Shown: positions 1-64,000 of the stretch, in pieces
How positions within the stretch are numbered: position 1 is the first letter of the stretch
How the letters are laid out: each line of letters starts with the position of its first letter
Source of the DNA: Candidatus Rokuibacteriota bacterium
Lineage (GTDB): Bacteria; Methylomirabilota; Methylomirabilia; Rokubacteriales; CSP1-6
Assembly (NCBI GenBank): GCA_003220495.1
Contig: QHSP01000050.1
Coordinates: 1-64,000 of the forward strand
Length of the DNA stretch: 64,000 nucleotides
Direction of reading: 5' to 3'
The notes under the pieces: generated by a model
Database searches by the model: none
Told to the model about the DNA's origin: nothing
What the model saw: only the letters and a program-made list of their open reading frames with translations
Made by a program: the position numbers and the translations under genes

Positions 1-723
1 GTGTCCCCGAACCTTGCGGGTATCGAGCTCCTGCAGGTGCTCGGCGACGGCGTCGTCGGCGGCCCCGAGTCGGCGCAGACCCTCAGAGATCCCGGCCGGA
101 TCGCGCGCTGGGACACGGGCGAGTGGCGCTATCGAATCACCGCCGGCGCGCGGAGCGGCCAGACAGAGGTCGAGAGTCTGGCGCTGATCAGCGCGACGGC
201 GCGAGGGGAGACCTGGAAGCGGACGATCGGGCAAGAGTCGACCTTGTTCCTGCGCGAGGTGAGCGGGGGCGGCCTCGTCCTGCCGAGCCAGATCACACAT
301 CCCCACCGGGCGCTCGTCTACTTCGAGCCGCCGCTGAGCTATCTGATCGCGGGGCTGGGACCGGGGGAGTCGCGGACGTTCGACGGGCGGATGGACGTCT
401 ACAGCGTCAACAATCCGGCGATCAAGTGGTACACCGGACGAATTCGCGCGACGACCGTGTACACGGGCGTCTACCGTATCACGACGCCGGCCGGCGCCTT
501 CCGCGCGGCGCTGATCAAGACCGATTACCAGATCGACATCCTCGCGGTGGTCTCGGTCAAAGACACCCTCTACACGTTCTACGCCGAGGGCGTGGGCAAG
601 GTCGCCGAGGCCGAGCACCGGCGGATCGCGGCCATGGGACTCTTCAACTCGGACACGAAGATCGGCAAGGTTCTCATGTCGTACACTTCGGTCAGTCCCC
701 TCATCAGAATCGAGTCGCCGTAG
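1..723 (+). CDS. Hypothetical protein, probably 5'-truncated by the window edge
   Basis: An open frame starts with a GTG at base 1, but the window begins there, so the true start may lie upstream. The 240 visible residues have no transmembrane segment and read as a beta-rich protein with alternating hydrophobic and polar stretches, such as WYTGRIRATTVYTGVYRI around residues 140-157. This general look recalls extracytoplasmic DUF3108-like proteins, but I do not recognise the family. It ends at TAG, 20 bases before the flavin monooxygenase gene on the same strand, so the two may be co-transcribed. The function is unknown. Confidence 0.6.
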   Translation: MSPNLAGIELLQVLGDGVVGGPESAQTLRDPGRIARWDTGEWRYRITAGARSGQTEVESLALISATARGETWKRTIGQESTLFLREVSGGGLVLPSQITHPHRALVYFEPPLSYLIAGLGPGESRTFDGRMDVYSVNNPAIKWYTGRIRATTVYTGVYRITTPAGAFRAALIKTDYQIDILAVVSVKDTLYTFYAEGVGKVAEAEHRRIAAMGLFNSDTKIGKVLMSYTSVSPLIRIESP

Positions 724-743
724 GCCGGGGCCGGAGGGCGCGA

Positions 744-1856
744 ATGGAATTCGGGCTGTTCTTTCTGATGCAGCGCGACGAGGCGTGGAGCGAGCAGAGC
801 GTCTACGATTCCGGCCTCGCCCAGATGCTGGCCGCCGAATCCCTCGGCTATTCCTCCGTGTGGATCGCCGAGCATCACTTCAACGACTACGGGCTCTGCC
901 CGGCGCCACAGGTCCTGGCGTCGTACGTGGCCGCCCGCACCACGACATTGCGGCTTGGCATGGGCGTGAGCCTCTTGCCCCTGCACCATCCGGTCGATCT
1001 CGCCGAGGAGCTGGCGGTGCTCGACGTGGTGAGCGGCGGACGTCTCGATATCGGCATCGGCCGCGGCGGGACCTTGCAGGACTACCAGACGTTCCAGTCC
1101 GATCGCGCCGATAGCCGCGAGCGCGTCGAAGAGGGCATCGCGCTCATGCGCCAGGCGTGGAGCGGCGCGCCGTTCGACTTTCAGGGCCGTTTCCACTCGG
1201 CGGAGCGGCTGCACGTGCGTCCGGCCACGACGCAGCGGCCGCATCCGCCGCTCTACATCGCGGCCAACAGCGAGGACAGCGTGCTCTCCGCGGCGCGCCT
1301 GGGTCTGCCGACGCTCTCGTCGTTCTTCGTGCCGGTTCCGGACCTCCAGCGTCGGCACACGCTCTTTCGCGAGACGGCGCTGGCCGCCGGTCGCTCCGAG
1401 CCGGAGATCGCGTCGCTCGAGCGACAAGGCTGGGGCATGCGCGTGGTGTACGTCGCGCGCGATCACGACGAGGCCATGCGCGCGACCGAGGCGCCGTTCA
1501 TGGGCTATCAGCGGCGCATGTCGGTCCTACGATCCGACGCGACGGGCGGCTCGGTGCCGAGCTCCTTCAATCGCTCGCTGCTTCGCCTGCGCGCCTTCCG
1601 GGACTATCTGGCCGACGGTTGGGCCCTCATCGGCACGCCCGACGAGGTGAGAGACGGGCTGAACCGGTACCTCGAGGCCACCGGATACACGCGCGTTCTG
1701 CTGCTGATGGCGCTGCCGGGGCTCCCGACCGAGCTGGCGCTGCGGTCGATGCGACTCTTTGCCGAGGAGGTCACACCGAAGCTCGAACGCCGCTGCCAGA
1801 GCCCCTTGACGGCAAGTCCGCGCCGAGGGCACGATATCGACGGGAGAGAGCCATGA
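744..1856 (+). CDS. LLM-class flavin-dependent oxidoreductase (luciferase-like monooxygenase)
   Basis: The 370-residue protein starts MEFGLFFLMQ and carries the bacterial-luciferase TIM-barrel hallmarks: SVWIAEHHF near residue 34, a PLHHPVDLAEELAVLD segment near residue 85, and GGRLDIGIGRGG soon after. Members of this family oxidise organic substrates with FMNH2 or F420H2 and O2; the substrate cannot be read from the sequence. The longer in-frame extension upstream is rejected because it overlaps the preceding gene and lacks the family's N-terminus. The stop overlaps the next ATG (ATGA), so it is translationally coupled to the 507-residue unknown protein, which may share its pathway. No dedicated flavin reductase is adjacent. 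Confidence 0.85.
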   Translation: MEFGLFFLMQRDEAWSEQSVYDSGLAQMLAAESLGYSSVWIAEHHFNDYGLCPAPQVLASYVAARTTTLRLGMGVSLLPLHHPVDLAEELAVLDVVSGGRLDIGIGRGGTLQDYQTFQSDRADSRERVEEGIALMRQAWSGAPFDFQGRFHSAERLHVRPATTQRPHPPLYIAANSEDSVLSAARLGLPTLSSFFVPVPDLQRRHTLFRETALAAGRSEPEIASLERQGWGMRVVYVARDHDEAMRATEAPFMGYQRRMSVLRSDATGGSVPSSFNRSLLRLRAFRDYLADGWALIGTPDEVRDGLNRYLEATGYTRVLLLMALPGLPTELALRSMRLFAEEVTPKLERRCQSPLTASPRRGHDIDGREP

Positions 1857-3376
1857 CCAAGTCCCTGGGTCCGCTGACGGAAGCCATCCTGGAACGCGAT
1901 CAGCCCCGCACGACCGATCTCTTTTTCCGGATGGTGAAGCGGGAGGGGCAGTCGCTGGCCGACGCGCTGGACGTCGTGACGACGGCCGAGGCCCCGTTCG
2001 TTCAGGTGCCGAGCCACATCAACGTCCGCGACGGCCAGATCACCCTCATCAACAACGACCACACGATCCTCGGTCTCAGGACCGCCGCGAGCCTGGCGCC
2101 GTACCTGCCCGAGCAGTATCGGCTGCTGCCGTTCCTGCAGGGCGTCTGGTACATCCCGGCGGGCCTCGATATCTGGAACCAGCTTCTCGGCCGATATCCC
2201 GGGCGCTACGCGACGATGAAGGGCATGAACGTGCCGCCGCCGAGCTACGGGCCGGTCGTGTGGCACCAGGAGCAGCCGCCGATCGTCCAGGAAGGACCCC
2301 TCGAGGAGCGGCTGCACGCCCACATGGTGGCGACGATGAGCGGCGACGTGCGGCAGTCGTACGGTCTTTTCCTGGGTCTGGCCCAAGACGAGAGCGCGCG
2401 AGCCATGCTCCGCGATCAGATGCTCTTCCTGGGCTTGATCGATCTTCAGGACACGGTGGTCGGACGCAAGGCGCGCAACACCGGCCACAAGGCTTTGCGC
2501 GCCCGCGCGGCGACCGATCTGGCCGACATCATCGGCTGGGATCGAGCGCGGGGCGTCTTCTACATCTGCGTGCCGGACATGGCCGTCGGCCCGCTGTATT
2601 ACTCACTTTACGATGCGGCGTGTGTGACGGTGAGCGCCGAGTTTCCGGACTCGGGCAAGGGCCTCAAGCAGGCGAATACGACGCCGCTCACCCCGGCCGA
2701 GATCGAGGAGATGGTGCAGCTCCTCATGGAGGGCGATGCGCCGACGGTCTGGAATCTCGTCACGACGCACCTGCGCAACGGCAAGTCGCTCACGAGCCTC
2801 GGGGACACGATCCAGATCGGCGCCTCCGAGCTCATCCTGCGCACCACGGTGCCGCGCCAGTTCACCGACGGCCAGCACCCGTTCGACTACTGCAACGTGG
2901 CGAACTACTGGATGCGGACGAGCGACAATCCCTATCAGCCGCGCGTGCTGTACATGATGGCGAATTTCGTGAACGACGTCGCCCGCTCGAACAAGCTCCA
3001 CACCTCGGAGCTCGAGCGCGAGCGGGTCGGGTTCGACCGGTCGGGTCGGTCGCCGCAGGAGATCTTGCTGGAGCTCGACGAGGCGATCCTGGCGTTCGAC
3101 GTCGCGCGCACCACCGCGCTGGCCGACGCGTATCTGAAGTCCGGCGCGGACCGGTCGGCCTATCTCGCCGCGGTGGCCGTCACGGCCTGCAAGTTCCAGG
3201 ACGACCCGCACAATCAGAAGATCACGCACTCGACGTTCGAGGAGTACGGCCACAACTCGACGCATCTTCGAGATCGGCTGCTGCTCGCGTCGGCGCGCCT
3301 CTTGGCGGGTTGGCCGAAGATGCCGGGGGAGCGGGACTGCTACGGACGCTTCATGAAGGAGTGGATCGACAACTAG
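1853..3376 (+). CDS. Uncharacterised 507-residue protein coupled to the monooxygenase
   Basis: The ATG overlaps the stop of the luciferase-like gene by four bases, which sets the start. The protein has no signal peptide or transmembrane helix and reads as a soluble, mainly helical protein. It is rich in conserved-looking His, Trp and Tyr positions (for example PVVWHQEQPP near 140, RKARNTGHKA near 205 and STFEEYGHNS near 463). I do not recognise a domain. The coupling suggests a role beside the flavin enzyme, either as a second catalytic step or as a substrate-handling partner. It is not a reductase by sequence, because no Rossmann glycine motif is visible. The stop is four bases from the convergent small gene. 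Confidence 0.75.
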   Translation: MTKSLGPLTEAILERDQPRTTDLFFRMVKREGQSLADALDVVTTAEAPFVQVPSHINVRDGQITLINNDHTILGLRTAASLAPYLPEQYRLLPFLQGVWYIPAGLDIWNQLLGRYPGRYATMKGMNVPPPSYGPVVWHQEQPPIVQEGPLEERLHAHMVATMSGDVRQSYGLFLGLAQDESARAMLRDQMLFLGLIDLQDTVVGRKARNTGHKALRARAATDLADIIGWDRARGVFYICVPDMAVGPLYYSLYDAACVTVSAEFPDSGKGLKQANTTPLTPAEIEEMVQLLMEGDAPTVWNLVTTHLRNGKSLTSLGDTIQIGASELILRTTVPRQFTDGQHPFDYCNVANYWMRTSDNPYQPRVLYMMANFVNDVARSNKLHTSELERERVGFDRSGRSPQEILLELDEAILAFDVARTTALADAYLKSGADRSAYLAAVAVTACKFQDDPHNQKITHSTFEEYGHNSTHLRDRLLLASARLLAGWPKMPGERDCYGRFMKEWIDN

Positions 3377-3380
3377 GCGG

Positions 3381-3662
3381 CTATTCGGGGTCGACCTGGA
3401 CCCAGCCGGTCACGCGCATCGTCTCGTCGCGATCCGCCGACCGGCGATCATCCTTGCGGCGCTCGACCGCAGGCCTTTCCTCCTGCCGACGACGATCACT
3501 CCGGCGGCGATCGAAGATCACGCGCACGCCGCGATCGCCATCGAACGCGAATGCCAGCGAGTTGTAGCGCTCGGGAAGATCCCGCGACACGATGAACAGG
3601 GCCGGACGGCTCGGGGCCAGGATCGAGCGGTATGCCGGTCGCGATGGAATGAGGACAGTCAT
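3381..3662 (-). CDS. Small charged hypothetical protein
   Basis: This 93-residue protein begins MTVLIPSRPAYRSILAPSRP. Its C-terminal half is very rich in Arg, Asp and Glu (DRRRSDRRR, then ERRKDDRRSADRD), followed by a GWVQVDPE end. Arg/Asp-rich small proteins of this kind recur in GC-rich uncultured bacteria, but I know of no assigned function. The basic-acidic tract could bind nucleic acid or simply be disordered. It is convergent with the 507-residue gene and lies upstream of the orphan mreB on the same strand, with 46 bases between it and the mreB stop. Codon use resembles its neighbours. Confidence 0.55.
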   Translation of the reverse strand: MTVLIPSRPAYRSILAPSRPALFIVSRDLPERYNSLAFAFDGDRGVRVIFDRRRSDRRRQEERPAVERRKDDRRSADRDETMRVTGWVQVDPE

Positions 3663-3708
3663 TGACTCTAGGATAGACCGAGACCCGCGAAAGACCTAGG
3701 AATTCCTA

Positions 3709-4731
3709 TCACGCCGGTCCGGCCACGCGCCTGAGGAGGTCTACCTCGTCGAGCATTCGTCCGAGCCCCAGGACGACGCAGGACATCGGATCCGGGGCAA
3801 CCTTGACCGGAAGCTGCATCTCCTGGACGAGCAGCCGGTCGAGCCCGCGCAGGAGGCTTCCGCCGCCGGTGATGACGATGCCCGAGTCGACCAGGTCCGC
3901 CGCCAGCTCTGGCGGAGTCCGCTCGAGGCAGGTGCGGATGGTCTCGAGTATGGTCGTGACGGGCTCTCGGAGCGCTTCCCGGATCTCCTCCTCGTTGAGG
4001 GTGATCGTCTTCGGGATGCCATCCGCCAGGTCCCGGCCCTTGACCTCCACGGAGCGCGTCGGACCATCGCCGGGGCAGGCTGAGCCGAGCGTGAGCTTGA
4101 GTTCCTCGGCGTGGCGCTCACCGATCAGGAGGTTGTAGTGCTTCTTGATGTGCTGCAGGATCGCCGCGCTCATCTCGTCGCCCGCGACCCTGACCGACGT
4201 GCAGAAAATGACGCCCGCGAGCGAGATCACCGCGACCTCGGTGGTCCCGCCGCCGATGTCCACGATCAGGTTTCCGCCGGGCTCCTGGACCGGTAGCCCG
4301 GCTCCGATCGCCGCCGCGACCGGCTCCTCGACGAGATACACCTCGCGGGCTCCGGCGTGGCGCGCGGAGTCGCGCACCGCCCGCCGCTCGACCTGGGTGA
4401 TTCCGGCCGGCACCCCGATGACGACCTGAGGCTTGAGGATCGTTCGGAGCCACCGCTGGGTCCGCGAGATGAAGTGGGTCAGCATCTGCTCGGTCATCTC
4501 GAAGTCCGCGATCACCCCGTTCTTCAGCGGCTGGATGACCCGGATCTCGGGGGGTGTGCGCCCGATCATCGCCTTCGCTTCGTTTCCCACGGCGAGGATC
4601 GAGTGGTCGCCCTCGTGAATCGAGACGATCGAGGGCTCGTTGAGGACGATTCCTTCCCCCTGGACGAACACCAGCGTGTTCGACGTGCCCAGGTCGATTG
4701 CGACGTCCCTCGAGAACTTGCTCAAGAACAT
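3709..4731 (-). CDS. mreB: MreB-family actin-like protein (orphan paralogue)
   Basis: The 340-residue protein starts MFLSKFSRDVAIDLGTSNTL and carries the actin-fold ATP-binding signatures: phosphate 1 DLGTSNT near residue 10, phosphate 2 [14 protein letters not shown] near 160, and the adenosine motif VITGGGSLLRGLD near 285. MreB forms membrane-bound filaments that position cell-wall elongation enzymes. A second, classical mreB lies at 54065 with mreC and mreD; this copy has neither beside it. Gene order on the minus strand is hybrid kinase, then mreB, then the small charged gene, with 154 bases separating kinase and mreB. Clear differences from the operon copy (CPGDGPTRSVEV in place of [12 protein letters not shown]) suggest functional divergence. 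Confidence 0.93.
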   Translation of the reverse strand: MFLSKFSRDVAIDLGTSNTLVFVQGEGIVLNEPSIVSIHEGDHSILAVGNEAKAMIGRTPPEIRVIQPLKNGVIADFEMTEQMLTHFISRTQRWLRTILKPQVVIGVPAGITQVERRAVRDSARHAGAREVYLVEEPVAAAIGAGLPVQEPGGNLIVDIGGGTTEVAVISLAGVIFCTSVRVAGDEMSAAILQHIKKHYNLLIGERHAEELKLTLGSACPGDGPTRSVEVKGRDLADGIPKTITLNEEEIREALREPVTTILETIRTCLERTPPELAADLVDSGIVITGGGSLLRGLDRLLVQEMQLPVKVAPDPMSCVVLGLGRMLDEVDLLRRVAGPA

Positions 4732-4885
4732 CGGACTCCTCTTTGGCAATAGTCGCGAGAATTCGGCAGATTCCGCCAACAGGGTAGTGGGGGGGCCTCC
4801 GCAACCGGAAGAAATTTCTGCGAGCTCGCCTTGTGAGCCGCGGGACGTCGCGGGGCTGGGGGTCGCGCCGTCCGAGGCGAGCCTA

Positions 4886-6940
4886 CTAGCCCGCCGTCGC
4901 GCGGACGGCGTCGAGGAACTGGGGTCCGGTGAACGGCTTGTAGAGGAGCGCCGCCCCGGCGGCGCGGAGCGCCCGGTCCGCCTCCTCGCCGACCGGACCG
5001 GCCGTGATGAAGATGAATCGGTGCCCGACCGCGGTGCCGCGGGCCGCGACCTGGCCGAGCAGCTCGAGCCAGTCGACCCCGTCCAGGTGGAAGTCAGCCA
5101 CGACCAGATCGATCCCGTCGCGCAGGTGCTGGCGAGCCTCGTCGGCGCGGGCCACCGTGAGGGCTGTGCAGCCCGTCGGCTCGAGATGCTCGAGCAGGAT
5201 CTTCTGCACCGCCTGGTCGTGCTCGACGATGAGGATGCGCTTGCCGTCGAGCTTGACCGACGAGCCGGTCTCGTCCGGCGCTGAGCCGCCGCCGCTGCCC
5301 ACGGGGAGGTCGATCGTGAACGTCGCGCCGTGGCCGGGCCGGCTGTCGGCGGTGATGTGGCCGCCGTGCTCGCGGATGATCCCGTAGGAGATGCTGAGCC
5401 CGAGCCCGGTGCCCGCCGAGCCCTTGGTGGTGACGAAGGGGTCGAAGATCTTCGGCAGGACCTCGGCGGGGATCCCGGGGCCGGTGTCCTCGAGCGAGAT
5501 TCGGACGCGGTCCGTGCCAAGGGCCCGGGTGACGACCATCAGGCGGCGTTGCCCTTCGGGCACCTCGGCCATTGCCTGCTTGGCGTTCGTCACGAGGTTG
5601 ACGAGGACCTGCTGGAGCTGGTTGCCGTCCGCCCACACCGGCGGAAGGCCTGGCTCCATGTCCCGGTCGACCTTCACGCTCTCGATCCGGAGGTCGGCCG
5701 AGGTGAGCGCCAGGACCTTCTCGATGAGATCGTCCAGCATCACGTGGCGCCGCTCGAGCGGCATCTGCCGGCCGAACGTCAGCAGGCCCCGCACGATGTG
5801 GCGCGCGGCGTCCGTCGCCTCGCGGATCATCTGCGCGTATTCCTTGAGCCCGTCGGGCGCCTGCTGCTCGAGGATGTCGCTCGCGCCGACCAGCACCGTC
5901 AGCGGATTGTTGAGCTCGTGGGCGACGCCGGCGACGAGCTCGCCGAGCGCCGACAGCTTCGCGGCCTGGATCATCTGCTGCTGCGCAAGCGTGAGGCGGA
6001 GCTTCTGATCCTCGACGACTTCCTGCAGCCGATGCGCGGCCTGTTGCGCCTCCTCGAAGAGGCGCGCGTTGTCGACGGCGTACGCCGTGTAGGTGGCGAG
6101 CGCGTTGAGGAACTGCAGATCGGTCTGGCTGAACACGCCGGTCGTGCCGGGCGCGACTTCCTTCTTGGCGAGATTCACCACGCCGACGATCCGCTCGGCG
6201 ACGCGCAGCGGCATGCAGATGAACGATCCGCCGCCGTAGCGCGGGTCGCTCGCCTGACCGAAGCGGGGATCCTTCTCGATGTCCTCGACCACGACCGCCT
6301 CGCCCATCTCGACGACCTTGCCCGCGATGCCCTCGCCGACCTTCACCTCGACGGGGCCGCGGCCAGCCTCCTGGAGCCCGCGCCCGACCGCGATACGCAG
6401 GGTCCGGCGGTCGCGGTCGAGGAGCATGATCGATCCGATGCCCGCGCTGACGGCGCGCATCGTGCGCTCGAGGACGTGGGAGAGCAGGTCCTCGATGCGC
6501 GGGATGCGGGCGGCCATCTCGACCATGTCGTTGAGCGCGCCGAGCTTGAACACGAGATCTTCGAGGCGCTCTGTCGAGGCGCGCAGCTCGATGAGCATGC
6601 GCCCGAAGGCCTGGGCGATCTCACCGATCTCGTTCACCTGACCGAGTCCGGGCACCGCCGCGGTCGCGGATCCCTTGGCCGCGGACGCGGGGGCCGCGCT
6701 CTTCTTCTCGCCGGGGGCGGCCACCGCTTGTCCGAGCGCGCGTCCGAGGTCGGCAACACGCTGCGTGAGCCGGCGGAAGAGGACGTAGCCGAGGAGGGCG
6801 ATCGAGAGGGCGCAGAAGATACCGACCTGGGCTTCGGTCGATTCGAGGAGCTCGAACCGCCACATGAAGTACACGAAGACCAGGAGCGGCAGGATGGCGG
6901 TCAGCGCGAAGATGGTGCTGGCGGCTTCGCGGAGCTTCAC
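4886..6940 (-). CDS. Membrane-anchored hybrid sensor histidine kinase (GAF, HisKA, HATPase, receiver)
   Basis: From the chosen GTG (VKLREAAS) the protein is 684 residues. Two transmembrane segments lie near 9-28 and 38-57, followed by a HAMP-like linker and a GAF domain (about 130-295). The HisKA box HELNNP has the phospho-acceptor His341. The ATPase N box sits near N448, and the G boxes are DTGPGIP (485) and GTGLGLS (510). A C-terminal receiver (about 567-684) has IVEHD, phospho-acceptor Asp616 and Lys668. The short loop between the helices leaves little periplasmic sensor, so the cytoplasmic GAF probably senses the signal. An in-frame extension to 7132 exists but is Cys/Arg-rich and unlike the family. 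No separate response regulator is adjacent. The orphan mreB follows. Confidence 0.88.
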   Translation of the reverse strand: MKLREAASTIFALTAILPLLVFVYFMWRFELLESTEAQVGIFCALSIALLGYVLFRRLTQRVADLGRALGQAVAAPGEKKSAAPASAAKGSATAAVPGLGQVNEIGEIAQAFGRMLIELRASTERLEDLVFKLGALNDMVEMAARIPRIEDLLSHVLERTMRAVSAGIGSIMLLDRDRRTLRIAVGRGLQEAGRGPVEVKVGEGIAGKVVEMGEAVVVEDIEKDPRFGQASDPRYGGGSFICMPLRVAERIVGVVNLAKKEVAPGTTGVFSQTDLQFLNALATYTAYAVDNARLFEEAQQAAHRLQEVVEDQKLRLTLAQQQMIQAAKLSALGELVAGVAHELNNPLTVLVGASDILEQQAPDGLKEYAQMIREATDAARHIVRGLLTFGRQMPLERRHVMLDDLIEKVLALTSADLRIESVKVDRDMEPGLPPVWADGNQLQQVLVNLVTNAKQAMAEVPEGQRRLMVVTRALGTDRVRISLEDTGPGIPAEVLPKIFDPFVTTKGSAGTGLGLSISYGIIREHGGHITADSRPGHGATFTIDLPVGSGGGSAPDETGSSVKLDGKRILIVEHDQAVQKILLEHLEPTGCTALTVARADEARQHLRDGIDLVVADFHLDGVDWLELLGQVAARGTAVGHRFIFITAGPVGEEADRALRAAGAALLYKPFTGPQFLDAVRATAG

Positions 6941-7302
6941 TGAACGGTCACGACTTTCGATCCTCCAAAGGCAAGCCCGACGACCAGAGTTCTGTCGCTT
7001 TCTCCTAGTGTGCCGGGGGCAGCCGCAGACGCAAAGCAGAAAAGGCTCGGGAACGCGGCTCCGAACTACGCCAAAAGATTCCGAAAAATTGGACCGCCCG
7101 AGCAGGCCATAATCCCCTAGTCCTGGCGCCAAAGGCCGTGCCCGGTCGCGGACTTGTAGACAGTTTCCGGTATGGTCTCGCCCTCCGACGGGTCCTTGAC
7201 GTGGCGCGTTCGGCGGTGCCCGATCGTTGTCGTGGTCGCCTATCCGCTGGCGGCCTCCGGCTGGCGGAGCCTGGCGCCGGAGGCCATTGACCCGGGGTCG
7301 CG
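6941..7302. other. Intergenic region without a recognisable gene
   Basis: About 360 bases separate the histidine kinase start from the 3' end of the next minus-strand gene. I see no plausible gene, tRNA or strong hairpin. The minus strand should hold the kinase promoter; there is an AT-richer patch around 7070-7115, but no convincing -35/-10 pair. Confidence 0.5.
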
Positions 7303-7698
7303 TCAGCGTGGGCCCGGCCCCTTCGGTCCTCGCGGGTCCAAGCTGTCGGGGAGACAGACATACCGAAAGGTCTGAACCCCGGCGACCTTTTCACTAGGCT
7401 TGTCGGCGCGGAAGAGCACCACTTGAACGGCGTCGCCCAGAACTTTCAAGAGGGCGCCCTTCGGTCGATTGTCGGGATGCGTTACGCGTTCGATTTCCTG
7501 ACGAAGACGCGCTTCACATTCGGTTTTCCTCACCGTCCCCGCGATGGGGTGCCAAGCACGCGACTCGGCCTGGGTAGCATAGTCGAGCCGCGCTTCGTCA
7601 TTCCACAACACCCATGCGCATTCGGCCGAGACCGTCGCAGCCGAGGTGAGCACACAGAATACGGCCAGGAGTGAGGCGCTTCGTGTGCCGCGGATCAT
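7303..7698 (-). CDS. Small exported hypothetical protein
   Basis: The 131-residue protein starts MIRGTRSASLLAVFCVL. A signal peptide ends near AATVSA, giving a mature protein that begins ECAWVLWNDE. A GAGGAGG Shine-Dalgarno sits seven to eight bases upstream of this ATG, which favours it over the TTG two codons earlier. The mature part has three cysteines (after ECAW, TECEAR and VCLP). The tail is Pro/Gly-rich. I associate ECAWVLW-type small secreted proteins with Rokubacteria-like genomes, but no function is known. It stands alone between spacers. Confidence 0.6.
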   Translation of the reverse strand: MIRGTRSASLLAVFCVLTSAATVSAECAWVLWNDEARLDYATQAESRAWHPIAGTVRKTECEARLRQEIERVTHPDNRPKGALLKVLGDAVQVVLFRADKPSEKVAGVQTFRYVCLPDSLDPRGPKGPGPR

Positions 7699-7900
7699 CA
7701 GCAACCCTCCTCAGCTCCTACCACGGGTCTTCGACGGGGCCCTGGCGATCGTGCCGGCGTCAGTGTCGCTCGTGTTCGTCTCAATGGTGCACCTCCCGAT
7801 CACTCGCCTTGTTCGACGTGCGTCCCGACGATGACGGGCGCGGCTGGAGTCGGCGCGCGCACGCGTCTTCTGCGCGCAGCGAGAACCCACTAGTCGGGAA

Positions 7901-8281
7901 TCAGAAGTAGGACGGGACGCTCAGGGGCGGGGACCGAGGGCCGGCCAACGGGCCGAGCAACACCGATCGAACAGGAGACTCCAACGCGTCGACGCGCACT
8001 GCGGGGACCCAGACCGGTCCCGCATCGGCTGACGATGCGACGGTGATCGCGCAGATGCCGGAGATGAAGACGACCACGTTGTCGAAATCGTCGTCATCCC
8101 AGTACCCACCAAGCCACGTGGGGTCGGGCGGATCTCCGTAGGCGAGGGGCGCGAGCCCGATGAGCAGGGTGACGACGACCAAGGCGAGAACGCCGCTGGC
8201 GCGAGGCACGCCGTATGATCGCCTCTCCGTCACGGCGCAGTCAAGGCGGCGTTGTCGCTGGGATCGGATCGAAAGTGGCAT
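7901..8281 (-). CDS. Small exported or membrane-anchored hypothetical protein
   Basis: This 126-residue protein has an Arg-rich N-terminus, a hydrophobic segment (SGVLALVVVTLLIGLAPLA) ending near YGDPPDP, then an acidic stretch GGYWDDDDFDNVVVFI and a second hydrophobic run. The DPPDPTW...YWDDDDFD pattern looks like a small exported family of the same lineage, but no function is known. The start is uncertain: ATG at 8281 has an AGGTCGAG-like ribosome site, whereas an internal GTG would give a more typical signal peptide. It is isolated and divergent from the TVP38-like gene. Confidence 0.55.
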   Translation of the reverse strand: MPLSIRSQRQRRLDCAVTERRSYGVPRASGVLALVVVTLLIGLAPLAYGDPPDPTWLGGYWDDDDFDNVVVFISGICAITVASSADAGPVWVPAVRVDALESPVRSVLLGPLAGPRSPPLSVPSYF

Positions 8282-8447
8282 GAAGCTCGACCTGAAGCCG
8301 CCTTCATCTCAAGTCGCTTGACCGCCGTGCGCACCCCGACGATCATCGCCGGACTTCGCTGAATAGCCAGCAATCGTTGGCGTCCAATACCTTGAGAGCC
8401 TCAGCCGAAGACTAGCCTGAACATCTGCTGACGCCCCGCGGAGACCG

Positions 8448-9137
8448 GTGAAGACAAAGGCACGCTGGATCATCGGCGGTGCGATCATCGCCGCACTTGT
8501 CGCCTCCTGTAGCTGGCTGGTCCTCACGGATGCTCCGGCTTACCAGTTCCTCGTCCGCCTCTACGTAGACAAGCGCTTCCTCAAGCACACGCTTCGAGAG
8601 TGGGGCGTACTGGCGCCAGTCATTTTCATGGGCCTCCAGGCCTTGCAGGTCATCGTTTCCCCAATCCCAGGCGAACTAACGGGGATCCTTGGCGGCTACC
8701 TGTTCGGCGAATGGGGCGGGCTTCTCTATTCGACGATTGGACTGACCGTGGGCTCAGTGTCGGCCTTTGCCGTCGGCCGGTGGCTCGGCGCCCGTTACAT
8801 TCGGAAGCTGGTGAGTGCGGACATCTGGCGCAAGATGGGCTTCATCGTCGAAGCGGAGGGCGCCATCCTCTGCTTCATCATCTTCTTGACGCCCGGTCTC
8901 CCGAAGGATGTGACGTGCTACCTCTTTGGTCTGAGTCCCATGTCTTTCTGGGTCTTCGCGGTGGTCTCCACGCTCGGTCGCTTTCCCGGCACCTGGGTAC
9001 TCTCGGCGCAAGGTGCTCGGACGGCGTCGGGCGACTACCTCCAGGTGATCTTACTCACGGCGATCGTGGTAGCGGTGGCGCTGCCGCTGTATTACTACCG
9101 GCACCAGCTCGTCGAATGGCTGCGCCGAGCGGCATGA
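8448..9137 (+). CDS. TVP38/TMEM64 (VTT/DedA-like) membrane protein
   Basis: The 229-residue protein starts with GTG (MKTKARWIIG). It has about five hydrophobic helices and the VTT-domain signature: the re-entrant SPIPGELTGILGGYLFG near 67, and FLTPGLPKDVTCYLFGLSP near 145 followed by LGRFPGTWVLSAQG. DedA/VTT proteins are inner-membrane proteins implicated in lipid scrambling or flipping and in membrane stress; the substrate of this clade is not established. It is monocistronic, with spacers of more than 150 bases on both sides. Confidence 0.85.
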   Translation: MKTKARWIIGGAIIAALVASCSWLVLTDAPAYQFLVRLYVDKRFLKHTLREWGVLAPVIFMGLQALQVIVSPIPGELTGILGGYLFGEWGGLLYSTIGLTVGSVSAFAVGRWLGARYIRKLVSADIWRKMGFIVEAEGAILCFIIFLTPGLPKDVTCYLFGLSPMSFWVFAVVSTLGRFPGTWVLSAQGARTASGDYLQVILLTAIVVAVALPLYYYRHQLVEWLRRAA

Positions 9138-9324
9138 CGACGTGGGCCCCGCGTTTCGGCTGCGCTCAGTAGGCTTCATGGTCACGGTCAAAGGACGACA
9201 CGTGCTCGGCGCCTCAGAGGGTCGGTGACAGAATTCGTCTAGTCGAGTGCCGTCGAGCGTCGTTTCCGGTAACTGCGCGTTTTCCAAAGCTTCGAAAAGG
9301 AAGGCGCATGCGTTGGCAGGGGAA

Positions 9325-9672
9325 ATGCTGCCATCATTCATCGACATGGGTACATCGACCCGTCGCAGTGGAGTGGCACTCGCGGTCCTGTTGTGCGGTC
9401 TCGTGCTCCTGGCGGCTGCGGAGCGCCGACTGGCCTACACGGACTTCGATACGGCCGGCGATGTACGTCTCGAGAACAACGAGAAGCCCGACGGCAACGA
9501 GATCATCGACAGGCTCATCGTCGTCGACGACGCGAAGGAACCCATCGCGCCTACCGTCGGCGATGTCTCCCACGCCGCGGCCATTCCGGTCGACTCGTGC
9601 GCACGATCTCTCTTCGTCATCCGACTCTCGGACTCTCGCGGCCCTCCGCTCCTGCTCCCGTCCCACGTGTAG
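9325..9672 (+). CDS. Possible small anchored hypothetical protein
   Basis: A 115-residue reading frame starts at ATG 9325 (or 9346). It has a hydrophobic N-terminal segment (SGVALAVLLCGLVLLAAA) followed by a polar region AYTDFDTAGDVRLENNEK and a short hydrophobic end. No family is recognised. It sits alone upstream of the pilin gene. The signal-anchor-like start favours a real exported protein, but the evidence is thin and the frame could be spurious. Confidence 0.35.
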   Translation: MLPSFIDMGTSTRRSGVALAVLLCGLVLLAAAERRLAYTDFDTAGDVRLENNEKPDGNEIIDRLIVVDDAKEPIAPTVGDVSHAAAIPVDSCARSLFVIRLSDSRGPPLLLPSHV

Positions 9673-9745
9673 TGTCCGTCCGCCGTAAGGCGGAACTCTC
9701 GGCGGCAAATTCGAGAAGTAACTTCAAAATTCATGGGAGGAACGT

Positions 9746-10153
9746 ATGCTCAGATTTTGGAACCAACGTCGTCTGAACGGTCGCAACCAGCGCGGTTTCA
9801 CGCTCATCGAGCTGATGATCGTCGTCGCGATCATCGGCATCCTGGCGGCCATCGCCATCCCGCTCTACGCCAACGTGCAGGCGCGCGCGCGGATCGCCAA
9901 GGCCCAGGCCGACTCCCGGGCCCTCGCGTCGGCCGTCTCGATCTACAGCGCTCACATGGGTAACGTGGCCGCGAGCCTCACCGCCCTCACGGTGGTCGCG
10001 ACCAACGGCCAGAACCAGACGGCCGGTCCGTTCATGGCCTCGGTCCCGAACCCGCCGACGGGTTGGCAGGCGTACCAGTACGCGCCCAACAGCGCGGCCG
10101 GTACCTTCAACATCTCCGCGACGGGCGACGGCACCTCCGTCAGCCTGCCGTAA
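9746..10153 (+). CDS. Type IV pilin-like protein (PilA/GspG-like)
   Basis: This 135-residue prepilin has a basic leader of 16 residues, then the prepilin-peptidase site G|FTLIELMIVV with Glu5 of the mature protein, and the hydrophobic alpha-1 helix (AIIGILAAIAIPLYANV). The C-terminal globular part is short and lacks the disulphide cysteines of classical pilins, so a minor pilin or pseudopilin is possible. A GGAGG ribosome site precedes ATG by about eight bases. No assembly ATPase, PilC or prepilin peptidase lies nearby, so the machinery must be encoded elsewhere. A strong hairpin follows 11 bases after the stop. Confidence 0.92.
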   Translation: MLRFWNQRRLNGRNQRGFTLIELMIVVAIIGILAAIAIPLYANVQARARIAKAQADSRALASAVSIYSAHMGNVAASLTALTVVATNGQNQTAGPFMASVPNPPTGWQAYQYAPNSAAGTFNISATGDGTSVSLP

Positions 10154-10164
10154 CGCACGCACCG

Positions 10165-10199
10165 CGCTACGGGGAGGGGTCGGTCCCCTCCCCGTAGCG
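10165..10199 (+). terminator. Hairpin terminator of the pilin gene
   Basis: A perfect 15-bp stem (CGCTACGGGGAGGGG pairing with its complement across a 5-base loop) starts 11 bases after the pilin stop. There is no clear U-tract, so it may act as an mRNA 3'-end stabiliser as well as a terminator, which is typical for abundant pilin mRNA. Confidence 0.6.
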
Positions 10200-10225
10200 A
10201 TGTATCGAGCATCGATGGCATCCAC

Positions 10226-10326
10226 CTTGTAGCGCTGTAACGGACGCTTGGGCAGGACGGACAACCGAGGGTGGGACCCCCCCTGCATCTCGGGGACTGC
10301 TGAATCGTCTGTTGCAGCGTTACAAG
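10226..10326. repeat. Imperfect 17-bp inverted repeat flanking 67 bp
   Basis: CTTGTAGCGCTGTAACG at 10226-10242 is matched in inverted orientation by TGTTGCAGCGTTACAAG at 10310-10326 with 14 of 17 positions identical. The 67-base spacer holds no gene. The geometry resembles a miniature mobile element remnant or a paired regulator site between the pilin terminator and the rnpB 3' end. Confidence 0.4.
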
Positions 10327-10349
10327 CCGCCACTGAGAGCCTAAGAAAA

Positions 10350-10745
10350 GCGCCAGAGAAGGCCTGTAAGCCGGGTCCTGTGCCCCGGCCGGTTTCCCGG
10401 CTGGGGTGACGATCATTTCTCTAGGACGCCGGTTGCCCGGCGTCTCCAGCGGCCGAACCCGGGAGCGGCGCGGGCCACGCCATAGCTCCCCTATTTGGCC
10501 TTGCTCCGGGTGGGGTTTGCCAAGCCAGCGCGGTCACCCGCGCCGCTGGTGAGCTCTTACCTCACCGTTTCACCCTTACCGCCCCGCCACCCTCACGGGC
10601 ACCGACGAGACGGCGGTCTGCTTTCTGTGGCACTGGTCCGTGGGGTTTCCCCCCCTGGGCGTTACCCAGCACCCTGCCCTGCGGAGCCCGGACTTTCCTC
10701 CCGCCGCGTCACCGCGACCGGCGATCGTCCAGCCTTCTCTGGCGC
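10350..10745 (-). ncRNA. rnpB: RNase P RNA (bacterial type A)
   Basis: The minus strand shows the conserved 5' core GGAGGAAAGTCCGGGCTC (around 10685-10702) and the conserved 3' core ending GACCCGGCTTACAGGCC near 10362. The ends are fixed by a perfect 14-bp P1 helix: GCGCCAGAGAAGGC at 10732-10745 pairs with its complement at 10350-10363. Length is about 396 nt, normal for type A. A CTTTTC tract follows the 3' end. The RNA is the catalytic subunit that trims the 5' leader of pre-tRNA. It lies 22 bases downstream of rnhA on the same strand, but has its own -10 box. Confidence 0.95.
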
Positions 10746-10751
10746 AGCCTC

Positions 10752-10757
10752 AGTATA
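10752..10757 (-). promoter_or_regulatory. -10 box of rnpB
   Basis: TATACT on the minus strand ends six bases before the predicted first base of P1 (10745), the right distance for a start site there. The -35 region (17 bases upstream) is poor, so read-through from rnhA may contribute. Confidence 0.5.
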
Positions 10758-10767
10758 GCCGACTGGA

Positions 10768-11259
10768 TCAGCCGGCGATCGCGCCACGCGCGAGGGCGTC
10801 GACCCGGTTGTTCATGACGTCGTCCGCGTGGCCGGCCACCTTGTGCCACTCCACGTCGTGGCGCCGACTCTCGGCGAGCAGGCGCTCCCAGAGATCGCGG
10901 TTGGCCACGGCCTGCTTCTGGCTGTTTCTCCAGCCGTTCCTCTCCCACCGTTCCCACCAGCGCTCGCGGAAGCAGTTCACGATATAGGCGCTGTCGGAGT
11001 AGACGTGCACCCGCCGGCGCCCCGGCACCGCGGCCAGGCCTTCGACGACGGCCTGGAGCTCCATCCGCTGATTGGTGGTGTGGGGCGCGGCGCCGGAGAC
11101 CACGCGCTCCTCGTCGCCGTCGATGATGATCGCGGCCCAGCCTCCGGGCCCGGGGTTTCCCGAGCAGGCGCCGTCGGTGTAGACGGTGACGTCTGGCGGT
11201 TCTGCGCGCTGCAGGCTGCCGCGGGGCTGGGTCCCCGCCGGCCGAGGCGCGTCTGTCAA
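10768..11259 (-). CDS. rnhA: Ribonuclease HI
   Basis: The enzyme degrades the RNA strand of RNA-DNA hybrids. The catalytic set is present: VYTDGACSGNPGPGGW with the first Asp, the MELQAV Glu, YSDSAY with the second Asp, and NNRVDALA with the last Asp, plus the WHKVAGH histidine loop. The core begins about 20 residues after the TTG chosen here. The N-terminus is uncertain, because no ATG/GTG with a ribosome site lies between the upstream stop and the core. A copy of a dispersed palindromic repeat (11219-11260) occupies exactly this stretch and would be translated if TTG is used. It lies downstream of the zinc-ribbon gene and upstream of rnpB. Confidence 0.88.
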   Translation of the reverse strand: MTDAPRPAGTQPRGSLQRAEPPDVTVYTDGACSGNPGPGGWAAIIIDGDEERVVSGAAPHTTNQRMELQAVVEGLAAVPGRRRVHVYSDSAYIVNCFRERWWERWERNGWRNSQKQAVANRDLWERLLAESRRHDVEWHKVAGHADDVMNNRVDALARGAIAG

Positions 11260-11260
11260 T
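11219..11260 (-). repeat. Dispersed palindromic repeat, copy 1
   Basis: The minus strand reads GCGCCTCGGCCGGCGGGGAC followed by CCAGCCCCGCGG. The core GCGGGGACCCAGCCCCGC is a short hairpin. Related copies occur at 22447-22480 and 50962-50992, always at a gene boundary. This copy overlaps the presumed start region of rnhA. Confidence 0.5.
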
Positions 11261-11300
11261 TTTTGAGCGCGCCGAGGTGCGGCGCCGGCGGGTCGCGCCG

Positions 11301-12014
11301 TCAGGCGGGGTCCTGCCAGTAGAGATACCGGCCGCAGTTCTCGCAGAGCATCGGGGCCTGCGCCGCCTTCAGCTCCTGGATGGCCTGGGGCCGGATCGCC
11401 ATGCGGCAACCGCCGCAGACCGCGGAGGAGCTCACGCTGGCCACGGCGATGCCGCTGCGCGCCTTCAGAATCTTCTCGTAGTCGGCCAGCAGCGGGCGGG
11501 GGAGCTCACGCGCGCGGGAGTCACGATCGGCGCGGAGGCTGGACAATGCGGACTCGACCGCCGTGAGTTTTGTCGTCACGACGGCCTCGTCCTGCCGCGC
11601 TTGCTCCTCGCGCGCCTTCAGGCGTGCTTCGGCCTCGCGCCCCTCGGCCGCGAGACGCTCCTGGAGCTCCATGAGGCCCAGGATTTCTTCCTCGCCCTGC
11701 GCCTTCTCCTGCTTGATGGCCTCGATTTCGGAGAGCACCGCGGAGTACTCGGTGTTGTTCTTGACTTCCCAGAGACGCCCTTCGGCCTTCGCCCTTTTGG
11801 CCGTGACGACCTCGAGGTCCTTTTCCTTGGTGCGGAGATCCTTGCGCGTCGTGTCGGCCTTCGTCTTGATCGTGTCGAGGGCCTTCTTGGCCTCGGCGAG
11901 GGCGGCGTGGATCGCTTCGATCTGCTTGGGAAGACGGCCGGCCTCGGCTTCGAGCGCGGCGAGCCGCGTGTCGAAGCCCTGCAAGTCGATCAGGGTCAGG
12001 AGCTGAGAATCCAC
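11301..12014 (-). CDS. Coiled-coil protein with C4 zinc ribbon (DUF164 family)
   Basis: This 237-residue protein has a long coiled coil (about residues 10-165, alternating Lys/Glu/Ala such as KADTTRKDLRTKEKDLEVV) followed by a C-terminal zinc ribbon with CGGC and CENC pairs around residues 197-228. Members of this conserved family (COG1579, CT398-like) are found in most bacteria; roles in translation, flagella or secretion have been proposed, none certain. The GTG at 12014 (VDSQLLTLIDLQ) is preceded by AGGGAAGG, which decides the start over an upstream ATG at 12071. It follows the tRNA and rpoD on the same strand. Confidence 0.85.
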   Translation of the reverse strand: MDSQLLTLIDLQGFDTRLAALEAEAGRLPKQIEAIHAALAEAKKALDTIKTKADTTRKDLRTKEKDLEVVTAKRAKAEGRLWEVKNNTEYSAVLSEIEAIKQEKAQGEEEILGLMELQERLAAEGREAEARLKAREEQARQDEAVVTTKLTAVESALSSLRADRDSRARELPRPLLADYEKILKARSGIAVASVSSSAVCGGCRMAIRPQAIQELKAAQAPMLCENCGRYLYWQDPA

Positions 12015-12156
12015 GCCTTCCCTGATTGTATCCGAACTGCACCGACCGGATCGGGTTGTCCGCGAAGCCACACGGGTTGTCCGCCGAGCGGAGCCACATG
12101 TACCTGTTTCAGGCCACCCGCGGTGGAAGCCGGCCTCGAGGCACCCGCTACAACAG

Positions 12157-12228
12157 TGGGCCCACCTGGACTCGAACCAAGACCTAACCGGTTATGAGCC
12201 GGCTGCTCTGCCATTGAGCTATGGGCCC
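12157..12228 (-). tRNA. tRNA with CAU anticodon, probably tRNA-Ile2
   Basis: A 72-base cloverleaf on the minus strand has acceptor GGGCCCA pairing with TGGGCCC, discriminator A, D arm AGCTCAATGGCAGAGC, anticodon stem CCGGC/ACCGG around CTCATAA, and T arm with GGTTCGAGTCC. No CCA is encoded. The body resembles bacterial tRNA-Ile2 (whose C34 becomes lysidine to read AUA) more than initiator or elongator tRNA-Met, but anticodon alone cannot separate them. It lies 32 bases downstream of rpoD and is probably co-transcribed. Confidence 0.92.
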
Positions 12229-12260
12229 GCAGGGTCATCGTGTCCGCCGCTCGCTCCCGA

Positions 12261-14114
12261 TCACGATTCCAGGAAGCTCCGGAGCTTCTTGGAGCGCGAC
12301 GGATGACGGAGCTTGCGCAGCGCCTTGGCCTCGATCTGCCGGATCCGTTCTCGGGTGACGGCAAAATCCTGTCCGACTTCTTCGAGCGTGTGCTCGCAGC
12401 CGTCCGAGAGGCCGAAGCGCAACCGCAGGACCTTTTCCTCGCGGGGCGTGAGCGTGTTGAGGACCTTGTTCGTCTGCTCGCGCAGGGACAGGCCGATGAT
12501 CGACTCGACGGGCGAGACGACCTGCTTGTCCTCTATAAAATCGCCGAGGTGACTGTCCTCTTCCTCTCCGATGGGTGTTTCCAGCGAAATCGGTTCTTGA
12601 GCGATTTTCAGAACTTTTCTCACCTTGTCGACCGGCACTTCCATCTTGGTCGCGATCTCCTCCGGGGTCGGCTCGCGGCCGAGCTCCTGGACGAGCTGGC
12701 GGGAGGTCCGGATGAGCTTGTTGATGGTCTCGATCATGTGCACGGGGATGCGGATCGTGCGCGCCTGGTCGGCGATCGCTCGCGTGATCGCCTGGCGGAT
12801 CCACCAGGTCGCGTACGTCGAGAACTTGTAGCCGCGGCGATACTCGAACTTGTCGACGGCCTTCATCAGCCCAATATTGCCTTCCTGGATCAAGTCCAAG
12901 AATTGAAGACCTCGATTGGTATATTTTTTCGCGATCGAGATGACCAGCCGGAGATTCGCCTCGACCATCTCCTTCTTGGCCTGGGCCGCCTTGACCTGGC
13001 CGGCCTTGATGATGGTCATGACGCGCTTGATCTCGTCGGCCTTGGCGTTGGCGCGCCCCTCGGCGACCTTGATTTCCTGCTGGGCGACCCACACCTGCTG
13101 CTGCTTGGGCGACGGGAACTTCTTGGCGGCCTTCAAATGCAAGTCGCCGACTCCCGCGGTGGCGCCGCCGTTGGTCGCCGGATCGCGGAATGAGACGTAG
13201 ATGAGGTTCTGCACCTCGTCGGTCGACGGACGCCGGCCGTTGGTCCAGAGCCGGATCACGCGCTCGGCGCGCTCGATGTCGTCGAGCAGGTCGCGCAGAC
13301 GCTGCACCAGGCCGCGGCGGTTCAGCTCGGCGTCCTCGCGGTCGATGATCTGGTTGCCGATGTTCAGCGCGCGGAGCTTCTCGAGCACGCGGGTCTGACG
13401 CTGCTGCGCCTGCGCCTCGATCCGCATCCACACCGGCTCCTTGCCCTTCTTCGGCCGCCGGCGGCTCGACGACTTGCCCCGGAGCTTGCGGGCCTGAGCG
13501 ATCAGCTTGTCGCGCTCGCGGAGCAGACGGTCGACCATGGCGAACGCGGTGATGACCACGCGCGTCAGGGCGGCTTCCTTTTCCTCGGTGAACTCTTCCT
13601 CGTTGACGTCCACGACCTCCTTGACGGAGATATCGTGCCGGCGGAGCTGCTCGCGCAATTCATGGAACCGCTCGACGGCGAGGTTGGTGCTGAGGATGGC
13701 GGAGGTGACCTGGTTCTTGCCCTCTTCGATACGCTTGGCCAGCGCGATCTCGCCCTCGCGCGTGAGGAGTGCGACCCGGCCCATCTCGCGCAGGTAGAGG
13801 CGGACGGGGTCTTCGGTGCGTCCGACCGGACCGGGCGTGAGGTCGATCGGCTCCGGCGGGCCGTCGTCGTCGTTCTCCTCGGGCTCCTGCTGCGCCTTCC
13901 GCTCGCGGACCTCGGACGGCAGCCGCCCGGCCTTGGCCGAGTCGACCACCTCGATGTCCATCGCGCCGAACATCATCATGATGTCGTCGAGCTGGTCGAG
14001 CGAGACAAGGTCCGAAGGGAGGGCGTCATTCACTTCGTCGTAGGTGAGGAAGCCTTTTTGCTTCCCCATCGAGATCAGCCGGTCGAGCTCCTCCAGCTTT
14101 GGCTCTTCGCTCAT
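12261..14114 (-). CDS. rpoD: RNA polymerase primary sigma factor
   Basis: The 617-residue protein has region 1.1 at the N-terminus ([18 protein letters not shown]), an acidic linker, region 1.2 with [11 protein letters not shown] near 115, a large non-conserved insert, and region 2.4 with [19 protein letters not shown] near 420. Regions 3 and 4 follow, ending with the -35 recognition helix [20 protein letters not shown]. It directs RNA polymerase to housekeeping promoters. Its ATG overlaps the stop of dnaG (ATGA), the classical rpsU-dnaG-rpoD coupling. Length is normal for the RpoD group. Confidence 0.98.
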
Positions 14115-15979
14115 TCGTCTGAGCTCCTTGGGGACGCCGATGTCCCATGTTCTAACGACTGGGCGACACCACCCGTGATCTCGTACACGACGGCGCTCTC
14201 CTTGTGCAGAGTTCTGAGCTCGGCGTGCATCGGCGCCGCGACTCCGGTCTTCGCCTGAGTCTCGGCGATCGCCTGGCTCGCCTCTCGCGCCCGGCGCAGC
14301 CGCTGGCTGCGCTCGAGCCGTCGCTGGAACTGTCCGATGCTAACCCGAGCGTCAACACTTTCGCGATCTTCCACGAGCAGGGACGAGAGAACGGAGCGGG
14401 CCTCGTCAGTCGGCAGGTCGGTCAGCAGGCTCTCGGGCGAGGCGTCGGGCCGGCGCCGGAGCGCCTCGACGATCGCGCGGAGTGAGGCGTGGCCGAGCTC
14501 GTCGGACTCTCCCAGCAGCGCCAGAAGCGCGGCGCGGGCCTCGTCGGAGTGGAGCAGGAGCGTGACGAGATCGCGCTCGACCGGGGCCATGGAGACCGGT
14601 GCCGGCGACTGAGATTGCGTCGGCGGCGTCCTCAAGGACGATTGCAGTCGCTGGGCCTCGATCCAGAGCTGGGTCGGGTCCACCCCGAGCTTGGCCGCGG
14701 CCTCGCGCGAGAGCGCGGCGGCCTCGTCGCCATCGGCGACCTTCGCCAGCAACAGGCCGACCCTGGCGAATGCGGTGGTCCGCGCCCGGGGCCCGGCGGC
14801 GCCATCCGGATCGACGAGCGCTCGGTCGAGCGCATAGGACAGGATGCTCCGGGCCGCGGCGATGCGCTCGGAGAAGCCCTCGCGGCCGACCGATCTCAGA
14901 AAGGTATCCGGGTCGTGGCCTGCCGGGAGCAGCGCGACTTTCACCCTGAGCGTTCCGGCGCCCTCGAAGGCTCCGGAACGGTTCACGGCCCACGCCATGC
15001 CGCGCCCCGTGGGTTCGAGGAGCTCCTCGGCCCTCGCGGCGGCCTTCTGGCCCGCCGCGTCGGCGTCGAAGAACGTGACGACCTCGTCACAGTAGCGCCG
15101 GAGCAGCGCGAGCTGGGCCGGGGTGAACGCGGTGCCGAGCGCGGCCACCGTTCCCGTGAAGCCGTGCTGATGAGCCATGATGCAATCGACGTAGCCCTCG
15201 ACCAGCAGCGCGCGGTTCTCCGACTGGATCGTCGTGCGTGCAAGATCGGCCCCGTAGAGCAGGTTGCCTTTGGTGTAGAGCGGGGTCTCCGGCGAGTTGA
15301 GGTACTTCGGCTGCTCGTCGCCGAACCCGCGACCGCCGAAGGCGACGACCCGGCCCTGAAGGTCGCGGATCGGGAACAGAAGGCGTCCGCGGAAGCGGTC
15401 GTAAGCGCCGGCCCGATTCTCGCGCGCGACCGCCAGGCCCGTGGCGATCAGCGCCTCCTCCGAGACCTTCTCGCCCTTCATGAAGGTGAGCAGCGACTCC
15501 CATCCTTCGGGCGCGTAGCCGAGTCCGAAATGCCTGGCGATCCCGGTGTCGATCCCGCGCTCGCCGAGATACGCGCGCGCCCGCTCGCCGGCTGGCTTCC
15601 AGAGCGTGTCCGCGAAGAAGCGCCCGGCGAGCTCCATCACGCGGAGGAGCTCCTCGCGGCCCGAGTCGCCGCTCCTGGCACCGTGCTCGTCGGGCAGCGC
15701 GACCCCGGCGGTCTTCGCCAGGGCGCGGACTGCTTCGGGGAACGAGAGGCGATCTTGACGCATGACGAAGCCGAAAGCGTCGCCCCCGACGCCACAGCCG
15801 AAGCAGTGGAAGATGCTCTTTCGAGGATTGACCGTGAACGACGGAGTTTTCTCGGCGTGGAACGGGCAGAGCCCCTTCCAGTGGGATCCGGCCTTGCGAA
15901 GGTTCACGAACCGGCTGACGAGATCGACGATGTCGACGGCGGCCCGGATGTCGTCGAGCAAGGTCTGCGAATATTGCAT
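14111..15979 (-). CDS. dnaG: DNA primase
   Basis: This 622-residue primase makes RNA primers at the replication fork. It has the N-terminal CHC2 zinc finger ([11 protein letters not shown], then FHCFGCG), the catalytic core, and the TOPRIM domain with the [10 protein letters not shown] glutamate and the FFDADAAG aspartates, followed by a C-terminal helicase-binding region. ATG at 15979 lies two bases after the mutS2 stop; a TTG two codons earlier would overlap that stop. The end overlaps the rpoD start. The C-terminal part is diverged, as usual for the DnaB-interacting domain. Confidence 0.97.
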
Positions 15980-15981
15980 CG

Positions 15982-18393
15982 TCAACCGACCTTCAACGCG
16001 GCCACGGTCGCTCCCGTTCCGCCCTCCGATGGCTCACCGTCGCGGAACGACTCGACCAGGGGGTGACCGGCCAGGAGGTCGCGGACCGTCTTGCGAAGCG
16101 CGCCGCTGCCCTTCCCATGGACCAATCGTACGCTCGGGAGGCCCGCGAGAAAGGCATCGTCGAGATATTTCTCGACGCGGTCCCGCGCCTCGTCGCTGGT
16201 CTGTCCCAGCAACAGGATCTCGGCAGCGACCGGGCGGGGGGAGGGGGGGACGGGTCCGGCGCTTCGGAACCCCACTCGCGCCGGACCCGTCCCCCCCTCC
16301 CCCCGCCCGGTCGCTGCGGGGTGCGTAGGGGCTGGCCTCAGGACCGAGAGGGGCACGCGGACGGTGACCGCGCCGGACCGAACCGTCGCCGAGCTTCCGG
16401 TGATCTCGACCAGCTCGCCGCTGATGCCCAGGTGCTCGGCCGCGACCGTGGCCCCAGGTGCCAGCGCCACTGGCCGTTCCACGGGCGCCTCGGGCACCAG
16501 CGCCTCCATCCGGCCGGCGACTTCGCGAACCCGGCGCCGGCTCTCGTCGAGCGAGCGGCGCGAGCGGTCGGAACGCTTGAGCTTGTCCCACTCGGCGGTG
16601 AGCGCCCGGCGGATCTCGCCGACGAGCGCGGTCGCCTCGGCGCGGGCGCGGGCGACAATTGCCTGGGCTCGGCTCTCCGCCGCCGCCGCGCTCTGGCGGG
16701 CCTTTGCCAGCTGGGCGGCGGCCTCGGCGCGAATTCGCTCGATCTCGTTCGCCCGCTCGGCTTCAGTACGCGCGTTGGCGTCGAGCGTCGCCAGGAGGTC
16801 GGCGAGGCGTGCCGCATGCTCGGAGCGATGGGCGTTGGCGCGGGCGATGAGCTCCGGGCCCAGGCCCAGCCGAGCGGCGATCGTCAGCGCGTAGCTCTGG
16901 CCCGGCTGGTCATAGCGCAGGCGGAAGGTCGGCGCCAGGGTCGCCGTGTCGAACTCGACTGATGCGTTGCGCGCGCGGGGATGCGTGGACGCGAACGCCT
17001 TGAGCGGCTCGAGGTGGGTCGTCGCGATCACGAGAGCGCCGCGCTCGGCCAGCTCCTCGAGGATCGCCTGCGCGAGGGCCGCGCCCTCGTCGGGATCGGT
17101 TCCGGCGCCGAGCTCGTCGAGGAGCACGAGCGAGCGCTGATCCGCTCTCTCGAGGATCTCGCGCGCCTGCTTCACGAAGGCCGAGAAGGTCGAGAGGTTC
17201 TCGGCCACGGATTGGTCGTCGCCGATGATCGCGAAGACGTCGTCGAATACGGGCAGGCGCGAGCCCTCGTCGGCGGGCACGTGGCAGCCGACCTGGGCCA
17301 TGAGCGCCTGGACGGCGAGCGTCTTGAGGGCGATCGTCTTGCCGCCCGCGTTCGGCCCGGTGATGACGAGCAACGGGCGGTCGGGACCGAGCTCGAGATC
17401 CATCGGGACGACCGTGCGGCTCGGGTCCTTCCAGCTCTGAGCGAGCAGGAGCGGGTGGCGGGCGCCCCGGAGCGCGACCGTCCGTCCGGTGTCGATCGCC
17501 GGGGCCGTCGCGCCCATGCGCTCGGCGGCCTGGGCTCGCGCAAAGACCCAGTCGAGCTCGCCGATCGTGCCCACCAGGCCGTCCAGATCGTCGAGGCGCA
17601 CGTGGATGGCGGCGGTCAGCTCGGCCAGGATGCGGGCGGTCTCGTGCTCTTCCTCGCGCGTGGCCTGTACGAGATCGTTGTTGGCGTCGACGACGTGCTC
17701 GGGCTCGATGAAGAGCGTCTGGCCGCTCTGGGAGCGGTCGTGGACGATGCCGCGCACGCGGGTCCGGGCCTCGGTCCGCACCGGCAGGACGTAGCGGCCG
17801 TGTCGAAGCGTGACGTACCGGTCGGCGAAGAGCCGGTCGGCGTCGTGGCCCTGGAAGGCGCGCTCGAGCTCGGTGGCGAGCTGCCGGCGCCGTTCGCGGA
17901 TCTCGCGGCGGAGGCGCTTGAGCGTGGGGCTGGCGTCATCCGTCACGGCGCCGCTCGCGTCGAGGGCGCGGCGGAGCCGGTCGGCGAGCTCGGCGAAGCG
18001 GGGCAGGGCGTCGGTGATCGTCGCCACGCTCGGGCTCGCCTCGCGCACGCCCCGACCGTAGGCGCGGAGCTTGGGGCTCGCGTCGAGGACCGGGACGATC
18101 TGGATCATCTCGGGGCCGTCGAGCACGCTGCCATCGGCGCGACAGCGCGTCAGGATGGGTCGGATGTCGGGGAGGGCTTCCAGGGGGAGCGAGCCGGCGG
18201 TGGCGAGCGCCAGGCGAGCCTGGCGGGTCATCTCGATCGCCGCCTGGACTTCGGAGGATTCGGTGAACGGCTCGGCTGTCGTCGCCCGATCACGTCCCAT
18301 CTGCGTCGAAGCTTCGTGGGCCAGAAGACCCCGCACCGCGTTCCATTCGGTGCCGGGCTCCCAGATCCGGCCTGCCTCCAACCTGCGCCTCAC
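15982..18393 (-). CDS. mutS2: Endonuclease MutS2 (MutS-like ATPase with Smr domain)
   Basis: The 803-residue protein has a MutS core and clamp, Walker A TGPNAGGKTIALKT, the LVLLDELGAGTDPDEG Walker B, a long coiled-coil clamp rich in Ala/Arg/Glu (about 520-620), and a C-terminal Smr nuclease domain with VRLVHGKGSGALRK. MutS2 binds branched DNA and limits recombination; in some bacteria it rescues collided ribosomes. The linker before Smr contains a Gly/Pro-rich insert encoded by a perfect 40-bp inverted repeat (separate entry), and the reading frame stays open. The start is GTG; the stop overlaps the dnaG start region. Its place between rpsU and dnaG is unusual for the macromolecular-synthesis operon. 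Confidence 0.93.
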   Translation of the reverse strand: MRRRLEAGRIWEPGTEWNAVRGLLAHEASTQMGRDRATTAEPFTESSEVQAAIEMTRQARLALATAGSLPLEALPDIRPILTRCRADGSVLDGPEMIQIVPVLDASPKLRAYGRGVREASPSVATITDALPRFAELADRLRRALDASGAVTDDASPTLKRLRREIRERRRQLATELERAFQGHDADRLFADRYVTLRHGRYVLPVRTEARTRVRGIVHDRSQSGQTLFIEPEHVVDANNDLVQATREEEHETARILAELTAAIHVRLDDLDGLVGTIGELDWVFARAQAAERMGATAPAIDTGRTVALRGARHPLLLAQSWKDPSRTVVPMDLELGPDRPLLVITGPNAGGKTIALKTLAVQALMAQVGCHVPADEGSRLPVFDDVFAIIGDDQSVAENLSTFSAFVKQAREILERADQRSLVLLDELGAGTDPDEGAALAQAILEELAERGALVIATTHLEPLKAFASTHPRARNASVEFDTATLAPTFRLRYDQPGQSYALTIAARLGLGPELIARANAHRSEHAARLADLLATLDANARTEAERANEIERIRAEAAAQLAKARQSAAAAESRAQAIVARARAEATALVGEIRRALTAEWDKLKRSDRSRRSLDESRRRVREVAGRMEALVPEAPVERPVALAPGATVAAEHLGISGELVEITGSSATVRSGAVTVRVPLSVLRPAPTHPAATGRGEGGTGPARVGFRSAGPVPPSPRPVAAEILLLGQTSDEARDRVEKYLDDAFLAGLPSVRLVHGKGSGALRKTVRDLLAGHPLVESFRDGEPSEGGTGATVAALKVG
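16223..16317. repeat. Perfect 40-bp inverted repeat inside mutS2
   Basis: Bases 16223-16262 and 16278-16317 are exact reverse complements, each 40 bases, with a 15-base loop. Each arm holds GCAGCGACCGGGC, runs of six and seven G, then ACGGGTCCGGCGC. The 95-base element is read through in frame by mutS2, giving a Gly/Pro-rich linker just before the Smr domain. Confidence 0.9.
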
Positions 18394-18444
18394 TCGCTCC
18401 CGATCCGGGTCACGGGAGTGCCGGCGTCCATCGAGCGACCCTGG

Positions 18445-18639
18445 CTAATCGGACATCCGTTCGCGCCGCTTGGCCTTCTTGCGGGCCGCGAGGGCTTTGC
18501 GCTTGCGACGAACGCTGGGCTTTTCATAGTGCTGACGCTTCTTGAACTCGGAGAGGAGGCCGGCCTTCTCGCACTGCTTCTTGAAGCGCTTGAGCGCGCT
18601 TTCGAAGGATTCGTCGGGCTCGACGATGACCTTGGTCAC
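18445..18639 (-). CDS. rpsU: 30S ribosomal protein bS21
   Basis: The 64-residue protein starts [16 protein letters not shown] and ends with the basic tail [21 protein letters not shown] typical of bS21, which binds the 16S 3' domain and aids mRNA pairing. GTG at 18639 is preceded by GGGGAG at the right spacing; the longer in-frame extension upstream runs through the promoter and is not coding. It is the first gene of the cluster leading to mutS2 (51 bases downstream), dnaG and rpoD. Confidence 0.95.
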
Positions 18640-18683
18640 ACGACTCCCCCTCAGAACGGCCGGATCTCCGGATAAACAACAAC

Positions 18684-18712
18684 TATATACCACGCGACCC
18701 ACCCTCGGGCAA
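18684..18712 (-). promoter_or_regulatory. Sigma-70 type promoter of the rpsU-mutS2-dnaG-rpoD cluster
   Basis: On the minus strand TTGCCC (18707-18712) is separated by exactly 17 bases from TATATA (18684-18689), giving a near-consensus promoter about 40 bases upstream of the rpsU GTG. The leader between them contains no strong hairpin. Confidence 0.7.
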
Positions 18713-18814
18713 TCGAGGGCCATCGAGTAGACTGGGGCGACTCACGCGCCGGCCGAGGAGAGCTTCGCCCTGACCACCACCAGCGTCCTGCCGCTCTACA
18801 CGGTCCTCCCCTTC

Positions 18815-20014
18815 GTGGCCATGCTCCTGGCGATCACCGTGTTCCCGCTCTGGGTCCCGCGCTGGTGGGAGTCGAACCGCAACAAGCTGGTGGTCTCGCT
18901 CCTTCTGGGACTGCCGATCGTCACCCTGTACGCGGCTCGCCGGCCCGGAGCCCTCCTGTCGATGGCCGAGGAGTACGTCTCGTTCATCGTTCTCCTCGCC
19001 GGCCTCTTCGTGATCTCGGGCGGCATCGTCCTGCGGGGTGATCTCGCGGCGACCCCACTCACGAATACGGGGTTTCTCGCGCTCGGGTCGGTGCTGGCCT
19101 CCTTCGTTGGCACCACAGGGGCCTCGATGCTCCTGATCCGACCGCTGTTGCAGACCAATCGCGAGCGCACACACGTCCAACACACGATCCTCTTCTTCAT
19201 CTTTCTGGTGTCCAACATCGGCGGCCTGCTGACGCCGCTCGGCGATCCGCCGCTCTTCCTCGGATACCTGCAAGGCGTGCCCTTCACCTGGACCTTCCGT
19301 CTCTGGACACACTGGGGACTTCAAATCTCCGTGCTGCTGGCGCTCTATTTCGTCTGGGACACACGCGCGTACACGCAGGAGCCGATCGCGGCCCGGCGCC
19401 GTGATCGCGCTCAGATCGAGCCACTTCGCCTGCGCGGATCGTCGAACATCGTCTGGCTCGGCCTCGTCGTCTTCGCGGTCGCGTTCCTCCACGCGCCCTG
19501 GCGTGAGGCCGCGATCGTGGCGCTCGGCGGGCTCTCGCTTTGGCGGACGCCGCGCGCGTTGCGTCGCGCCAACGGCTTCACCGCTTATCCGATTGTGGAG
19601 GTTGCCGTGCTGTTCGCGGGGATCTTCCTCACGATGATCCCGGCGCTCGAGCTGTTGCGGCTGCGCGGCGGAGAGCTCGGCGTGCGCGAGCCGTGGCACT
19701 TCTTCTGGGCGTCGGGACTCCTCTCGTCGTTTCTCGACAACGCGCCGACCTACCTGACGTTCCTGGCGCTCGGGCAGGGGCTCGGTCTGGCGCGCGAAGT
19801 CGTGGACGTCCCGCACGCGATCCTGGCGGCGATCAGCGTCGGCGCCGTCTCGATGGGCGCCAACAGCTATATCGGCAACGCGCCGAACTTCATGGTGAAG
19901 TCGATCGCCGAGGAGCAGGGAGTGAAGATGCCGAGCTTCCTCGGGTACATGGTCTACAGCGGCGTGATTCTGTTGCCGCTGTTCGTGATCGTCACCGTCC
20001 TGTTCTTCGTGTGA
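18815..20014 (+). CDS. Na+/H+ antiporter-like permease (ion transporter superfamily)
   Basis: The protein, about 399 residues from the GTG used here, has ten or so hydrophobic segments. Ion-transporter motifs include FVGTTGASMLLIRPLLQTN near 92, NIGGLLTPLGDPPLFLGYL near 137, and a repeat-like second half with FLDNAPTYLTFLALGQG and SVGAVSMGANSYIGNAPN. This matches the NhaD/CitMHS-like antiporters, whose substrate here is inferred. The real start may be a CTG at 18770: it has a GAGGAG site nine bases upstream and extends the first helix by LTTTSVLPLYTVLPF, while no ATG/GTG/TTG lies between it and the upstream stop. It is monocistronic and convergent with pth. Confidence 0.85.
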   Translation: MAMLLAITVFPLWVPRWWESNRNKLVVSLLLGLPIVTLYAARRPGALLSMAEEYVSFIVLLAGLFVISGGIVLRGDLAATPLTNTGFLALGSVLASFVGTTGASMLLIRPLLQTNRERTHVQHTILFFIFLVSNIGGLLTPLGDPPLFLGYLQGVPFTWTFRLWTHWGLQISVLLALYFVWDTRAYTQEPIAARRRDRAQIEPLRLRGSSNIVWLGLVVFAVAFLHAPWREAAIVALGGLSLWRTPRALRRANGFTAYPIVEVAVLFAGIFLTMIPALELLRLRGGELGVREPWHFFWASGLLSSFLDNAPTYLTFLALGQGLGLAREVVDVPHAILAAISVGAVSMGANSYIGNAPNFMVKSIAEEQGVKMPSFLGYMVYSGVILLPLFVIVTVLFFV

Positions 20015-20041
20015 TCGGCGCGGCGGCTGGCCCGAGTTCCT

Positions 20042-20067
20042 GGCTGGCCGCTGACCCGCGGCTAGCC
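20042..20067. terminator. Bidirectional hairpin between convergent genes
   Basis: GGCTGGCCGC pairs with GCGGCTAGCC across a 6-base loop, with one mismatch. It lies 27 bases after the antiporter-like stop and overlaps the pth stop codon, so it may end both transcripts. No U-tract is present. Confidence 0.4.
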
Positions 20068-20610
20068 GAGCAGGGTGAGGACTTTGTCGACCGCTTCCGC
20101 GACCGCGGCGTCGACGGCCGGCAGCTCGTCGCGCTCGAACGAGGTCAGCACGTGGTCGGGGACGTCACCCTTGTGGTCGGGGCGGCCGATTCCGACCTTG
20201 ATGCGCTTGATCTCCTGCGTGCCGAGCGCGTCGATCACGGATCGCACGCCGTTGTGGCCGCCGTGGCTACCCTTCATGCGCAGGCGTACGGTCCCCAGGG
20301 GTAGGTCGATGTCGTCATAGACGAGGATCAGGTCAGCCGGACCGGCCTCCGCGCGGCGCAGCGCCGTCGCGACGACCGGTCCGCTCTCGTTCATGAACGC
20401 GAGCGGCTTGACGAGGCGAACCTCTTCGCCCCGCCAGCGTCCGCGGGCCACGATCGTGGCGCCGTCGCGCCGCCATGACCCGCGGACCGTTTTGGCGAGG
20501 ACGTCGAGAACGCGTTGGCCCACGTTGTGGCGCGTGTCCTGGTACTCCGGCCCCGGATTCCCAAGCCCCACGACCACTCGGCCGGCTCCCCGGCCTTCCG
20601 CGTGGGCCAC
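20062..20610 (-). CDS. pth: Peptidyl-tRNA hydrolase
   Basis: This 182-residue enzyme recycles peptidyl-tRNA released from stalled ribosomes. The active-site pattern is present: GLGNPGPEYQDTRHNVG with the catalytic His28 and Asn18, FMNESG, YDDIDLP with its Asp, and KGSHGGHNGV. GTG at 20610 is used; an 8-residue charged leader precedes the core. It follows rplY by 15 bases, the usual rplY-pth pairing, and prs lies upstream of both. Confidence 0.97.
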   Translation of the reverse strand: MAHAEGRGAGRVVVGLGNPGPEYQDTRHNVGQRVLDVLAKTVRGSWRRDGATIVARGRWRGEEVRLVKPLAFMNESGPVVATALRRAEAGPADLILVYDDIDLPLGTVRLRMKGSHGGHNGVRSVIDALGTQEIKRIKVGIGRPDHKGDVPDHVLTSFERDELPAVDAAVAEAVDKVLTLLG

Positions 20611-20625
20611 GCGATTGGCGCTCTG

Positions 20626-21357
20626 TTACTTGTCCTTCTCGGACTTCTCCGCGCGCGCGGGCCGCGCCGGCTTCTTGCCGTCGTCGGCCGCCGCCGCTTC
20701 TTCGCCTTCCTTGGGCTTGCGCTCGGTGAGGACCTCCGGCTCGGTGACCGCCGCCGCTGCCGGCGCCGCCACCGCCACCACTTCCTCCGCCATCGGCGGA
20801 GCCACGGTCGCGACCGCCTGACCCGGGTCGTTCACGATCCGCACGCCCGCCGGCGCGCGCAGCTCGGCCACCGTCAGGACGTCGCCGATCATGAGGGCAC
20901 TGACGTCGGCATCGATCCGCTCGGGGATCGCGGTCGGCACGCACGACACGGTCAGCTCGTGGAGCACGAGGTTCAGGATGCCCTTCTGCTCCTTCACGCC
21001 CGCGGCCTCGCCGATGGCGCGCACCGCCACCTGCACGGTGATCGCGCGGTCCACGGCCACCTCTTGCAGGTCGACGTGCAAGAGCAGCTCGGTGACGGGA
21101 TCGAATTGCAGGTCGCGGATGATCGCCAGCCGCGTGCCGTTGCCATGGTCACCGTCGAACCGGAGGGTGAGCAGCTGGGTCGTGCCCTCGTGGCCGTGGA
21201 TCATCCGCAGCACGGCTTTGGGATCCACCGTGACCGACTCGGCCTTCTTGCCGTCGTAGAGGACGGCGGGAACGGCGCCCTCGCGGCGCAGGCGCTTGGC
21301 GAAACTCTTGCCGCTTCCGTCGCGCCGCCTGATCGTCAGCTCTTGCATCGTCGCCAT
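20626..21357 (-). CDS. rplY: 50S ribosomal protein bL25 (Ctc family)
   Basis: The 243-residue protein has an N-terminal 5S-rRNA-binding bL25 domain (about 5-95, with GAVPAVLYDGKK and LHVDLQEV) and the C-terminal TL5/Ctc beta domain (about 100-190). A low-complexity tail rich in Ala, Glu and Lys (from about 195) carries RKPKEGEEAAA. The long form is typical of Ctc-type bL25. It sits between prs and pth, a common arrangement. Confidence 0.96.
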   Translation of the reverse strand: MATMQELTIRRRDGSGKSFAKRLRREGAVPAVLYDGKKAESVTVDPKAVLRMIHGHEGTTQLLTLRFDGDHGNGTRLAIIRDLQFDPVTELLLHVDLQEVAVDRAITVQVAVRAIGEAAGVKEQKGILNLVLHELTVSCVPTAIPERIDADVSALMIGDVLTVAELRAPAGVRIVNDPGQAVATVAPPMAEEVVAVAAPAAAAVTEPEVLTERKPKEGEEAAAADDGKKPARPARAEKSEKDK

Positions 21358-21381
21358 GACTTGAAGCTCCTTGCCGTCGAG

Positions 21382-22326
21382 TTACGCGAACAGTGTCGAG
21401 ACGGATTCTTCGTCGTGAATGCGCCGGATCGCCTCGCCCAGGAGCGGCGCGACCGAGAGCACCGTGATGCGCGCCGCCGCGCGCTTGGCGTCGCTCAGCG
21501 GAACCGAGTTCGTGACGACGACCTCCTCGATCGGCGAGGCGGCGATGCGATCGATCGCCGGCCCCGAGAGCACCGCGTGGACGCCGCAGGCCATGATGCG
21601 CCGGGCGCCCTCGCGCTCGAGCGCCGACACCGCTTGCGTCAGGGTCCCGGCGGTGTCGACGATGTCGTCGATGACGACGGCGTCGCGTCCCTTGACGTCA
21701 CCGATGAGGTGCATCGCGACCGCCGAGTTCGGTCCCTCGCGCCGCTTGTCGATGATGGCCAGCCCGGCATCGAACCGCTTGGCCATCGCGCGCGCGCGCT
21801 CCACGCCGCCCGCGTCGGGCGCGACGATGACCGGATCGCGCAGATCTTTCTTGCGCAGGTAGTCGATCATCACGACCGGGCCGGCGAAGAGGTGGTCCAC
21901 CGGCACGCTGAAAAATCCCTGGATCTGGCCGGCGTGCAGGTCGAGCGCCAGCACGCGGTGGATCCCCGCCGCCTCGAGCAGGTCGGCCACGAGCCGCGCC
22001 GAGATCGGCACTCGCGACTGGACCTTCCGGTCCTGGCGCGCGTAGCCGTAGTAGGGGAGCACCGCCGTGATCCGGCGTGCCGACGCGCGCTTCATGGCGT
22101 CGACCATGATGAGCAGCTCCATGAGCGTATCGTTCACCGGCGGGCACGTGGGCTGGATGACGAACACGTCGGTGCCGCGCACGTTCTCGTCGACCTGCAC
22201 GTAGACTTCGCCGTCCGAGAACCGCGTGACCTCGGCGTCGGCCATCGGGACGTGCAGGTACTGCGCGATCTCCTCGGCGAGCGGTCGGTTCGCGTTGCCG
22301 GTCAGGAGCTTCAGCTCATACGCCAT
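21382..22326 (-). CDS. prs: Ribose-phosphate pyrophosphokinase
   Basis: The 314-residue enzyme makes PRPP from ribose 5-phosphate and ATP for nucleotide, His and Trp synthesis. Motifs: FSDGEVYVQVDENVRG near 41, the ATP site YYGYARQDRK near 98, DLHAGQIQGFF near 132, and the PRPP loop VVIDDIVDTAGTL near 217. ATG at 22326 (MAYELKLLTG) is the family start; the upstream in-frame extension overlaps the tRNA-Gln gene and is not real. It follows tRNA-Gln by 21 bases and precedes rplY. Confidence 0.97.
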   Translation of the reverse strand: MAYELKLLTGNANRPLAEEIAQYLHVPMADAEVTRFSDGEVYVQVDENVRGTDVFVIQPTCPPVNDTLMELLIMVDAMKRASARRITAVLPYYGYARQDRKVQSRVPISARLVADLLEAAGIHRVLALDLHAGQIQGFFSVPVDHLFAGPVVMIDYLRKKDLRDPVIVAPDAGGVERARAMAKRFDAGLAIIDKRREGPNSAVAMHLIGDVKGRDAVVIDDIVDTAGTLTQAVSALEREGARRIMACGVHAVLSGPAIDRIAASPIEEVVVTNSVPLSDAKRAAARITVLSVAPLLGEAIRRIHDEESVSTLFA

Positions 22327-22347
22327 GGGCGCCTCGTCCTCTACGTG

Positions 22348-22422
22348 TGGTTGGGGCGGGAGGATTCGAACCTCCGAATACGGGATCCAAAGTCCCGCGC
22401 CTTGCCGCTTGGCCACGCCCCA
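22348..22422 (-). tRNA. tRNA-Gln (UUG)
   Basis: A 75-base cloverleaf on the minus strand has acceptor TGGGGCG pairing with CGCCCCA, discriminator A, an encoded CCA, anticodon loop CTTTGGA with TTG, and T arm GGTTCGAATCC. It lies immediately upstream of prs and downstream of ispE, in line with the common ispE-tRNA-Gln-prs order. Confidence 0.96.
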
Positions 22423-22446
22423 TCGTGTTCGCTTCCCTCATTGTAG

Positions 22447-22480
22447 GCGCGCCTCGGCCGGCGGGACCCCAGCCCCGCGG
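22447..22480 (+). repeat. Dispersed palindromic repeat, copy 2
   Basis: GCGCGCCTCGGCCGGCGGGA followed by CCCCAGCCCCGCGG in the spacer between tRNA-Gln and ispE. It matches the copies at 11219-11260 and 50962-50992 (which read on the minus strand) over about 30 bases with one or two changes. Confidence 0.5.
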
Positions 22481-22508
22481 CGGCCTGCCGCGCGCACTAT
22501 CGTGGGCC

Positions 22509-23417
22509 TCAGCGCATGCGGATCGCGGGGCCGCGCAGCGCCCGGACCGCCCAGCATCCCCAGCGCGCGCGCGTGACCCGAGCGCGGATCTGCCGCGCGT
22601 GGTCGTACGAGCGCGCAATGCCGAACACCGTGAGCCCGCTCCCCGACATCGCCGCCCCCAGCGCACCCGCGGCGAGGAGCGCCGCCTCCATCTGCTCCAC
22701 CTCACGGTACCGCGCACTCGCGACGCGTTCCAGCGTGTTGCCGAGGGTGGCCGCCACCCGACCCGGCTGCCGGCTCCGGAGCGCCGTGGCCATCCCCCGC
22801 GCTCGGGCCCCGTCAGAATACATCGTGGCCAGGACCCCTCCGTAAATCTCCCCCGTGCTCGCCGCCACGCCCGGATTCACGAGCACGAGCGACAGCGCCG
22901 AGCACGCCAGGGGCTCGAGCCGCTCGCCGCGTCCGGTCGCCAGCACGGCACCGCCGTGCAGGAAGAATGGGACGTCCATCCCCAGCGTCACCGCCGCGTC
23001 GGCCAGTCGCGCTGTCGACCACCCGAGCCCCCACAGCCGATTCAATCCCACGAGCACGGCCGCGGCGTCCGTCGATCCGCCCCCGAGGCCGGCCGCGACC
23101 GGAATCCGCTTGTCCAACGTGATCCGCGCCCCAAAGCTCACCCCGGCCATCTCGCGGAGCGTCAGCGCTGCCTTGAGCGCCAGGTTGGTCCCGTCCGTCG
23201 GAACGTCTGAAGCGGTGGTAAGGAGCTCCAGAACGTTCGCGTCCTCGAGCACCAGCCGGTCTGACAGATCCACGGCCTGCATGACCGTGGCGATTTCGTG
23301 GTAACCGTCGTCCCGCCGCCCAAGCACCTCGAGCGCGAGGTTGATCTTGCACGCTGCGCTGAGCGCGAGGCGACGGGGCTTCCCCGACCGCTTCGACAAG
23401 ACAACGAACCATAGCAC
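22509..23417 (-). CDS. ispE: 4-diphosphocytidyl-2-C-methyl-D-erythritol kinase
   Basis: This 302-residue GHMP kinase phosphorylates CDP-ME in the MEP isoprenoid pathway. It has the family N-terminus SAACKINLALEVLGRRDDGYHE, the ATP loop PVAAGLGGGSTDAAAVL near 108, and the C-terminal MSGSGLTVFG motif. The GTG start gives a short extra leader (LWFVVLSKRSGKPRR); a TTG at 23399 is an alternative, but neither has a strong ribosome site. It follows the LolB-like lipoprotein gene by 16 bases and precedes tRNA-Gln and prs. Confidence 0.94.
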   Translation of the reverse strand: MLWFVVLSKRSGKPRRLALSAACKINLALEVLGRRDDGYHEIATVMQAVDLSDRLVLEDANVLELLTTASDVPTDGTNLALKAALTLREMAGVSFGARITLDKRIPVAAGLGGGSTDAAAVLVGLNRLWGLGWSTARLADAAVTLGMDVPFFLHGGAVLATGRGERLEPLACSALSLVLVNPGVAASTGEIYGGVLATMYSDGARARGMATALRSRQPGRVAATLGNTLERVASARYREVEQMEAALLAAGALGAAMSGSGLTVFGIARSYDHARQIRARVTRARWGCWAVRALRGPAIRMR

Positions 23418-23433
23418 GGGCCCGGGGGACCTT

Positions 23434-24234
23434 TCAACGGATGGGCTGTGTTTTCGCCCCTTTCGGGATCGTCAGGGTGAAGCGCTCCTCGTCGATCTCT
23501 TCGCCCTCGACCAGGTTCCGGTAGGTGACGGACCCGGTGACATACGACATGGCCGCGTCGAGGTCGAAGCCCTCCAGCGCCCCGGCCCCGTCGCGCCGAT
23601 ACTTGATCAGCGCGTTGAACCGGCTCCCGAAGATCTGCCGCTGCTGGATCACGCCGGTCCCGAGGTCGAGCCACACGCGCTGGCGCCTACCCGCCCCGTC
23701 CACCAGATTCAGTGACGGTCCCGTGGCGTCTGGAGCGAGTACCTCTGCGCTTCGGAGGTCGCGTGGCCCGGCGAAGCGGCCGGCCAGCGCCGAGACGAGG
23801 TCGTCGGAGTCCAGAGGCAGGCGAAGAACCTTTGAGATCGTCTCAGCGTCGGCCGGCCCCACATGGGCCTCGTTCTTCAGCGCGTTGTAGGCGCTGATCT
23901 GTCCATCACGGACGGCGACGACCATGAGCGGCGGGCCAAACGGCGAGAGCGCCTCCAGGCGGACCGAGCTGGGCGCCTTGATCAACAGAACCCCCTGCAG
24001 GCGCTGGCGCTCACCGCCCTTCGTCAGCGAGACGTCGGCGAGAGCACGCATGCTGGTGAACTCGCTGTAGCGCTCGGCGAGCAGGGCGAGCGCTCGCCGG
24101 GCGTCGTCGCTTATCGGTTCCCGAGGGGGTGCGGTGGCGCAGGCGGCGACCAGCGCCACCTGCAGCCAGAGCAGGAGACTACTGAGAGGCCTTCGGGCCA
24201 CCCTTGACCCGGCGCTGGCGATCCTTGAGGTCAT
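23434..24234 (-). CDS. LolB/DUF4292-like outer membrane lipoprotein
   Basis: The 266-residue protein has a signal peptide with lipobox LVAAC near residue 32, then a LolA/LolB-like beta-barrel half: EFTSMRALADVSLTK, a RLEALSPFGPPLMVV strand pair and a RYDQP-like end region with LTIPKGAKTQPIR. It probably handles lipoprotein or lipid insertion at the outer membrane. The ATG at 24234 lies inside the upstream TPR gene (56-base overlap) but has an AGAAGG site; GTG 24201 is an alternative with less overlap. The order TPR lipoprotein, LolB-like, ispE matches the frequent lolB-ispE-prs arrangement. Confidence 0.75.
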   Translation of the reverse strand: MTSRIASAGSRVARRPLSSLLLWLQVALVAACATAPPREPISDDARRALALLAERYSEFTSMRALADVSLTKGGERQRLQGVLLIKAPSSVRLEALSPFGPPLMVVAVRDGQISAYNALKNEAHVGPADAETISKVLRLPLDSDDLVSALAGRFAGPRDLRSAEVLAPDATGPSLNLVDGAGRRQRVWLDLGTGVIQQRQIFGSRFNALIKYRRDGAGALEGFDLDAAMSYVTGSVTYRNLVEGEEIDEERFTLTIPKGAKTQPIR

Positions 24235-26350
24235 TGACCTTCTTCTTGACCCCGTCGGCGGCCGGGTCGAGCTGGAGGACCTTTTCCCACGCGGCCAGGG
24301 CGTCCTCGTCGAGGCCGTTCTTGACCAGCGCGTCGCCGAGGTGCTCGTAGATCACGGGATCCGGCTCCTTCGTCTTGATGACGGCGCGCTTGAGCTCCTT
24401 CAACGCCTCCGGATACTTGCCTTGCTGGTAGTACGCCCAGCCGAGACTGTCGATGAAGTAGCCGTTCTCGGGCTCGAGGTCGAGCGCCTTGCCGATCAGC
24501 TTGATCGCCTCTTCCAGGTTTTGGCCGCGCTCGGCGTACATGTAGCCGACGTAGTTGTACGCCTCGGCGTTCTTGGGATCGAGCGCGATCACGCGGTGGA
24601 AGGACTTGACCGCGTCGTCGAATCGCGATTGCTTCTCGTAGACGACTCCGAGCTGAAAGTGCAGGTCTTTCTGCTTGTCGTCGAGGCCCAGGCCTTCCTG
24701 GAGCGTCTCGGCCGCCCGGTCATACTCCTTGGCCCGGTAGTAGGCGGTGCCGAGATAGAGGAACAGCTCGGGCCGCTTGGGCTCCATGTTGACGGCTTCA
24801 CGCAGGGTCGAGATCGCCTCGTCGTAGCGCTTGGCCCGACCGTAGAGGAACCCGAGCTGGACTCGCGCGTCGATGGACCGCGGGTCGGCTCTCAGGATCC
24901 GCTCGAGCTCGCCCTTCGCCTCGGCGTCCCGCCCCGCGTCCATGTACGTGGTGGCGAGGAAGTAGCGGGCCCGGATATTCGCGGGCTCGAGCGCCACGAC
25001 GCGCCGAAACGCCTCGATGGCCTTGTCCCACATCTTTTGCTCGTAATAGACGGCGCCCAGCTTCATCCACGCGCGCGGATTCTGCGGCGTGGCCTCGGCG
25101 ACCCCTTCGAGCTCGGTCTGGGCCTCGGGCAGGCGCCCGAGCCGGATCAGAAGGTCGGCCAGCTTGTCAGCGAACGCCGGATTGTCCGGATTGGCCTTGA
25201 CCGCGCGCCGATAGACGTCGATTGCCTCTTCGTTTTTGTGCAGCGCCTCGCCGTAGACCGCGCCGAGAGCGCTCCAGGCTCCATCATGATCGGGGTCGAG
25301 CTCTACGGCCGCGGTGAGACGCGCGATCGCCTCGTCCCAGGACTCGGTCTCGATCGCAAGGCGACCGAGGAGGAACTGCGCCTGGGCCAGCCGCGGCTGC
25401 TGCTCGACCAGCCGCAAGAGCACCCCCCGCGCCTTGTCGTACGACTTCTGCTCGACGTAAATACGCGCCAACGTGAGATAGGGCTCCTCGGCGCCCGGGC
25501 TGAGCTGGATCGCGCGTTCGAGCTCGGCCTCGGCTTCGGGAATCTTCCGTTGCGTGCGCAGAAGCTCGGCCAAGGTCGTGTGGGTCGAGACCTGGTCGGG
25601 TGCGAGCTCGACGGCCCGGCGGGCCGCGGCCACGGCTTCGTCGAGGCTGTCAGCGCGCATGAGCAGTTGGGCGAGCTGGGTCCAGAGGGCAGCCGAATTC
25701 GGATCCTTCTTGATGGCGGTCCTCATGTACGGGACCGCATCCTTGAACCGACCCCCCTGCACGTACATCTGGGCGACGGTGTAGGAGTAGTACGCGTCGC
25801 TGCGGGGGTCGACGGGCACGACGCGGCGCGGGATCTCGTCGTCAGCGGTGATCGTCGGCTGCCCCGAGCTGGCGCAGCCCGCCAGCGCGGTCGCGGCGAC
25901 GATCACGGTCAGTCCCGGCCACGCCTTCGTCAACAGGCGCCGCGCCGCCGAGGCGACATCCGCGTCGGGAATGGCCGCCGTCGCTTCGTCGATCTCCCGC
26001 AACGCCCGCTGGTCGAGCGCCGGAGTAGGCCGTGCAGTCGAACGCGGAGACGAATCGGTCTCGATCGTTCCCGACACGAAGCGCAGCGACCGAACGGCGT
26101 CGAAACGTGCGCTGAGACGCCGTGTCAGCTCTTCGCTGCGGAGCGTGAGCTCGTGGAGCCAGGGCGAGTTATCGACCGCCACGGTGAGACAGCCGTCGAC
26201 GAAGCTGCGGGCCTGGGCGCGGCGAGCGGCCTCGGCCCCCACGACCTGAGGCCAGGCCCGACGGATCCGATACTCGAGTAGTCGATCTCGCAGGTTAGGG
26301 ACCGCGGTGAGCAACAGATCAGCGACGGCGCGCGGCGGTCGGCTGTCCAT
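24179..26350 (-). CDS. In-frame fusion of DciA (DUF721) to a TPR lipoprotein
   Basis: The 723-residue frame starts with a DUF721/DciA domain (about 1-100; LLEYRIRRAWPQVVGAEAAR, then VAVDNSPWLHELTLRSEEL), which in many bacteria helps load the replicative helicase. Without a stop it continues into a signal-peptide-like segment (AWPGLTVIVAATALAGC, lipobox Cys159) and about fourteen tetratricopeptide repeats ending near 715. Cytoplasmic DciA and an exported lipoprotein should not share one chain. An internal TTG at 25933 could start the lipoprotein separately, though no good ribosome site precedes it. A genuine fusion, an internal start and a lost stop codon are all possible. ATG at 26350 is clear. 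Confidence 0.85.
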   Translation of the reverse strand: MDSRPPRAVADLLLTAVPNLRDRLLEYRIRRAWPQVVGAEAARRAQARSFVDGCLTVAVDNSPWLHELTLRSEELTRRLSARFDAVRSLRFVSGTIETDSSPRSTARPTPALDQRALREIDEATAAIPDADVASAARRLLTKAWPGLTVIVAATALAGCASSGQPTITADDEIPRRVVPVDPRSDAYYSYTVAQMYVQGGRFKDAVPYMRTAIKKDPNSAALWTQLAQLLMRADSLDEAVAAARRAVELAPDQVSTHTTLAELLRTQRKIPEAEAELERAIQLSPGAEEPYLTLARIYVEQKSYDKARGVLLRLVEQQPRLAQAQFLLGRLAIETESWDEAIARLTAAVELDPDHDGAWSALGAVYGEALHKNEEAIDVYRRAVKANPDNPAFADKLADLLIRLGRLPEAQTELEGVAEATPQNPRAWMKLGAVYYEQKMWDKAIEAFRRVVALEPANIRARYFLATTYMDAGRDAEAKGELERILRADPRSIDARVQLGFLYGRAKRYDEAISTLREAVNMEPKRPELFLYLGTAYYRAKEYDRAAETLQEGLGLDDKQKDLHFQLGVVYEKQSRFDDAVKSFHRVIALDPKNAEAYNYVGYMYAERGQNLEEAIKLIGKALDLEPENGYFIDSLGWAYYQQGKYPEALKELKRAVIKTKEPDPVIYEHLGDALVKNGLDEDALAAWEKVLQLDPAADGVKKKVNDLKDRQRRVKGGPKASQ

Positions 26351-26423
26351 GCTCTCGTATCATACATCCTCGGCACCGCGGGCCGCGAGAGCGGTTGAGA
26401 ACCCTGATATAGTGGCGTCAATC

Positions 26424-27791
26424 ATGGCGAAACCGAGGCGTGGTGACGTCCTCGATTTGACGATCGACGACCTCGCCTTCGGGGGCGAGGGGGTTGGGCG
26501 GGTCCAGGGCTACGTCCTCTTCGTCCGCGGCGCCGTCCCGGGCGACCGGGTGCGGGCCAAAGTCGTCGAGGCCCGCTCGCGGTTCGGGCGGGCGGTGATC
26601 GAGTCCATCGAGACGCCATCGCCGGATCGAGTCGAGGCGCCCTGCGCCTACTTCGGCCGCTGCGGCGGCTGCCGCCTCCAGCACCTCTCGTACGCCGCCC
26701 AGCTCGGCTTCAAGGAAAAGCAGGTCCGCGATTGCCTCGAGCGGATCGGCGGACTCGGCGAGTTCGAGCTCCGGCCCATCCTGGCCGCGCCCGATCCCTA
26801 CGGATACCGCAACAAGATGGAGTTCACGATCGTGCGCGGCGCCGATGCGCCCGAGATCGGCCTGCACCAGGCCGATCGCTACGACGTGGTCCTGGACATC
26901 GAGCGGTGCCATCTGCAATCGGACACGATGAACACCTTGCTCGCCGAGCTCCGGGCTCAGGCGCGCGCGCGGCGACTCTCCGTCTACGACCAGGATTCGG
27001 GCGCGGGGCTCCTGCGCTTCGCGACCGTGCGCGAGGGGCGGCGCACCGGCGAGGCGATGATGAACATCGTCGCGGCTGCCCCCGACGTCGAGACCTTGAC
27101 ACCGGTCGCCGAAGAGCTGCGCGCGCGCGTCCCGGCGCTGGCCAGCGTGGTCCTGAACGTGAACGCGAAGAAGGCCTCGGTCGCGGTGGGGACGGAGGAG
27201 CACCTCCTGCTCGGGCGCGACCACATCCGGGAGTCGCTGGGCGGGCTCACGTTCCAGGTGTCGGCGAGCTCGTTCTTCCAGACCAACACGGTGCAGGCCG
27301 AGCGGCTGTTCGCGGTGGTCGAGGCGGCGTGCGAGTTCGAGGGCAACGAGACGGTCATGGATCTCTACTCCGGGACCGGCGCGATCAGCCTGCTGTTGGC
27401 GAGACGCAGCCGATGGGTCTACGGGATCGAGGTGTCCTCCGCCGCCGTGGCCGACGCGGTGCGGAACGCGCGCGAGAACGGGATCGAGAACTGCACGTTC
27501 CTGCCGGGCGAGGTGCGCCACGTCCTGCCGACCTTGATGCGCGACGGGGTCCGCGTGGACGTCGTCGTGGCCGATCCACCGCGCGCCGGCTTCCATCCCA
27601 AGGCGCTCAACGCGCTCGCCGCGCTCGGCCCCGCGCGGCTCGTGTACGTATCGTGTAACCCGTCGACGCTCGCGCGCGACGTCAGCGACCTGGTTCGCCA
27701 GGGCTATCGACTCGAGTGGGTCGAGCCGGTCGACATGTTCCCGCAGACCCCGCACATCGAGGCCGTCGCCCGTCTTCGTCGGGCGTCATGA
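26424..27791 (+). CDS. 23S rRNA (uracil-C5)-methyltransferase, RlmD/RumA family
   Basis: The 455-residue protein has an N-terminal TRAM domain (VLDLTIDDLAFGGEGVGRV), a [4Fe-4S] cysteine set CAYFGRCGGC near 76-85, the SAM motif DLYSGTGAISLLLA near 314, DPPRAGFHPK, and the catalytic cysteine in YVSCNPSTLARD. These make it a TrmA/RlmD-type methyltransferase that forms m5U with SAM; the exact uridine target cannot be told. ATG 26424 is chosen because upstream in-frame codons run into the divergent dciA start. The stop overlaps the next ATG (ATGA). Confidence 0.9.
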   Translation: MAKPRRGDVLDLTIDDLAFGGEGVGRVQGYVLFVRGAVPGDRVRAKVVEARSRFGRAVIESIETPSPDRVEAPCAYFGRCGGCRLQHLSYAAQLGFKEKQVRDCLERIGGLGEFELRPILAAPDPYGYRNKMEFTIVRGADAPEIGLHQADRYDVVLDIERCHLQSDTMNTLLAELRAQARARRLSVYDQDSGAGLLRFATVREGRRTGEAMMNIVAAAPDVETLTPVAEELRARVPALASVVLNVNAKKASVAVGTEEHLLLGRDHIRESLGGLTFQVSASSFFQTNTVQAERLFAVVEAACEFEGNETVMDLYSGTGAISLLLARRSRWVYGIEVSSAAVADAVRNARENGIENCTFLPGEVRHVLPTLMRDGVRVDVVVADPPRAGFHPKALNALAALGPARLVYVSCNPSTLARDVSDLVRQGYRLEWVEPVDMFPQTPHIEAVARLRRAS

Positions 27792-28705
27792 AGATCTTCC
27801 TGGCCCGCCGGCTGGCCCAGTCGCTGCTGGTCCTGCTGGGGGTCTCCTTCATCGTCTTTTTCATCCTGTATCTCACCGGCGATCCGGCGCTGGTGCTGCT
27901 GCCGCCCGACTCGTCCGAAGAGGACGTGCAGAAGTTCCGGCAGGCGATGGGCTTCAACGATCCGTTCATCGTGCAGTACGGCCGCTTCCTCGTCGGCGCG
28001 CTCCACGGCGACTTCGGCCAGTCGGTGCGCCATGGCGAGCCCGCCTTCAGCCTCGTTGTCGAGCGCATGCCGGCGACGTTCCAGCTATCGGGAGCCGCGC
28101 TGCTGGTGGCGCTGGGCCTGGCGATTCCCGCCGGCATCGTCTCGGCGGTCCGGCGCAACACGATGCTCGACTACATCTCGACCGTCGTGGCGCTGCTCGG
28201 GCAGTCGATGCCGACCTTCTGGCTCGGGATCATGCTTATCTTGGTATTTTCGGTCCAGTTCAACCTCTTGCCGTCCTCGGGACGGGGCACGCTCGAGCAC
28301 CTCATCCTGCCGGCGATCACGCTCGGGCTCTTCACGACCGCGCGCATCACGCGGCTCACGCGCTCGGGGATGCTCGAGGTGCTGAGCCAGGACTACATCC
28401 GCACGGCGCGGGCGAAGGGCGTGAGCGACCCGCCGGTCGTCTGGAAGCACGCGCTCAAGAACGCCGCGATCCCGATCGTGACCATCGTCGGGATCGAGCT
28501 GGGCACGTTGCTCGGGGGCTCGGTCATCACGGAGACGATCTTCGCGTGGCCGGGGGTCGGCCGCCTGTCGGTTCAGGCCATCTACAACCGCGACTATCCG
28601 GTGGTCCAGGCGGCGGTCTTTCTGCTCTCGTCCACCTTCGTGCTCGTCAACGTGGTCGTGGACGTCGTCTACACCTATCTCGATCCGCGGATCCGCCTCC
28701 GGTGA
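27788..28705 (+). CDS. dppB: ABC transporter permease, DppB/OppB type
   Basis: The 305-residue permease has six transmembrane helices beginning MKIFLARRLAQSLLVLLGVSFIVF, a periplasmic loop between helices 1 and 2, and the EAA loop TARAKGVSDPPVVWKHALKN. It belongs to the peptide/nickel/opine uptake class. The ATG overlaps the methyltransferase stop, and the stop overlaps the dppC-like start. Neither an ATPase nor a substrate-binding gene is adjacent, so those partners must be elsewhere and the substrate is unknown. Confidence 0.9.
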   Translation: MKIFLARRLAQSLLVLLGVSFIVFFILYLTGDPALVLLPPDSSEEDVQKFRQAMGFNDPFIVQYGRFLVGALHGDFGQSVRHGEPAFSLVVERMPATFQLSGAALLVALGLAIPAGIVSAVRRNTMLDYISTVVALLGQSMPTFWLGIMLILVFSVQFNLLPSSGRGTLEHLILPAITLGLFTTARITRLTRSGMLEVLSQDYIRTARAKGVSDPPVVWKHALKNAAIPIVTIVGIELGTLLGGSVITETIFAWPGVGRLSVQAIYNRDYPVVQAAVFLLSSTFVLVNVVVDVVYTYLDPRIRLR

Positions 28706-29616
28706 GCGTTCCGCTCAGCGCCCGCACCATGGACCTCGCCGAGGCGCGCAGTCCGGCCAGGCGCGAATGGGCCGTGTTCGCCCGCCGTCTCGCTCGGCGG
28801 CGGACGGCGCTCTTCGGACTGGTGGTCGTCACGCTCGTGATCGTCTCGGCGCTCGGCGCGTCGTGGCTCTCCCCGTACGATCCGATCGAGCAGAACATCA
28901 CGAACCGGCTGAGAGCCCCGGGCTCGCTCGACGCGGCCGGCCGCGCGCACCTCTTCGGCACCGATCATCTCGGCCGCGACCTGCTGGCTCGCATGATCTT
29001 CGGCGCGCGCCCCGCGCTGATGGTCGGCTTCGCCGCCGTCGCGATCTCCGGCTTGCTCGGAATGGCCGTCGGGCTGATCTCCGGCTACTTCGGTGGGGCG
29101 ATCGACGACGTGTTCATGCGGCTGGCCGACATCCAGCTCGCGTTTCCGTTCATCTTGCTCGCCATCGCGGTGATCGGCGTCCTCGGACCGAGCCTGCCCG
29201 TCATCATCGTGGTCATCGGTGTCTCGAGCTGGGTCGTGTACGCGCGCGTCGTGCGCGGCGCGGTGCTCTCCCTGCGAGAGCGCGAGTTCGTCCAGGCGGC
29301 GCACGCCCTCGGGAGCCGCGACGGCCGCGTCCTCGTGCGCCACATCCTGCCGAACGCCTTCACGCCGTGGCTCGTCGTCGCGACGCTCGACATGGCACGC
29401 GTGATCGTGATCGAGTCGGCGCTGTCCTTCCTGGGGCTCGGAGTCCAGCCACCGACGCCGACGTGGGGCGGGATGCTCGCCGACGGCCGCGTCTACATCT
29501 CGACCGCGTGGTGGTTGGCGACGTTCCCTGGCCTGGCCATTCTGGTCACCGTGCTCGGGATCAATCTCTTCGGTGACGGGTTGCGGGATACTCTCGATCC
29601 TCGCTTGAAGCTCTAG
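28702..29616 (+). CDS. dppC: ABC transporter permease, DppC/OppC type
   Basis: This 304-residue permease has the OppC N-terminal domain (RRTALFGLVVVTLVIVSALG, YDPIEQNI), the HLFGTDHLGRDLLARM signature near 82, five to six helices, and the EAA loop QAAHALGSRDGRVLVRHILP. The GTG at 28702 overlaps the DppB-type stop by four bases; an ATG nine codons on is the alternative. It ends the operon: a long inverted repeat starts 23 bases downstream. Confidence 0.9.
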   Translation: MSVPLSARTMDLAEARSPARREWAVFARRLARRRTALFGLVVVTLVIVSALGASWLSPYDPIEQNITNRLRAPGSLDAAGRAHLFGTDHLGRDLLARMIFGARPALMVGFAAVAISGLLGMAVGLISGYFGGAIDDVFMRLADIQLAFPFILLAIAVIGVLGPSLPVIIVVIGVSSWVVYARVVRGAVLSLREREFVQAAHALGSRDGRVLVRHILPNAFTPWLVVATLDMARVIVIESALSFLGLGVQPPTPTWGGMLADGRVYISTAWWLATFPGLAILVTVLGINLFGDGLRDTLDPRLKL

Positions 29617-29638
29617 GTCGTCCAGGTCCGGGCGCTGA

Positions 29639-29766
29639 GGCGGTGGGGCTGGGGAGGCCTGGGCCATCCTGTGTAGGCAGCATTGCCTAGGCCCAAAACC
29701 CATGGTGCCGTCTCAAACGATAGAGGAAGCGGTCAGGATGGCCCAGGCCTCCCCAGCCTCACCGCC
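29639..29766. repeat. 128-bp element with 33-bp inverted repeat arms
   Basis: Arms 29639-29671 and 29734-29766 are inverted copies differing at one position (core GGCTGGGGAGGCCTGGGCCA). The 62-base interior holds a second small palindrome TAGGCAGCATTGCCTA. It lies after the permease operon and before the vanZ 3' end. It could serve as a terminator for both, but the size and the nested structure resemble a MITE-like element. The rest of the spacer 29617-29960 holds nothing recognisable. Confidence 0.75.
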
Positions 29767-29960
29767 CCCGCGCCCGGCCGTTGCGGCTGGGCTCCGGCGG
29801 TCGAGGGCTCGCACGCCTAGCACCTAAGAAACCCTGCCAACGTGGGATGGGCGCGGCCACCCGGTTGCCTTCGCGCGTAGTTCGGCGGATCGAGGGCGCG
29901 CGACCTCCCGTGCTGGTCCCGGCTCACTCTGACCCCGTTGGCTCTGACCTCGCGCGTGTT

Positions 29961-30560
29961 TTATGGGCGAGGGGGCGAGTGGTGGCGGGCGTATATCGAG
30001 CGAGCGAGGAGGAGGATGGCGGCGACGGGGACCGATAACCAGAGGATGCCTGAGGAGACGCCGGTGAGGGCGTTGAGGACGAGGAAGGCGATGCCGCCGA
30101 TGAGGGCGGTCCAGAGCAGGAGGGTCGTGGCGCGGTCGATCGCGATGCGCCAGCCGATTGCGGCGAGGAGCATCGCGACCAGCGCCCCGACGCCGTCGAT
30201 CGCGACGTCCATGGCCGTCGCGGTTCGCGTCGGCACGAGCGACTGACGCGCTTCGTCGAGCACCGCCCAGCCCAGGCTGATCGCGAATGCCGTCAGCGCG
30301 GCGGCGCGCCGGGGCTGTCGGCGGCCCAGCGCGAAGGCGCGATACCAGAGTGTCGCCAGCACCGCGTATTCCGTGAGGTGCCCGGCCTTGCGCACGAGCC
30401 CGTGCAGGGCGGCGAGCTGGGATGGCGTCGCCGACGGCGCCATCAGACGAAGGAGGGGCACGAGCCAGTGAGCGGTATGCTGGGCGCTCCCCACGTCGGA
30501 CGAAAACACCATGATCGCCGCCATCCACAGGGCCGGAGGGAGCCAGTACGCGAGGGGCAC
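29961..30560 (-). CDS. VanZ-family membrane protein
   Basis: The 199-residue protein starts VPLAYWLPPALWMAAIMVFSS and has five hydrophobic helices with the VanZ pattern: KAGHLTEYAVLATLWYRAF near 77, and LGWAVLDEARQSLVPTRTATAMDVAIDGVGA near 115. VanZ proteins confer low-level teicoplanin resistance in enterococci; in most bacteria their role is unknown, perhaps envelope modification. GTG 30560 is the first start after the divergent helicase promoter region. It is monocistronic. Confidence 0.82.
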   Translation of the reverse strand: MPLAYWLPPALWMAAIMVFSSDVGSAQHTAHWLVPLLRLMAPSATPSQLAALHGLVRKAGHLTEYAVLATLWYRAFALGRRQPRRAAALTAFAISLGWAVLDEARQSLVPTRTATAMDVAIDGVGALVAMLLAAIGWRIAIDRATTLLLWTALIGGIAFLVLNALTGVSSGILWLSVPVAAILLLARSIYARHHSPPRP

Positions 30561-30627
30561 GCCGCCATGATACAAACAGCGGCTACCGCACCGATCTGAG
30601 CGAGAAGTCGGCGCCCGCCGTGCTAGA

Positions 30628-32982
30628 GTGGCCGCGATGCTCGGCCGGATCCTCGACGATCTGCTGACCTCACCGTCGACGGGGCCGTGCATTACGGCGA
30701 CGCGTCACTTCCCCGCGCGGCCCCCTGTCCTGGCGCCGTTCCCCGCGTCGCTCGATCCGCGAATCGGCGACGCGCTGCGTGCGCGGGGAATCGGCGAGCT
30801 TTATTCGCACCAGGCGCGTGCGTGGGACCTGGTCGCGAAGGGCCAGAACGTGGTCGTCGTCACGCCGACCGCCTCGGGCAAGACCCTCTGCTACAACCTG
30901 CCCGCGCTCCAGGCGCTCGTGCACCAGCCGGACGCGCGGATCCTCTATCTGTTTCCCACGAAGGCGCTCGCTCAGGATCAGCTGGCCGAGCTGGAAGAGC
31001 TCGCCCGGCAGCTGCCCGAGATGCGGATGTTCACCTACGACGGCGACACGCCCCAGGACGCGCGGCGCGCGGTCCGCGCGCGGGCGAACCTCGTCCTCAC
31101 GAACCCGGACATGCTCCACTCGGGGATCCTGCCGCATCACACCAAGTGGGCGACGCTCTTCCAGAACCTTCGCTACGTCGTGATCGACGAGCTGCACGCG
31201 TATCGTGGCGTCTTCGGCTCGCATCTCGCCAACGTGCTGCGTCGGCTCCGTCGCATCTGCCGGCACTACGGCTCGGCGCCCCAGTTCATCATGGCGTCCG
31301 CGACGATCGCGAACCCGGGCGAGCTGGCCAGTCGCCTCATCGGCGAGCCCGTCGACGAGATCACCGAGAGCGGCGCGCCGACGGGCGACAAGGTGTTCGT
31401 CTGCTACAACCCGCCGGTCGTCAACCCCGAGCTCGGAATCCGCGCGCCGTACATCGGCGAAGCGGCGAAGCTCGCGCTGCGGTTCCTCAAGGAGAAGATC
31501 GCCACGATTGTCTTCGCGCAGAGCCGCCTCGCCACCGAAGTCCTGTTGACTGCGATCAAGAGCGGCGTCGCCGACAAGACGGGCGATAGCGGAATCGTGC
31601 GAGGATATCGGGGCGGCTACCTGCCGACGCGTCGCCGGGCGGTCGAGAAGGGCTTGCGCGAGGGCGAGGTGCTCGGGGTCGTCTCGACCAACGCGCTCGA
31701 GCTCGGCGTCGACATCGGTCACCTCGACGTGGCGGTGCTCGCCGGCTATCCCGGCGGCATCGCGTCGCTCTGGCAGCAGGCCGGACGCGCCGGGCGTCGG
31801 AGCGGCCGGTCGGCGGCCGTCCTGGTGGCGACGAGCGCGCCGCTGGACCAGTTCATGGTCACGCATCCCGAGTACCTGTTCGGAACGCCGCCGGAGCACG
31901 CGCGCGTGAACCCGAACAACCCGTTCATCCTCGTGAACCACCTGAAGTGCGCCGCGTTCGAGCTGCCGATCGCCGAGGACGAGCGGTTCGGGGAGCTCGA
32001 CGTCCGGAAGTTCCTGTCGGCGCTCGACGACGAGGGGGTGCTGCACCATGCCGGGCGCCACTGGCACTGGGCGGCCGAGACCTACCCGGCCGACCACACG
32101 TCGCTCCGCACCGTCACGACCGACAACTTCCTCGTGATCGACACCACGGCGCGCGACGAGAAGCAGACGAAGCGCCGCCAGATCATCGCCGAGGTGGATT
32201 GGGGCAGCGCGTTCGCGACGATCTATCCCAAGGCGATCTACCTCGTCGAGAGCGAGCCCTACGAGGTTCAGGAGCTCCACTTCCGCGAGGACGAGGAGAA
32301 GGTGGCGTACGTCAAGCGCGTCGCCGTCGATTACTTCACCGACGCGGTGAGCGCGAAGGGCGTCTGGATCCTCCAGCGCCTGGCCGAGGCCCCGCCGGCG
32401 CCGTACCTCGCCGAGCAAGGCGAGGTGCTGGTGGCCGAGAAGGTCGTCGGCTTCAAGAAGATCAAGATGGGGACGCTCGAGAACGTCGGCTCGGGCGAGG
32501 TCGAGCTGCCCCAGCAAGAGATGCAGACGACGGCCGCGTGGATCACCGTCGGACCTGACACCCTGGCGCGGGTCGGTTCGTCGCGGGAAGAACTGATCGA
32601 CGGGCTGCGCGCGGTGACGTACCTGCTTCATCACCTGGCGCCGATCTTCCTGCTCTGCGACATCCGCGACCTCGGCTCCTGGCTCGGCGACACCACGCCC
32701 GCGACGAGCGGCGCCGTGGCGACCCGCGAATCGACGAAGCGTCGGCTGATGGACGCCGCGCAGTTCAACCCGACCATCTACCTCTACGACTCCCATGCGG
32801 GAGGCATCGGTCTCGCCGAGCACCTGTTCGAGATCCTGCCCGACCTCTTGCGCCGTGGGCTCGAGACACTCGAGACGTGCGCCTGCCGCGACGGCTGTCC
32901 CTCGTGCGTCGGGCCCGTGAACGAAGTGGGCCGCAGGGCCAAGCGCACGGCGCGGGCGCTCCTGCGCGCGCTGACCGACTGA
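30628..32982 (+). CDS. mrfA: DEAD/DEAH-box DNA helicase, MrfA/YprA family
   Basis: This 784-residue superfamily 2 helicase has Walker A TPTASGKT (79-86), the DEVH-type box VIDELHAYRG near 184, SAT near 221, and the C-terminal helicase motifs STNALELGVDIG and QQAGRAGRRSGRS. A long C-terminal region ends with four cysteines CACRDGCPSC, the MrfA zinc site. In Bacillus subtilis MrfA works with the exonuclease MrfB in repair of mitomycin C damage, and here mrfB follows six bases later. GTG 30628 or ATG 30637 may start it. The assignment rests on the domain set plus the neighbour. Confidence 0.9.
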   Translation: MAAMLGRILDDLLTSPSTGPCITATRHFPARPPVLAPFPASLDPRIGDALRARGIGELYSHQARAWDLVAKGQNVVVVTPTASGKTLCYNLPALQALVHQPDARILYLFPTKALAQDQLAELEELARQLPEMRMFTYDGDTPQDARRAVRARANLVLTNPDMLHSGILPHHTKWATLFQNLRYVVIDELHAYRGVFGSHLANVLRRLRRICRHYGSAPQFIMASATIANPGELASRLIGEPVDEITESGAPTGDKVFVCYNPPVVNPELGIRAPYIGEAAKLALRFLKEKIATIVFAQSRLATEVLLTAIKSGVADKTGDSGIVRGYRGGYLPTRRRAVEKGLREGEVLGVVSTNALELGVDIGHLDVAVLAGYPGGIASLWQQAGRAGRRSGRSAAVLVATSAPLDQFMVTHPEYLFGTPPEHARVNPNNPFILVNHLKCAAFELPIAEDERFGELDVRKFLSALDDEGVLHHAGRHWHWAAETYPADHTSLRTVTTDNFLVIDTTARDEKQTKRRQIIAEVDWGSAFATIYPKAIYLVESEPYEVQELHFREDEEKVAYVKRVAVDYFTDAVSAKGVWILQRLAEAPPAPYLAEQGEVLVAEKVVGFKKIKMGTLENVGSGEVELPQQEMQTTAAWITVGPDTLARVGSSREELIDGLRAVTYLLHHLAPIFLLCDIRDLGSWLGDTTPATSGAVATRESTKRRLMDAAQFNPTIYLYDSHAGGIGLAEHLFEILPDLLRRGLETLETCACRDGCPSCVGPVNEVGRRAKRTARALLRALTD

Positions 32983-32988
32983 GGTCGC

Positions 32989-34191
32989 GTGGCCGCTCAC
33001 TCGCTCGACGATCTCCGTCGCGTCATCCGCCGCATCGAGACGCGGCGTCCCAAGCGCCCGGCTCCTCAGCCGATCGAAGAGGTACTGGGCGGCGGGCTGG
33101 TCGACACCGGCGAGGGGCAGCTCCTGGTGGTGCGCCGCGAGTTTCCGCTCTCGCACCAGCACGGCCGTCAGACGCTCGGCGCCGTGCTCGAGGCGCCCCT
33201 CGATCTCCTGAGCGCGGTGGCGCGCGCCGAGCCTCCCGTCGAGGACGCGCGGCGGCTCCTCTTCCTCGACGCCGAGACGACGGGGCTCGCCGGTGGCACC
33301 GGCACGTACGCGTTCCTGGTCGGCACCGCCTGGCTCGAGGACGACCGCCTGGTGCTGACTCAGCACTTCATGCGCGACTTCGACGAAGAGCCGGCGCTGC
33401 TGGCGGCCTTACGTCCGCTCCTGGAACGGGCGAGCGGCCTGGTGACCTTCAACGGGGCGACCTTCGATCTGCCGCTGCTCGAGACGCGCTTCCTCATGAC
33501 GCGGCGGCGCTGGCCGGCCACCCTGGCGCACCTCGACCTCTTGCGTCCGGCGCGGCGGGTGTGGACGTCGTGCCTGGCCGATTGCCGCCTGGCGACGCTC
33601 GAGCGCGAGGTGGTCGGCGTCGTCCGCGAAGACGACATCCCCGGCGGCTTGATTCCGGCGCTCTACTTCGACTTCCTCCGCTCGCGAAGAGCCGCGCCGC
33701 TCGGTCGCGTGCTCGCCCACAACCGTGACGACATCCTCACCCTGGTGGCGCTCCTCGGCTGGTTCGGGAAAGCGCTGACGTCCCGCGCGGAGCTGACGGC
33801 CGGCGAGCTCGGCGGCCTCGGGCGGCTCTGGGAGCCGGTGGACGTCGAGCGCGCGCTCGACTGTTATCGCGCCGCGCTCGGGGCCGGGCTCTCGGGCGCG
33901 CCGGCGCAGGTCGTGCGTCTCCAGCTGGCGAGGTGGGAAAAGCGCTTCGCCCGGTGGGACGCGGCGTGCTCGCTGTGGGAGGAGGCGGCGCGCGACACGG
34001 GATTCGACCCGCGCCCGTGGGAAGAGCTGGCCAAGTTCCACGAGCACCGCCGCCGCGACTTCGTCGCCGCCCGCGCGGTCGTCGAGGACGCGCTGGGCCT
34101 CGCCGAGGATGCCGGCGTGTCCTCGCGCGTGCGCGAGGCGTTCGCCTACCGCCGCGCTCGACTAGACCGGCGCCTCCTGGCGCGCGGCTGA
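32989..34191 (+). CDS. mrfB: RNase H-like 3'-5' exonuclease, MrfB/YprB family
   Basis: The 400-residue protein has a DEDD-type exonuclease domain: LFLDAETTGLAGGTG with Asp94 and Glu96, a TFNGATFDLPLLETRF motif with its Asp near 165, and HNRDDILTLVAL with the last Asp near 245. A C-terminal TPR-like helical region (about 275-390) matches YprB. Paired with MrfA it would trim DNA at cross-links, a UvrA-independent repair route known from B. subtilis. GTG 32989 is six bases after the mrfA stop, so the two are coupled. Confidence 0.88.
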   Translation: MAAHSLDDLRRVIRRIETRRPKRPAPQPIEEVLGGGLVDTGEGQLLVVRREFPLSHQHGRQTLGAVLEAPLDLLSAVARAEPPVEDARRLLFLDAETTGLAGGTGTYAFLVGTAWLEDDRLVLTQHFMRDFDEEPALLAALRPLLERASGLVTFNGATFDLPLLETRFLMTRRRWPATLAHLDLLRPARRVWTSCLADCRLATLEREVVGVVREDDIPGGLIPALYFDFLRSRRAAPLGRVLAHNRDDILTLVALLGWFGKALTSRAELTAGELGGLGRLWEPVDVERALDCYRAALGAGLSGAPAQVVRLQLARWEKRFARWDAACSLWEEAARDTGFDPRPWEELAKFHEHRRRDFVAARAVVEDALGLAEDAGVSSRVREAFAYRRARLDRRLLARG

Positions 34192-34196
34192 GGCTC

Positions 34197-34691
34197 GTGG
34201 CGGTTCCGCCGCCTCGTGACGAGCTCGCGAGGGCGTGCCGGACGATGCAGGTGATCGGCGGGGCACTGCTCGCGAGCCTCGGTACCTACGCCTTCGTCGT
34301 CGCCCAGATCCAGCGGACTCACGCTCCCTTTGCTGGCTTCGCTCCCGGCGTGCCCCACGACCCTCTGCGCTTGGTCTTCGCCGCGCTCGCGCTCGCAGGT
34401 CTCGGAGTCGCCCGCGTCGTCCAGCGGTCGGTTCTCGCGAACGCGGCACTCCCGCCGCTTGGTCGTCTTCGCACCGCGGCCATCGCGGCCCTGGCCCTGT
34501 GCGAGGCGATCGCGATCTACGGGTTCGTGTTGTTCATGCTCGCGGGTCGTGCGAGCGACTACTACGTCTTCGCCGCGCTCGCCCTGGTGGGGTTCGTCCT
34601 GTATTTCCCGCGCCGCGAGGCGTGGGAAGCGCGTGCGCGCGAGATGACGCGTGACGACGCCGCGCGCGGGATCAGGCCGCCGGGAACGTGA
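34197..34691 (+). CDS. Hypothetical four-helix membrane protein
   Basis: This 164-residue protein starts GTG (MAVPPPRDEL), five bases after mrfB. It has four hydrophobic helices (MQVIGGALLASLGTYAFVV near 17, LRLVFAALALAGLGVARVV near 54, AAIAALALCEAIAIYGFVLF near 85, YYVFAALALVGFVLYF near 115) and a charged C-terminus. The arrangement vaguely resembles small ATP-synthase-like or DUF membrane proteins, but I recognise no family. Its coupling to the mrf pair is positional only. Confidence 0.6.
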   Translation: MAVPPPRDELARACRTMQVIGGALLASLGTYAFVVAQIQRTHAPFAGFAPGVPHDPLRLVFAALALAGLGVARVVQRSVLANAALPPLGRLRTAAIAALALCEAIAIYGFVLFMLAGRASDYYVFAALALVGFVLYFPRREAWEARAREMTRDDAARGIRPPGT

Positions 34692-34706
34692 CGACGTGGA
34701 GGATGC

Positions 34707-35666
34707 TCAGGGCACCGGGGTCAGCGGCGGCTTGCCGTCGAGGACGGCCAGGCAGTTGCGGACGGCCAAGGTCGCCATCGCCACACGCGTGTCGAACGAA
34801 GCGCTCGCGATGTGCGGCGCGAGCACGACATTCTTCAACGGCGCCAGGCCCGGGTGCACCTTCGGCTCCTCTTCGAAGACGTCGAGGCCCGCGCCGGCGA
34901 TCCATCCTTCCTTGAGGGCCCGCACGAGCGCCCCCTCATCCACGACGGGTCCGCGGGCGGCGTTCACGAGCACGGCTGACTTCTTCATCAGCCGCAGCGT
35001 GCGCTCGTTCATGAGGTGACGGGTCTCGGGCAAGAGCGGCGTGTGAAGGCTGACGAAGTCGGCCTCCGCCAGGAGGGGCTCCAGATCCATCCGGGTCGCT
35101 CGCAGCTCGCGCTCGACGGCGACATCGGCCCGGAGGGCGTCCTGGTAGAGGACCCGCATATTGAAGCCGAGCGCGCGCCGTGCGACCGCCCGTCCGATGC
35201 GCCCGAACCCGACGACGCCCAGGGTCTTTCCGTGGACGTCGGCACCCCACAGGAGATCCCACTCCCAGCGCTGCCACTGGCCGGAGCGCGCGAAATGATC
35301 GGCCTCGACGACACGCCGCGCCGCCGCCATCAACAAGGTCCACGCGAAGTCCGCGGTGGTCTCGGTGAGGACGTCCGGAGTGTTGGTGACGACGACCCCG
35401 CGACGGCGCGCCGCCGCGAGGTCGATGTTGTTGTAGCCGACCGCGACGTTCGCGACGACTTTCACGGTGGGCGCCGCGGCCAGGACCTCGTCATCGATCG
35501 CGCTGATGATGTGGCAAATCAGCCCGTCCTTGCCCCGAAGCCGGGCGATCAGCTCGGCCTTGGAGAGCCCCGTTTGGGCGCTGTGGTAGTCCACGGCCAC
35601 GTCCCCCGGAATTATCCCGATGGCTTCGGCCGGTAAGACATTGGAAATAAAGATACTTTTGGCCAT
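34707..35666 (-). CDS. D-isomer 2-hydroxyacid dehydrogenase (D-glycerate dehydrogenase-like)
   Basis: The 319-residue enzyme has the catalytic/NAD(P) fold of glyoxylate/hydroxypyruvate reductases: VGYNNIDLAAARRRGV near 77, the Rossmann loop GVVGFGRIGRAVA (150-162), catalytic Arg238 in NAARGP, Glu267 in DVFEEEP and His285 in APHIAS. It would reduce glyoxylate or hydroxypyruvate. ATG 35666 with a GGGGAG site is chosen; the upstream extension crosses the groE promoter. It is divergent from groES and shares that intergenic region. Confidence 0.9.
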   Translation of the reverse strand: MAKSIFISNVLPAEAIGIIPGDVAVDYHSAQTGLSKAELIARLRGKDGLICHIISAIDDEVLAAAPTVKVVANVAVGYNNIDLAAARRRGVVVTNTPDVLTETTADFAWTLLMAAARRVVEADHFARSGQWQRWEWDLLWGADVHGKTLGVVGFGRIGRAVARRALGFNMRVLYQDALRADVAVERELRATRMDLEPLLAEADFVSLHTPLLPETRHLMNERTLRLMKKSAVLVNAARGPVVDEGALVRALKEGWIAGAGLDVFEEEPKVHPGLAPLKNVVLAPHIASASFDTRVAMATLAVRNCLAVLDGKPPLTPVP

Positions 35667-35693
35667 GGATCTCCCCTCGGGATTCATTTCCCC

Positions 35694-35722
35694 TTGCGAC
35701 GGCTTGACGCCGCCAGTATATT
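35694..35722 (+). promoter_or_regulatory. Promoter of groES-groEL
   Basis: TTGCGA (35694-35699) and TATATT (35717-35722) are separated by exactly 17 bases. The CIRCE palindrome starts at the last base of the -10 box, the classic arrangement for HrcA repression. Confidence 0.75.
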
Positions 35723-35748
35723 TAGCACTCGACATTTCGGAGTGCTAA
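35722..35748 (+). promoter_or_regulatory. CIRCE operator (HrcA-binding site)
   Basis: TTAGCACTC, nine bases, then GAGTGCTAA: a perfect copy of the CIRCE consensus with the canonical 9-base spacer. It lies at the transcription start of groESL, so HrcA (not in this window) should repress the operon until heat or unfolded protein titrates GroEL. Confidence 0.98.
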
Positions 35749-35836
35749 CGAGCATAGGCAGCTGGAGGACGGTCAAGCCCATCGCCCGCAGAAGGCTAGC
35801 GCAACATCAACAAAGCACCAAGGAGGCAGAGACATC

Positions 35837-36124
35837 ATGAAGATTCGTCCGCTGCACGACCGCATCCTCGTCGAGCGGCTCGAGGAGCAGGAGGTCCGCC
35901 GGGGCGGGATCATCATCCCGGACACGGCCAAGGAGAAGCCGCAGGAGGGCAAGGTGATCGCCGCCGGGACGGGTAAGGTCGGCGACGACGGCAAGAAGAT
36001 CCCGCTCGACGTGAAGGCCGGCGACAAGATCCTGTTCGGGAAGTACTCGGGCTCCGAGGTCAAGATCGACGACAAGGAATATCTCATCCTGCGCGAGGAA
36101 GACGTCCTCGCCATTCTCGAGTAA
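35837..36124 (+). CDS. groES: Co-chaperonin GroES
   Basis: This 95-residue heptameric lid for GroEL starts [18 protein letters not shown] and has the [16 protein letters not shown] mobile loop (about 22-37) and the C-terminal [13 protein letters not shown] strand. AAGGAGG precedes ATG by nine bases. It lies 15 bases before groEL and is controlled by the CIRCE site. Confidence 0.99.
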
Positions 36125-37762
<1,638 letters not shown>

Positions 37763-37769
37763 GACCATT

Positions 37770-37823
37770 CGGAGGGGGGCTTCGCCCCCTTCCGACGGGC
37801 CGAGCGGGCCTCGCGGCCCGCTC
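37770..37823 (+). terminator. Tandem hairpins after groEL
   Basis: Two hairpins follow the groEL stop: a stem of CGGAGGGGGGC folding over TTCG (37770-37794), and a perfect 9-bp stem GAGCGGGCC with loop TCGC (37802-37823). Only short T runs follow. The pair probably stabilises the 3' end and ends the groESL transcript. Confidence 0.6.
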
Positions 37824-37958
37824 TTGCCCTGCCTCCCCAGGATCGTTGCGCCGGCAAAGCCGGCGCTCGAAACGGAGGGAGCGAAGTTTTGGTGCTCGCG
37901 CGGTATGTCGGTGGCGGCCCGGGCCGAAAATGGTCCGGGCCGTATCATTTTGTCGGCG

Positions 37959-37988
37959 TTGACCTTGCACGGTTTCCGGATGTTTGAT
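37959..37988 (+). promoter_or_regulatory. Probable promoter of rpsF-ssb-rpsR-rplI
   Basis: TTGACC (37959-37964) and TTTGAT (37983-37988) are separated by 18 bases and lie about 45 bases upstream of the rpsF start. An overlapping alternative is TTGCAC, 17 bases, TACGTT. A hairpin-plus-ATTTT (about 37914-37951) just upstream could end leftover groE read-through. Confidence 0.55.
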
Positions 37989-38032
37989 ACGTTTAGGCGC
38001 TCAACTGGAGTAGGGCGGGAGGTGAGTGAGAA

Positions 38033-38371
38033 CTGCGACCGTACGAAGTCCTCGTGATCGTCGATCCGCGTCCAACCGATGAGGAAGTCACCGCGCTGCT
38101 CACGCAGCTCGGCGAGCAGCTCAAGACGCTCGGCGCCGAGGTCACCAAAGTCGACAACTGGGGAAAGCGCCGGCTCGCGTACGACATCCGCAAGCAGCGC
38201 GAAGGCACGTACGCGGTGTTCGATGTTTCTGCCGAGCCCTCCATGGTGAAGGAATTCGAGCGACAGGTGGGCCTCAACGAAAACGTGCTGCGTTACGTCA
38301 GCACGCGGGTTCCGATCCGCAAGAAGGCTCGGCCGGCCAAAACCCAGGAAGTGGTCGAGGAGGTCAGTTGA
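38033..38371 (+). CDS. rpsF: 30S ribosomal protein bS6, apparent CTG start
   Basis: The 112-residue bS6 starts RPYEVLVIVDPRPTDEEV after the initiator and contains the VDNWGKRRLAYDI motif (about 48-60). An in-frame TGA lies two codons before CTG 38033, and the only other start in reach, GTG 38054, would remove the conserved RPYEVL beta strand. An AGGTGA site lies seven bases upstream of the CTG, which supports CUG initiation. It opens the rpsF-ssb-rpsR-rplI operon; the stop overlaps the ssb start (TGATG). bS6 binds 16S rRNA with bS18. Confidence 0.95.
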   Translation: MRPYEVLVIVDPRPTDEEVTALLTQLGEQLKTLGAEVTKVDNWGKRRLAYDIRKQREGTYAVFDVSAEPSMVKEFERQVGLNENVLRYVSTRVPIRKKARPAKTQEVVEEVS

Positions 38372-38787
38372 TGGCGAGCCTCAACAAGGTATTCCTGATC
38401 GGTAACCTGACCAAGCCCCCGGAGCTGCGTTACACGCCCAGCGGAACGGCCGTCGCCGACTTGCGGCTGGCGGTCAATCGCAACTACACCACGCAGGGCG
38501 GAGAAAAACGCGAAGACACCTGTTTCCTCACGGTCGTCGTGTGGGGTAAGCAGGCGGAGAGTTGCGGCGAGTATCTCGACAAGGGCAGTCCCATCCTCGT
38601 CGAGGGTCGGCTGCAGACACGCGAGTGGGAGGCCAAGGACGGGGGCAAGCGCACCGTCATCGAGGTCGTGGCCGAGCGCGTCCAGTTCATGGGCCGAGGC
38701 CGCGCCGCCGCCCCGGCGACCGTTGCGGCGTCGGCCGAGCCGTTCGCGGAGGACGCCGGCGCCGGCAACGACGATGTCCCGTTCTAG
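38371..38787 (+). CDS. ssb: Single-stranded DNA-binding protein
   Basis: This 138-residue OB-fold protein starts MASLNKVFLIGNLTKPPELR and has the ssDNA-binding strands VADLRLAVNRNYT and TCFLTVVVWGKQAE, a short disordered linker and the acidic tip NDDVPF that recruits partner proteins. ATG 38371 overlaps the rpsF stop and has GAGGAGG upstream. The gene ends inside a 17-bp tandem duplication. Confidence 0.98.
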   Translation: MASLNKVFLIGNLTKPPELRYTPSGTAVADLRLAVNRNYTTQGGEKREDTCFLTVVVWGKQAESCGEYLDKGSPILVEGRLQTREWEAKDGGKRTVIEVVAERVQFMGRGRAAAPATVAASAEPFAEDAGAGNDDVPF

Positions 38788-38814
38788 AGACTAGAGGGTT
38801 CTAGAGACTAGAGG
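38781..38814 (+). repeat. Perfect 17-bp tandem duplication at the ssb-rpsR junction
   Basis: GTTCTAGAGACTAGAGG occurs at 38781-38797 and again at 38798-38814. The first copy contains the ssb stop codon; the second runs into the AAGGAG site of rpsR. Each copy has the small palindrome CTAGAGACTAG-like core. Confidence 0.9.
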
Positions 38815-38826
38815 AAGGAGCGAGCC

Positions 38827-39078
38827 ATTCCCCCGACAGCCCAAAAGCCCGTCAAGCGCCGCCGGTTCGGCCGGCGGAAGATCTGTAAGTTCTGCGCTGA
38901 CAAGGTCGACCTGGTCGACTACAAGGACGTCCGGCGTCTGAGAAGCTTCGTGAGCGAGCGAGGCAAGATCATTCCCCGTCGCATTTCGGGCAGTTGCGCC
39001 CGGCACCAGCGCCAGCTGACCCACGCGATCAAGCGGGCGCGCACGGTGGCCCTGCTGCCGTACCTGGCGGCGGACTAG
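38827..39078 (+). CDS. rpsR: 30S ribosomal protein bS18, apparent ATT start
   Basis: The 83-residue bS18 is complete in this frame: [20 protein letters not shown], then [18 protein letters not shown] and [20 protein letters not shown], ending LLPYLAAD. Its frame contains no ATG, GTG or TTG upstream of the conserved core: an in-frame stop at 38809 precedes AGG-AAG-GAG-CGA-GCC-ATT. AAGGAG (38815-38820) lies six bases before ATT 38827, so AUU is the likely initiator. Four cysteines and a histidine suggest a zinc-binding bS18 variant. It sits between ssb and rplI, the usual place. Confidence 0.93.
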
Positions 39079-39082
39079 GACC

Positions 39083-39526
39083 ATGAAGGTCATCCTGCTC
39101 GACGATGTCACGAAGGTCGGGCGCCGGGGCGAGGTCCGCGACGTCTCCGACGGATACGCGCGTAACTTCCTGATCCCCAAGAAGCTCGCGCTCTCCGCCA
39201 CCGCCGGGAATCTCAAGAACCTCGAGCAAATCAAGCGCCAGCAAGACGCCAAGGCCGACCGGATCAAGGCCGACGCGGAGGCGCTGCGCGCGAAGATCGA
39301 GGCCCTCGTCTACGAGGAGCGACGGCAGGCGTCGGAGGAAGGCAAGCTCTTCGGCTCGGTCACCTCGCAGGACGTCGCCGATTTTCTCGGCACGCGTGGC
39401 GTCCAGATGGACCGCAAGCGCATCACGCTCGACGAGCCGATCAAGGCGCTCGGAGAGCATCTGGTCTCCATGCGGCTGCACCAGGACGTCACAGCGCAGC
39501 TGCGGGTCAACGTCGTCCGCGAGTAG
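39083..39526 (+). CDS. rplI: 50S ribosomal protein bL9
   Basis: The 147-residue protein has the N-terminal rRNA-binding domain MKVILLDDVTKVGRRGEVRDV with the YARNFLIPKKLA signature, a long connecting helix rich in Lys/Glu/Ala (about 45-75) and the C-terminal domain ending LRVNVVRE. ATG 39083 lies four bases after the rpsR stop. It closes the ribosomal-protein operon, 197 bases before dnaB. Confidence 0.99.
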   Translation: MKVILLDDVTKVGRRGEVRDVSDGYARNFLIPKKLALSATAGNLKNLEQIKRQQDAKADRIKADAEALRAKIEALVYEERRQASEEGKLFGSVTSQDVADFLGTRGVQMDRKRITLDEPIKALGEHLVSMRLHQDVTAQLRVNVVRE

Positions 39527-39575
39527 TCGGCCTGTCGCGTCAGGCGATCTCCGAGAACTCCTCGGGGATTGCCTG

Positions 39576-39640
39576 TCTATCCACTCATTCATCCACCACA
39601 ATTCGTGAGATATCCACAGCTGTCCACCGATTAATCCACC
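39576..39640 (+). promoter_or_regulatory. Cluster of DnaA-box-like TCCAC motifs upstream of dnaB
   Basis: Five copies of TCCAC in the same orientation start at 39580, 39592, 39613, 39622 and 39635. Four are preceded by A (ATCCAC). The best is ATATCCACA, one mismatch from the E. coli-type box TTATCCACA. The stretch is AT-richer than its surroundings. It could bind DnaA to regulate dnaB; binding is inferred only. Confidence 0.5.
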
Positions 39641-39723
39641 GAACCCCCCCTCCCATCTAAATTCGGTTGACGATCGGCGACCCTCCGCTACGATGCATCG
39701 ATGGTCACCGGTGGCTCGCCCTT

Positions 39724-41088
39724 ATGAGTCGATTGGAAGTTCCCGCGAGAATCCCTCCGCACAACCTGGACGCGGAAAGCGCGGTGCTGGGCGCGATCCT
39801 CCTCGAAGGCCGCGAGACATTACCGCGGGTGATCGAGCTTCTCAGGCCCTCGGACTTCTACACCGAGGCGCATCGCGTGACCTACGAGGGCATGCTCGCG
39901 CTGTTCAGCCGCAGCCAGCCTGTCGATGTCCTGACCCTGACCGAGGAACTACGCCGCAGCGAGCAACTCCAGATCGTCGGCGGACCCGCGGCTCTGGCCC
40001 TCCTCGTCGAACAGGGGTCGATCTCCGCGTACCTCACCTCGTATGCGTCGATCGTCCGGGACATGGCGGTGCTGCGCGAGCTCATCCAGACTTCCAGTCA
40101 GATCATCGCGCAGGCGTTCGAAGCCAAGGAAGACGTGCAGACCCTGGTGGACGACGCCGAGCGGAAGATCTTCGGCCTCGCCGAACGCCGTCTCGAGGGT
40201 AGCGCGGTGCCGATCGGCAAGATCCTCCGGAACACCTTCGAGTACATCGAGCGCCTCTACGAGCGGAAGGAGCACATCACCGGCGTGGCGACCGGCTTCG
40301 AGAAGCTGGATCTCATGACGTCCGGATTCCAGCCGTCGGACTTTGTGATCATCGCGGGACGCCCATCGACCGGGAAGACGGCCTTTGCGCTCAACATCGC
40401 TCAATTTGCCGGCATCACGCTGCGAGATAAAGTTCTCATCCTCAGTCTCGAGATGTCCGCCCAGCAGTTGGTACAGCGCATGCTCTGTGCGGAGGCGAAG
40501 GTCGACTCCCAGGCGGTGCGCACGGGCATGCTCCACTCATCAGACTGGACTCGGCTCACCGCGGCGGCGGGACGCCTCAGTGAGGTAACAATTTTCATCG
40601 ATGACAGCCCTAATCTCACAGTGCTCGAAGCGCGAGCCAAGGCACGCCGCATGAAAGCCGAGCACGGCCTCCAGCTCGTCATCATCGACTATCTTCAGCT
40701 CATGCGCGGCCGCGCCCACATGGACAATCGGCAGCAGGAGATCGCCGAGATCTCGCGGTCGCTGAAAGCGCTCGCCAAAGAGCTCAGTGTTCCAGTGGTC
40801 GCGCTCTCACAGCTCTCTCGAGCCGTCGAAACTCGAGAGCAACGCCGCCCGCAGTTGTCTGACCTTCGTGAATCGGGCGCCCTCGAGCAGGACAGCGACC
40901 TCATTCTCTTCCTGTACCGGCCGTCGATGTACCGGGACGATCTGCCCGTGGAGAAGACAAACGTGGCTGAAGTGATCGTCGGCAAGCAGCGCAATGGGCC
41001 GACTGGCTCGGTGGAAGTGGTTTTCCTGCCGCAGTACGCGCGCTTCGAGAACATCGCGGACCAGCACCGGCAACCCCAGCCGTTTTAG
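39724..41088 (+). CDS. dnaB: Replicative DNA helicase
   Basis: This 454-residue hexameric helicase unwinds DNA at the fork. It has the N-terminal helical domain (PPHNLDAESAVLGAILLEGR) and the RecA-like domain with Walker A GRPSTGKTAFALNIA near 213, Walker B LVIIDYLQLMRG near 319, and LSQLSRAVETREQRRPQLSD. ATG 39724 (MSRLEVPARIPPHN) is the family start, although its ribosome site is weak. Upstream are rplI and the TCCAC cluster. Confidence 0.98.
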   Translation: MSRLEVPARIPPHNLDAESAVLGAILLEGRETLPRVIELLRPSDFYTEAHRVTYEGMLALFSRSQPVDVLTLTEELRRSEQLQIVGGPAALALLVEQGSISAYLTSYASIVRDMAVLRELIQTSSQIIAQAFEAKEDVQTLVDDAERKIFGLAERRLEGSAVPIGKILRNTFEYIERLYERKEHITGVATGFEKLDLMTSGFQPSDFVIIAGRPSTGKTAFALNIAQFAGITLRDKVLILSLEMSAQQLVQRMLCAEAKVDSQAVRTGMLHSSDWTRLTAAAGRLSEVTIFIDDSPNLTVLEARAKARRMKAEHGLQLVIIDYLQLMRGRAHMDNRQQEIAEISRSLKALAKELSVPVVALSQLSRAVETREQRRPQLSDLRESGALEQDSDLILFLYRPSMYRDDLPVEKTNVAEVIVGKQRNGPTGSVEVVFLPQYARFENIADQHRQPQPF

Positions 41089-41109
41089 ACCTTCCGCGCG
41101 GCTCGTCGT

Positions 41110-42942
41110 ATGATGTGCCCCGTGCGTCTGAGCCGGCTGAAGCGTGTGTTTCTCGGGAGTCCGCTCCCGACGGCGCAGTCCCGCCACGAACGGCTCGCGA
41201 AATCGACGGCGCTCGCCGTCTTCGCCTCCGATGCCCTCTCCTCGGTCGCGTACGCGACCGAGGAGATCCTGTTGGTGCTGGTCCTGGCCGGCACCGTCGC
41301 GCTCAGCTACTCGATTCCGATCAGCGTCGCGATCGCGGTCCTGATCGCCATCGTCGTCTCGTCGTATCGCCAGACGATCCGCGCGTACCCGCAGGGCGGC
41401 GGCGCCTACATCGTGAGCAAGGACAACCTCGGAGTCCCGGCCGGGCTGGTGGCCGGCGCCGCGCTCCTGATCGACTACGTGCTCACCGTGGCGGTGAGCG
41501 TTGCCGCGGGCATCGCGGCCCTGACGTCGGCCGTGCCGGCGCTCTTCCCGTACCGGCCGTGGCTCTGCGTCGCCGCGGTCGTCGCCATCGCCGTCGCGAA
41601 CCTACGCGGCATCCGCGAGTCGGGCAACCTGTTCGCCGCGCCGACCTATCTCTTCATCGGCAGTTTCTTCGTCCTGATCGTCTACGGCGGGGCCGGGGCG
41701 ATCTTCGACTTTCTCCCCGAGGCGCCCTATCAGCGGCATCCGCCGGGTCTGGAGGGCGTCGGACTCTTCCTGTTCTTGAGAGCGTTCGCGTCGGGCTGCA
41801 CCGCGCTGACCGGCGTCGAGGCCGTCTCGGACGGCGTGCCCGCGTTCAAGCCGCCGGAAGCGCACAACGCGCGGATCGTGCTGACATGGCTCGGCGTGAT
41901 CCTGATCGTGCTCTTCCTCGGCATCACGTTCCTGGCCTACGACTTCGGCATCGCGCCGCGCCACGAGGAGACGGTGGTCTCGCAGCTCGCGCGCCACGTG
42001 TTCGGCGGCGGCGCGTTCTACTTCGAGATCCAGGCGGTCACGATGCTGATCCTCCTGCTCGCCGCCAACACGTCCTTCGCCGACTTTCCCCGGCTCTCGT
42101 ACTTCCTCGCACGCGATCGCTTCATCCCGCGCCAGTTCGCGACGCAGGGCGACCGCCTCGTGTTCTCGAACGGCATCCTGATCCTGAGCGGGCTCGCCGC
42201 GCTCTTGTTGGTGATCTTCCGCGGCGACACCCACGCGCTGATCCCGCTCTACGCGGTCGGCGTGTTTCTGTCGTTCACGCTCTCGCAGGCGAGCATGGTG
42301 CGACGCTGGCTCCGCCTGAAGGAAGAAGGCTGGTGGTGGCGCTGGTGGCTCAACGCGCTCGGCGCGCTGGTGACGGGCCTGGTGATGATCACGATCGCCG
42401 CGACGAAGTTCACGCACGGCGCCTGGATCGTGGTCTTGTTGATTCCGAGCCTGGTCGCCGTGTTCGTGATCGTGCACCGCCACTACGAAGAAGTCGCGGT
42501 GCAGCTCTCGCTCGACGCGTTCTCACCGCCGCCGCCGATGACCAACACCGTCCTGGTCCTGGTCGGCGACATCCACCGCGGAGTCATCAAGGCGATTCAG
42601 TACGCCAAGACGCTCTCGCCCAACGCGAAGGCGGTCTTCGTGGAGACCGATCCGGATCGGACCCGCCGGCTCGAGGAGAAGTGGGGCCGATACGGGATGG
42701 GCGTCCCGCTGATCGTGTTGACCTCGCCCTACCGATCGCTGCTCGGACCGCTGACCAAGTATGTCGACCACCTGCAGAACCAGGGCGAGAATCACGTCGT
42801 GACCATCGTCCTGCCCGAGTTCATTCCGGCCCGCTGGTGGCAGCTCGGGCTCCACAACCAGACGGCGTTCCTCATCAAGGGCGCGATGCTCTTCCGCAAG
42901 AACGTCATCGTCACCGACGTGCCCTACCACTTGCGCCACTGA
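41110..42942 (+). CDS. APC-superfamily potassium transporter, KimA-like
   Basis: The 610-residue membrane protein has about twelve helices and begins with the KimA-type N-terminus: LKRVFLGSPLPTAQSRHERL, then ALAVFASDALSSVAYATEEI. An amphipathic YPQGGGAYIVSKDNLG lies near 97, and the soluble C-terminal part (about 455-610) has TNTVLVLVGDIHRGVIKAI. KimA (YdaO) of Bacillus is a proton-coupled high-affinity K+ importer regulated by c-di-AMP. The resemblance is strong in the first 100 residues, but substrate is not proven. Start is ATG 41110 or 41113. It lies 21 bases after dnaB. Confidence 0.8.
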   Translation: MMCPVRLSRLKRVFLGSPLPTAQSRHERLAKSTALAVFASDALSSVAYATEEILLVLVLAGTVALSYSIPISVAIAVLIAIVVSSYRQTIRAYPQGGGAYIVSKDNLGVPAGLVAGAALLIDYVLTVAVSVAAGIAALTSAVPALFPYRPWLCVAAVVAIAVANLRGIRESGNLFAAPTYLFIGSFFVLIVYGGAGAIFDFLPEAPYQRHPPGLEGVGLFLFLRAFASGCTALTGVEAVSDGVPAFKPPEAHNARIVLTWLGVILIVLFLGITFLAYDFGIAPRHEETVVSQLARHVFGGGAFYFEIQAVTMLILLLAANTSFADFPRLSYFLARDRFIPRQFATQGDRLVFSNGILILSGLAALLLVIFRGDTHALIPLYAVGVFLSFTLSQASMVRRWLRLKEEGWWWRWWLNALGALVTGLVMITIAATKFTHGAWIVVLLIPSLVAVFVIVHRHYEEVAVQLSLDAFSPPPPMTNTVLVLVGDIHRGVIKAIQYAKTLSPNAKAVFVETDPDRTRRLEEKWGRYGMGVPLIVLTSPYRSLLGPLTKYVDHLQNQGENHVVTIVLPEFIPARWWQLGLHNQTAFLIKGAMLFRKNVIVTDVPYHLRH

Positions 42943-42957
42943 GACGTGCGCGGCGGC

Positions 42958-43740
42958 TCAGAGTGCCAGACGGCGACCGGGGTCGACCGCCTCGACCTCG
43001 ATCGCCGGGGCGACTTCCCGGACGGTCGAGACGAACTCGGCGGCCGGACGCGAGCGTAGTCCGATGAAGTCGAAGTAGTCCGTGTGGGGGTGGAACAGCA
43101 CGAGGCGCCGCGGCCGGAGAATGGCCGCCGCCTCCGCGACCTGCCGCGGGTAGTCGAGCTGGGCTCCCGCGACCACGACGTCGGGGCGATCGCGCTCGCC
43201 GACGGCGAGCACGCGGTCGAACCGCGTCTGGTCGTTGAAGCCCTCGCCGTAGTACGTGACCCGGAGACCGTGCTCCAGGCGGACCGTGAAGCCCATCCGG
43301 CGGGCGTCGTACGGGTTGGAGAGGTAGAGCCCGGACAGCGTTCCCTTCGCCTCGGGGCGCGCCGCGAACATCGTCGTCGTGTCGACGATACGGTGTTCCC
43401 ACTCGAACGTCGTGACGGTCAGGCCCTTCCAGTCGAGTGACTGGTCCATGTCGAGCTCCTGCATCCGATCCGCCGGGATCCCGTGCGTCTCGCGCAGGAA
43501 TCGGCAGACCTCGGGTGAGGCGGCCAGTGTCATCCGGGAGTCCTTCATGAGCCCGGGCACGTCCTGGATGTGATCGAAGTGGCCGTGCGTCACCAGACAC
43601 AGATCGGCATCCGCGAACGCCGCCGGCCCGGTGCTCGGCCGGCCGAATGGGTTCGTCCAGTTCGGATCGAACACGATCTTCAGGCCACGTACCGTGGTCA
43701 GGGTGAAGCAGGACCAGCCGTGATAGACGAGCTCGGGCAT
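42958..43740 (-). CDS. Metallo-beta-lactamase fold hydrolase
   Basis: This 260-residue protein starts MPELVYHGWSCFTL and has the metal motif THGHFDH (His52, His54, Asp56, His57), later ligands around EWEH and the C-terminal FHPHTDYFDF. The N-terminal HGWSCF and TDP-like strand follow the UPF0173/UlaG-like branch of the fold. The substrate is unknown. It is convergent with the KimA-like gene and divergent from the glycosylase. Confidence 0.85.
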   Translation of the reverse strand: MPELVYHGWSCFTLTTVRGLKIVFDPNWTNPFGRPSTGPAAFADADLCLVTHGHFDHIQDVPGLMKDSRMTLAASPEVCRFLRETHGIPADRMQELDMDQSLDWKGLTVTTFEWEHRIVDTTTMFAARPEAKGTLSGLYLSNPYDARRMGFTVRLEHGLRVTYYGEGFNDQTRFDRVLAVGERDRPDVVVAGAQLDYPRQVAEAAAILRPRRLVLFHPHTDYFDFIGLRSRPAAEFVSTVREVAPAIEVEAVDPGRRLAL

Positions 43741-43849
43741 TCGCCGGTGTCCCGGCTCGCGCGCGAGCGCGAGCCGCGGGGCCTAGACTAGTCGACCTAC
43801 GAGGGGTCGAGCAACTCTCTGGTACACTCGAAAGCCGCGTGATCACTCG

Positions 43850-44767
43850 ATGAAGATCGTTCTGGCTCCCGACGGCCCTCTCGACGCCCGCGGGACGCTC
43901 GCACGCTACCACCTCTGGGGAGAGGATCCGACGAACCGGATCGGCGCCGACGTCTTCCGTCGCGTGCTCCGGCACCGCGGGCGACTCGTGCCCTACGAGG
44001 TGCGGTGGAGCGGGCCCGTGGACGACGCGCGCATCACCGTCCGTGCCCCAGGCGCCGACGCCGCCGTCGGCGCGGCCGTCGTCTCGGAGGTGCGCCGCCT
44101 CCTCGGTCTCGACCTCGATCTCGCCGGCTTCTATCGGATGGCGAAGGCCGACCCCGCGCTGGCCGCGCTCATCGAGCCGCTCTACGGGCTGCGCCCGACG
44201 CTCGCGCCGACCCCGTTTGAGATGCTCGTCGGCTCGATCACGGCCCAGCAGGTGAACCTCTCGTTCGCCTTCGCGTGCCGCGCGCGGCTCGTCCGGCGCT
44301 TCGGCACACCCGTGACGGTCGGTCGCGAGACGGTGTGGGCGTTCCCGGAAGCGGAGCGTCTGGCGGCGGCGCGCGTGCGCGAGCTCCGGGCGCTCAAGTA
44401 CTCGACGCGGAAGGCCGAGTACATTCGTGACCTCGCGCGCGCCGTCGTCTCTGGGAAGCTCGACCTCGAGGCGCTCCGCGCCGCCGAATCGGCGTTGGTC
44501 ATCGAACAGCTCACGGCGCTTCGCGGCCTCGGCCGCTGGACCGCGGACTGGTTTCTCGCCCGCTGCCTGGGCCGCGGCGACGTCTGCCCCGCCGGCGATC
44601 TCGCGGTCCGCAAGGCGTTCGTTCATTACTATGGCCGTGGGCGATCGCTGAGCGAGGACACGATCCGGCGCCGCGCGCGCGCGTGGGGCGAGCACCAGAA
44701 TCTGGCGGTGCACTACATCCTGGCCGGGATGCGTCTGGAGCGACCGGCCGTGGGCGGCGGCGCGTGA
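43850..44767 (+). CDS. DNA-3-methyladenine glycosylase, AlkA-like
   Basis: The 305-residue protein has an AlkA N-terminal beta domain (about 1-110) and an HhH-GPD base-excision domain: LVGSITAQQVN near 126, the helix-hairpin-helix LRGLGRWTADW near 224, and the catalytic Asp250 in VCPAGDLAVRKA. No C-terminal iron-sulphur cysteines are present, as expected for AlkA rather than Nth. It removes alkylated bases. The stop overlaps the next GTG, so it is coupled to the DUF971 gene. Confidence 0.9.
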   Translation: MKIVLAPDGPLDARGTLARYHLWGEDPTNRIGADVFRRVLRHRGRLVPYEVRWSGPVDDARITVRAPGADAAVGAAVVSEVRRLLGLDLDLAGFYRMAKADPALAALIEPLYGLRPTLAPTPFEMLVGSITAQQVNLSFAFACRARLVRRFGTPVTVGRETVWAFPEAERLAAARVRELRALKYSTRKAEYIRDLARAVVSGKLDLEALRAAESALVIEQLTALRGLGRWTADWFLARCLGRGDVCPAGDLAVRKAFVHYYGRGRSLSEDTIRRRARAWGEHQNLAVHYILAGMRLERPAVGGGA

Positions 44768-45090
44768 AGAAGACCAGCGGCCTCAAGATCTTCGGCCAGC
44801 CCGATCCCGGCGTCCCCAAAGACGTGCACCTCGTCGGGCGCTACGCGCTCGGCGTCGACTGGGCCGACGGTCACGGATCCATCTATCCCTTCGACCGTCT
44901 CCGGCTCGACTGCGCGTGCGGGCAGTGCGCCACGCTCGAAGCGCTGGCGTCGGAGATGACGTGGCCGGCCGAGATCAAGCGGACCGACGAGGGGCTCGCC
45001 GTGACGTGGGTCGATCGCCACGCGAGTCTCTATCCCTATCTCGCGCTGCGTGCGCTGTGCCGCTGCGCGGGCTGCACCGGCGGCCACTGA
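44764..45090 (+). CDS. DUF971 domain protein
   Basis: The 108-residue protein starts VKKTSGLKIFGQPDPG. A DUF971 (gamma-butyrobetaine-hydroxylase-like N-terminal) fold is suggested by the strand pattern YALGVDWADGHGSIYPFDRLR. Cys pairs CACGQC (about 43-48) and CRCAGC (about 98-103) could bind metal. The domain is found alone in many bacteria, with suspected iron-sulphur-related roles. It is coupled at both ends: GTG overlaps the glycosylase stop, and its stop overlaps the transporter ATG. Confidence 0.8.
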   Translation: MKKTSGLKIFGQPDPGVPKDVHLVGRYALGVDWADGHGSIYPFDRLRLDCACGQCATLEALASEMTWPAEIKRTDEGLAVTWVDRHASLYPYLALRALCRCAGCTGGH

Positions 45091-46505
45091 TGAATGACGA
45101 AGCGCGCAAGCGCTGGGTCTTCATCGGCATCATGCTGTCGATCTTCCTGGCGGCGATCGAATCGACGGTCGTCGCCACCGCGATGCCAACGGTCGTGACG
45201 AGCCTCGGCGGCATCCGGATCTACTCGTGGGTGTTCTCGGGGTTTCTGCTCACCCAGACGGTGACGATGCCGCTCTGGGGTCGCTTCTCCGATCTCTACG
45301 GCCGGCGCCCGGTCTACCTGGCCGGGCTCGCGACCTTCCTGGTCGGCTCGGCGCTGTCGGGGGCGGCCCAGAACATGGTGCAGCTGATCCTGTTCCGGAT
45401 GGTGCAAGGGCTGGGCGCCGGCGCCTTGATGACCCTCGGCTACACGATCATCGGCGAGCTGTTCGGGCTGGAGCGTCGCGCGCGTATGCAGGGCTACATC
45501 TCGAGCGTGTGGGGCGTCGCGTCGCTCATGGGCCCGTGGGCCGGAGGCCTGCTCACCGATCACGCATCCTGGCGCTGGGTCTTCTATATCAACCTGCCGT
45601 TCGGCGCCGTCGCGATGGCGCTGATCGCCGGCGCGCTGACCTCGGGCTCGCGCCCGGCGCGGCGGCCGGTTGTGGACGGCGCCGGGGTCGCCCTCTTCGC
45701 GGCCGGCGTCTCCGCGCTCCTGCTCGGGATCGTGGAGGCCGGGCGCGTGGGATCCTGGTCGCAGATGGAGATCGTGGCGCTCCTCGTCCTGGGCGCGGCC
45801 GTGCTCGTTGCGTTCGTCGCGGTGGAGCGGCGCGCGGCCGAGCCGATCGTGCCGTTGCGATTGTTCAAGAACCGGATGGTCCTCGCCGCCGTCGTCACCC
45901 GGTTCCTGGCCGGCATGGCGATGTTCGGCGCGCTGTCCTTCGTGCCGCTGTTTCTGCAATCCGTGACCGGCGCCTCGGCGACGCGAGCAGGCGTGGTGCT
46001 CACGCCGTTCGTGCTCGGCTGGGTCGTGATGTCGGTGGTGAGCGCGCGGCTGGTGCTGCGCGTCGGTTACCGGGCGGTGGTGCTGATCGGCATGGCGAGC
46101 CTCACGGTGGCGTTCCTGCTCTTCCGGCGCTGGTCGGTCACCCTGTCGTCCGGCAGCGCGATGGTCGACGTCCTCCTGGCCGGCATCGGCATGGGGATGG
46201 TCGTCGTGCCGATGTTGATCGCCGTCCAGAGCGTGGTCGCGCGGAGCGATCTCGGCGCCGCGACCTCGCTGACGCAGTTCTTCATGTCGATCGGCGGTGC
46301 GCTGGGGCTCTCGCTGATGGGCGCCGTGATGTCGCAACGGCTGCACGCCGGACGGCCAATGGTCGATGCGCTGCACGGGGTCTTCGTGCTGGGTTCCGCG
46401 GTGTGCGTCGTCGCCCTCGCGTCCGCGTTCATGGTGCCGGCCGGTCGGGCCCAGGACCTGGCCCGCGGCGAAATGCGTGGCGAGCCGACGCGTGTGGGAG
46501 GATGA
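45090..46505 (+). CDS. MFS multidrug efflux transporter, DHA2 (14-TM) family
   Basis: This 471-residue transporter has about fourteen hydrophobic helices. It starts MNDEARKRWVFIGIMLSIFL; motif A-like GRFSDLYGRRPVYLAG lies near 62, motif C GLGAGALMTLGYTIIGELFG near 108, and WRWVFYINLPFGAVAM near 163. EmrB/QacA-type exporters pump drugs with protons. No MarR or TetR regulator and no EmrA partner are adjacent. ATG overlaps the DUF971 stop. Confidence 0.92.
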   Translation: MNDEARKRWVFIGIMLSIFLAAIESTVVATAMPTVVTSLGGIRIYSWVFSGFLLTQTVTMPLWGRFSDLYGRRPVYLAGLATFLVGSALSGAAQNMVQLILFRMVQGLGAGALMTLGYTIIGELFGLERRARMQGYISSVWGVASLMGPWAGGLLTDHASWRWVFYINLPFGAVAMALIAGALTSGSRPARRPVVDGAGVALFAAGVSALLLGIVEAGRVGSWSQMEIVALLVLGAAVLVAFVAVERRAAEPIVPLRLFKNRMVLAAVVTRFLAGMAMFGALSFVPLFLQSVTGASATRAGVVLTPFVLGWVVMSVVSARLVLRVGYRAVVLIGMASLTVAFLLFRRWSVTLSSGSAMVDVLLAGIGMGMVVVPMLIAVQSVVARSDLGAATSLTQFFMSIGGALGLSLMGAVMSQRLHAGRPMVDALHGVFVLGSAVCVVALASAFMVPAGRAQDLARGEMRGEPTRVGG

Positions 46506-46508
46506 ATC

Positions 46509-47015
46509 ATGGCGGGTGACGTGCCGCTTCTCGAGCGGTTGGCCAAGTTGCCGGCGGTGCCGGCGGCGGCGGCCGTGGAGCTCCTCGAGCGGCTCGCGAA
46601 GCCACAGACCGATCCGGTCATCGGGCCGCTGTTCGGCGTCGACGAGGATGGCGACATGGGGGTGAATCCGCTGGTGCCGGCGGTGCTCAAGCAGCTCGGC
46701 GACCGCAAGGAGCTGACGTGCTATGCGGCGCTCATCGAGGGACTGACCGGGATCTGGAACGCGGCGGTCCGCGCCGCGGTCGTGGCGCGGCTGCGCGCCT
46801 CCGGGCTGCCCCCGGACGATCTGCTGCTCAAGCTCGGAGCACTGTCGCCCACCCTGGGATTCGCCGCCGAGAAGCCCGGGTGGGCGCGCGAATGGCTCGC
46901 CGATCCGTTCACGCAGGACGCCCTGCTCGTGCAGCAGTGCGTGGTCCGGATGCTGCTGGCGCTTCGCACCATGGCCGACGCCCGCGGTGCGGAGCTGACG
47001 ACGACCATCGGTTGA
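46509..47015 (+). CDS. Hypothetical helical protein
   Basis: A 168-residue protein, three bases after the transporter stop, that starts MAGDVPLLERLAKLPAVPAA and is Ala/Leu-rich and mostly helical, with HEAT-like character (LLLKLGALSPTLGF near 105). No known domain, signal peptide or membrane helix is evident. Coupling to the transporter and the PPOX gene is by position only. Confidence 0.6.
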   Translation: MAGDVPLLERLAKLPAVPAAAAVELLERLAKPQTDPVIGPLFGVDEDGDMGVNPLVPAVLKQLGDRKELTCYAALIEGLTGIWNAAVRAAVVARLRASGLPPDDLLLKLGALSPTLGFAAEKPGWAREWLADPFTQDALLVQQCVVRMLLALRTMADARGAELTTTIG

Positions 47016-47056
47016 CCGAACAGGCTCGAGCAGGCCGCGAGCGAGGAGAGACGACG

Positions 47057-47452
47057 ATGGCGATGGTGCCCGAGAGCTACCGTGATTTGCTGACGAAGAA
47101 ATCGTTCGCCCACGTCGCGACCGTCGGCCGCGACGGCGCGCCGCAGGTGACGCCGGTGTGGATCGACTACGACGGCACGCACGTGCGGTTCAACACCGCC
47201 CGGGGGCGGGTGAAGGACAAGAACCTCCAGCGGAATCCGAAGATCGCGCTCTCGATCCAGGACCCCGACAACCCGTACCGGTATCTGCAGATCCGCGGTC
47301 GGGTCGTCGAGGTCACGGAGAAGGGGGCCGACGACCACATCGACGCGCTCGCCAAGAAGTACACCGGTCAGGAGCGGTACGCCCACCGTCGCCCCGGCGA
47401 GGTCCGCATCACCGTCAAGGTCTTGCCCGAGAAGATCCAGAGCATGGGATGA
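47057..47452 (+). CDS. PPOX-class F420/flavin-dependent oxidoreductase
   Basis: This 131-residue split-barrel protein starts MAMVPESYRDLLTKKSFAHV and has the flavin/F420-binding features RDGAPQVTPVWIDYDGTHVR, GRVKDKNLQRNPKIAL and a RPGEVRITVKVLPEKI end. Members of this class reduce or oxidise small substrates with FMN or F420. The GAGGAGAG site precedes ATG 47057. The F420 assignment is not proven; a heme or FMN role is possible. Confidence 0.85.
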   Translation: MAMVPESYRDLLTKKSFAHVATVGRDGAPQVTPVWIDYDGTHVRFNTARGRVKDKNLQRNPKIALSIQDPDNPYRYLQIRGRVVEVTEKGADDHIDALAKKYTGQERYAHRRPGEVRITVKVLPEKIQSMG

Positions 47453-47483
47453 GCAGCGGCCGTCTCCGGAGTCGGGCGCGCGA

Positions 47484-49425
<1,942 letters not shown>

Positions 49426-49433
<8 letters not shown>

Positions 49434-49731
49434 CTTCTACGCGCCGGTCGATCCCGCGATCTTGCGTCGTGAGCGCGCCAGGGCGCGCGAGCTGCGGCAG
49501 AGTCAGTGGTGGAAGCGGCGCATCGCCGAGGGCATCTGCTACTACTGCCGGCGTCGCGTCGGCCATCGCGCGCTGACGATGGACCATCAGGTTCCGCTCG
49601 GCCGCGGCGGCCGATCGACGCGCGGCAACGTCGTGCCCGCCTGCAAGGAGTGCAACACCAACAAGAAGGCGCTGGTCCCGCTCGAGTGGCAGGCGTACCT
49701 CGAGCGGCTGCACGCATCTCCGACCGAGTGA
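49426..49731 (+). CDS. HNH endonuclease-like protein
   Basis: The 101-residue protein has an HNH motif: CYYCRRRVG, MDHQVPLGRGGRSTRGNVV with the His/Asn core, and CKECNTNKK. The two CXXC pairs probably bind zinc and the histidine metal. The small size fits a stand-alone HNH nuclease or McrA-type protein; no toxin or restriction neighbour is present. ATG 49426 overlaps the ABC-F stop by eight bases, suggesting co-expression. Confidence 0.85.
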
Positions 49732-49854
49732 CCGTATCTTCCGCGCGTGTCCGAATGATTGGACGTTGACGCGTTCCGCCGACGGCGGGTTCAATGGTTT
49801 TCGCTCGCGAGCGTTCGAGTGATTGCCGTGCACCCCGAACGAAGGAGGAACTCC

Positions 49855-50172
49855 ATGAATCGCGTTCGCTTCTCGATCGTCGCGCTGCTCGTCGCGCTCG
49901 GATCATTGGCGCCGTGGTCGGCCGGCGCCGCACCGCCGTCGCACACCGGAGCCTCGACGACGTCCGCTTCCGATGCCGCGCCGGTCAACATCAACACTGC
50001 GGACGTCAAGGAGCTGATGAAGCTCGAAGGCGTCGGTCGCCGTGTCGCGGAGAAGATCGTCGAGTACCGCGACACGCACGGCCCGTTCAGGAAGCCGGAA
50101 GAACTCCGGAAGGTCGAAGGCGTCGGCAACGGACTGTGGGAGCGCAATCGCACGCGGATCGTGATCAAGTAG
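49855..50172 (+). CDS. ComEA-like helix-hairpin-helix exported protein
   Basis: This 105-residue protein has a signal peptide (MNRVRFSIVALLVALGSLAP, ending near SAGA) and a C-terminal tandem HhH domain: NINTADVKELMKLEGVGRRVAEKIVEYRDTHG carries GVGRRVA, then VEGVGNGLW. It is like ComEA, which binds incoming DNA in competence, but many ComEA-like proteins have no proven role. An AAGGAGGAA site precedes ATG. No other competence gene is adjacent. Confidence 0.85.
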   Translation: MNRVRFSIVALLVALGSLAPWSAGAAPPSHTGASTTSASDAAPVNINTADVKELMKLEGVGRRVAEKIVEYRDTHGPFRKPEELRKVEGVGNGLWERNRTRIVIK

Positions 50173-50372
50173 CGCCGCCGCCACTTTGTACTTTGGATCA
50201 CGACCGACCCGGGTGTAGGATTGGACCAAATCGGCCGGGACGTCACAGCGTCCCAACAGCGTCCCCGGCGGCAATTACGCCGACGGCTGACGTGGTCGAG
50301 CCCCGGGCCGGGAGTCGGCATCCGGTTCTGGGTGGGTGGGAACTGGGCCCGCGTGGCGGCCTTGCCGAGAAT

Positions 50373-50412
50373 AGGAGGTGATCCAGCCGATGTGTAACCC
50401 TACGGTGATCTG
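50373..50412 (-). other. Remnant-like copy of the 3' end of 16S rRNA
   Basis: The minus strand reads CACCGTAGGG, then eight diverged bases, then CGGCTGGATCACCTCCT. These blocks match the last 35 or so bases of bacterial 16S rRNA (helix 45 and the anti-Shine-Dalgarno tail) in order. The rest of a 16S gene is absent, because the flank holds a terminator-ended RNA candidate and csp genes. It may be a decayed rRNA fragment or a functional mimic of the 16S tail. Confidence 0.6.
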
Positions 50413-50431
50413 TGAGGTGGTTGCCTCCTAG
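50390..50431 (+). CDS. Possible 13-residue leader peptide
   Basis: ATG-TGT-AAC-CCT-ACG and eight more codons end in TAG at 50429-50431, giving MCNPTVICEVVAS. Its upstream AGGAGGTGAT is the strongest ribosome-site match in the window, six bases before the ATG. The stop falls inside the first hairpin of the RNA candidate. It is only a suggestion: there is no coding evidence beyond the start site, and the same bases are the reverse complement of the 16S tail. Confidence 0.25.
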   Translation: MCNPTVICEVVAS

Positions 50432-50566
50432 GCAGGGTCCACGCTAGCTCGGGTGGAACGCCTGGGAGTCCAGGCGCCACCGGCCCCGACGGTCCCGCTC
50501 TCACCAGCGGGGCGGCGCGACGCGCGAGTGAAAGCAGAACGCGCCGCAGCCACCGTCGGGGCTTTT
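50416..50566 (+). ncRNA. Candidate structured RNA of unknown family with terminator
   Basis: The + strand folds into two domains. Domain 1: GGTGG (50416-50420) pairs with CCACC (50477-50481) around three hairpins: TGCCT/AGGCA (50422-50434), TCCAC/GTGGA (50438-50457) and GCCTGG/CCAGGC (50460-50475). Domain 2: an 11-bp stem (50483-50493 with 50552-50562) encloses CCCGCT/AGCGGG (50494-50511) and GCGGCGCG/CGCGCCGC (50512-50547), followed by TTTT. No + strand gene follows, so it would be a free RNA. I recognise no family; a 6S-like identity was considered and not supported. Confidence 0.45.
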
Positions 50567-50571
50567 CATTT

Positions 50572-50610
50572 CTGAGGGGGCGACCCCCCTCAGACTCCCC
50601 GGCAGTCTTT
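50572..50610 (-). repeat. Duplicated csp 3' end with hairpin, distal copy
   Basis: On the minus strand this holds CGCAAAGACTGCCGGGG and a hairpin of CTGAGGGGG with its complement. It closely matches the real 3' end and hairpin of the csp gene at 50638-50690, 66 bases away, so it looks like a remnant of a duplicated csp tail. Confidence 0.5.
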
Positions 50611-50636
50611 GCGCGCGAGGTCTTGCGTTGTGAGGC

Positions 50637-50662
50637 GTGAGGGGGGCGAGCCCCCCCCTCAC
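50637..50662 (-). terminator. Hairpin after the first csp gene
   Basis: A 10-bp stem, GTGAGGGGGG with its complement, lies 13 bases after the csp stop codon on the minus strand. No U-tract follows; a similar hairpin at 50572-50593 lies further downstream. Confidence 0.55.
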
Positions 50663-50675
50663 TTCCCCGGTAGTC

Positions 50676-50876
50676 TTAGGCTTTGCGGACGTTGGCGGCC
50701 TGCAGACCTTTCGGACCGCGGGTCACCTCGAACTCGACCCGGTCACCCTCGCTGAGGCTCTTGAAGCCCTGAGCCTGGATGGCGCTGAAATGGACGAAGA
50801 CGTCCTCGCCGCCCTCCTGGGTGATGAAGCCGAAGCCCTTCGCGTCATTGAACCACTTCACTGTTCCCTGTGCCAT
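50676..50876 (-). CDS. Cold shock protein (CspA family)
   Basis: This 66-residue OB-fold RNA chaperone starts [20 protein letters not shown], with RNP1 KGFGFI and RNP2 DVFVHF. It differs from the second csp (52219) at only six positions, so the two are recent paralogues. It is the last gene of a csp-rhlE-csp trio on the minus strand. A conserved hairpin in the leader (50921-50939) resembles that of the other csp. The stop is followed by a hairpin terminator. Confidence 0.98.
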
Positions 50877-50920
50877 GACGTTTCCTCTTTCTCTGATGTG
50901 GAGCCCTACGCCCCGTTGAT

Positions 50921-50939
50921 CCCGGCCTCCGTGGCCGGG
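50921..50939 (-). promoter_or_regulatory. Leader hairpin of the first csp gene
   Basis: A 7-bp stem CCCGGCC with a 5-base loop lies 45 bases upstream of the csp ATG. The loop bases and position match the leader hairpin of the second csp (52462-52478, stem CCCGCCA), suggesting a shared cold-responsive mRNA element. Confidence 0.45.
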
Positions 50940-50961
50940 GTGTTACGCGCCTGTAGCCGTG

Positions 50962-50992
50962 TCGGGGCCTGGTCCCCGTCGGCCGAGGCGCG
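50962..50992 (-). repeat. Dispersed palindromic repeat, copy 3
   Basis: The minus strand reads CGCGCCTCGGCCGACGGGGA followed by CCAGGCCCCGA, between rhlE and the csp gene. It matches the copies at 11219-11260 and 22447-22480. On the minus strand it is preceded by TTTTGACT just after the rhlE stop. Confidence 0.5.
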
Positions 50993-51006
50993 AGTCAAAA
51001 TCGAAA

Positions 51007-52131
<1,125 letters not shown>

Positions 52132-52171
52132 GAAGATGGAACACCTTTCTGAGTGGCCTCTGCATTGGGCA

Positions 52172-52195
52172 CCCGGGCCCGTCGCCGGGCCCGGG
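52172..52195 (-). terminator. GC-rich hairpin between csp and rhlE
   Basis: CCCGGGCCC pairs perfectly with GGGCCCGGG across a 6-base loop, 23 bases after the second csp stop. Without a U-tract it may attenuate read-through into rhlE rather than fully terminate. Confidence 0.45.
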
Positions 52196-52218
52196 CGGGA
52201 GTGAACAGGGTGGGGTTA

Positions 52219-52419
52219 CTAGACCTTCCTGACGTTGGCTGCCTGAAGACCCTTCGGACCGCGAGTTACTTCGAACTCGACCCGATCACCTTCCGCAAGA
52301 CTCTTGAAACCCTGGGCTTGAATGGCGCTGTAGTGGACGAAGACGTCCTCGCCGCCCTCCTGCGTGATGAACCCATATCCCTTTGCATCGTTGAACCACT
52401 TTACTTGTCCTTGAGCCAT
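52219..52419 (-). CDS. Cold shock protein (CspA family)
   Basis: This 66-residue OB-fold protein starts [20 protein letters not shown], with RNP1 KGYGFI and RNP2 DVFVHY. It is the first gene of the csp-rhlE-csp trio. It has the same leader architecture as the other csp: a hairpin (52462-52478) some 40 bases upstream of the ATG. It binds single-stranded RNA to melt structure at low temperature. Confidence 0.98.
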
Positions 52420-52461
52420 ACCTCGGACCTCTCTTTAGGGGGGTCTTCAAGCCCCTGTGCT

Positions 52462-52478
52462 CCCGCCATCGTGGCGGG
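52462..52478 (-). promoter_or_regulatory. Leader hairpin of the second csp gene
   Basis: A 7-bp stem CCCGCCA with a 3-base loop lies 42 bases before the ATG. It parallels the leader hairpin of the first csp gene in position and loop sequence. Confidence 0.4.
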
Positions 52479-52500
52479 GTTACCTTCCGGAATTGGAAGG

Positions 52501-52537
52501 CAAACAAAAACGCCGCGCGAACTGGGCCCGCGCGGCG
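52501..52537 (-). terminator. Intrinsic terminator of the uncharacterised gene at 52629
   Basis: On the minus strand a perfect 9-bp stem CGCCGCGCG with a 9-base loop is followed directly by TTTTTGTTTG, a good Rho-independent terminator. It separates the preceding gene from the csp trio. Confidence 0.85.
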
Positions 52538-52628
52538 TGTGTCTCGATATATCACAATCGTTACCTGACTCCGTGAGTGCCAGAACCGGCGCATAGAATC
52601 ACATGCAGCGGCCCGCAAGTCAATCGAT

Positions 52629-53663
52629 TTATTCTACGGCGCGCGTGACGGGACGGGAACCGTTCCTCGTGCCGAGCCATCCAGGAATCGCGACCGAGAA
52701 ACGGCCGGCGGTTCCGCCGGCCACGATCACGTGAATCTCCTCCGTCGACGCAAACTTGGGAATCATGGCGCCCTCCTCGCGTCGACTTTCGCTCTTGCCG
52801 TAGCGCAGGTTGGTGCCCTCGCCGTGATCGGCATCGGGCAACAGCGCCTGATACGGTCGTCGCACCGTTTCGTGGAGGTGGCGCTTGAGGTCGTCCTTCG
52901 ACCACCCGCCGTCGGCGAACGTGCGCGCGTGCTCGGGACCGACGACCAGCATCGTGTGGGAGTAGAGCGGGAAGTGCTTGCTGTTCCAGAGCCCGGCCAT
53001 CGACCAGCCCAGCGATCCCCCGAGCTCGCGCGCCGTTCGGCTCGAATGATCCGAGATGCCGTGGGGCGCGTCGCCGGCGAACAGCGTGACGGCCGAGGTC
53101 TCCGCGGACAGGCCGCGTCCGGCGTGAAACGGCGGCCACGGACTCGCCTCCTCGTTCTCGCCGATGCAGTACGTATAGCGCCCGGGATGGCCGAACGTGG
53201 ACATCGAGATCTCCCCCGGGCGCGCACCACCGACGTTCATCATCAACAGGCGAAGGGCTCGACCGATCGTCGCGTTCGCTCGGTAGCCCGGCCCGAAGAC
53301 GCCGAACGCGCTGTTGAGGCCGATCAGGGTCCGGATCGGTCCGTTGACGACGATCAGCGGCGCGCTGAAGTGGGTCGAGGTTGAAACGCCGTGGAGGTTG
53401 AAGGCCGGATCACAGGCACATTCCGCGGCGGCGACGACGACGGGAAGATACTCGGGCCGACATCCGGCCAGGACCGCGTTGATGGCAGCTTTTTCGACGG
53501 TCAGCCGACCGTAGTTTGGCGGCATCTCCCCGAGCAGCTCGTCCCGCGACCGCCTGGCGCCCGCGAGCATCCGCTCGACACGCTCACGCGTCGGCGGCAC
53601 GACGGGGAGCCCATCGCTCACGCCCTTGTCGAACCAGACCTCGAATTCGTCGGCCGTTGTCAC
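52629..53663 (-). CDS. Uncharacterised conserved protein
   Basis: The 344-residue protein starts VTTADEFEVWFDKGVSDGLP. Family-like motifs are LPVVPPTRERVERMLAG near 19, AAAECACDPAFNLHGVSTST near 85 and NVGGARPGEISMSTFGHPG near 147. It ends with a small domain MIPKFASTEEIHVIVAGGTAGRF. I associate this sequence with widespread but unnamed proteins found near (seleno)protein or thiol-related genes in soil bacteria; the function is unknown. The cysteines in AECACD could be catalytic. GTG 53663 is the first sensible start; the longer frame runs into the mreB upstream region. It has its own intrinsic terminator. Confidence 0.75.
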   Translation of the reverse strand: MTTADEFEVWFDKGVSDGLPVVPPTRERVERMLAGARRSRDELLGEMPPNYGRLTVEKAAINAVLAGCRPEYLPVVVAAAECACDPAFNLHGVSTSTHFSAPLIVVNGPIRTLIGLNSAFGVFGPGYRANATIGRALRLLMMNVGGARPGEISMSTFGHPGRYTYCIGENEEASPWPPFHAGRGLSAETSAVTLFAGDAPHGISDHSSRTARELGGSLGWSMAGLWNSKHFPLYSHTMLVVGPEHARTFADGGWSKDDLKRHLHETVRRPYQALLPDADHGEGTNLRYGKSESRREEGAMIPKFASTEEIHVIVAGGTAGRFSVAIPGWLGTRNGSRPVTRAVE

Positions 53664-53893
53664 GCCGCGAATGCTATCCCGCCTTGCCGCCTTCCGGCAA
53701 TTCCCCGGGTCTGGTCTGAGCGCCGTTTGGGCGATTTCCGGGAATTTGGGTGCATGACGCTGGCTGTCACCAAAGGTGCCATCCTGGGTGTCCAAATCGA
53801 GCCACTCCGACGAAAGCGGCCGCTCGGCAGGGCGGCAGGAGGAGGGTGCGGCCCGCTCGATCGCGTGGACAATTCGTGGGGGCTTTCAGGTAG

Positions 53894-55096
<1,203 letters not shown>

Positions 55097-55129
55097 CAGG
55101 TTCTCAGCCTTCTCGCGGGGGGTCGGAAG

Positions 55130-55972
55130 GTGAATATTCGGAAGGTCGTACTGCTCGGCTCCCTGGTGGCGGCTTGCCTGTTGCTGCTCACCCTGCAGAC
55201 GCGCGGGTACGGCTCGACGGCGCGCGACTTCTTCGCCGTCGTCACCATGCCCATCCAGACCGGGCTCGCCAAGGCGAGCCGCGCGACCTTCGGCCTCTGG
55301 GACACCTACATCGACTGGAAGAACGTGCGCGCCGAGAACCGGCGGCTGCGCGCGGAAGTGCAAGGGCTTCGAGTCGGCGCGTTGCGCGTGACCGAGACCG
55401 ACGACGAGAACCGACGGCTGCGGCGGCTGCTCGCCCTGCAGGAGAATCTCCCGCTGACGACCCTGTCGGGGGAGATCATCGCCCGCGAGTGGGGCGGCTG
55501 GATCCGGTCGCTCACCGTCAACCGGGGTCGGGGCGACAACGTGCCGCGCCTGACCGCCGTGATCTCGCCCAACGGCCTCATCGGGCGCGTCGTCGACGTC
55601 CGTCTCGGCGTGTCGATCGTGCAGGTGCTCACCGACCCGACGTCGATCGTCGGCGCCCACGTGCTGAGAACGCGAACCCCGGGCATCGTCGAGGGCGACC
55701 CGCGCGGCACGCTCCGGTTCAAGTTCATGGCCCGCGACGGCGCCTCGATCCAGAGCGGCGACATGCTCGTGACCGCCGGGCAGGGCGGGCTCTTCCCGCG
55801 CGGCATCCCGATCGGCACCGTGCGCTCGATCGACAACCGGGGCGCCGCGCTCTTTCACTACGCCGACCTGACGCCCGCGGTGGACTTCGCGCGGGTCGAC
55901 GAGGTCCTGCTGGTGACGGGCGATTCCCAACGCGATCGCGACCTCACGGCCTTTTTCACGACGGGTGGCTGA
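55130..55972 (+). CDS. mreC: Rod shape-determining protein MreC
   Basis: The 280-residue protein has an N-terminal transmembrane helix (KVVLLGSLVAACLLLLTLQT), a coiled coil (about 65-110: NVRAENRRLRAEVQGL, then DENRRLRRLLALQE) and two beta domains, with NRGRGDNVPRLTAVISPNGLIGRV and GLFPRGIPIGTV near 225. It scaffolds PBP2 in the periplasm. The GTG lies 33 bases after mreB with GGTCGGAAGG upstream. Its stop overlaps the mreD ATG. Confidence 0.95.
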   Translation: MNIRKVVLLGSLVAACLLLLTLQTRGYGSTARDFFAVVTMPIQTGLAKASRATFGLWDTYIDWKNVRAENRRLRAEVQGLRVGALRVTETDDENRRLRRLLALQENLPLTTLSGEIIAREWGGWIRSLTVNRGRGDNVPRLTAVISPNGLIGRVVDVRLGVSIVQVLTDPTSIVGAHVLRTRTPGIVEGDPRGTLRFKFMARDGASIQSGDMLVTAGQGGLFPRGIPIGTVRSIDNRGAALFHYADLTPAVDFARVDEVLLVTGDSQRDRDLTAFFTTGG

Positions 55973-56472
55973 TGCGCACCCTGTTGATCCTGACGGTGGC
56001 GGGAGGCTCGGTCGCGCACGCGACTTTGACCCCGCTCGTCAGCATCGCGGGCGTGACGCCGGATATTCCGCTGATCATGGTCGTTCTGCTGGCGCTGCGG
56101 CGCGGCCCCGAGTTCGGGTGCCTGACCGGCTTCGTCACCGGCTTGTTGCAGGACGCGGCCGGCGGCGGCCTGATCGGCGTCCAGGCCATGACCAAGGCGG
56201 TGATCGGGTTCGGGATCGGTGTCGCCGGCGGACGGCTCCGCGTGAGTCAGCCGCTGGTCCAGGTTCCGGGGCTCGTCGTGCTCACGATCGCCGAAGGGCT
56301 CGCGCGCTTCGCGCTCTTGCAGGTCTTTCGCTTCCCGGCCCCGTTCGGTGAGCTGATGACGTACGTCGTGCTCCCGCAGGCGCTGTGCAACGGGTTCGTC
56401 GGCGCCGCCTTCGTCCTGGCTCTGGCCTGGACGCAGACCCTGCGCGACCACTTCGAAGGCAGCCGGCCGTGA
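55972..56472 (+). CDS. mreD: Rod shape-determining protein MreD
   Basis: This 166-residue integral membrane protein has about five helices (LILTVAGGSVAHATL, GVTPDIPLIMVVLLAL, FVTGLLQDAAGGGLIGVQA and later ones), typical for MreD, which links MreC and the cytoplasmic filaments. ATG overlaps the mreC stop; the stop overlaps the mrdA GTG. Confidence 0.9.
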   Translation: MRTLLILTVAGGSVAHATLTPLVSIAGVTPDIPLIMVVLLALRRGPEFGCLTGFVTGLLQDAAGGGLIGVQAMTKAVIGFGIGVAGGRLRVSQPLVQVPGLVVLTIAEGLARFALLQVFRFPAPFGELMTYVVLPQALCNGFVGAAFVLALAWTQTLRDHFEGSRP

Positions 56473-58289
56473 GCGCCGCCCGCCGGTCGCTGCCCCGTCG
56501 CGACGCCAGCCACCGGCGCGTCATGATCATCGCCACCTCGGTGGTGTTCGCCTTCCTCGTTCTCATCGGCCAGCTCTGGTACCTGCAGGTGCTCGAGGGC
56601 GGTCGGTTCCTCGACGCCTCGGACAAGAACCGGATCCGCACGCGTCCGATCGCCGCGCCGCGCGGCATCCTGTTCGATCGGCACGGGATGCCGCTCGTCG
56701 ACAACCGTCCGGCCTTCACGCTCTCGCTGATTCCGCGCGAGCTGCCGCGCGACGACGAGAGTCGCGACGCCGTGCTCGGCCGTGTGGCCTCGCTGCTCCA
56801 CATCCCCTATCAGGACCTGACGGACGCCGTCGCGCGCGTGCCGTCCGACTCGCTCCTCCCGGTGCGCGTGCGGCGCGGTCTCACGCTCGCGGAAGTCGCC
56901 AAGGTCGAGGAGTGGAAGCTCGAGCTGCCGGGCGTGATCACGGAAGTCGAGCCCCAGCGCGTCTATCCGACGAGCCGCTTCGCCGCGCACCTCCTCGGCT
57001 ACGTTCGCGAGGCCAACGACGAGCAGCTCAAGCAGGGTCGCTACCGGCGTGGCGAGATGGTCGGGCAGAGCGGCCTCGAGCGTTTGCTCGACGAGTACCT
57101 GCGCGGGCAGGACGGGGGCGAGCGGATCGAGGTCGACGCGATGGGCCGCCCGGTCCGTCGGGTCCAGGCGACGGAGCCGCACGCCGGAGCGCAGGTGATC
57201 ACCACGGTGGATCGCGGCATCCAGGAAGCCGCCGAGCGCGCGATGGAGGGATTGGCCGGCGCCGTCGTCGTCATGGATCCGCGCAACGGCGACGTGCTCG
57301 CGATGGTCTCCACCCCGGCCTTCGAGATCGATCGCTTCACGGGCACCATCGATCGCGACGCGTGGCTGCGCGTGGTGCAGGATCCGAACTTCCCGCTGCT
57401 GAACCGCACGATCCAGACCCAGTACGCGCCCGGGTCCGTGTTCAAGATCATCGTCGCTGCGGCCGGCCTGCAGGAGGGCAGCCTCACGCCGCTCGACCGG
57501 ACCTATTGCAACGGCGAGTTCCACCTGGGCACGGCGACATTCAAGGACTGGAAGGAAGGCGGTCACGGCACGGTCGACCTCCATCACGCGATCGCGCAGT
57601 CGTGCAACGTCTTCTTCTACGAGGCGGGCCTGAAGATCGGCGGCGGGGCGATCGTGAAGTACGCGAACGCGTTCGGATTCGGCCAGCCGACGGCGATCGA
57701 TCTGCCCGGCGAGAAGAGTGGTCTCCTGCCGCGGCCCCAGGTCGCCCGGGTCCGTCAGGGCCGGACGACGGCGTATCCGCCCGGCGAGACGGTCAACATG
57801 TCGATCGGGCAGGGGACCGTGCTCGTCACGCCGATGCAGGTGGCGCGGTTCATGGCCGCCGTCGCCAACGGCGGCGTTCTCTGGCGACCACGGCTCGTGC
57901 AGCGGGTCGAGCGCCCGGATCGGGTCGTCTGGAGCGATCAAGGGCAGGTCGCCGGCCACGCCGAGCTCTCGCCGGTGGTGTGGGCGTTCCTCCGCCAGAG
58001 CCTCTGGGCGGTCGTGAACGACAACGGAACGGGCGCGGCGGCGCGGATTCCCGGGCTCGACATCGCCGGGAAGACCGGGACGGCGCAGATGATCGCCAAG
58101 TCCAAGGCCGAGAAGGGCCAGGACCACGCGTGGTTCGCGGCGTTTGCGCCCGCGAAGGCGCCCGAGGTGGTCGTCGTCGTGCTCGTGGAGCGAGGCGGTA
58201 AGGGCGGCCAGGTCGCGGCGCCCATCGCGAAGAAAATCCTGAATGCGATCTTCTTCGAGAAGATCGCCGCGGTGGAGATCGCGGGCTAG
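56469..58289 (+). CDS. mrdA: Penicillin-binding protein 2 (peptidoglycan DD-transpeptidase)
   Basis: The 606-residue class B PBP has a transmembrane anchor (MIIATSVVFAFLVLIGQLWY), the PBP dimerisation domain (about 60-220, with RGILFDRHGMPL), and the transpeptidase domain: SXXK motif APGSVFK with Ser323, SXN motif AQSCN and KTG motif AGKTGTAQ near 535. It cross-links lateral-wall peptidoglycan together with RodA, which follows. The GTG overlaps the mreD stop; the Arg-rich leader precedes the anchor. Confidence 0.97.
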   Translation: MSAARRSLPRRDASHRRVMIIATSVVFAFLVLIGQLWYLQVLEGGRFLDASDKNRIRTRPIAAPRGILFDRHGMPLVDNRPAFTLSLIPRELPRDDESRDAVLGRVASLLHIPYQDLTDAVARVPSDSLLPVRVRRGLTLAEVAKVEEWKLELPGVITEVEPQRVYPTSRFAAHLLGYVREANDEQLKQGRYRRGEMVGQSGLERLLDEYLRGQDGGERIEVDAMGRPVRRVQATEPHAGAQVITTVDRGIQEAAERAMEGLAGAVVVMDPRNGDVLAMVSTPAFEIDRFTGTIDRDAWLRVVQDPNFPLLNRTIQTQYAPGSVFKIIVAAAGLQEGSLTPLDRTYCNGEFHLGTATFKDWKEGGHGTVDLHHAIAQSCNVFFYEAGLKIGGGAIVKYANAFGFGQPTAIDLPGEKSGLLPRPQVARVRQGRTTAYPPGETVNMSIGQGTVLVTPMQVARFMAAVANGGVLWRPRLVQRVERPDRVVWSDQGQVAGHAELSPVVWAFLRQSLWAVVNDNGTGAAARIPGLDIAGKTGTAQMIAKSKAEKGQDHAWFAAFAPAKAPEVVVVVLVERGGKGGQVAAPIAKKILNAIFFEKIAAVEIAG

Positions 58290-59380
58290 TGCTGCGGATC
58301 GATCGGCGCCTGCTGCAGAACGTCGACTGGCTGCTGCTGGCGACCGCGTTCGGGCTGGTCGTGATCAGTACGGTGACGCTCGCGAGCCTCCACGTCGGCC
58401 GGGCGGGTGGCAGCGTCGTCGTGCGCCAGCTCGTCTGGTTCGCCCTCGGCCTCCTCGTCATGGTCTTCCTGGCCAGCCTCGATACCCGCAGGCTCGTTCG
58501 CGCCGCGCCGGCGCTGTACCTCCTCGGCCTCGTCGGCCTGGCCTCGGTCTTCCTGCTGGGACGAACCGTGTCGGGCGCTCGGCGGTGGGTCGTTTGGGGT
58601 CCACTCTCCGTGCAGCCGTCCGAGCTCTTCAAGATATGCTTCCTGCTCATGATGGTCTGGGCGTTGACGTCCCGCTGGGCGCAGCCGGTGGGCAAGCTCA
58701 CCCTGGCCATGATGCTTCCGATCGTGGCGGTACCGGTCGCGCTGATCATCAAGCAGCCCGACCTCGGCACCGCCCTGCTGCTCGTTCCGGTGCTGGTGAT
58801 CCTCCTGATCGGCGCCGGTGTGCGCCTCAAGCTTCTCGGGGGTCTGGCCCTCGTGTCGCTGTCGGCGCTGCCGCTCGCCTGGCTGGCGCTGAAGGAATAC
58901 CAGCGAGAACGGATTCTCGTCTTCCTGGACCCGTTTCGCGATCCGCTCGGGAGCGCGTACAACGTGATCCAGGCGAAGATCGCGATTGGATCGGGCCAGC
59001 TCCTGGGCAAGGGCGTGGCCGGCGCAACGCAGAGCCGGCTGGCCTTTCTCCCGGAGCGTCACACGGATTTCATCTTCGCCGTATTCGCCGAGATGTGGGG
59101 GTTCGTCGGCTGTCTCGTCCTGCTGCTGTGTTATGTCTTGCTCCTCCTGCGGGGCTTCGACATCGCGGCGACCGCGCGCGAGCCGGTAGGCCGGCTCCTG
59201 GCGCTGGGCGCCACGTCGCTGTTGGCGGCGCAGGTCTTGATCAACGTCGGGATGGTGACCGGGCTTCTGCCTGTCGTTGGGATCCCGCTACCGCTGATGA
59301 GCTACGGTGGCTCCTCGATGGTCGCCTCCTTCATGACGCTGGGCCTCCTCCTTTCGGTCCGAATGCGGCAGTTCCAATGA
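58289..59380 (+). CDS. rodA: Rod shape-determining protein RodA (SEDS glycosyltransferase)
   Basis: This 363-residue SEDS polymerase has ten hydrophobic helices. Family features are RWVVWGPLSVQPSELFKICF near 95, KQPDLGTALLLVPVLVI near 154 with the conserved Asp, FLPERHTDFIFAVFAEMWG near 251 and the end PLPLMSYGGSSMVASFMTLG. It polymerises glycan strands with PBP2. GTG overlaps the last base of the mrdA stop. Confidence 0.97.
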   Translation: MLRIDRRLLQNVDWLLLATAFGLVVISTVTLASLHVGRAGGSVVVRQLVWFALGLLVMVFLASLDTRRLVRAAPALYLLGLVGLASVFLLGRTVSGARRWVVWGPLSVQPSELFKICFLLMMVWALTSRWAQPVGKLTLAMMLPIVAVPVALIIKQPDLGTALLLVPVLVILLIGAGVRLKLLGGLALVSLSALPLAWLALKEYQRERILVFLDPFRDPLGSAYNVIQAKIAIGSGQLLGKGVAGATQSRLAFLPERHTDFIFAVFAEMWGFVGCLVLLLCYVLLLLRGFDIAATAREPVGRLLALGATSLLAAQVLINVGMVTGLLPVVGIPLPLMSYGGSSMVASFMTLGLLLSVRMRQFQ

Positions 59381-59434
59381 GACACGGTCGACGCGGATGT
59401 AGGGCGCGGGCCGCCGTGTCGGCGAGGTGCTGCC

Positions 59435-60976
59435 GTGCGCAAACGGATCGTCGTCAATGCGGGCCTCACCGAAACCCGAGTCGGAGTTCAGGAGGGTAAT
59501 CTCCTCACCGAGCTCTATCTGGAGCGGCACCGGCACCGCTCGATCGTGGGGAGCGTCTACAAGGGGGTCGTGACGAACGTCCTGCCGGGCATGCAGGCGG
59601 CGTTCGTCGACATCGGGCTCGCGAAGGACGCCTTCCTCTACGCCGGTGACTACACGACCAACCTCGGCGACCTCGCGGGCGCGATGCTCGCGGGCGGCGG
59701 CGAGGAAGGCGACGTCGATCTCGACGTCGAAGAGCTCGAGCCGCGCCGCGAGACCGCGCCGATCGAGGACCTCCTCCAGAAGAACCAGACGGTGCTCGTG
59801 CAAGTCTCGAAGGAATCGCTCGGGACCAAGGGCGCCCGGATCACGTCGTTCATCTCGCTCCCCGGGCGCTATCTCGTCTACATGCCGCAGGCGCGCCACG
59901 TCGGGGTCTCGCGCCGCATCCGCGACGACCGCGAGCGCGAGCGGCTGCGCGCCGCGCTGCGCTCGGTGAGCCTGCCGCCGGGCGGCTTTATCTTGAGGAC
60001 GAATGCCGAGGGCAAGAGCGAGAGCGAATTCGCCGCCGACGTCGAGTTCCTGACGCGCCTGTGGGCGCAGATCCAGGCGCGTTTCGAGCAGGCGCCGGCG
60101 CCGGCGGTCCTGCACGAGGAAGGCGACCTCACCTTCCGGGTCGTGCGCGATCTGTTCTCGCCGGAGGTCGACGAGTTCGTCGTCGATTCGCGCGAGGTCT
60201 ACGACAAGTGCACCGCGTACGTCGAGGCGCTCGTACCCGCCCTCCGCGAGCGGGTGCGGCTGTGGGAAGAGCCGGCGCCGATCTTCGAGGCGCTCGGCAT
60301 CGAGAAGGACATCGAGAAGGCGCTGCGGCGCCGCGTGTGGCTCAAGTCCGGCGGCTACATCGTGATCGACCACACCGAGGCGCTCGTCTCGATCGACGTG
60401 AACACGGGCAAGTACGTCGGCAAGCGCGACTTCGAGCAGACCGTGCTCAAGATCAATCTCGAGGCGGTCGGCGAGGTCGTGCGCCAGATCCGCCTGCGCG
60501 ATCTCGGCGGGATCATCATCATCGACTTCATCGACATGGAGTCGGCGGAGCACCGCGAGCAGGTGTACCGCGCGCTCAAGCGCGCGCTGGCCGAAGACAA
60601 GGCACGCACGAACGTGCTCGAGATCTCCGAGCTGGGTCTGGTCGAGATGACGCGCAAGCGCGTGCGCCAGGACCTCCGCTCGTTGCTCTCGGTCGTGTGC
60701 CCGACCTGCAAGGGGAGCGGCATCACGAAATCGGACGTCACCATCGCCGCCGAGATCTTCCGCGCCGCCCAGGCCAAGGCCGCCACGGCGGGAGACGGCA
60801 ACGGCCGGGACGTCGTGATCCGCGTCCATCCGGACCTGGCGCGCTACTTCGAGGGCGACGGTCAGGAAGGTCTGGAGCGGCTCTCGCGGGCGCTCGACCG
60901 CAAGATCACGATCCAGCCGAACTTCGCCGAGCGCGAAGGCTACGAGGTGAGGCTGCGCGGCGGCGCGCCGCAGTGA
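59435..60976 (+). CDS. rng: Ribonuclease G
   Basis: This 513-residue RNase E/G family endonuclease processes 16S rRNA and mRNAs. It begins MRKRIVVNAGLTETRVGVQE, then an S1 domain (GSVYKGVVTNVLPGMQAAFVD), and the catalytic site ALVSIDVNTGKYVG and IIIIDFIDME with its two Asp residues. The zinc link CPTCKGSG is near 424. It lacks the C-terminal scaffold of RNase E. It follows the mre operon, its usual neighbour, with GTG 54 bases after rodA. An acidic insert (EEGDVDLDVEELE) splits the S1 domain. Confidence 0.97.
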   Translation: MRKRIVVNAGLTETRVGVQEGNLLTELYLERHRHRSIVGSVYKGVVTNVLPGMQAAFVDIGLAKDAFLYAGDYTTNLGDLAGAMLAGGGEEGDVDLDVEELEPRRETAPIEDLLQKNQTVLVQVSKESLGTKGARITSFISLPGRYLVYMPQARHVGVSRRIRDDRERERLRAALRSVSLPPGGFILRTNAEGKSESEFAADVEFLTRLWAQIQARFEQAPAPAVLHEEGDLTFRVVRDLFSPEVDEFVVDSREVYDKCTAYVEALVPALRERVRLWEEPAPIFEALGIEKDIEKALRRRVWLKSGGYIVIDHTEALVSIDVNTGKYVGKRDFEQTVLKINLEAVGEVVRQIRLRDLGGIIIIDFIDMESAEHREQVYRALKRALAEDKARTNVLEISELGLVEMTRKRVRQDLRSLLSVVCPTCKGSGITKSDVTIAAEIFRAAQAKAATAGDGNGRDVVIRVHPDLARYFEGDGQEGLERLSRALDRKITIQPNFAEREGYEVRLRGGAPQ

Positions 60977-60983
60977 GCCGCTG

Positions 60984-61337
60984 ATGGCCAAGCAGCGGCC
61001 GTCACGCATCAGCCAGGCCAGGCTGGTCGGCGACCTGAAGCTCGCCGCCAAGCGCGGCGACCGGACGGCGCTGGCGCTGGCGCTCGACCAGATGCGCACC
61101 CTGGCCCATTCGCCCCGCTACTGGGAGAAATACCTGTCGCTCCTGTCCAATCCGCTGGCCCGCCTCGTCGACCTGCTCGTGATCAAGCAGGGCGACCGGA
61201 TCGCCTATCAGAAGGGATGGAAGCTTTCGCGTCCGCAGCCGGCCAAGCCGAAAGCCGGAGGCAAAGGCGCCAAGGCACGCGCGGCGGGCCGGCGGCGGGC
61301 GTCCACGGCCGAGCAGCCCTCCCTGTTCGACGTCTGA
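60984..61337 (+). CDS. Small basic hypothetical protein
   Basis: A 117-residue protein seven bases after rng. Its first 80 residues look helical (QARLVGDLKLAAKRGDRTAL, then YWEKYLSLLSNPLARLVDLL), and the tail is rich in Lys, Arg, Ala and Pro with a terminal EQPSLFDV. EQPSLFDV-type ends can act as clamp-binding peptides (QxxLF), a possible hint of DNA association. I do not recognise a family. Confidence 0.65.
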   Translation: MAKQRPSRISQARLVGDLKLAAKRGDRTALALALDQMRTLAHSPRYWEKYLSLLSNPLARLVDLLVIKQGDRIAYQKGWKLSRPQPAKPKAGGKGAKARAAGRRRASTAEQPSLFDV

Positions 61338-61357
61338 TCGGGACGTGCTCCGTCGGG

Positions 61358-61386
61358 TTGACAGCGTAGCGCGGCGGGACGATACT
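61358..61386 (+). promoter_or_regulatory. Promoter of csoR-copA
   Basis: A perfect TTGACA (61358-61363) is separated by 17 bases from GATACT (61381-61386). The operator palindrome begins at the last base of the -10 box, so CsoR binding would block the promoter. Confidence 0.75.
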
Positions 61387-61400
61387 ACCCCCAGGGGGTA
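61386..61400 (+). promoter_or_regulatory. CsoR-type operator
   Basis: TACCCCCAGGGGGTA is a perfect 7-1-7 palindrome with the G/C-tract character of CsoR/RcnR-family operators. It lies six bases before the csoR ATG, overlapping the transcription start. Confidence 0.8.
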
Positions 61401-61405
61401 TAGGG

Positions 61406-61687
61406 ATGATCAACGAGGAGACGAAGACCAAAGTCCTCGGCCGCCTGCGCCGGATCGAGGGGCAGGTGCAGGGTCTTCAGCGGATGATCGACGGCGAGGC
61501 GTACTGCGTCGACATCCTGCTCCAGGTCTCGGCCGTTCAGGGCGCCCTCGAGCAGGTCGAGAAGCTCCTGCTCGGCCGGCACATCGAGTCGTGCGTGGCC
61601 GACGCGCTCCGCACGGGGTCGAAGAGCGAGCGCCAGCAGAAGATCGACGAGCTGCTCGACGTGTTCGCGCGGTTCCGGGGGAAGTGA
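61406..61687 (+). CDS. csoR: Copper-sensing transcriptional repressor, CsoR family
   Basis: The 93-residue all-helical repressor has the Cu(I) ligands Cys34, His59 and Cys63 (EAYCVDILLQ, then GRHIESCV) and the family helix LGRLRRIEGQVQGLQRMID. Cu(I) binding releases it from DNA. It lies directly behind its own operator, so it is autoregulated, and its stop overlaps the copA ATG. Confidence 0.93.
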   Translation: MINEETKTKVLGRLRRIEGQVQGLQRMIDGEAYCVDILLQVSAVQGALEQVEKLLLGRHIESCVADALRTGSKSERQQKIDELLDVFARFRGK

Positions 61688-64000
61688 TGGCCGACCGCCA
61701 CGCGACCGATATCGTCGCGCCGGTGCGCGGGATGCACTGCGCCGCGTGCGTCGGCAAGGTCGAGCGCGCGCTGACCTCGGTCCCCGGCGTCGATCAGGCG
61801 TCGGTGAATCTCGCGACCGAGCAGGCGACCGTGTCGTTCGATGCGGCGCTGACGAGCGTCGAGGCGCTGCAGGCGGCGGTCGCCGCCGCCGGCTACGAGC
61901 TCGCCGAGCCCCGCGCCGGCGCCGGGCCGGTCGACGCCGCCGAGCAGTCCGCGCGCGAGGCCGACCAGCGCCGCCAGCGCAATCGGCTGGTCGTCGGCGT
62001 CTTCCTCTCCGCGCCCGTGCTCCTGGGCGGAATGTCCCATCTCCTGCCGTGGGTGCCGATGGTGCTCCGCGATCCCTGGGTCCTGCTGGCGCTGACGACG
62101 CCGGTCCAGTTCTGGGTCGGCTGGCAGCTCCATCGTGGGTTCTTGCACGATCTGCGCTACCGGAACGCGTCGATGTCGACCCTCGTCTCGGTCGGAACGA
62201 ACGCGGCGTACTTCTTCAGCGTCGCGGTGACGCTCTGGCCGCACGCGTTTCCGCAGCACGGGGCGATGACCTACTTCGACGTGAGTGCGGTCGTCATCAC
62301 GCTGGTCGTGCTCGGGCGCTGGCTCGAGGCGCGCGCGCGCGGACGGACCTCGGAGGCGATCCGTCGACTGGTGAGTCTCGCCCCGCGGACCGCGCGGGTC
62401 GTCCGCGACGGCGCCGAGGTCGACGTGCCAACGGCCGACGTGCAGGTCGGCGACTTCGTCCGCATTCGCCCGGGCGAGCGAGTCCCCGTCGACGGGGTCG
62501 TCACCGAGGGCACCTCCACGATCGACGAGTCGATGCTGACCGGCGAGAGCCTGCCCGTCGAGAAAACGCCGGAGTCAAAGGTTTTGGCGGGCACCGTCAA
62601 CCGGACCGGAAGCTTCATCTTTCGGGCCGCGCGCGTGGGCAGCGAGACCACGCTGGCGCGGATCGTCAAGCTCGTCGCGGACGCGCAGGGCTCGCGCGCG
62701 CCCATCCAGCGGCTCGCCGATCGGGTTGCCGCGATCTTCGTCCCGATCGTGCTCGGGATCGCCGCGTTGACGTTCCTCGCGTGGTGGGCCTTCGGCCCCG
62801 CGCCGTCGGTGCTCTACGCGCTCACCAGCGCGGTGGCCGTTCTCGTGATCGCGTGCCCCTGCGCCATGGGGCTGGCGACGCCGACGGCGATCATGGTCGC
62901 CACGGGCCGCGGCGCCGAGCTCGGGATCCTGGTCAAGAACGCGACCGCGCTCGAGCTGCTCGATCGCGTGAACACGATCGTGTTCGACAAGACCGGCACG
63001 CTCACGGTCGGCCGCCTCGTGGTCACCAATGCAATCACCAAGGCCGGCGACGGAGTCGCCGCCGACGAGATGCTGGCGCTCGCGGCGGCCGTCGAGCAGG
63101 GCTCGGAGCATCCGCTGGGCGCGGCGATCGTGGCGCGCGCCAAGGAGCGCGGCCTGGCGCTTCCGCCGATCAGCGAATTCACGACGGTGCCGGGCCAGGG
63201 GATCGATGCGATGACGTCCGACGGCCGGGTCCTTCTCGGCAACCGCACGCTGATGGACGCTCGGGGCGTCGACGTCGAAGCGCTCAGCCGGCGGGCGCTA
63301 GCGCTCGCCTCGGAAGGCAAGACCGTGATTTATCTGGCCCTCGGCGGACGGGCGCTTGGCGTCATCGCCGTCGCCGACGAGCTGAAGCCGGAGGCGCCAG
63401 AGGCGATCGCGGCCCTCACGCGGCGAGGCATCGACGTCACGATGCTCACCGGCGACGCGCGGCCGACCGCCGAGGCGGTCGCCGCCCGCGCCGGCGTGAC
63501 GCGCGTGCTCGCCGAAGTCCTGCCCGAGGACAAGGCCCGCGAGATCGGCAAGCTGCAGGAAGAAGGCCGTCGTGTCGCGATGGTGGGCGACGGCATCAAC
63601 GACGCGCCGGCGCTCGCCCGCGCGGACGTCGGGATCGCGATGGGCTCCGGCACCGACGTGGCGATCGAGGCCGCCGACGTGACCCTGGTCCGCAGCGACC
63701 TGCGTGGCGTCGTAGCCGCCGTCGATCTCTCGCGCCGGACCATTCGCATCATCAAGGAGAATCTGGTCTGGGCGTTCGGGTACAACGTCGTGTTGATTCC
63801 GGTGGCGGCGGGCGTGCTCTACCCGATCTGGGGCGTCCTCCTCTCGCCGATCCTGGCCGGCGCCGCGATGGCGTTCTCGTCGGTGTCGGTGGTCACGAAC
63901 AGTCTCAGGCTCAAGACGTGGCAGAGCGAGGTCGGCGCCGAGTCGGCGCGGGCCGCGCTCGTCGACGCGAACGGAGGCCAAGCGATGGCCGTCGATCCCG
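61687..64000 (+). CDS. copA: Copper-exporting P1B-type ATPase (3'-truncated by the window)
   Basis: The visible 771 residues have an N-terminal heavy-metal domain with GMHCAACVGK (Cys18, Cys21), eight predicted helices, the actuator TGES, the metal site CPC near 390, the phosphorylation site DKTGTLT with Asp434, and GDGINDAPAL. The C-terminal helices carry GYNVVLIP and MAFSSVSVVTN. These identify a Cu(I)-pumping CopA that exports copper from the cytoplasm. ATG overlaps the csoR stop. The window ends before the stop codon; ATG within GGQAMAVDP near the end is internal. Confidence 0.95.
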   Translation, partial: MADRHATDIVAPVRGMHCAACVGKVERALTSVPGVDQASVNLATEQATVSFDAALTSVEALQAAVAAAGYELAEPRAGAGPVDAAEQSAREADQRRQRNRLVVGVFLSAPVLLGGMSHLLPWVPMVLRDPWVLLALTTPVQFWVGWQLHRGFLHDLRYRNASMSTLVSVGTNAAYFFSVAVTLWPHAFPQHGAMTYFDVSAVVITLVVLGRWLEARARGRTSEAIRRLVSLAPRTARVVRDGAEVDVPTADVQVGDFVRIRPGERVPVDGVVTEGTSTIDESMLTGESLPVEKTPESKVLAGTVNRTGSFIFRAARVGSETTLARIVKLVADAQGSRAPIQRLADRVAAIFVPIVLGIAALTFLAWWAFGPAPSVLYALTSAVAVLVIACPCAMGLATPTAIMVATGRGAELGILVKNATALELLDRVNTIVFDKTGTLTVGRLVVTNAITKAGDGVAADEMLALAAAVEQGSEHPLGAAIVARAKERGLALPPISEFTTVPGQGIDAMTSDGRVLLGNRTLMDARGVDVEALSRRALALASEGKTVIYLALGGRALGVIAVADELKPEAPEAIAALTRRGIDVTMLTGDARPTAEAVAARAGVTRVLAEVLPEDKAREIGKLQEEGRRVAMVGDGINDAPALARADVGIAMGSGTDVAIEAADVTLVRSDLRGVVAAVDLSRRTIRIIKENLVWAFGYNVVLIPVAAGVLYPIWGVLLSPILAGAAMAFSSVSVVTNSLRLKTWQSEVGAESARAALVDANGGQAMAVDP

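Follow-up and report, generated by a model that had tools for sequence, protein, structure and literature searches.

The locus raises the question of how a helicase loader of the cytoplasm and a lipoprotein of the envelope can be encoded in a single reading frame, and what would become of such a chain once it is made. On the minus strand of the window (the whole stretch of 64,000 nucleotides that was analysed), 723 codons run from an ATG at position 26350 to position 24179 with no interruption. The first-pass annotation had described a DciA domain in frame with a lipobox lipoprotein and had called the fusion unusual; we agree on both points. The features of the locus are:

24179..26350, minus strand: dciA-TPR lipoprotein fusion ORF, 723 aa (open frame with ATG; full-length in-frame homologues in 17 species)
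26078..26311, minus strand: DciA / DUF721 domain, residues 14–91 (PF05258, Foldseek)
25916..26011, minus strand: DciA C-terminal tail hairpin, helices 114–125 and 130–145, with RRLLTKAW at 137–144 (AF2; motif conservation)
25931..25933, minus strand: TTG, Leu140 of RRL[LM]TK, a proposed internal start judged not to be a start (codon variation)
25874..25921, minus strand: predicted signal peptide h-region and lipobox LAGC with Cys159 (hydropathy, PS00013)
24182..25807, minus strand: TPR domain, 15 helix pairs and a capping helix, residues 182–717 (Pfam TPR families; AF2)
23434..24234, minus strand: downstream gene for a DUF4292 lipoprotein, LolB-like by position (PF14125, E 3.8e-6)

The DciA domain was recognised at residues 14–91 in the protein-level Pfam search (E 2.9e-16; 59.9 bits against a Pfam cut-off of 24) and again in the genome scan (E 9.5e-17). 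The AF2 model of this part has the KH-like fold, and its top three Foldseek matches in the PDB are all DciA, namely 7ykm (E 3.5e-5) and 8a3v C and D (E 5.9e-5). In the AF2 model the domain is followed by a hairpin (114–125 and 130–158) whose second helix reaches the Cys, then by a disordered stretch and finally by the TPR superhelix. The tail motif, RRL[LM]TKA[WR], is conserved equally in fused and separate DciA.

The residues at the junction are R137-R138-L-L-T-K-A-W-P-G-L-T-V-I-V-A-A-T-A-L-A-G-C159. Sixteen uncharged residues (KD 2.16) precede Cys159 in the LAGC lipobox, the last charge being that of K142, and the lipoprotein signal was called from the PROSITE PS00013 pattern, which is matched here, together with hydropathy. 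The signal peptide is thus placed at residues ~137–158, behind DciA and internal, unlike that of an ordinary lipoprotein, which stands at the N-terminus. By analogy, the second helix of the tail may double as its n-region. Beyond the junction, AF2 placed 15 TPR-like helix pairs (182–694) and a capping helix, with pLDDT values mostly above 90; many Pfam TPR families were matched as well. The model slightly raises the “about fourteen” repeats counted at first pass.

The genome is a 98% complete MAG with one DciA match, namely the fusion, and each of the other fused genomes likewise has a single DciA. Profile scans of the genome found neither a second DciA nor a DnaC/DnaI elsewhere: PF01695 matched a protein of 444 aa, plus one weak match of 24 bits, and since the 444 aa protein is DnaA no recognisable DnaC/DnaI is left. 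As judged from these profiles, the fusion is the sole recognisable helicase loader, in line with the mutual exclusion of DciA and DnaC/DnaI. The replicative helicase gene dnaB lies on the same contig (39667–41088, plus strand), ~13 kb from the dciA fusion, and LspA and RseP are both encoded. The ATG of the DUF4292 lipoprotein gene is located 56 nt inside the TPR gene (24179–24234, minus strand), and a later in-frame GTG would give it a shorter signal peptide. A tRNA-Gln (ttg) gene (22348–22422, minus strand) separates ispE from prs in this operon-like array.

Fused and separate forms among relatives

The relatives compared were MAGs of the uncultured soil bacteria Candidatus Rokubacteria / Rokuibacteriota, separately assembled and all of draft quality. 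Within Ca. Rokubacteria, 17 species from seven genera carry the in-frame fusion, and every one of the nine species in the window's genus is among them; the remaining genomes of the family have dciA and the TPR lipoprotein as two genes, and among the 95 genomes of the phylum no fusion was found outside the family. Long frames in G031, G036, G062, G063 and G083 were rejected as fusions because their openness runs upstream of DciA.

In the separate state, 33 of the 37 interpretable junctions consist of a -1 stop-start overlap (ATGA or GTGA) that places the lipoprotein in frame +2, and the separate lipoproteins are preceded by a clear SD (mean -6.5 kcal/mol versus an in-ORF background of -2.95). 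Stop-start overlaps of this type couple translation through termination-reinitiation (PMC10666635). Comparison of the two states establishes this overlapping ATGA pair as the ancestral-looking arrangement, converted into one frame by changes at the junction. The distance from RRLLTK to the Cys is 48 nt in the window's genus versus 68–95 nt, commonly 95, in the nearest separate genera, and on this evidence a net loss of ~47 nt removed the stop, the SD and the start of the lipoprotein in the window's genus.

Parsimony required five changes for the fused state on the tree of the TPR protein and four on the tree of DciA, TPR and the next gene. Since one exact overlap is common to the separate state, we read these changes as several gains and not as losses, and the fusion has probably been made several times. 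A single origin, with all fusions in one clade, was rejected in the AU test (p 2.4e-49); when G010 was left out the p value was 0.0099, which is weaker than it appears because the groups were chosen after the tree had been seen and not named beforehand.

With every genome a draft MAG, an assembly or sequencing error that joined two genes has to be considered. This is effectively refuted by a junction found in 17 species from several independent projects, among them one on Lake Tanganyika-type lake water (L126), with indels that stay in frame and purifying selection that spans the junction. The lost stop suggested by the first-pass annotation is likewise rejected, the frame being intact in 17 species of seven genera. 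Two-gene relatives with a stop at the junction, which it had named as evidence against its reading, do occur in the sister genera; they do not overturn the fusion, which is genus-wide and recurrent and departs from an ancestral-looking ATGA overlap.

Some loci depart from these two states. At L044, L105, L106 and L057 (G014, G072, G073 and G028, from two sister genera) DciA ends right after DUF721, at ~104–111 aa, without the tail hairpin presumed to bind DnaB, and the lipoprotein start overlaps its stop. G028 has two DciA genes (L057 and L058), the second on a small contig, and in G029 the DciA frame (L059) is broken ~50 residues into the domain, probably by an assembly frameshift. Neither a DciA match nor an orthologue of the TPR lipoprotein was seen in G017 and G069 (genus g10, completeness at least 90%), the congener G068 being fused.

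Translation of the two parts

The TTG at 25933 had been put forward at first pass as a start for a separate lipoprotein. This codon is a position of the DciA tail that reads TTG, ATG, CTG or CTC among the nine species of the genus (CTC in G005), and the position is equally Leu or Met where the lipoprotein lies in another frame. At the window's TTG the SD-like value is -5.0, and 24% of random positions within ORFs score as well or better. Suitably placed codons were found in six of the 17 fusions (ATG in G004, G020 and G078; GTG in G015; TTG in G000 and G008), the ATG of G078 having a strong SD-like match (-9.8), and they speak for internal initiation, in which the lipoprotein would be translated separately from TTG 25933 or nearby and the read-through product would be minor or without a role. 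In five other fused species (G002, G005, G007, G013 and G034), however, the 45 codons before the Cys contain no ATG, GTG or TTG, and in G005 and G034 even CTG is missing between -35 and -13. The spacing from RRLL to the Cys points the same way: it is 48, 60, 63, 66, 72 or 78 nt in the fusions, always 0 mod 3 even where members of a single genus differ (60 and 66 nt), whereas the anchored separate cases are all 2 mod 3. Junction indels confined to multiples of three are what one would expect of a lipoprotein that relies on DciA for its frame. We therefore regard internal initiation as very unlikely to be the main route, and since no stop codon ends the DciA part the fusion would be made in any case; the six species with a suitable codon, including those with an ATG (G004, G020 and G078), may yield some separate lipoprotein as a minor product. 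Translation of DciA and the TPR lipoprotein as a single chain is, on these comparisons, strongly supported.

Selection has acted on both parts. Within the fused genus, dN/dS is lowest in DciA (0.08) and highest in the 20 codons that follow the Cys (0.68), with the TPRs (0.15), the tail helix (0.19) and the h-region (0.27) in between, and such purifying selection on both halves implies that both are in use. The value for the DciA domain is below those of genera with free DciA (0.22–0.29), and the invariant residues of DciA, e.g. DNSPW, are kept in the fusions. The genome comparison thus establishes a conserved and selected in-frame fusion that has arisen repeatedly and has no conserved internal start.

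Probable fate of the chain at the membrane

We infer the cleavage, localisation and membrane function of the chain, as well as its DciA activity, from sequence. The first-pass annotation had considered the fusion topologically contradictory, an objection that does not apply to an N-in/C-out signal anchor, which keeps DciA on the cytoplasmic side and places the TPRs beyond the membrane. ToxR, CadC and RodZ are precedents for this orientation. In all fusions the residues ahead of the uncharged stretch carry a net charge of +2 to +7, which is what an N-in orientation needs. Cys159 is invariant in the 16 aligned fusions despite the fast evolution of the next 20 codons, and PS00013 is matched by 16 of the 17 fusions, the lipobox of G019 (LPAC) failing. 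At +2 the fusions have Ala or Val, and the window protein has Ala; by the E. coli rule either residue would fit sorting to the outer membrane, Asp being the retention signal. The lipobox, the charge, the presence of LspA and the +2 residue together lead us to propose that LspA separates the lipoprotein from a DciA that keeps a hydrophobic tail.

We consider it probable that the fusion is a natural precursor of two proteins, one N-in/C-out chain cut by LspA at Cys159 into the lipoprotein and a tailed DciA. Both would be made as one polypeptide, in which the tail helix RRLLTKAW would act as the DnaB-binding element (by analogy) and as the positively charged n-region. Sec would insert the chain N-in/C-out, Lgt would lipidate Cys159 and LspA would cleave just before it, a cut that likely parts the two proteins. 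The TPR lipoprotein would then travel to the outer membrane (+2 Ala), and DciA would retain the hydrophobic helix 143–158 at its C-terminus and be at least transiently tail-anchored in the inner membrane, its remnant perhaps being trimmed later by RseP. The loader would in this way be made 1:1 with, and via the maturation of, an envelope lipoprotein.

The DciA tail of Vibrio folds as a helix hairpin on DnaB (PMC9912922), and in Caulobacter both DnaB binding and viability depend on leucines in the C-terminal extension of DciA (PMC9825169, PMC12547741). Anchoring of DciA at the membrane is plausible. A further step, tentative and somewhat doubtful, is that the loader acts as an inner-membrane protein, the signal peptide staying attached and keeping the DnaB-binding helix at the surface of the membrane; loading would then take place there and the supply of the loader would be tied to lipoprotein maturation.

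The chain could also be cut and yet have no membrane function, the fusion being a neutral result of tight operon packing and soluble DciA being freed by proteolysis of the signal remnant. Genes that already overlapped and were probably co-translated, several fusion origins, unfused sister genera and an encoded RseP are all consistent with this reading, which we take as a serious possibility although it falls short of probable: the C-terminus binds DnaB elsewhere (PMC9825169, PMC9912922), an extra hydrophobic tail of 14–16 residues is not obviously harmless, and DciA is, if anything, under stronger constraint in the fused genus. The continuous helix that AF2 draws through the junction (130–158) would suit an uncut bitopic protein, with DciA covalently linked via one transmembrane helix to periplasmic TPRs as a replication-envelope sensor. 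Such a sensor is unlikely, as the Cys and the lipobox are retained in all fusions within a fast-evolving stretch, LspA is encoded and position +2 holds Ala or Val instead of the Asp retention signal.

If the two-protein precursor is real, one bacterial chain would hold both a lipoprotein of the envelope and an essential replication protein of the cytoplasm, and a lipoprotein maturation enzyme would separate them. Membrane-tethered helicase loading, and an effect of LspA inhibitors on replication in such organisms, would become testable. The comparison also illustrates how a 4-nt stop-start overlap can repeatedly become a fusion that spans a compartment boundary.

Comparison with known systems

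Each half belongs to a known family; a literature search on DciA fusions did not find the joint architecture. The N-terminal part resembles DciA (DUF721, PF05258) in its domain, its fold (7ykm, 8a3v), its tail hairpin and key motif, its single copy, the lack of a recognisable DnaC/DnaI and the presence of DnaB, but known DciA is free and cytoplasmic, whereas here a signal peptide and then a lipoprotein follow on from its C-terminus. The C-terminal part shares the lipobox, the TPR superhelix and the gene order with the TPR lipoproteins encoded beside lolB/ispE/prs, and differs from them in that it has no start codon or ribosome-binding site of its own and takes its n-region from DciA.

ToxR, CadC and RodZ offer a likeness in layout, with a nucleic-acid-binding domain at the cytoplasmic N-terminus, a single hydrophobic helix and a C-terminal domain in the periplasm; they undergo no lipobox cut, whereas the fusion has an invariant lipobox Cys after the helix. 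In Bradyrhizobium, fbcH encodes the cytochrome b/c1 precursor, the product of one bacterial gene that is split in two at an internal signal sequence. The fusion is similar in that one bacterial chain would yield two proteins by a cut, here predicted, at an internal signal. The two fbcH products, however, function together in a single membrane complex, and their separation implies signal peptidase I, whereas the fusion would combine a cytoplasmic replication protein with an exported lipoprotein and depend on signal peptidase II.
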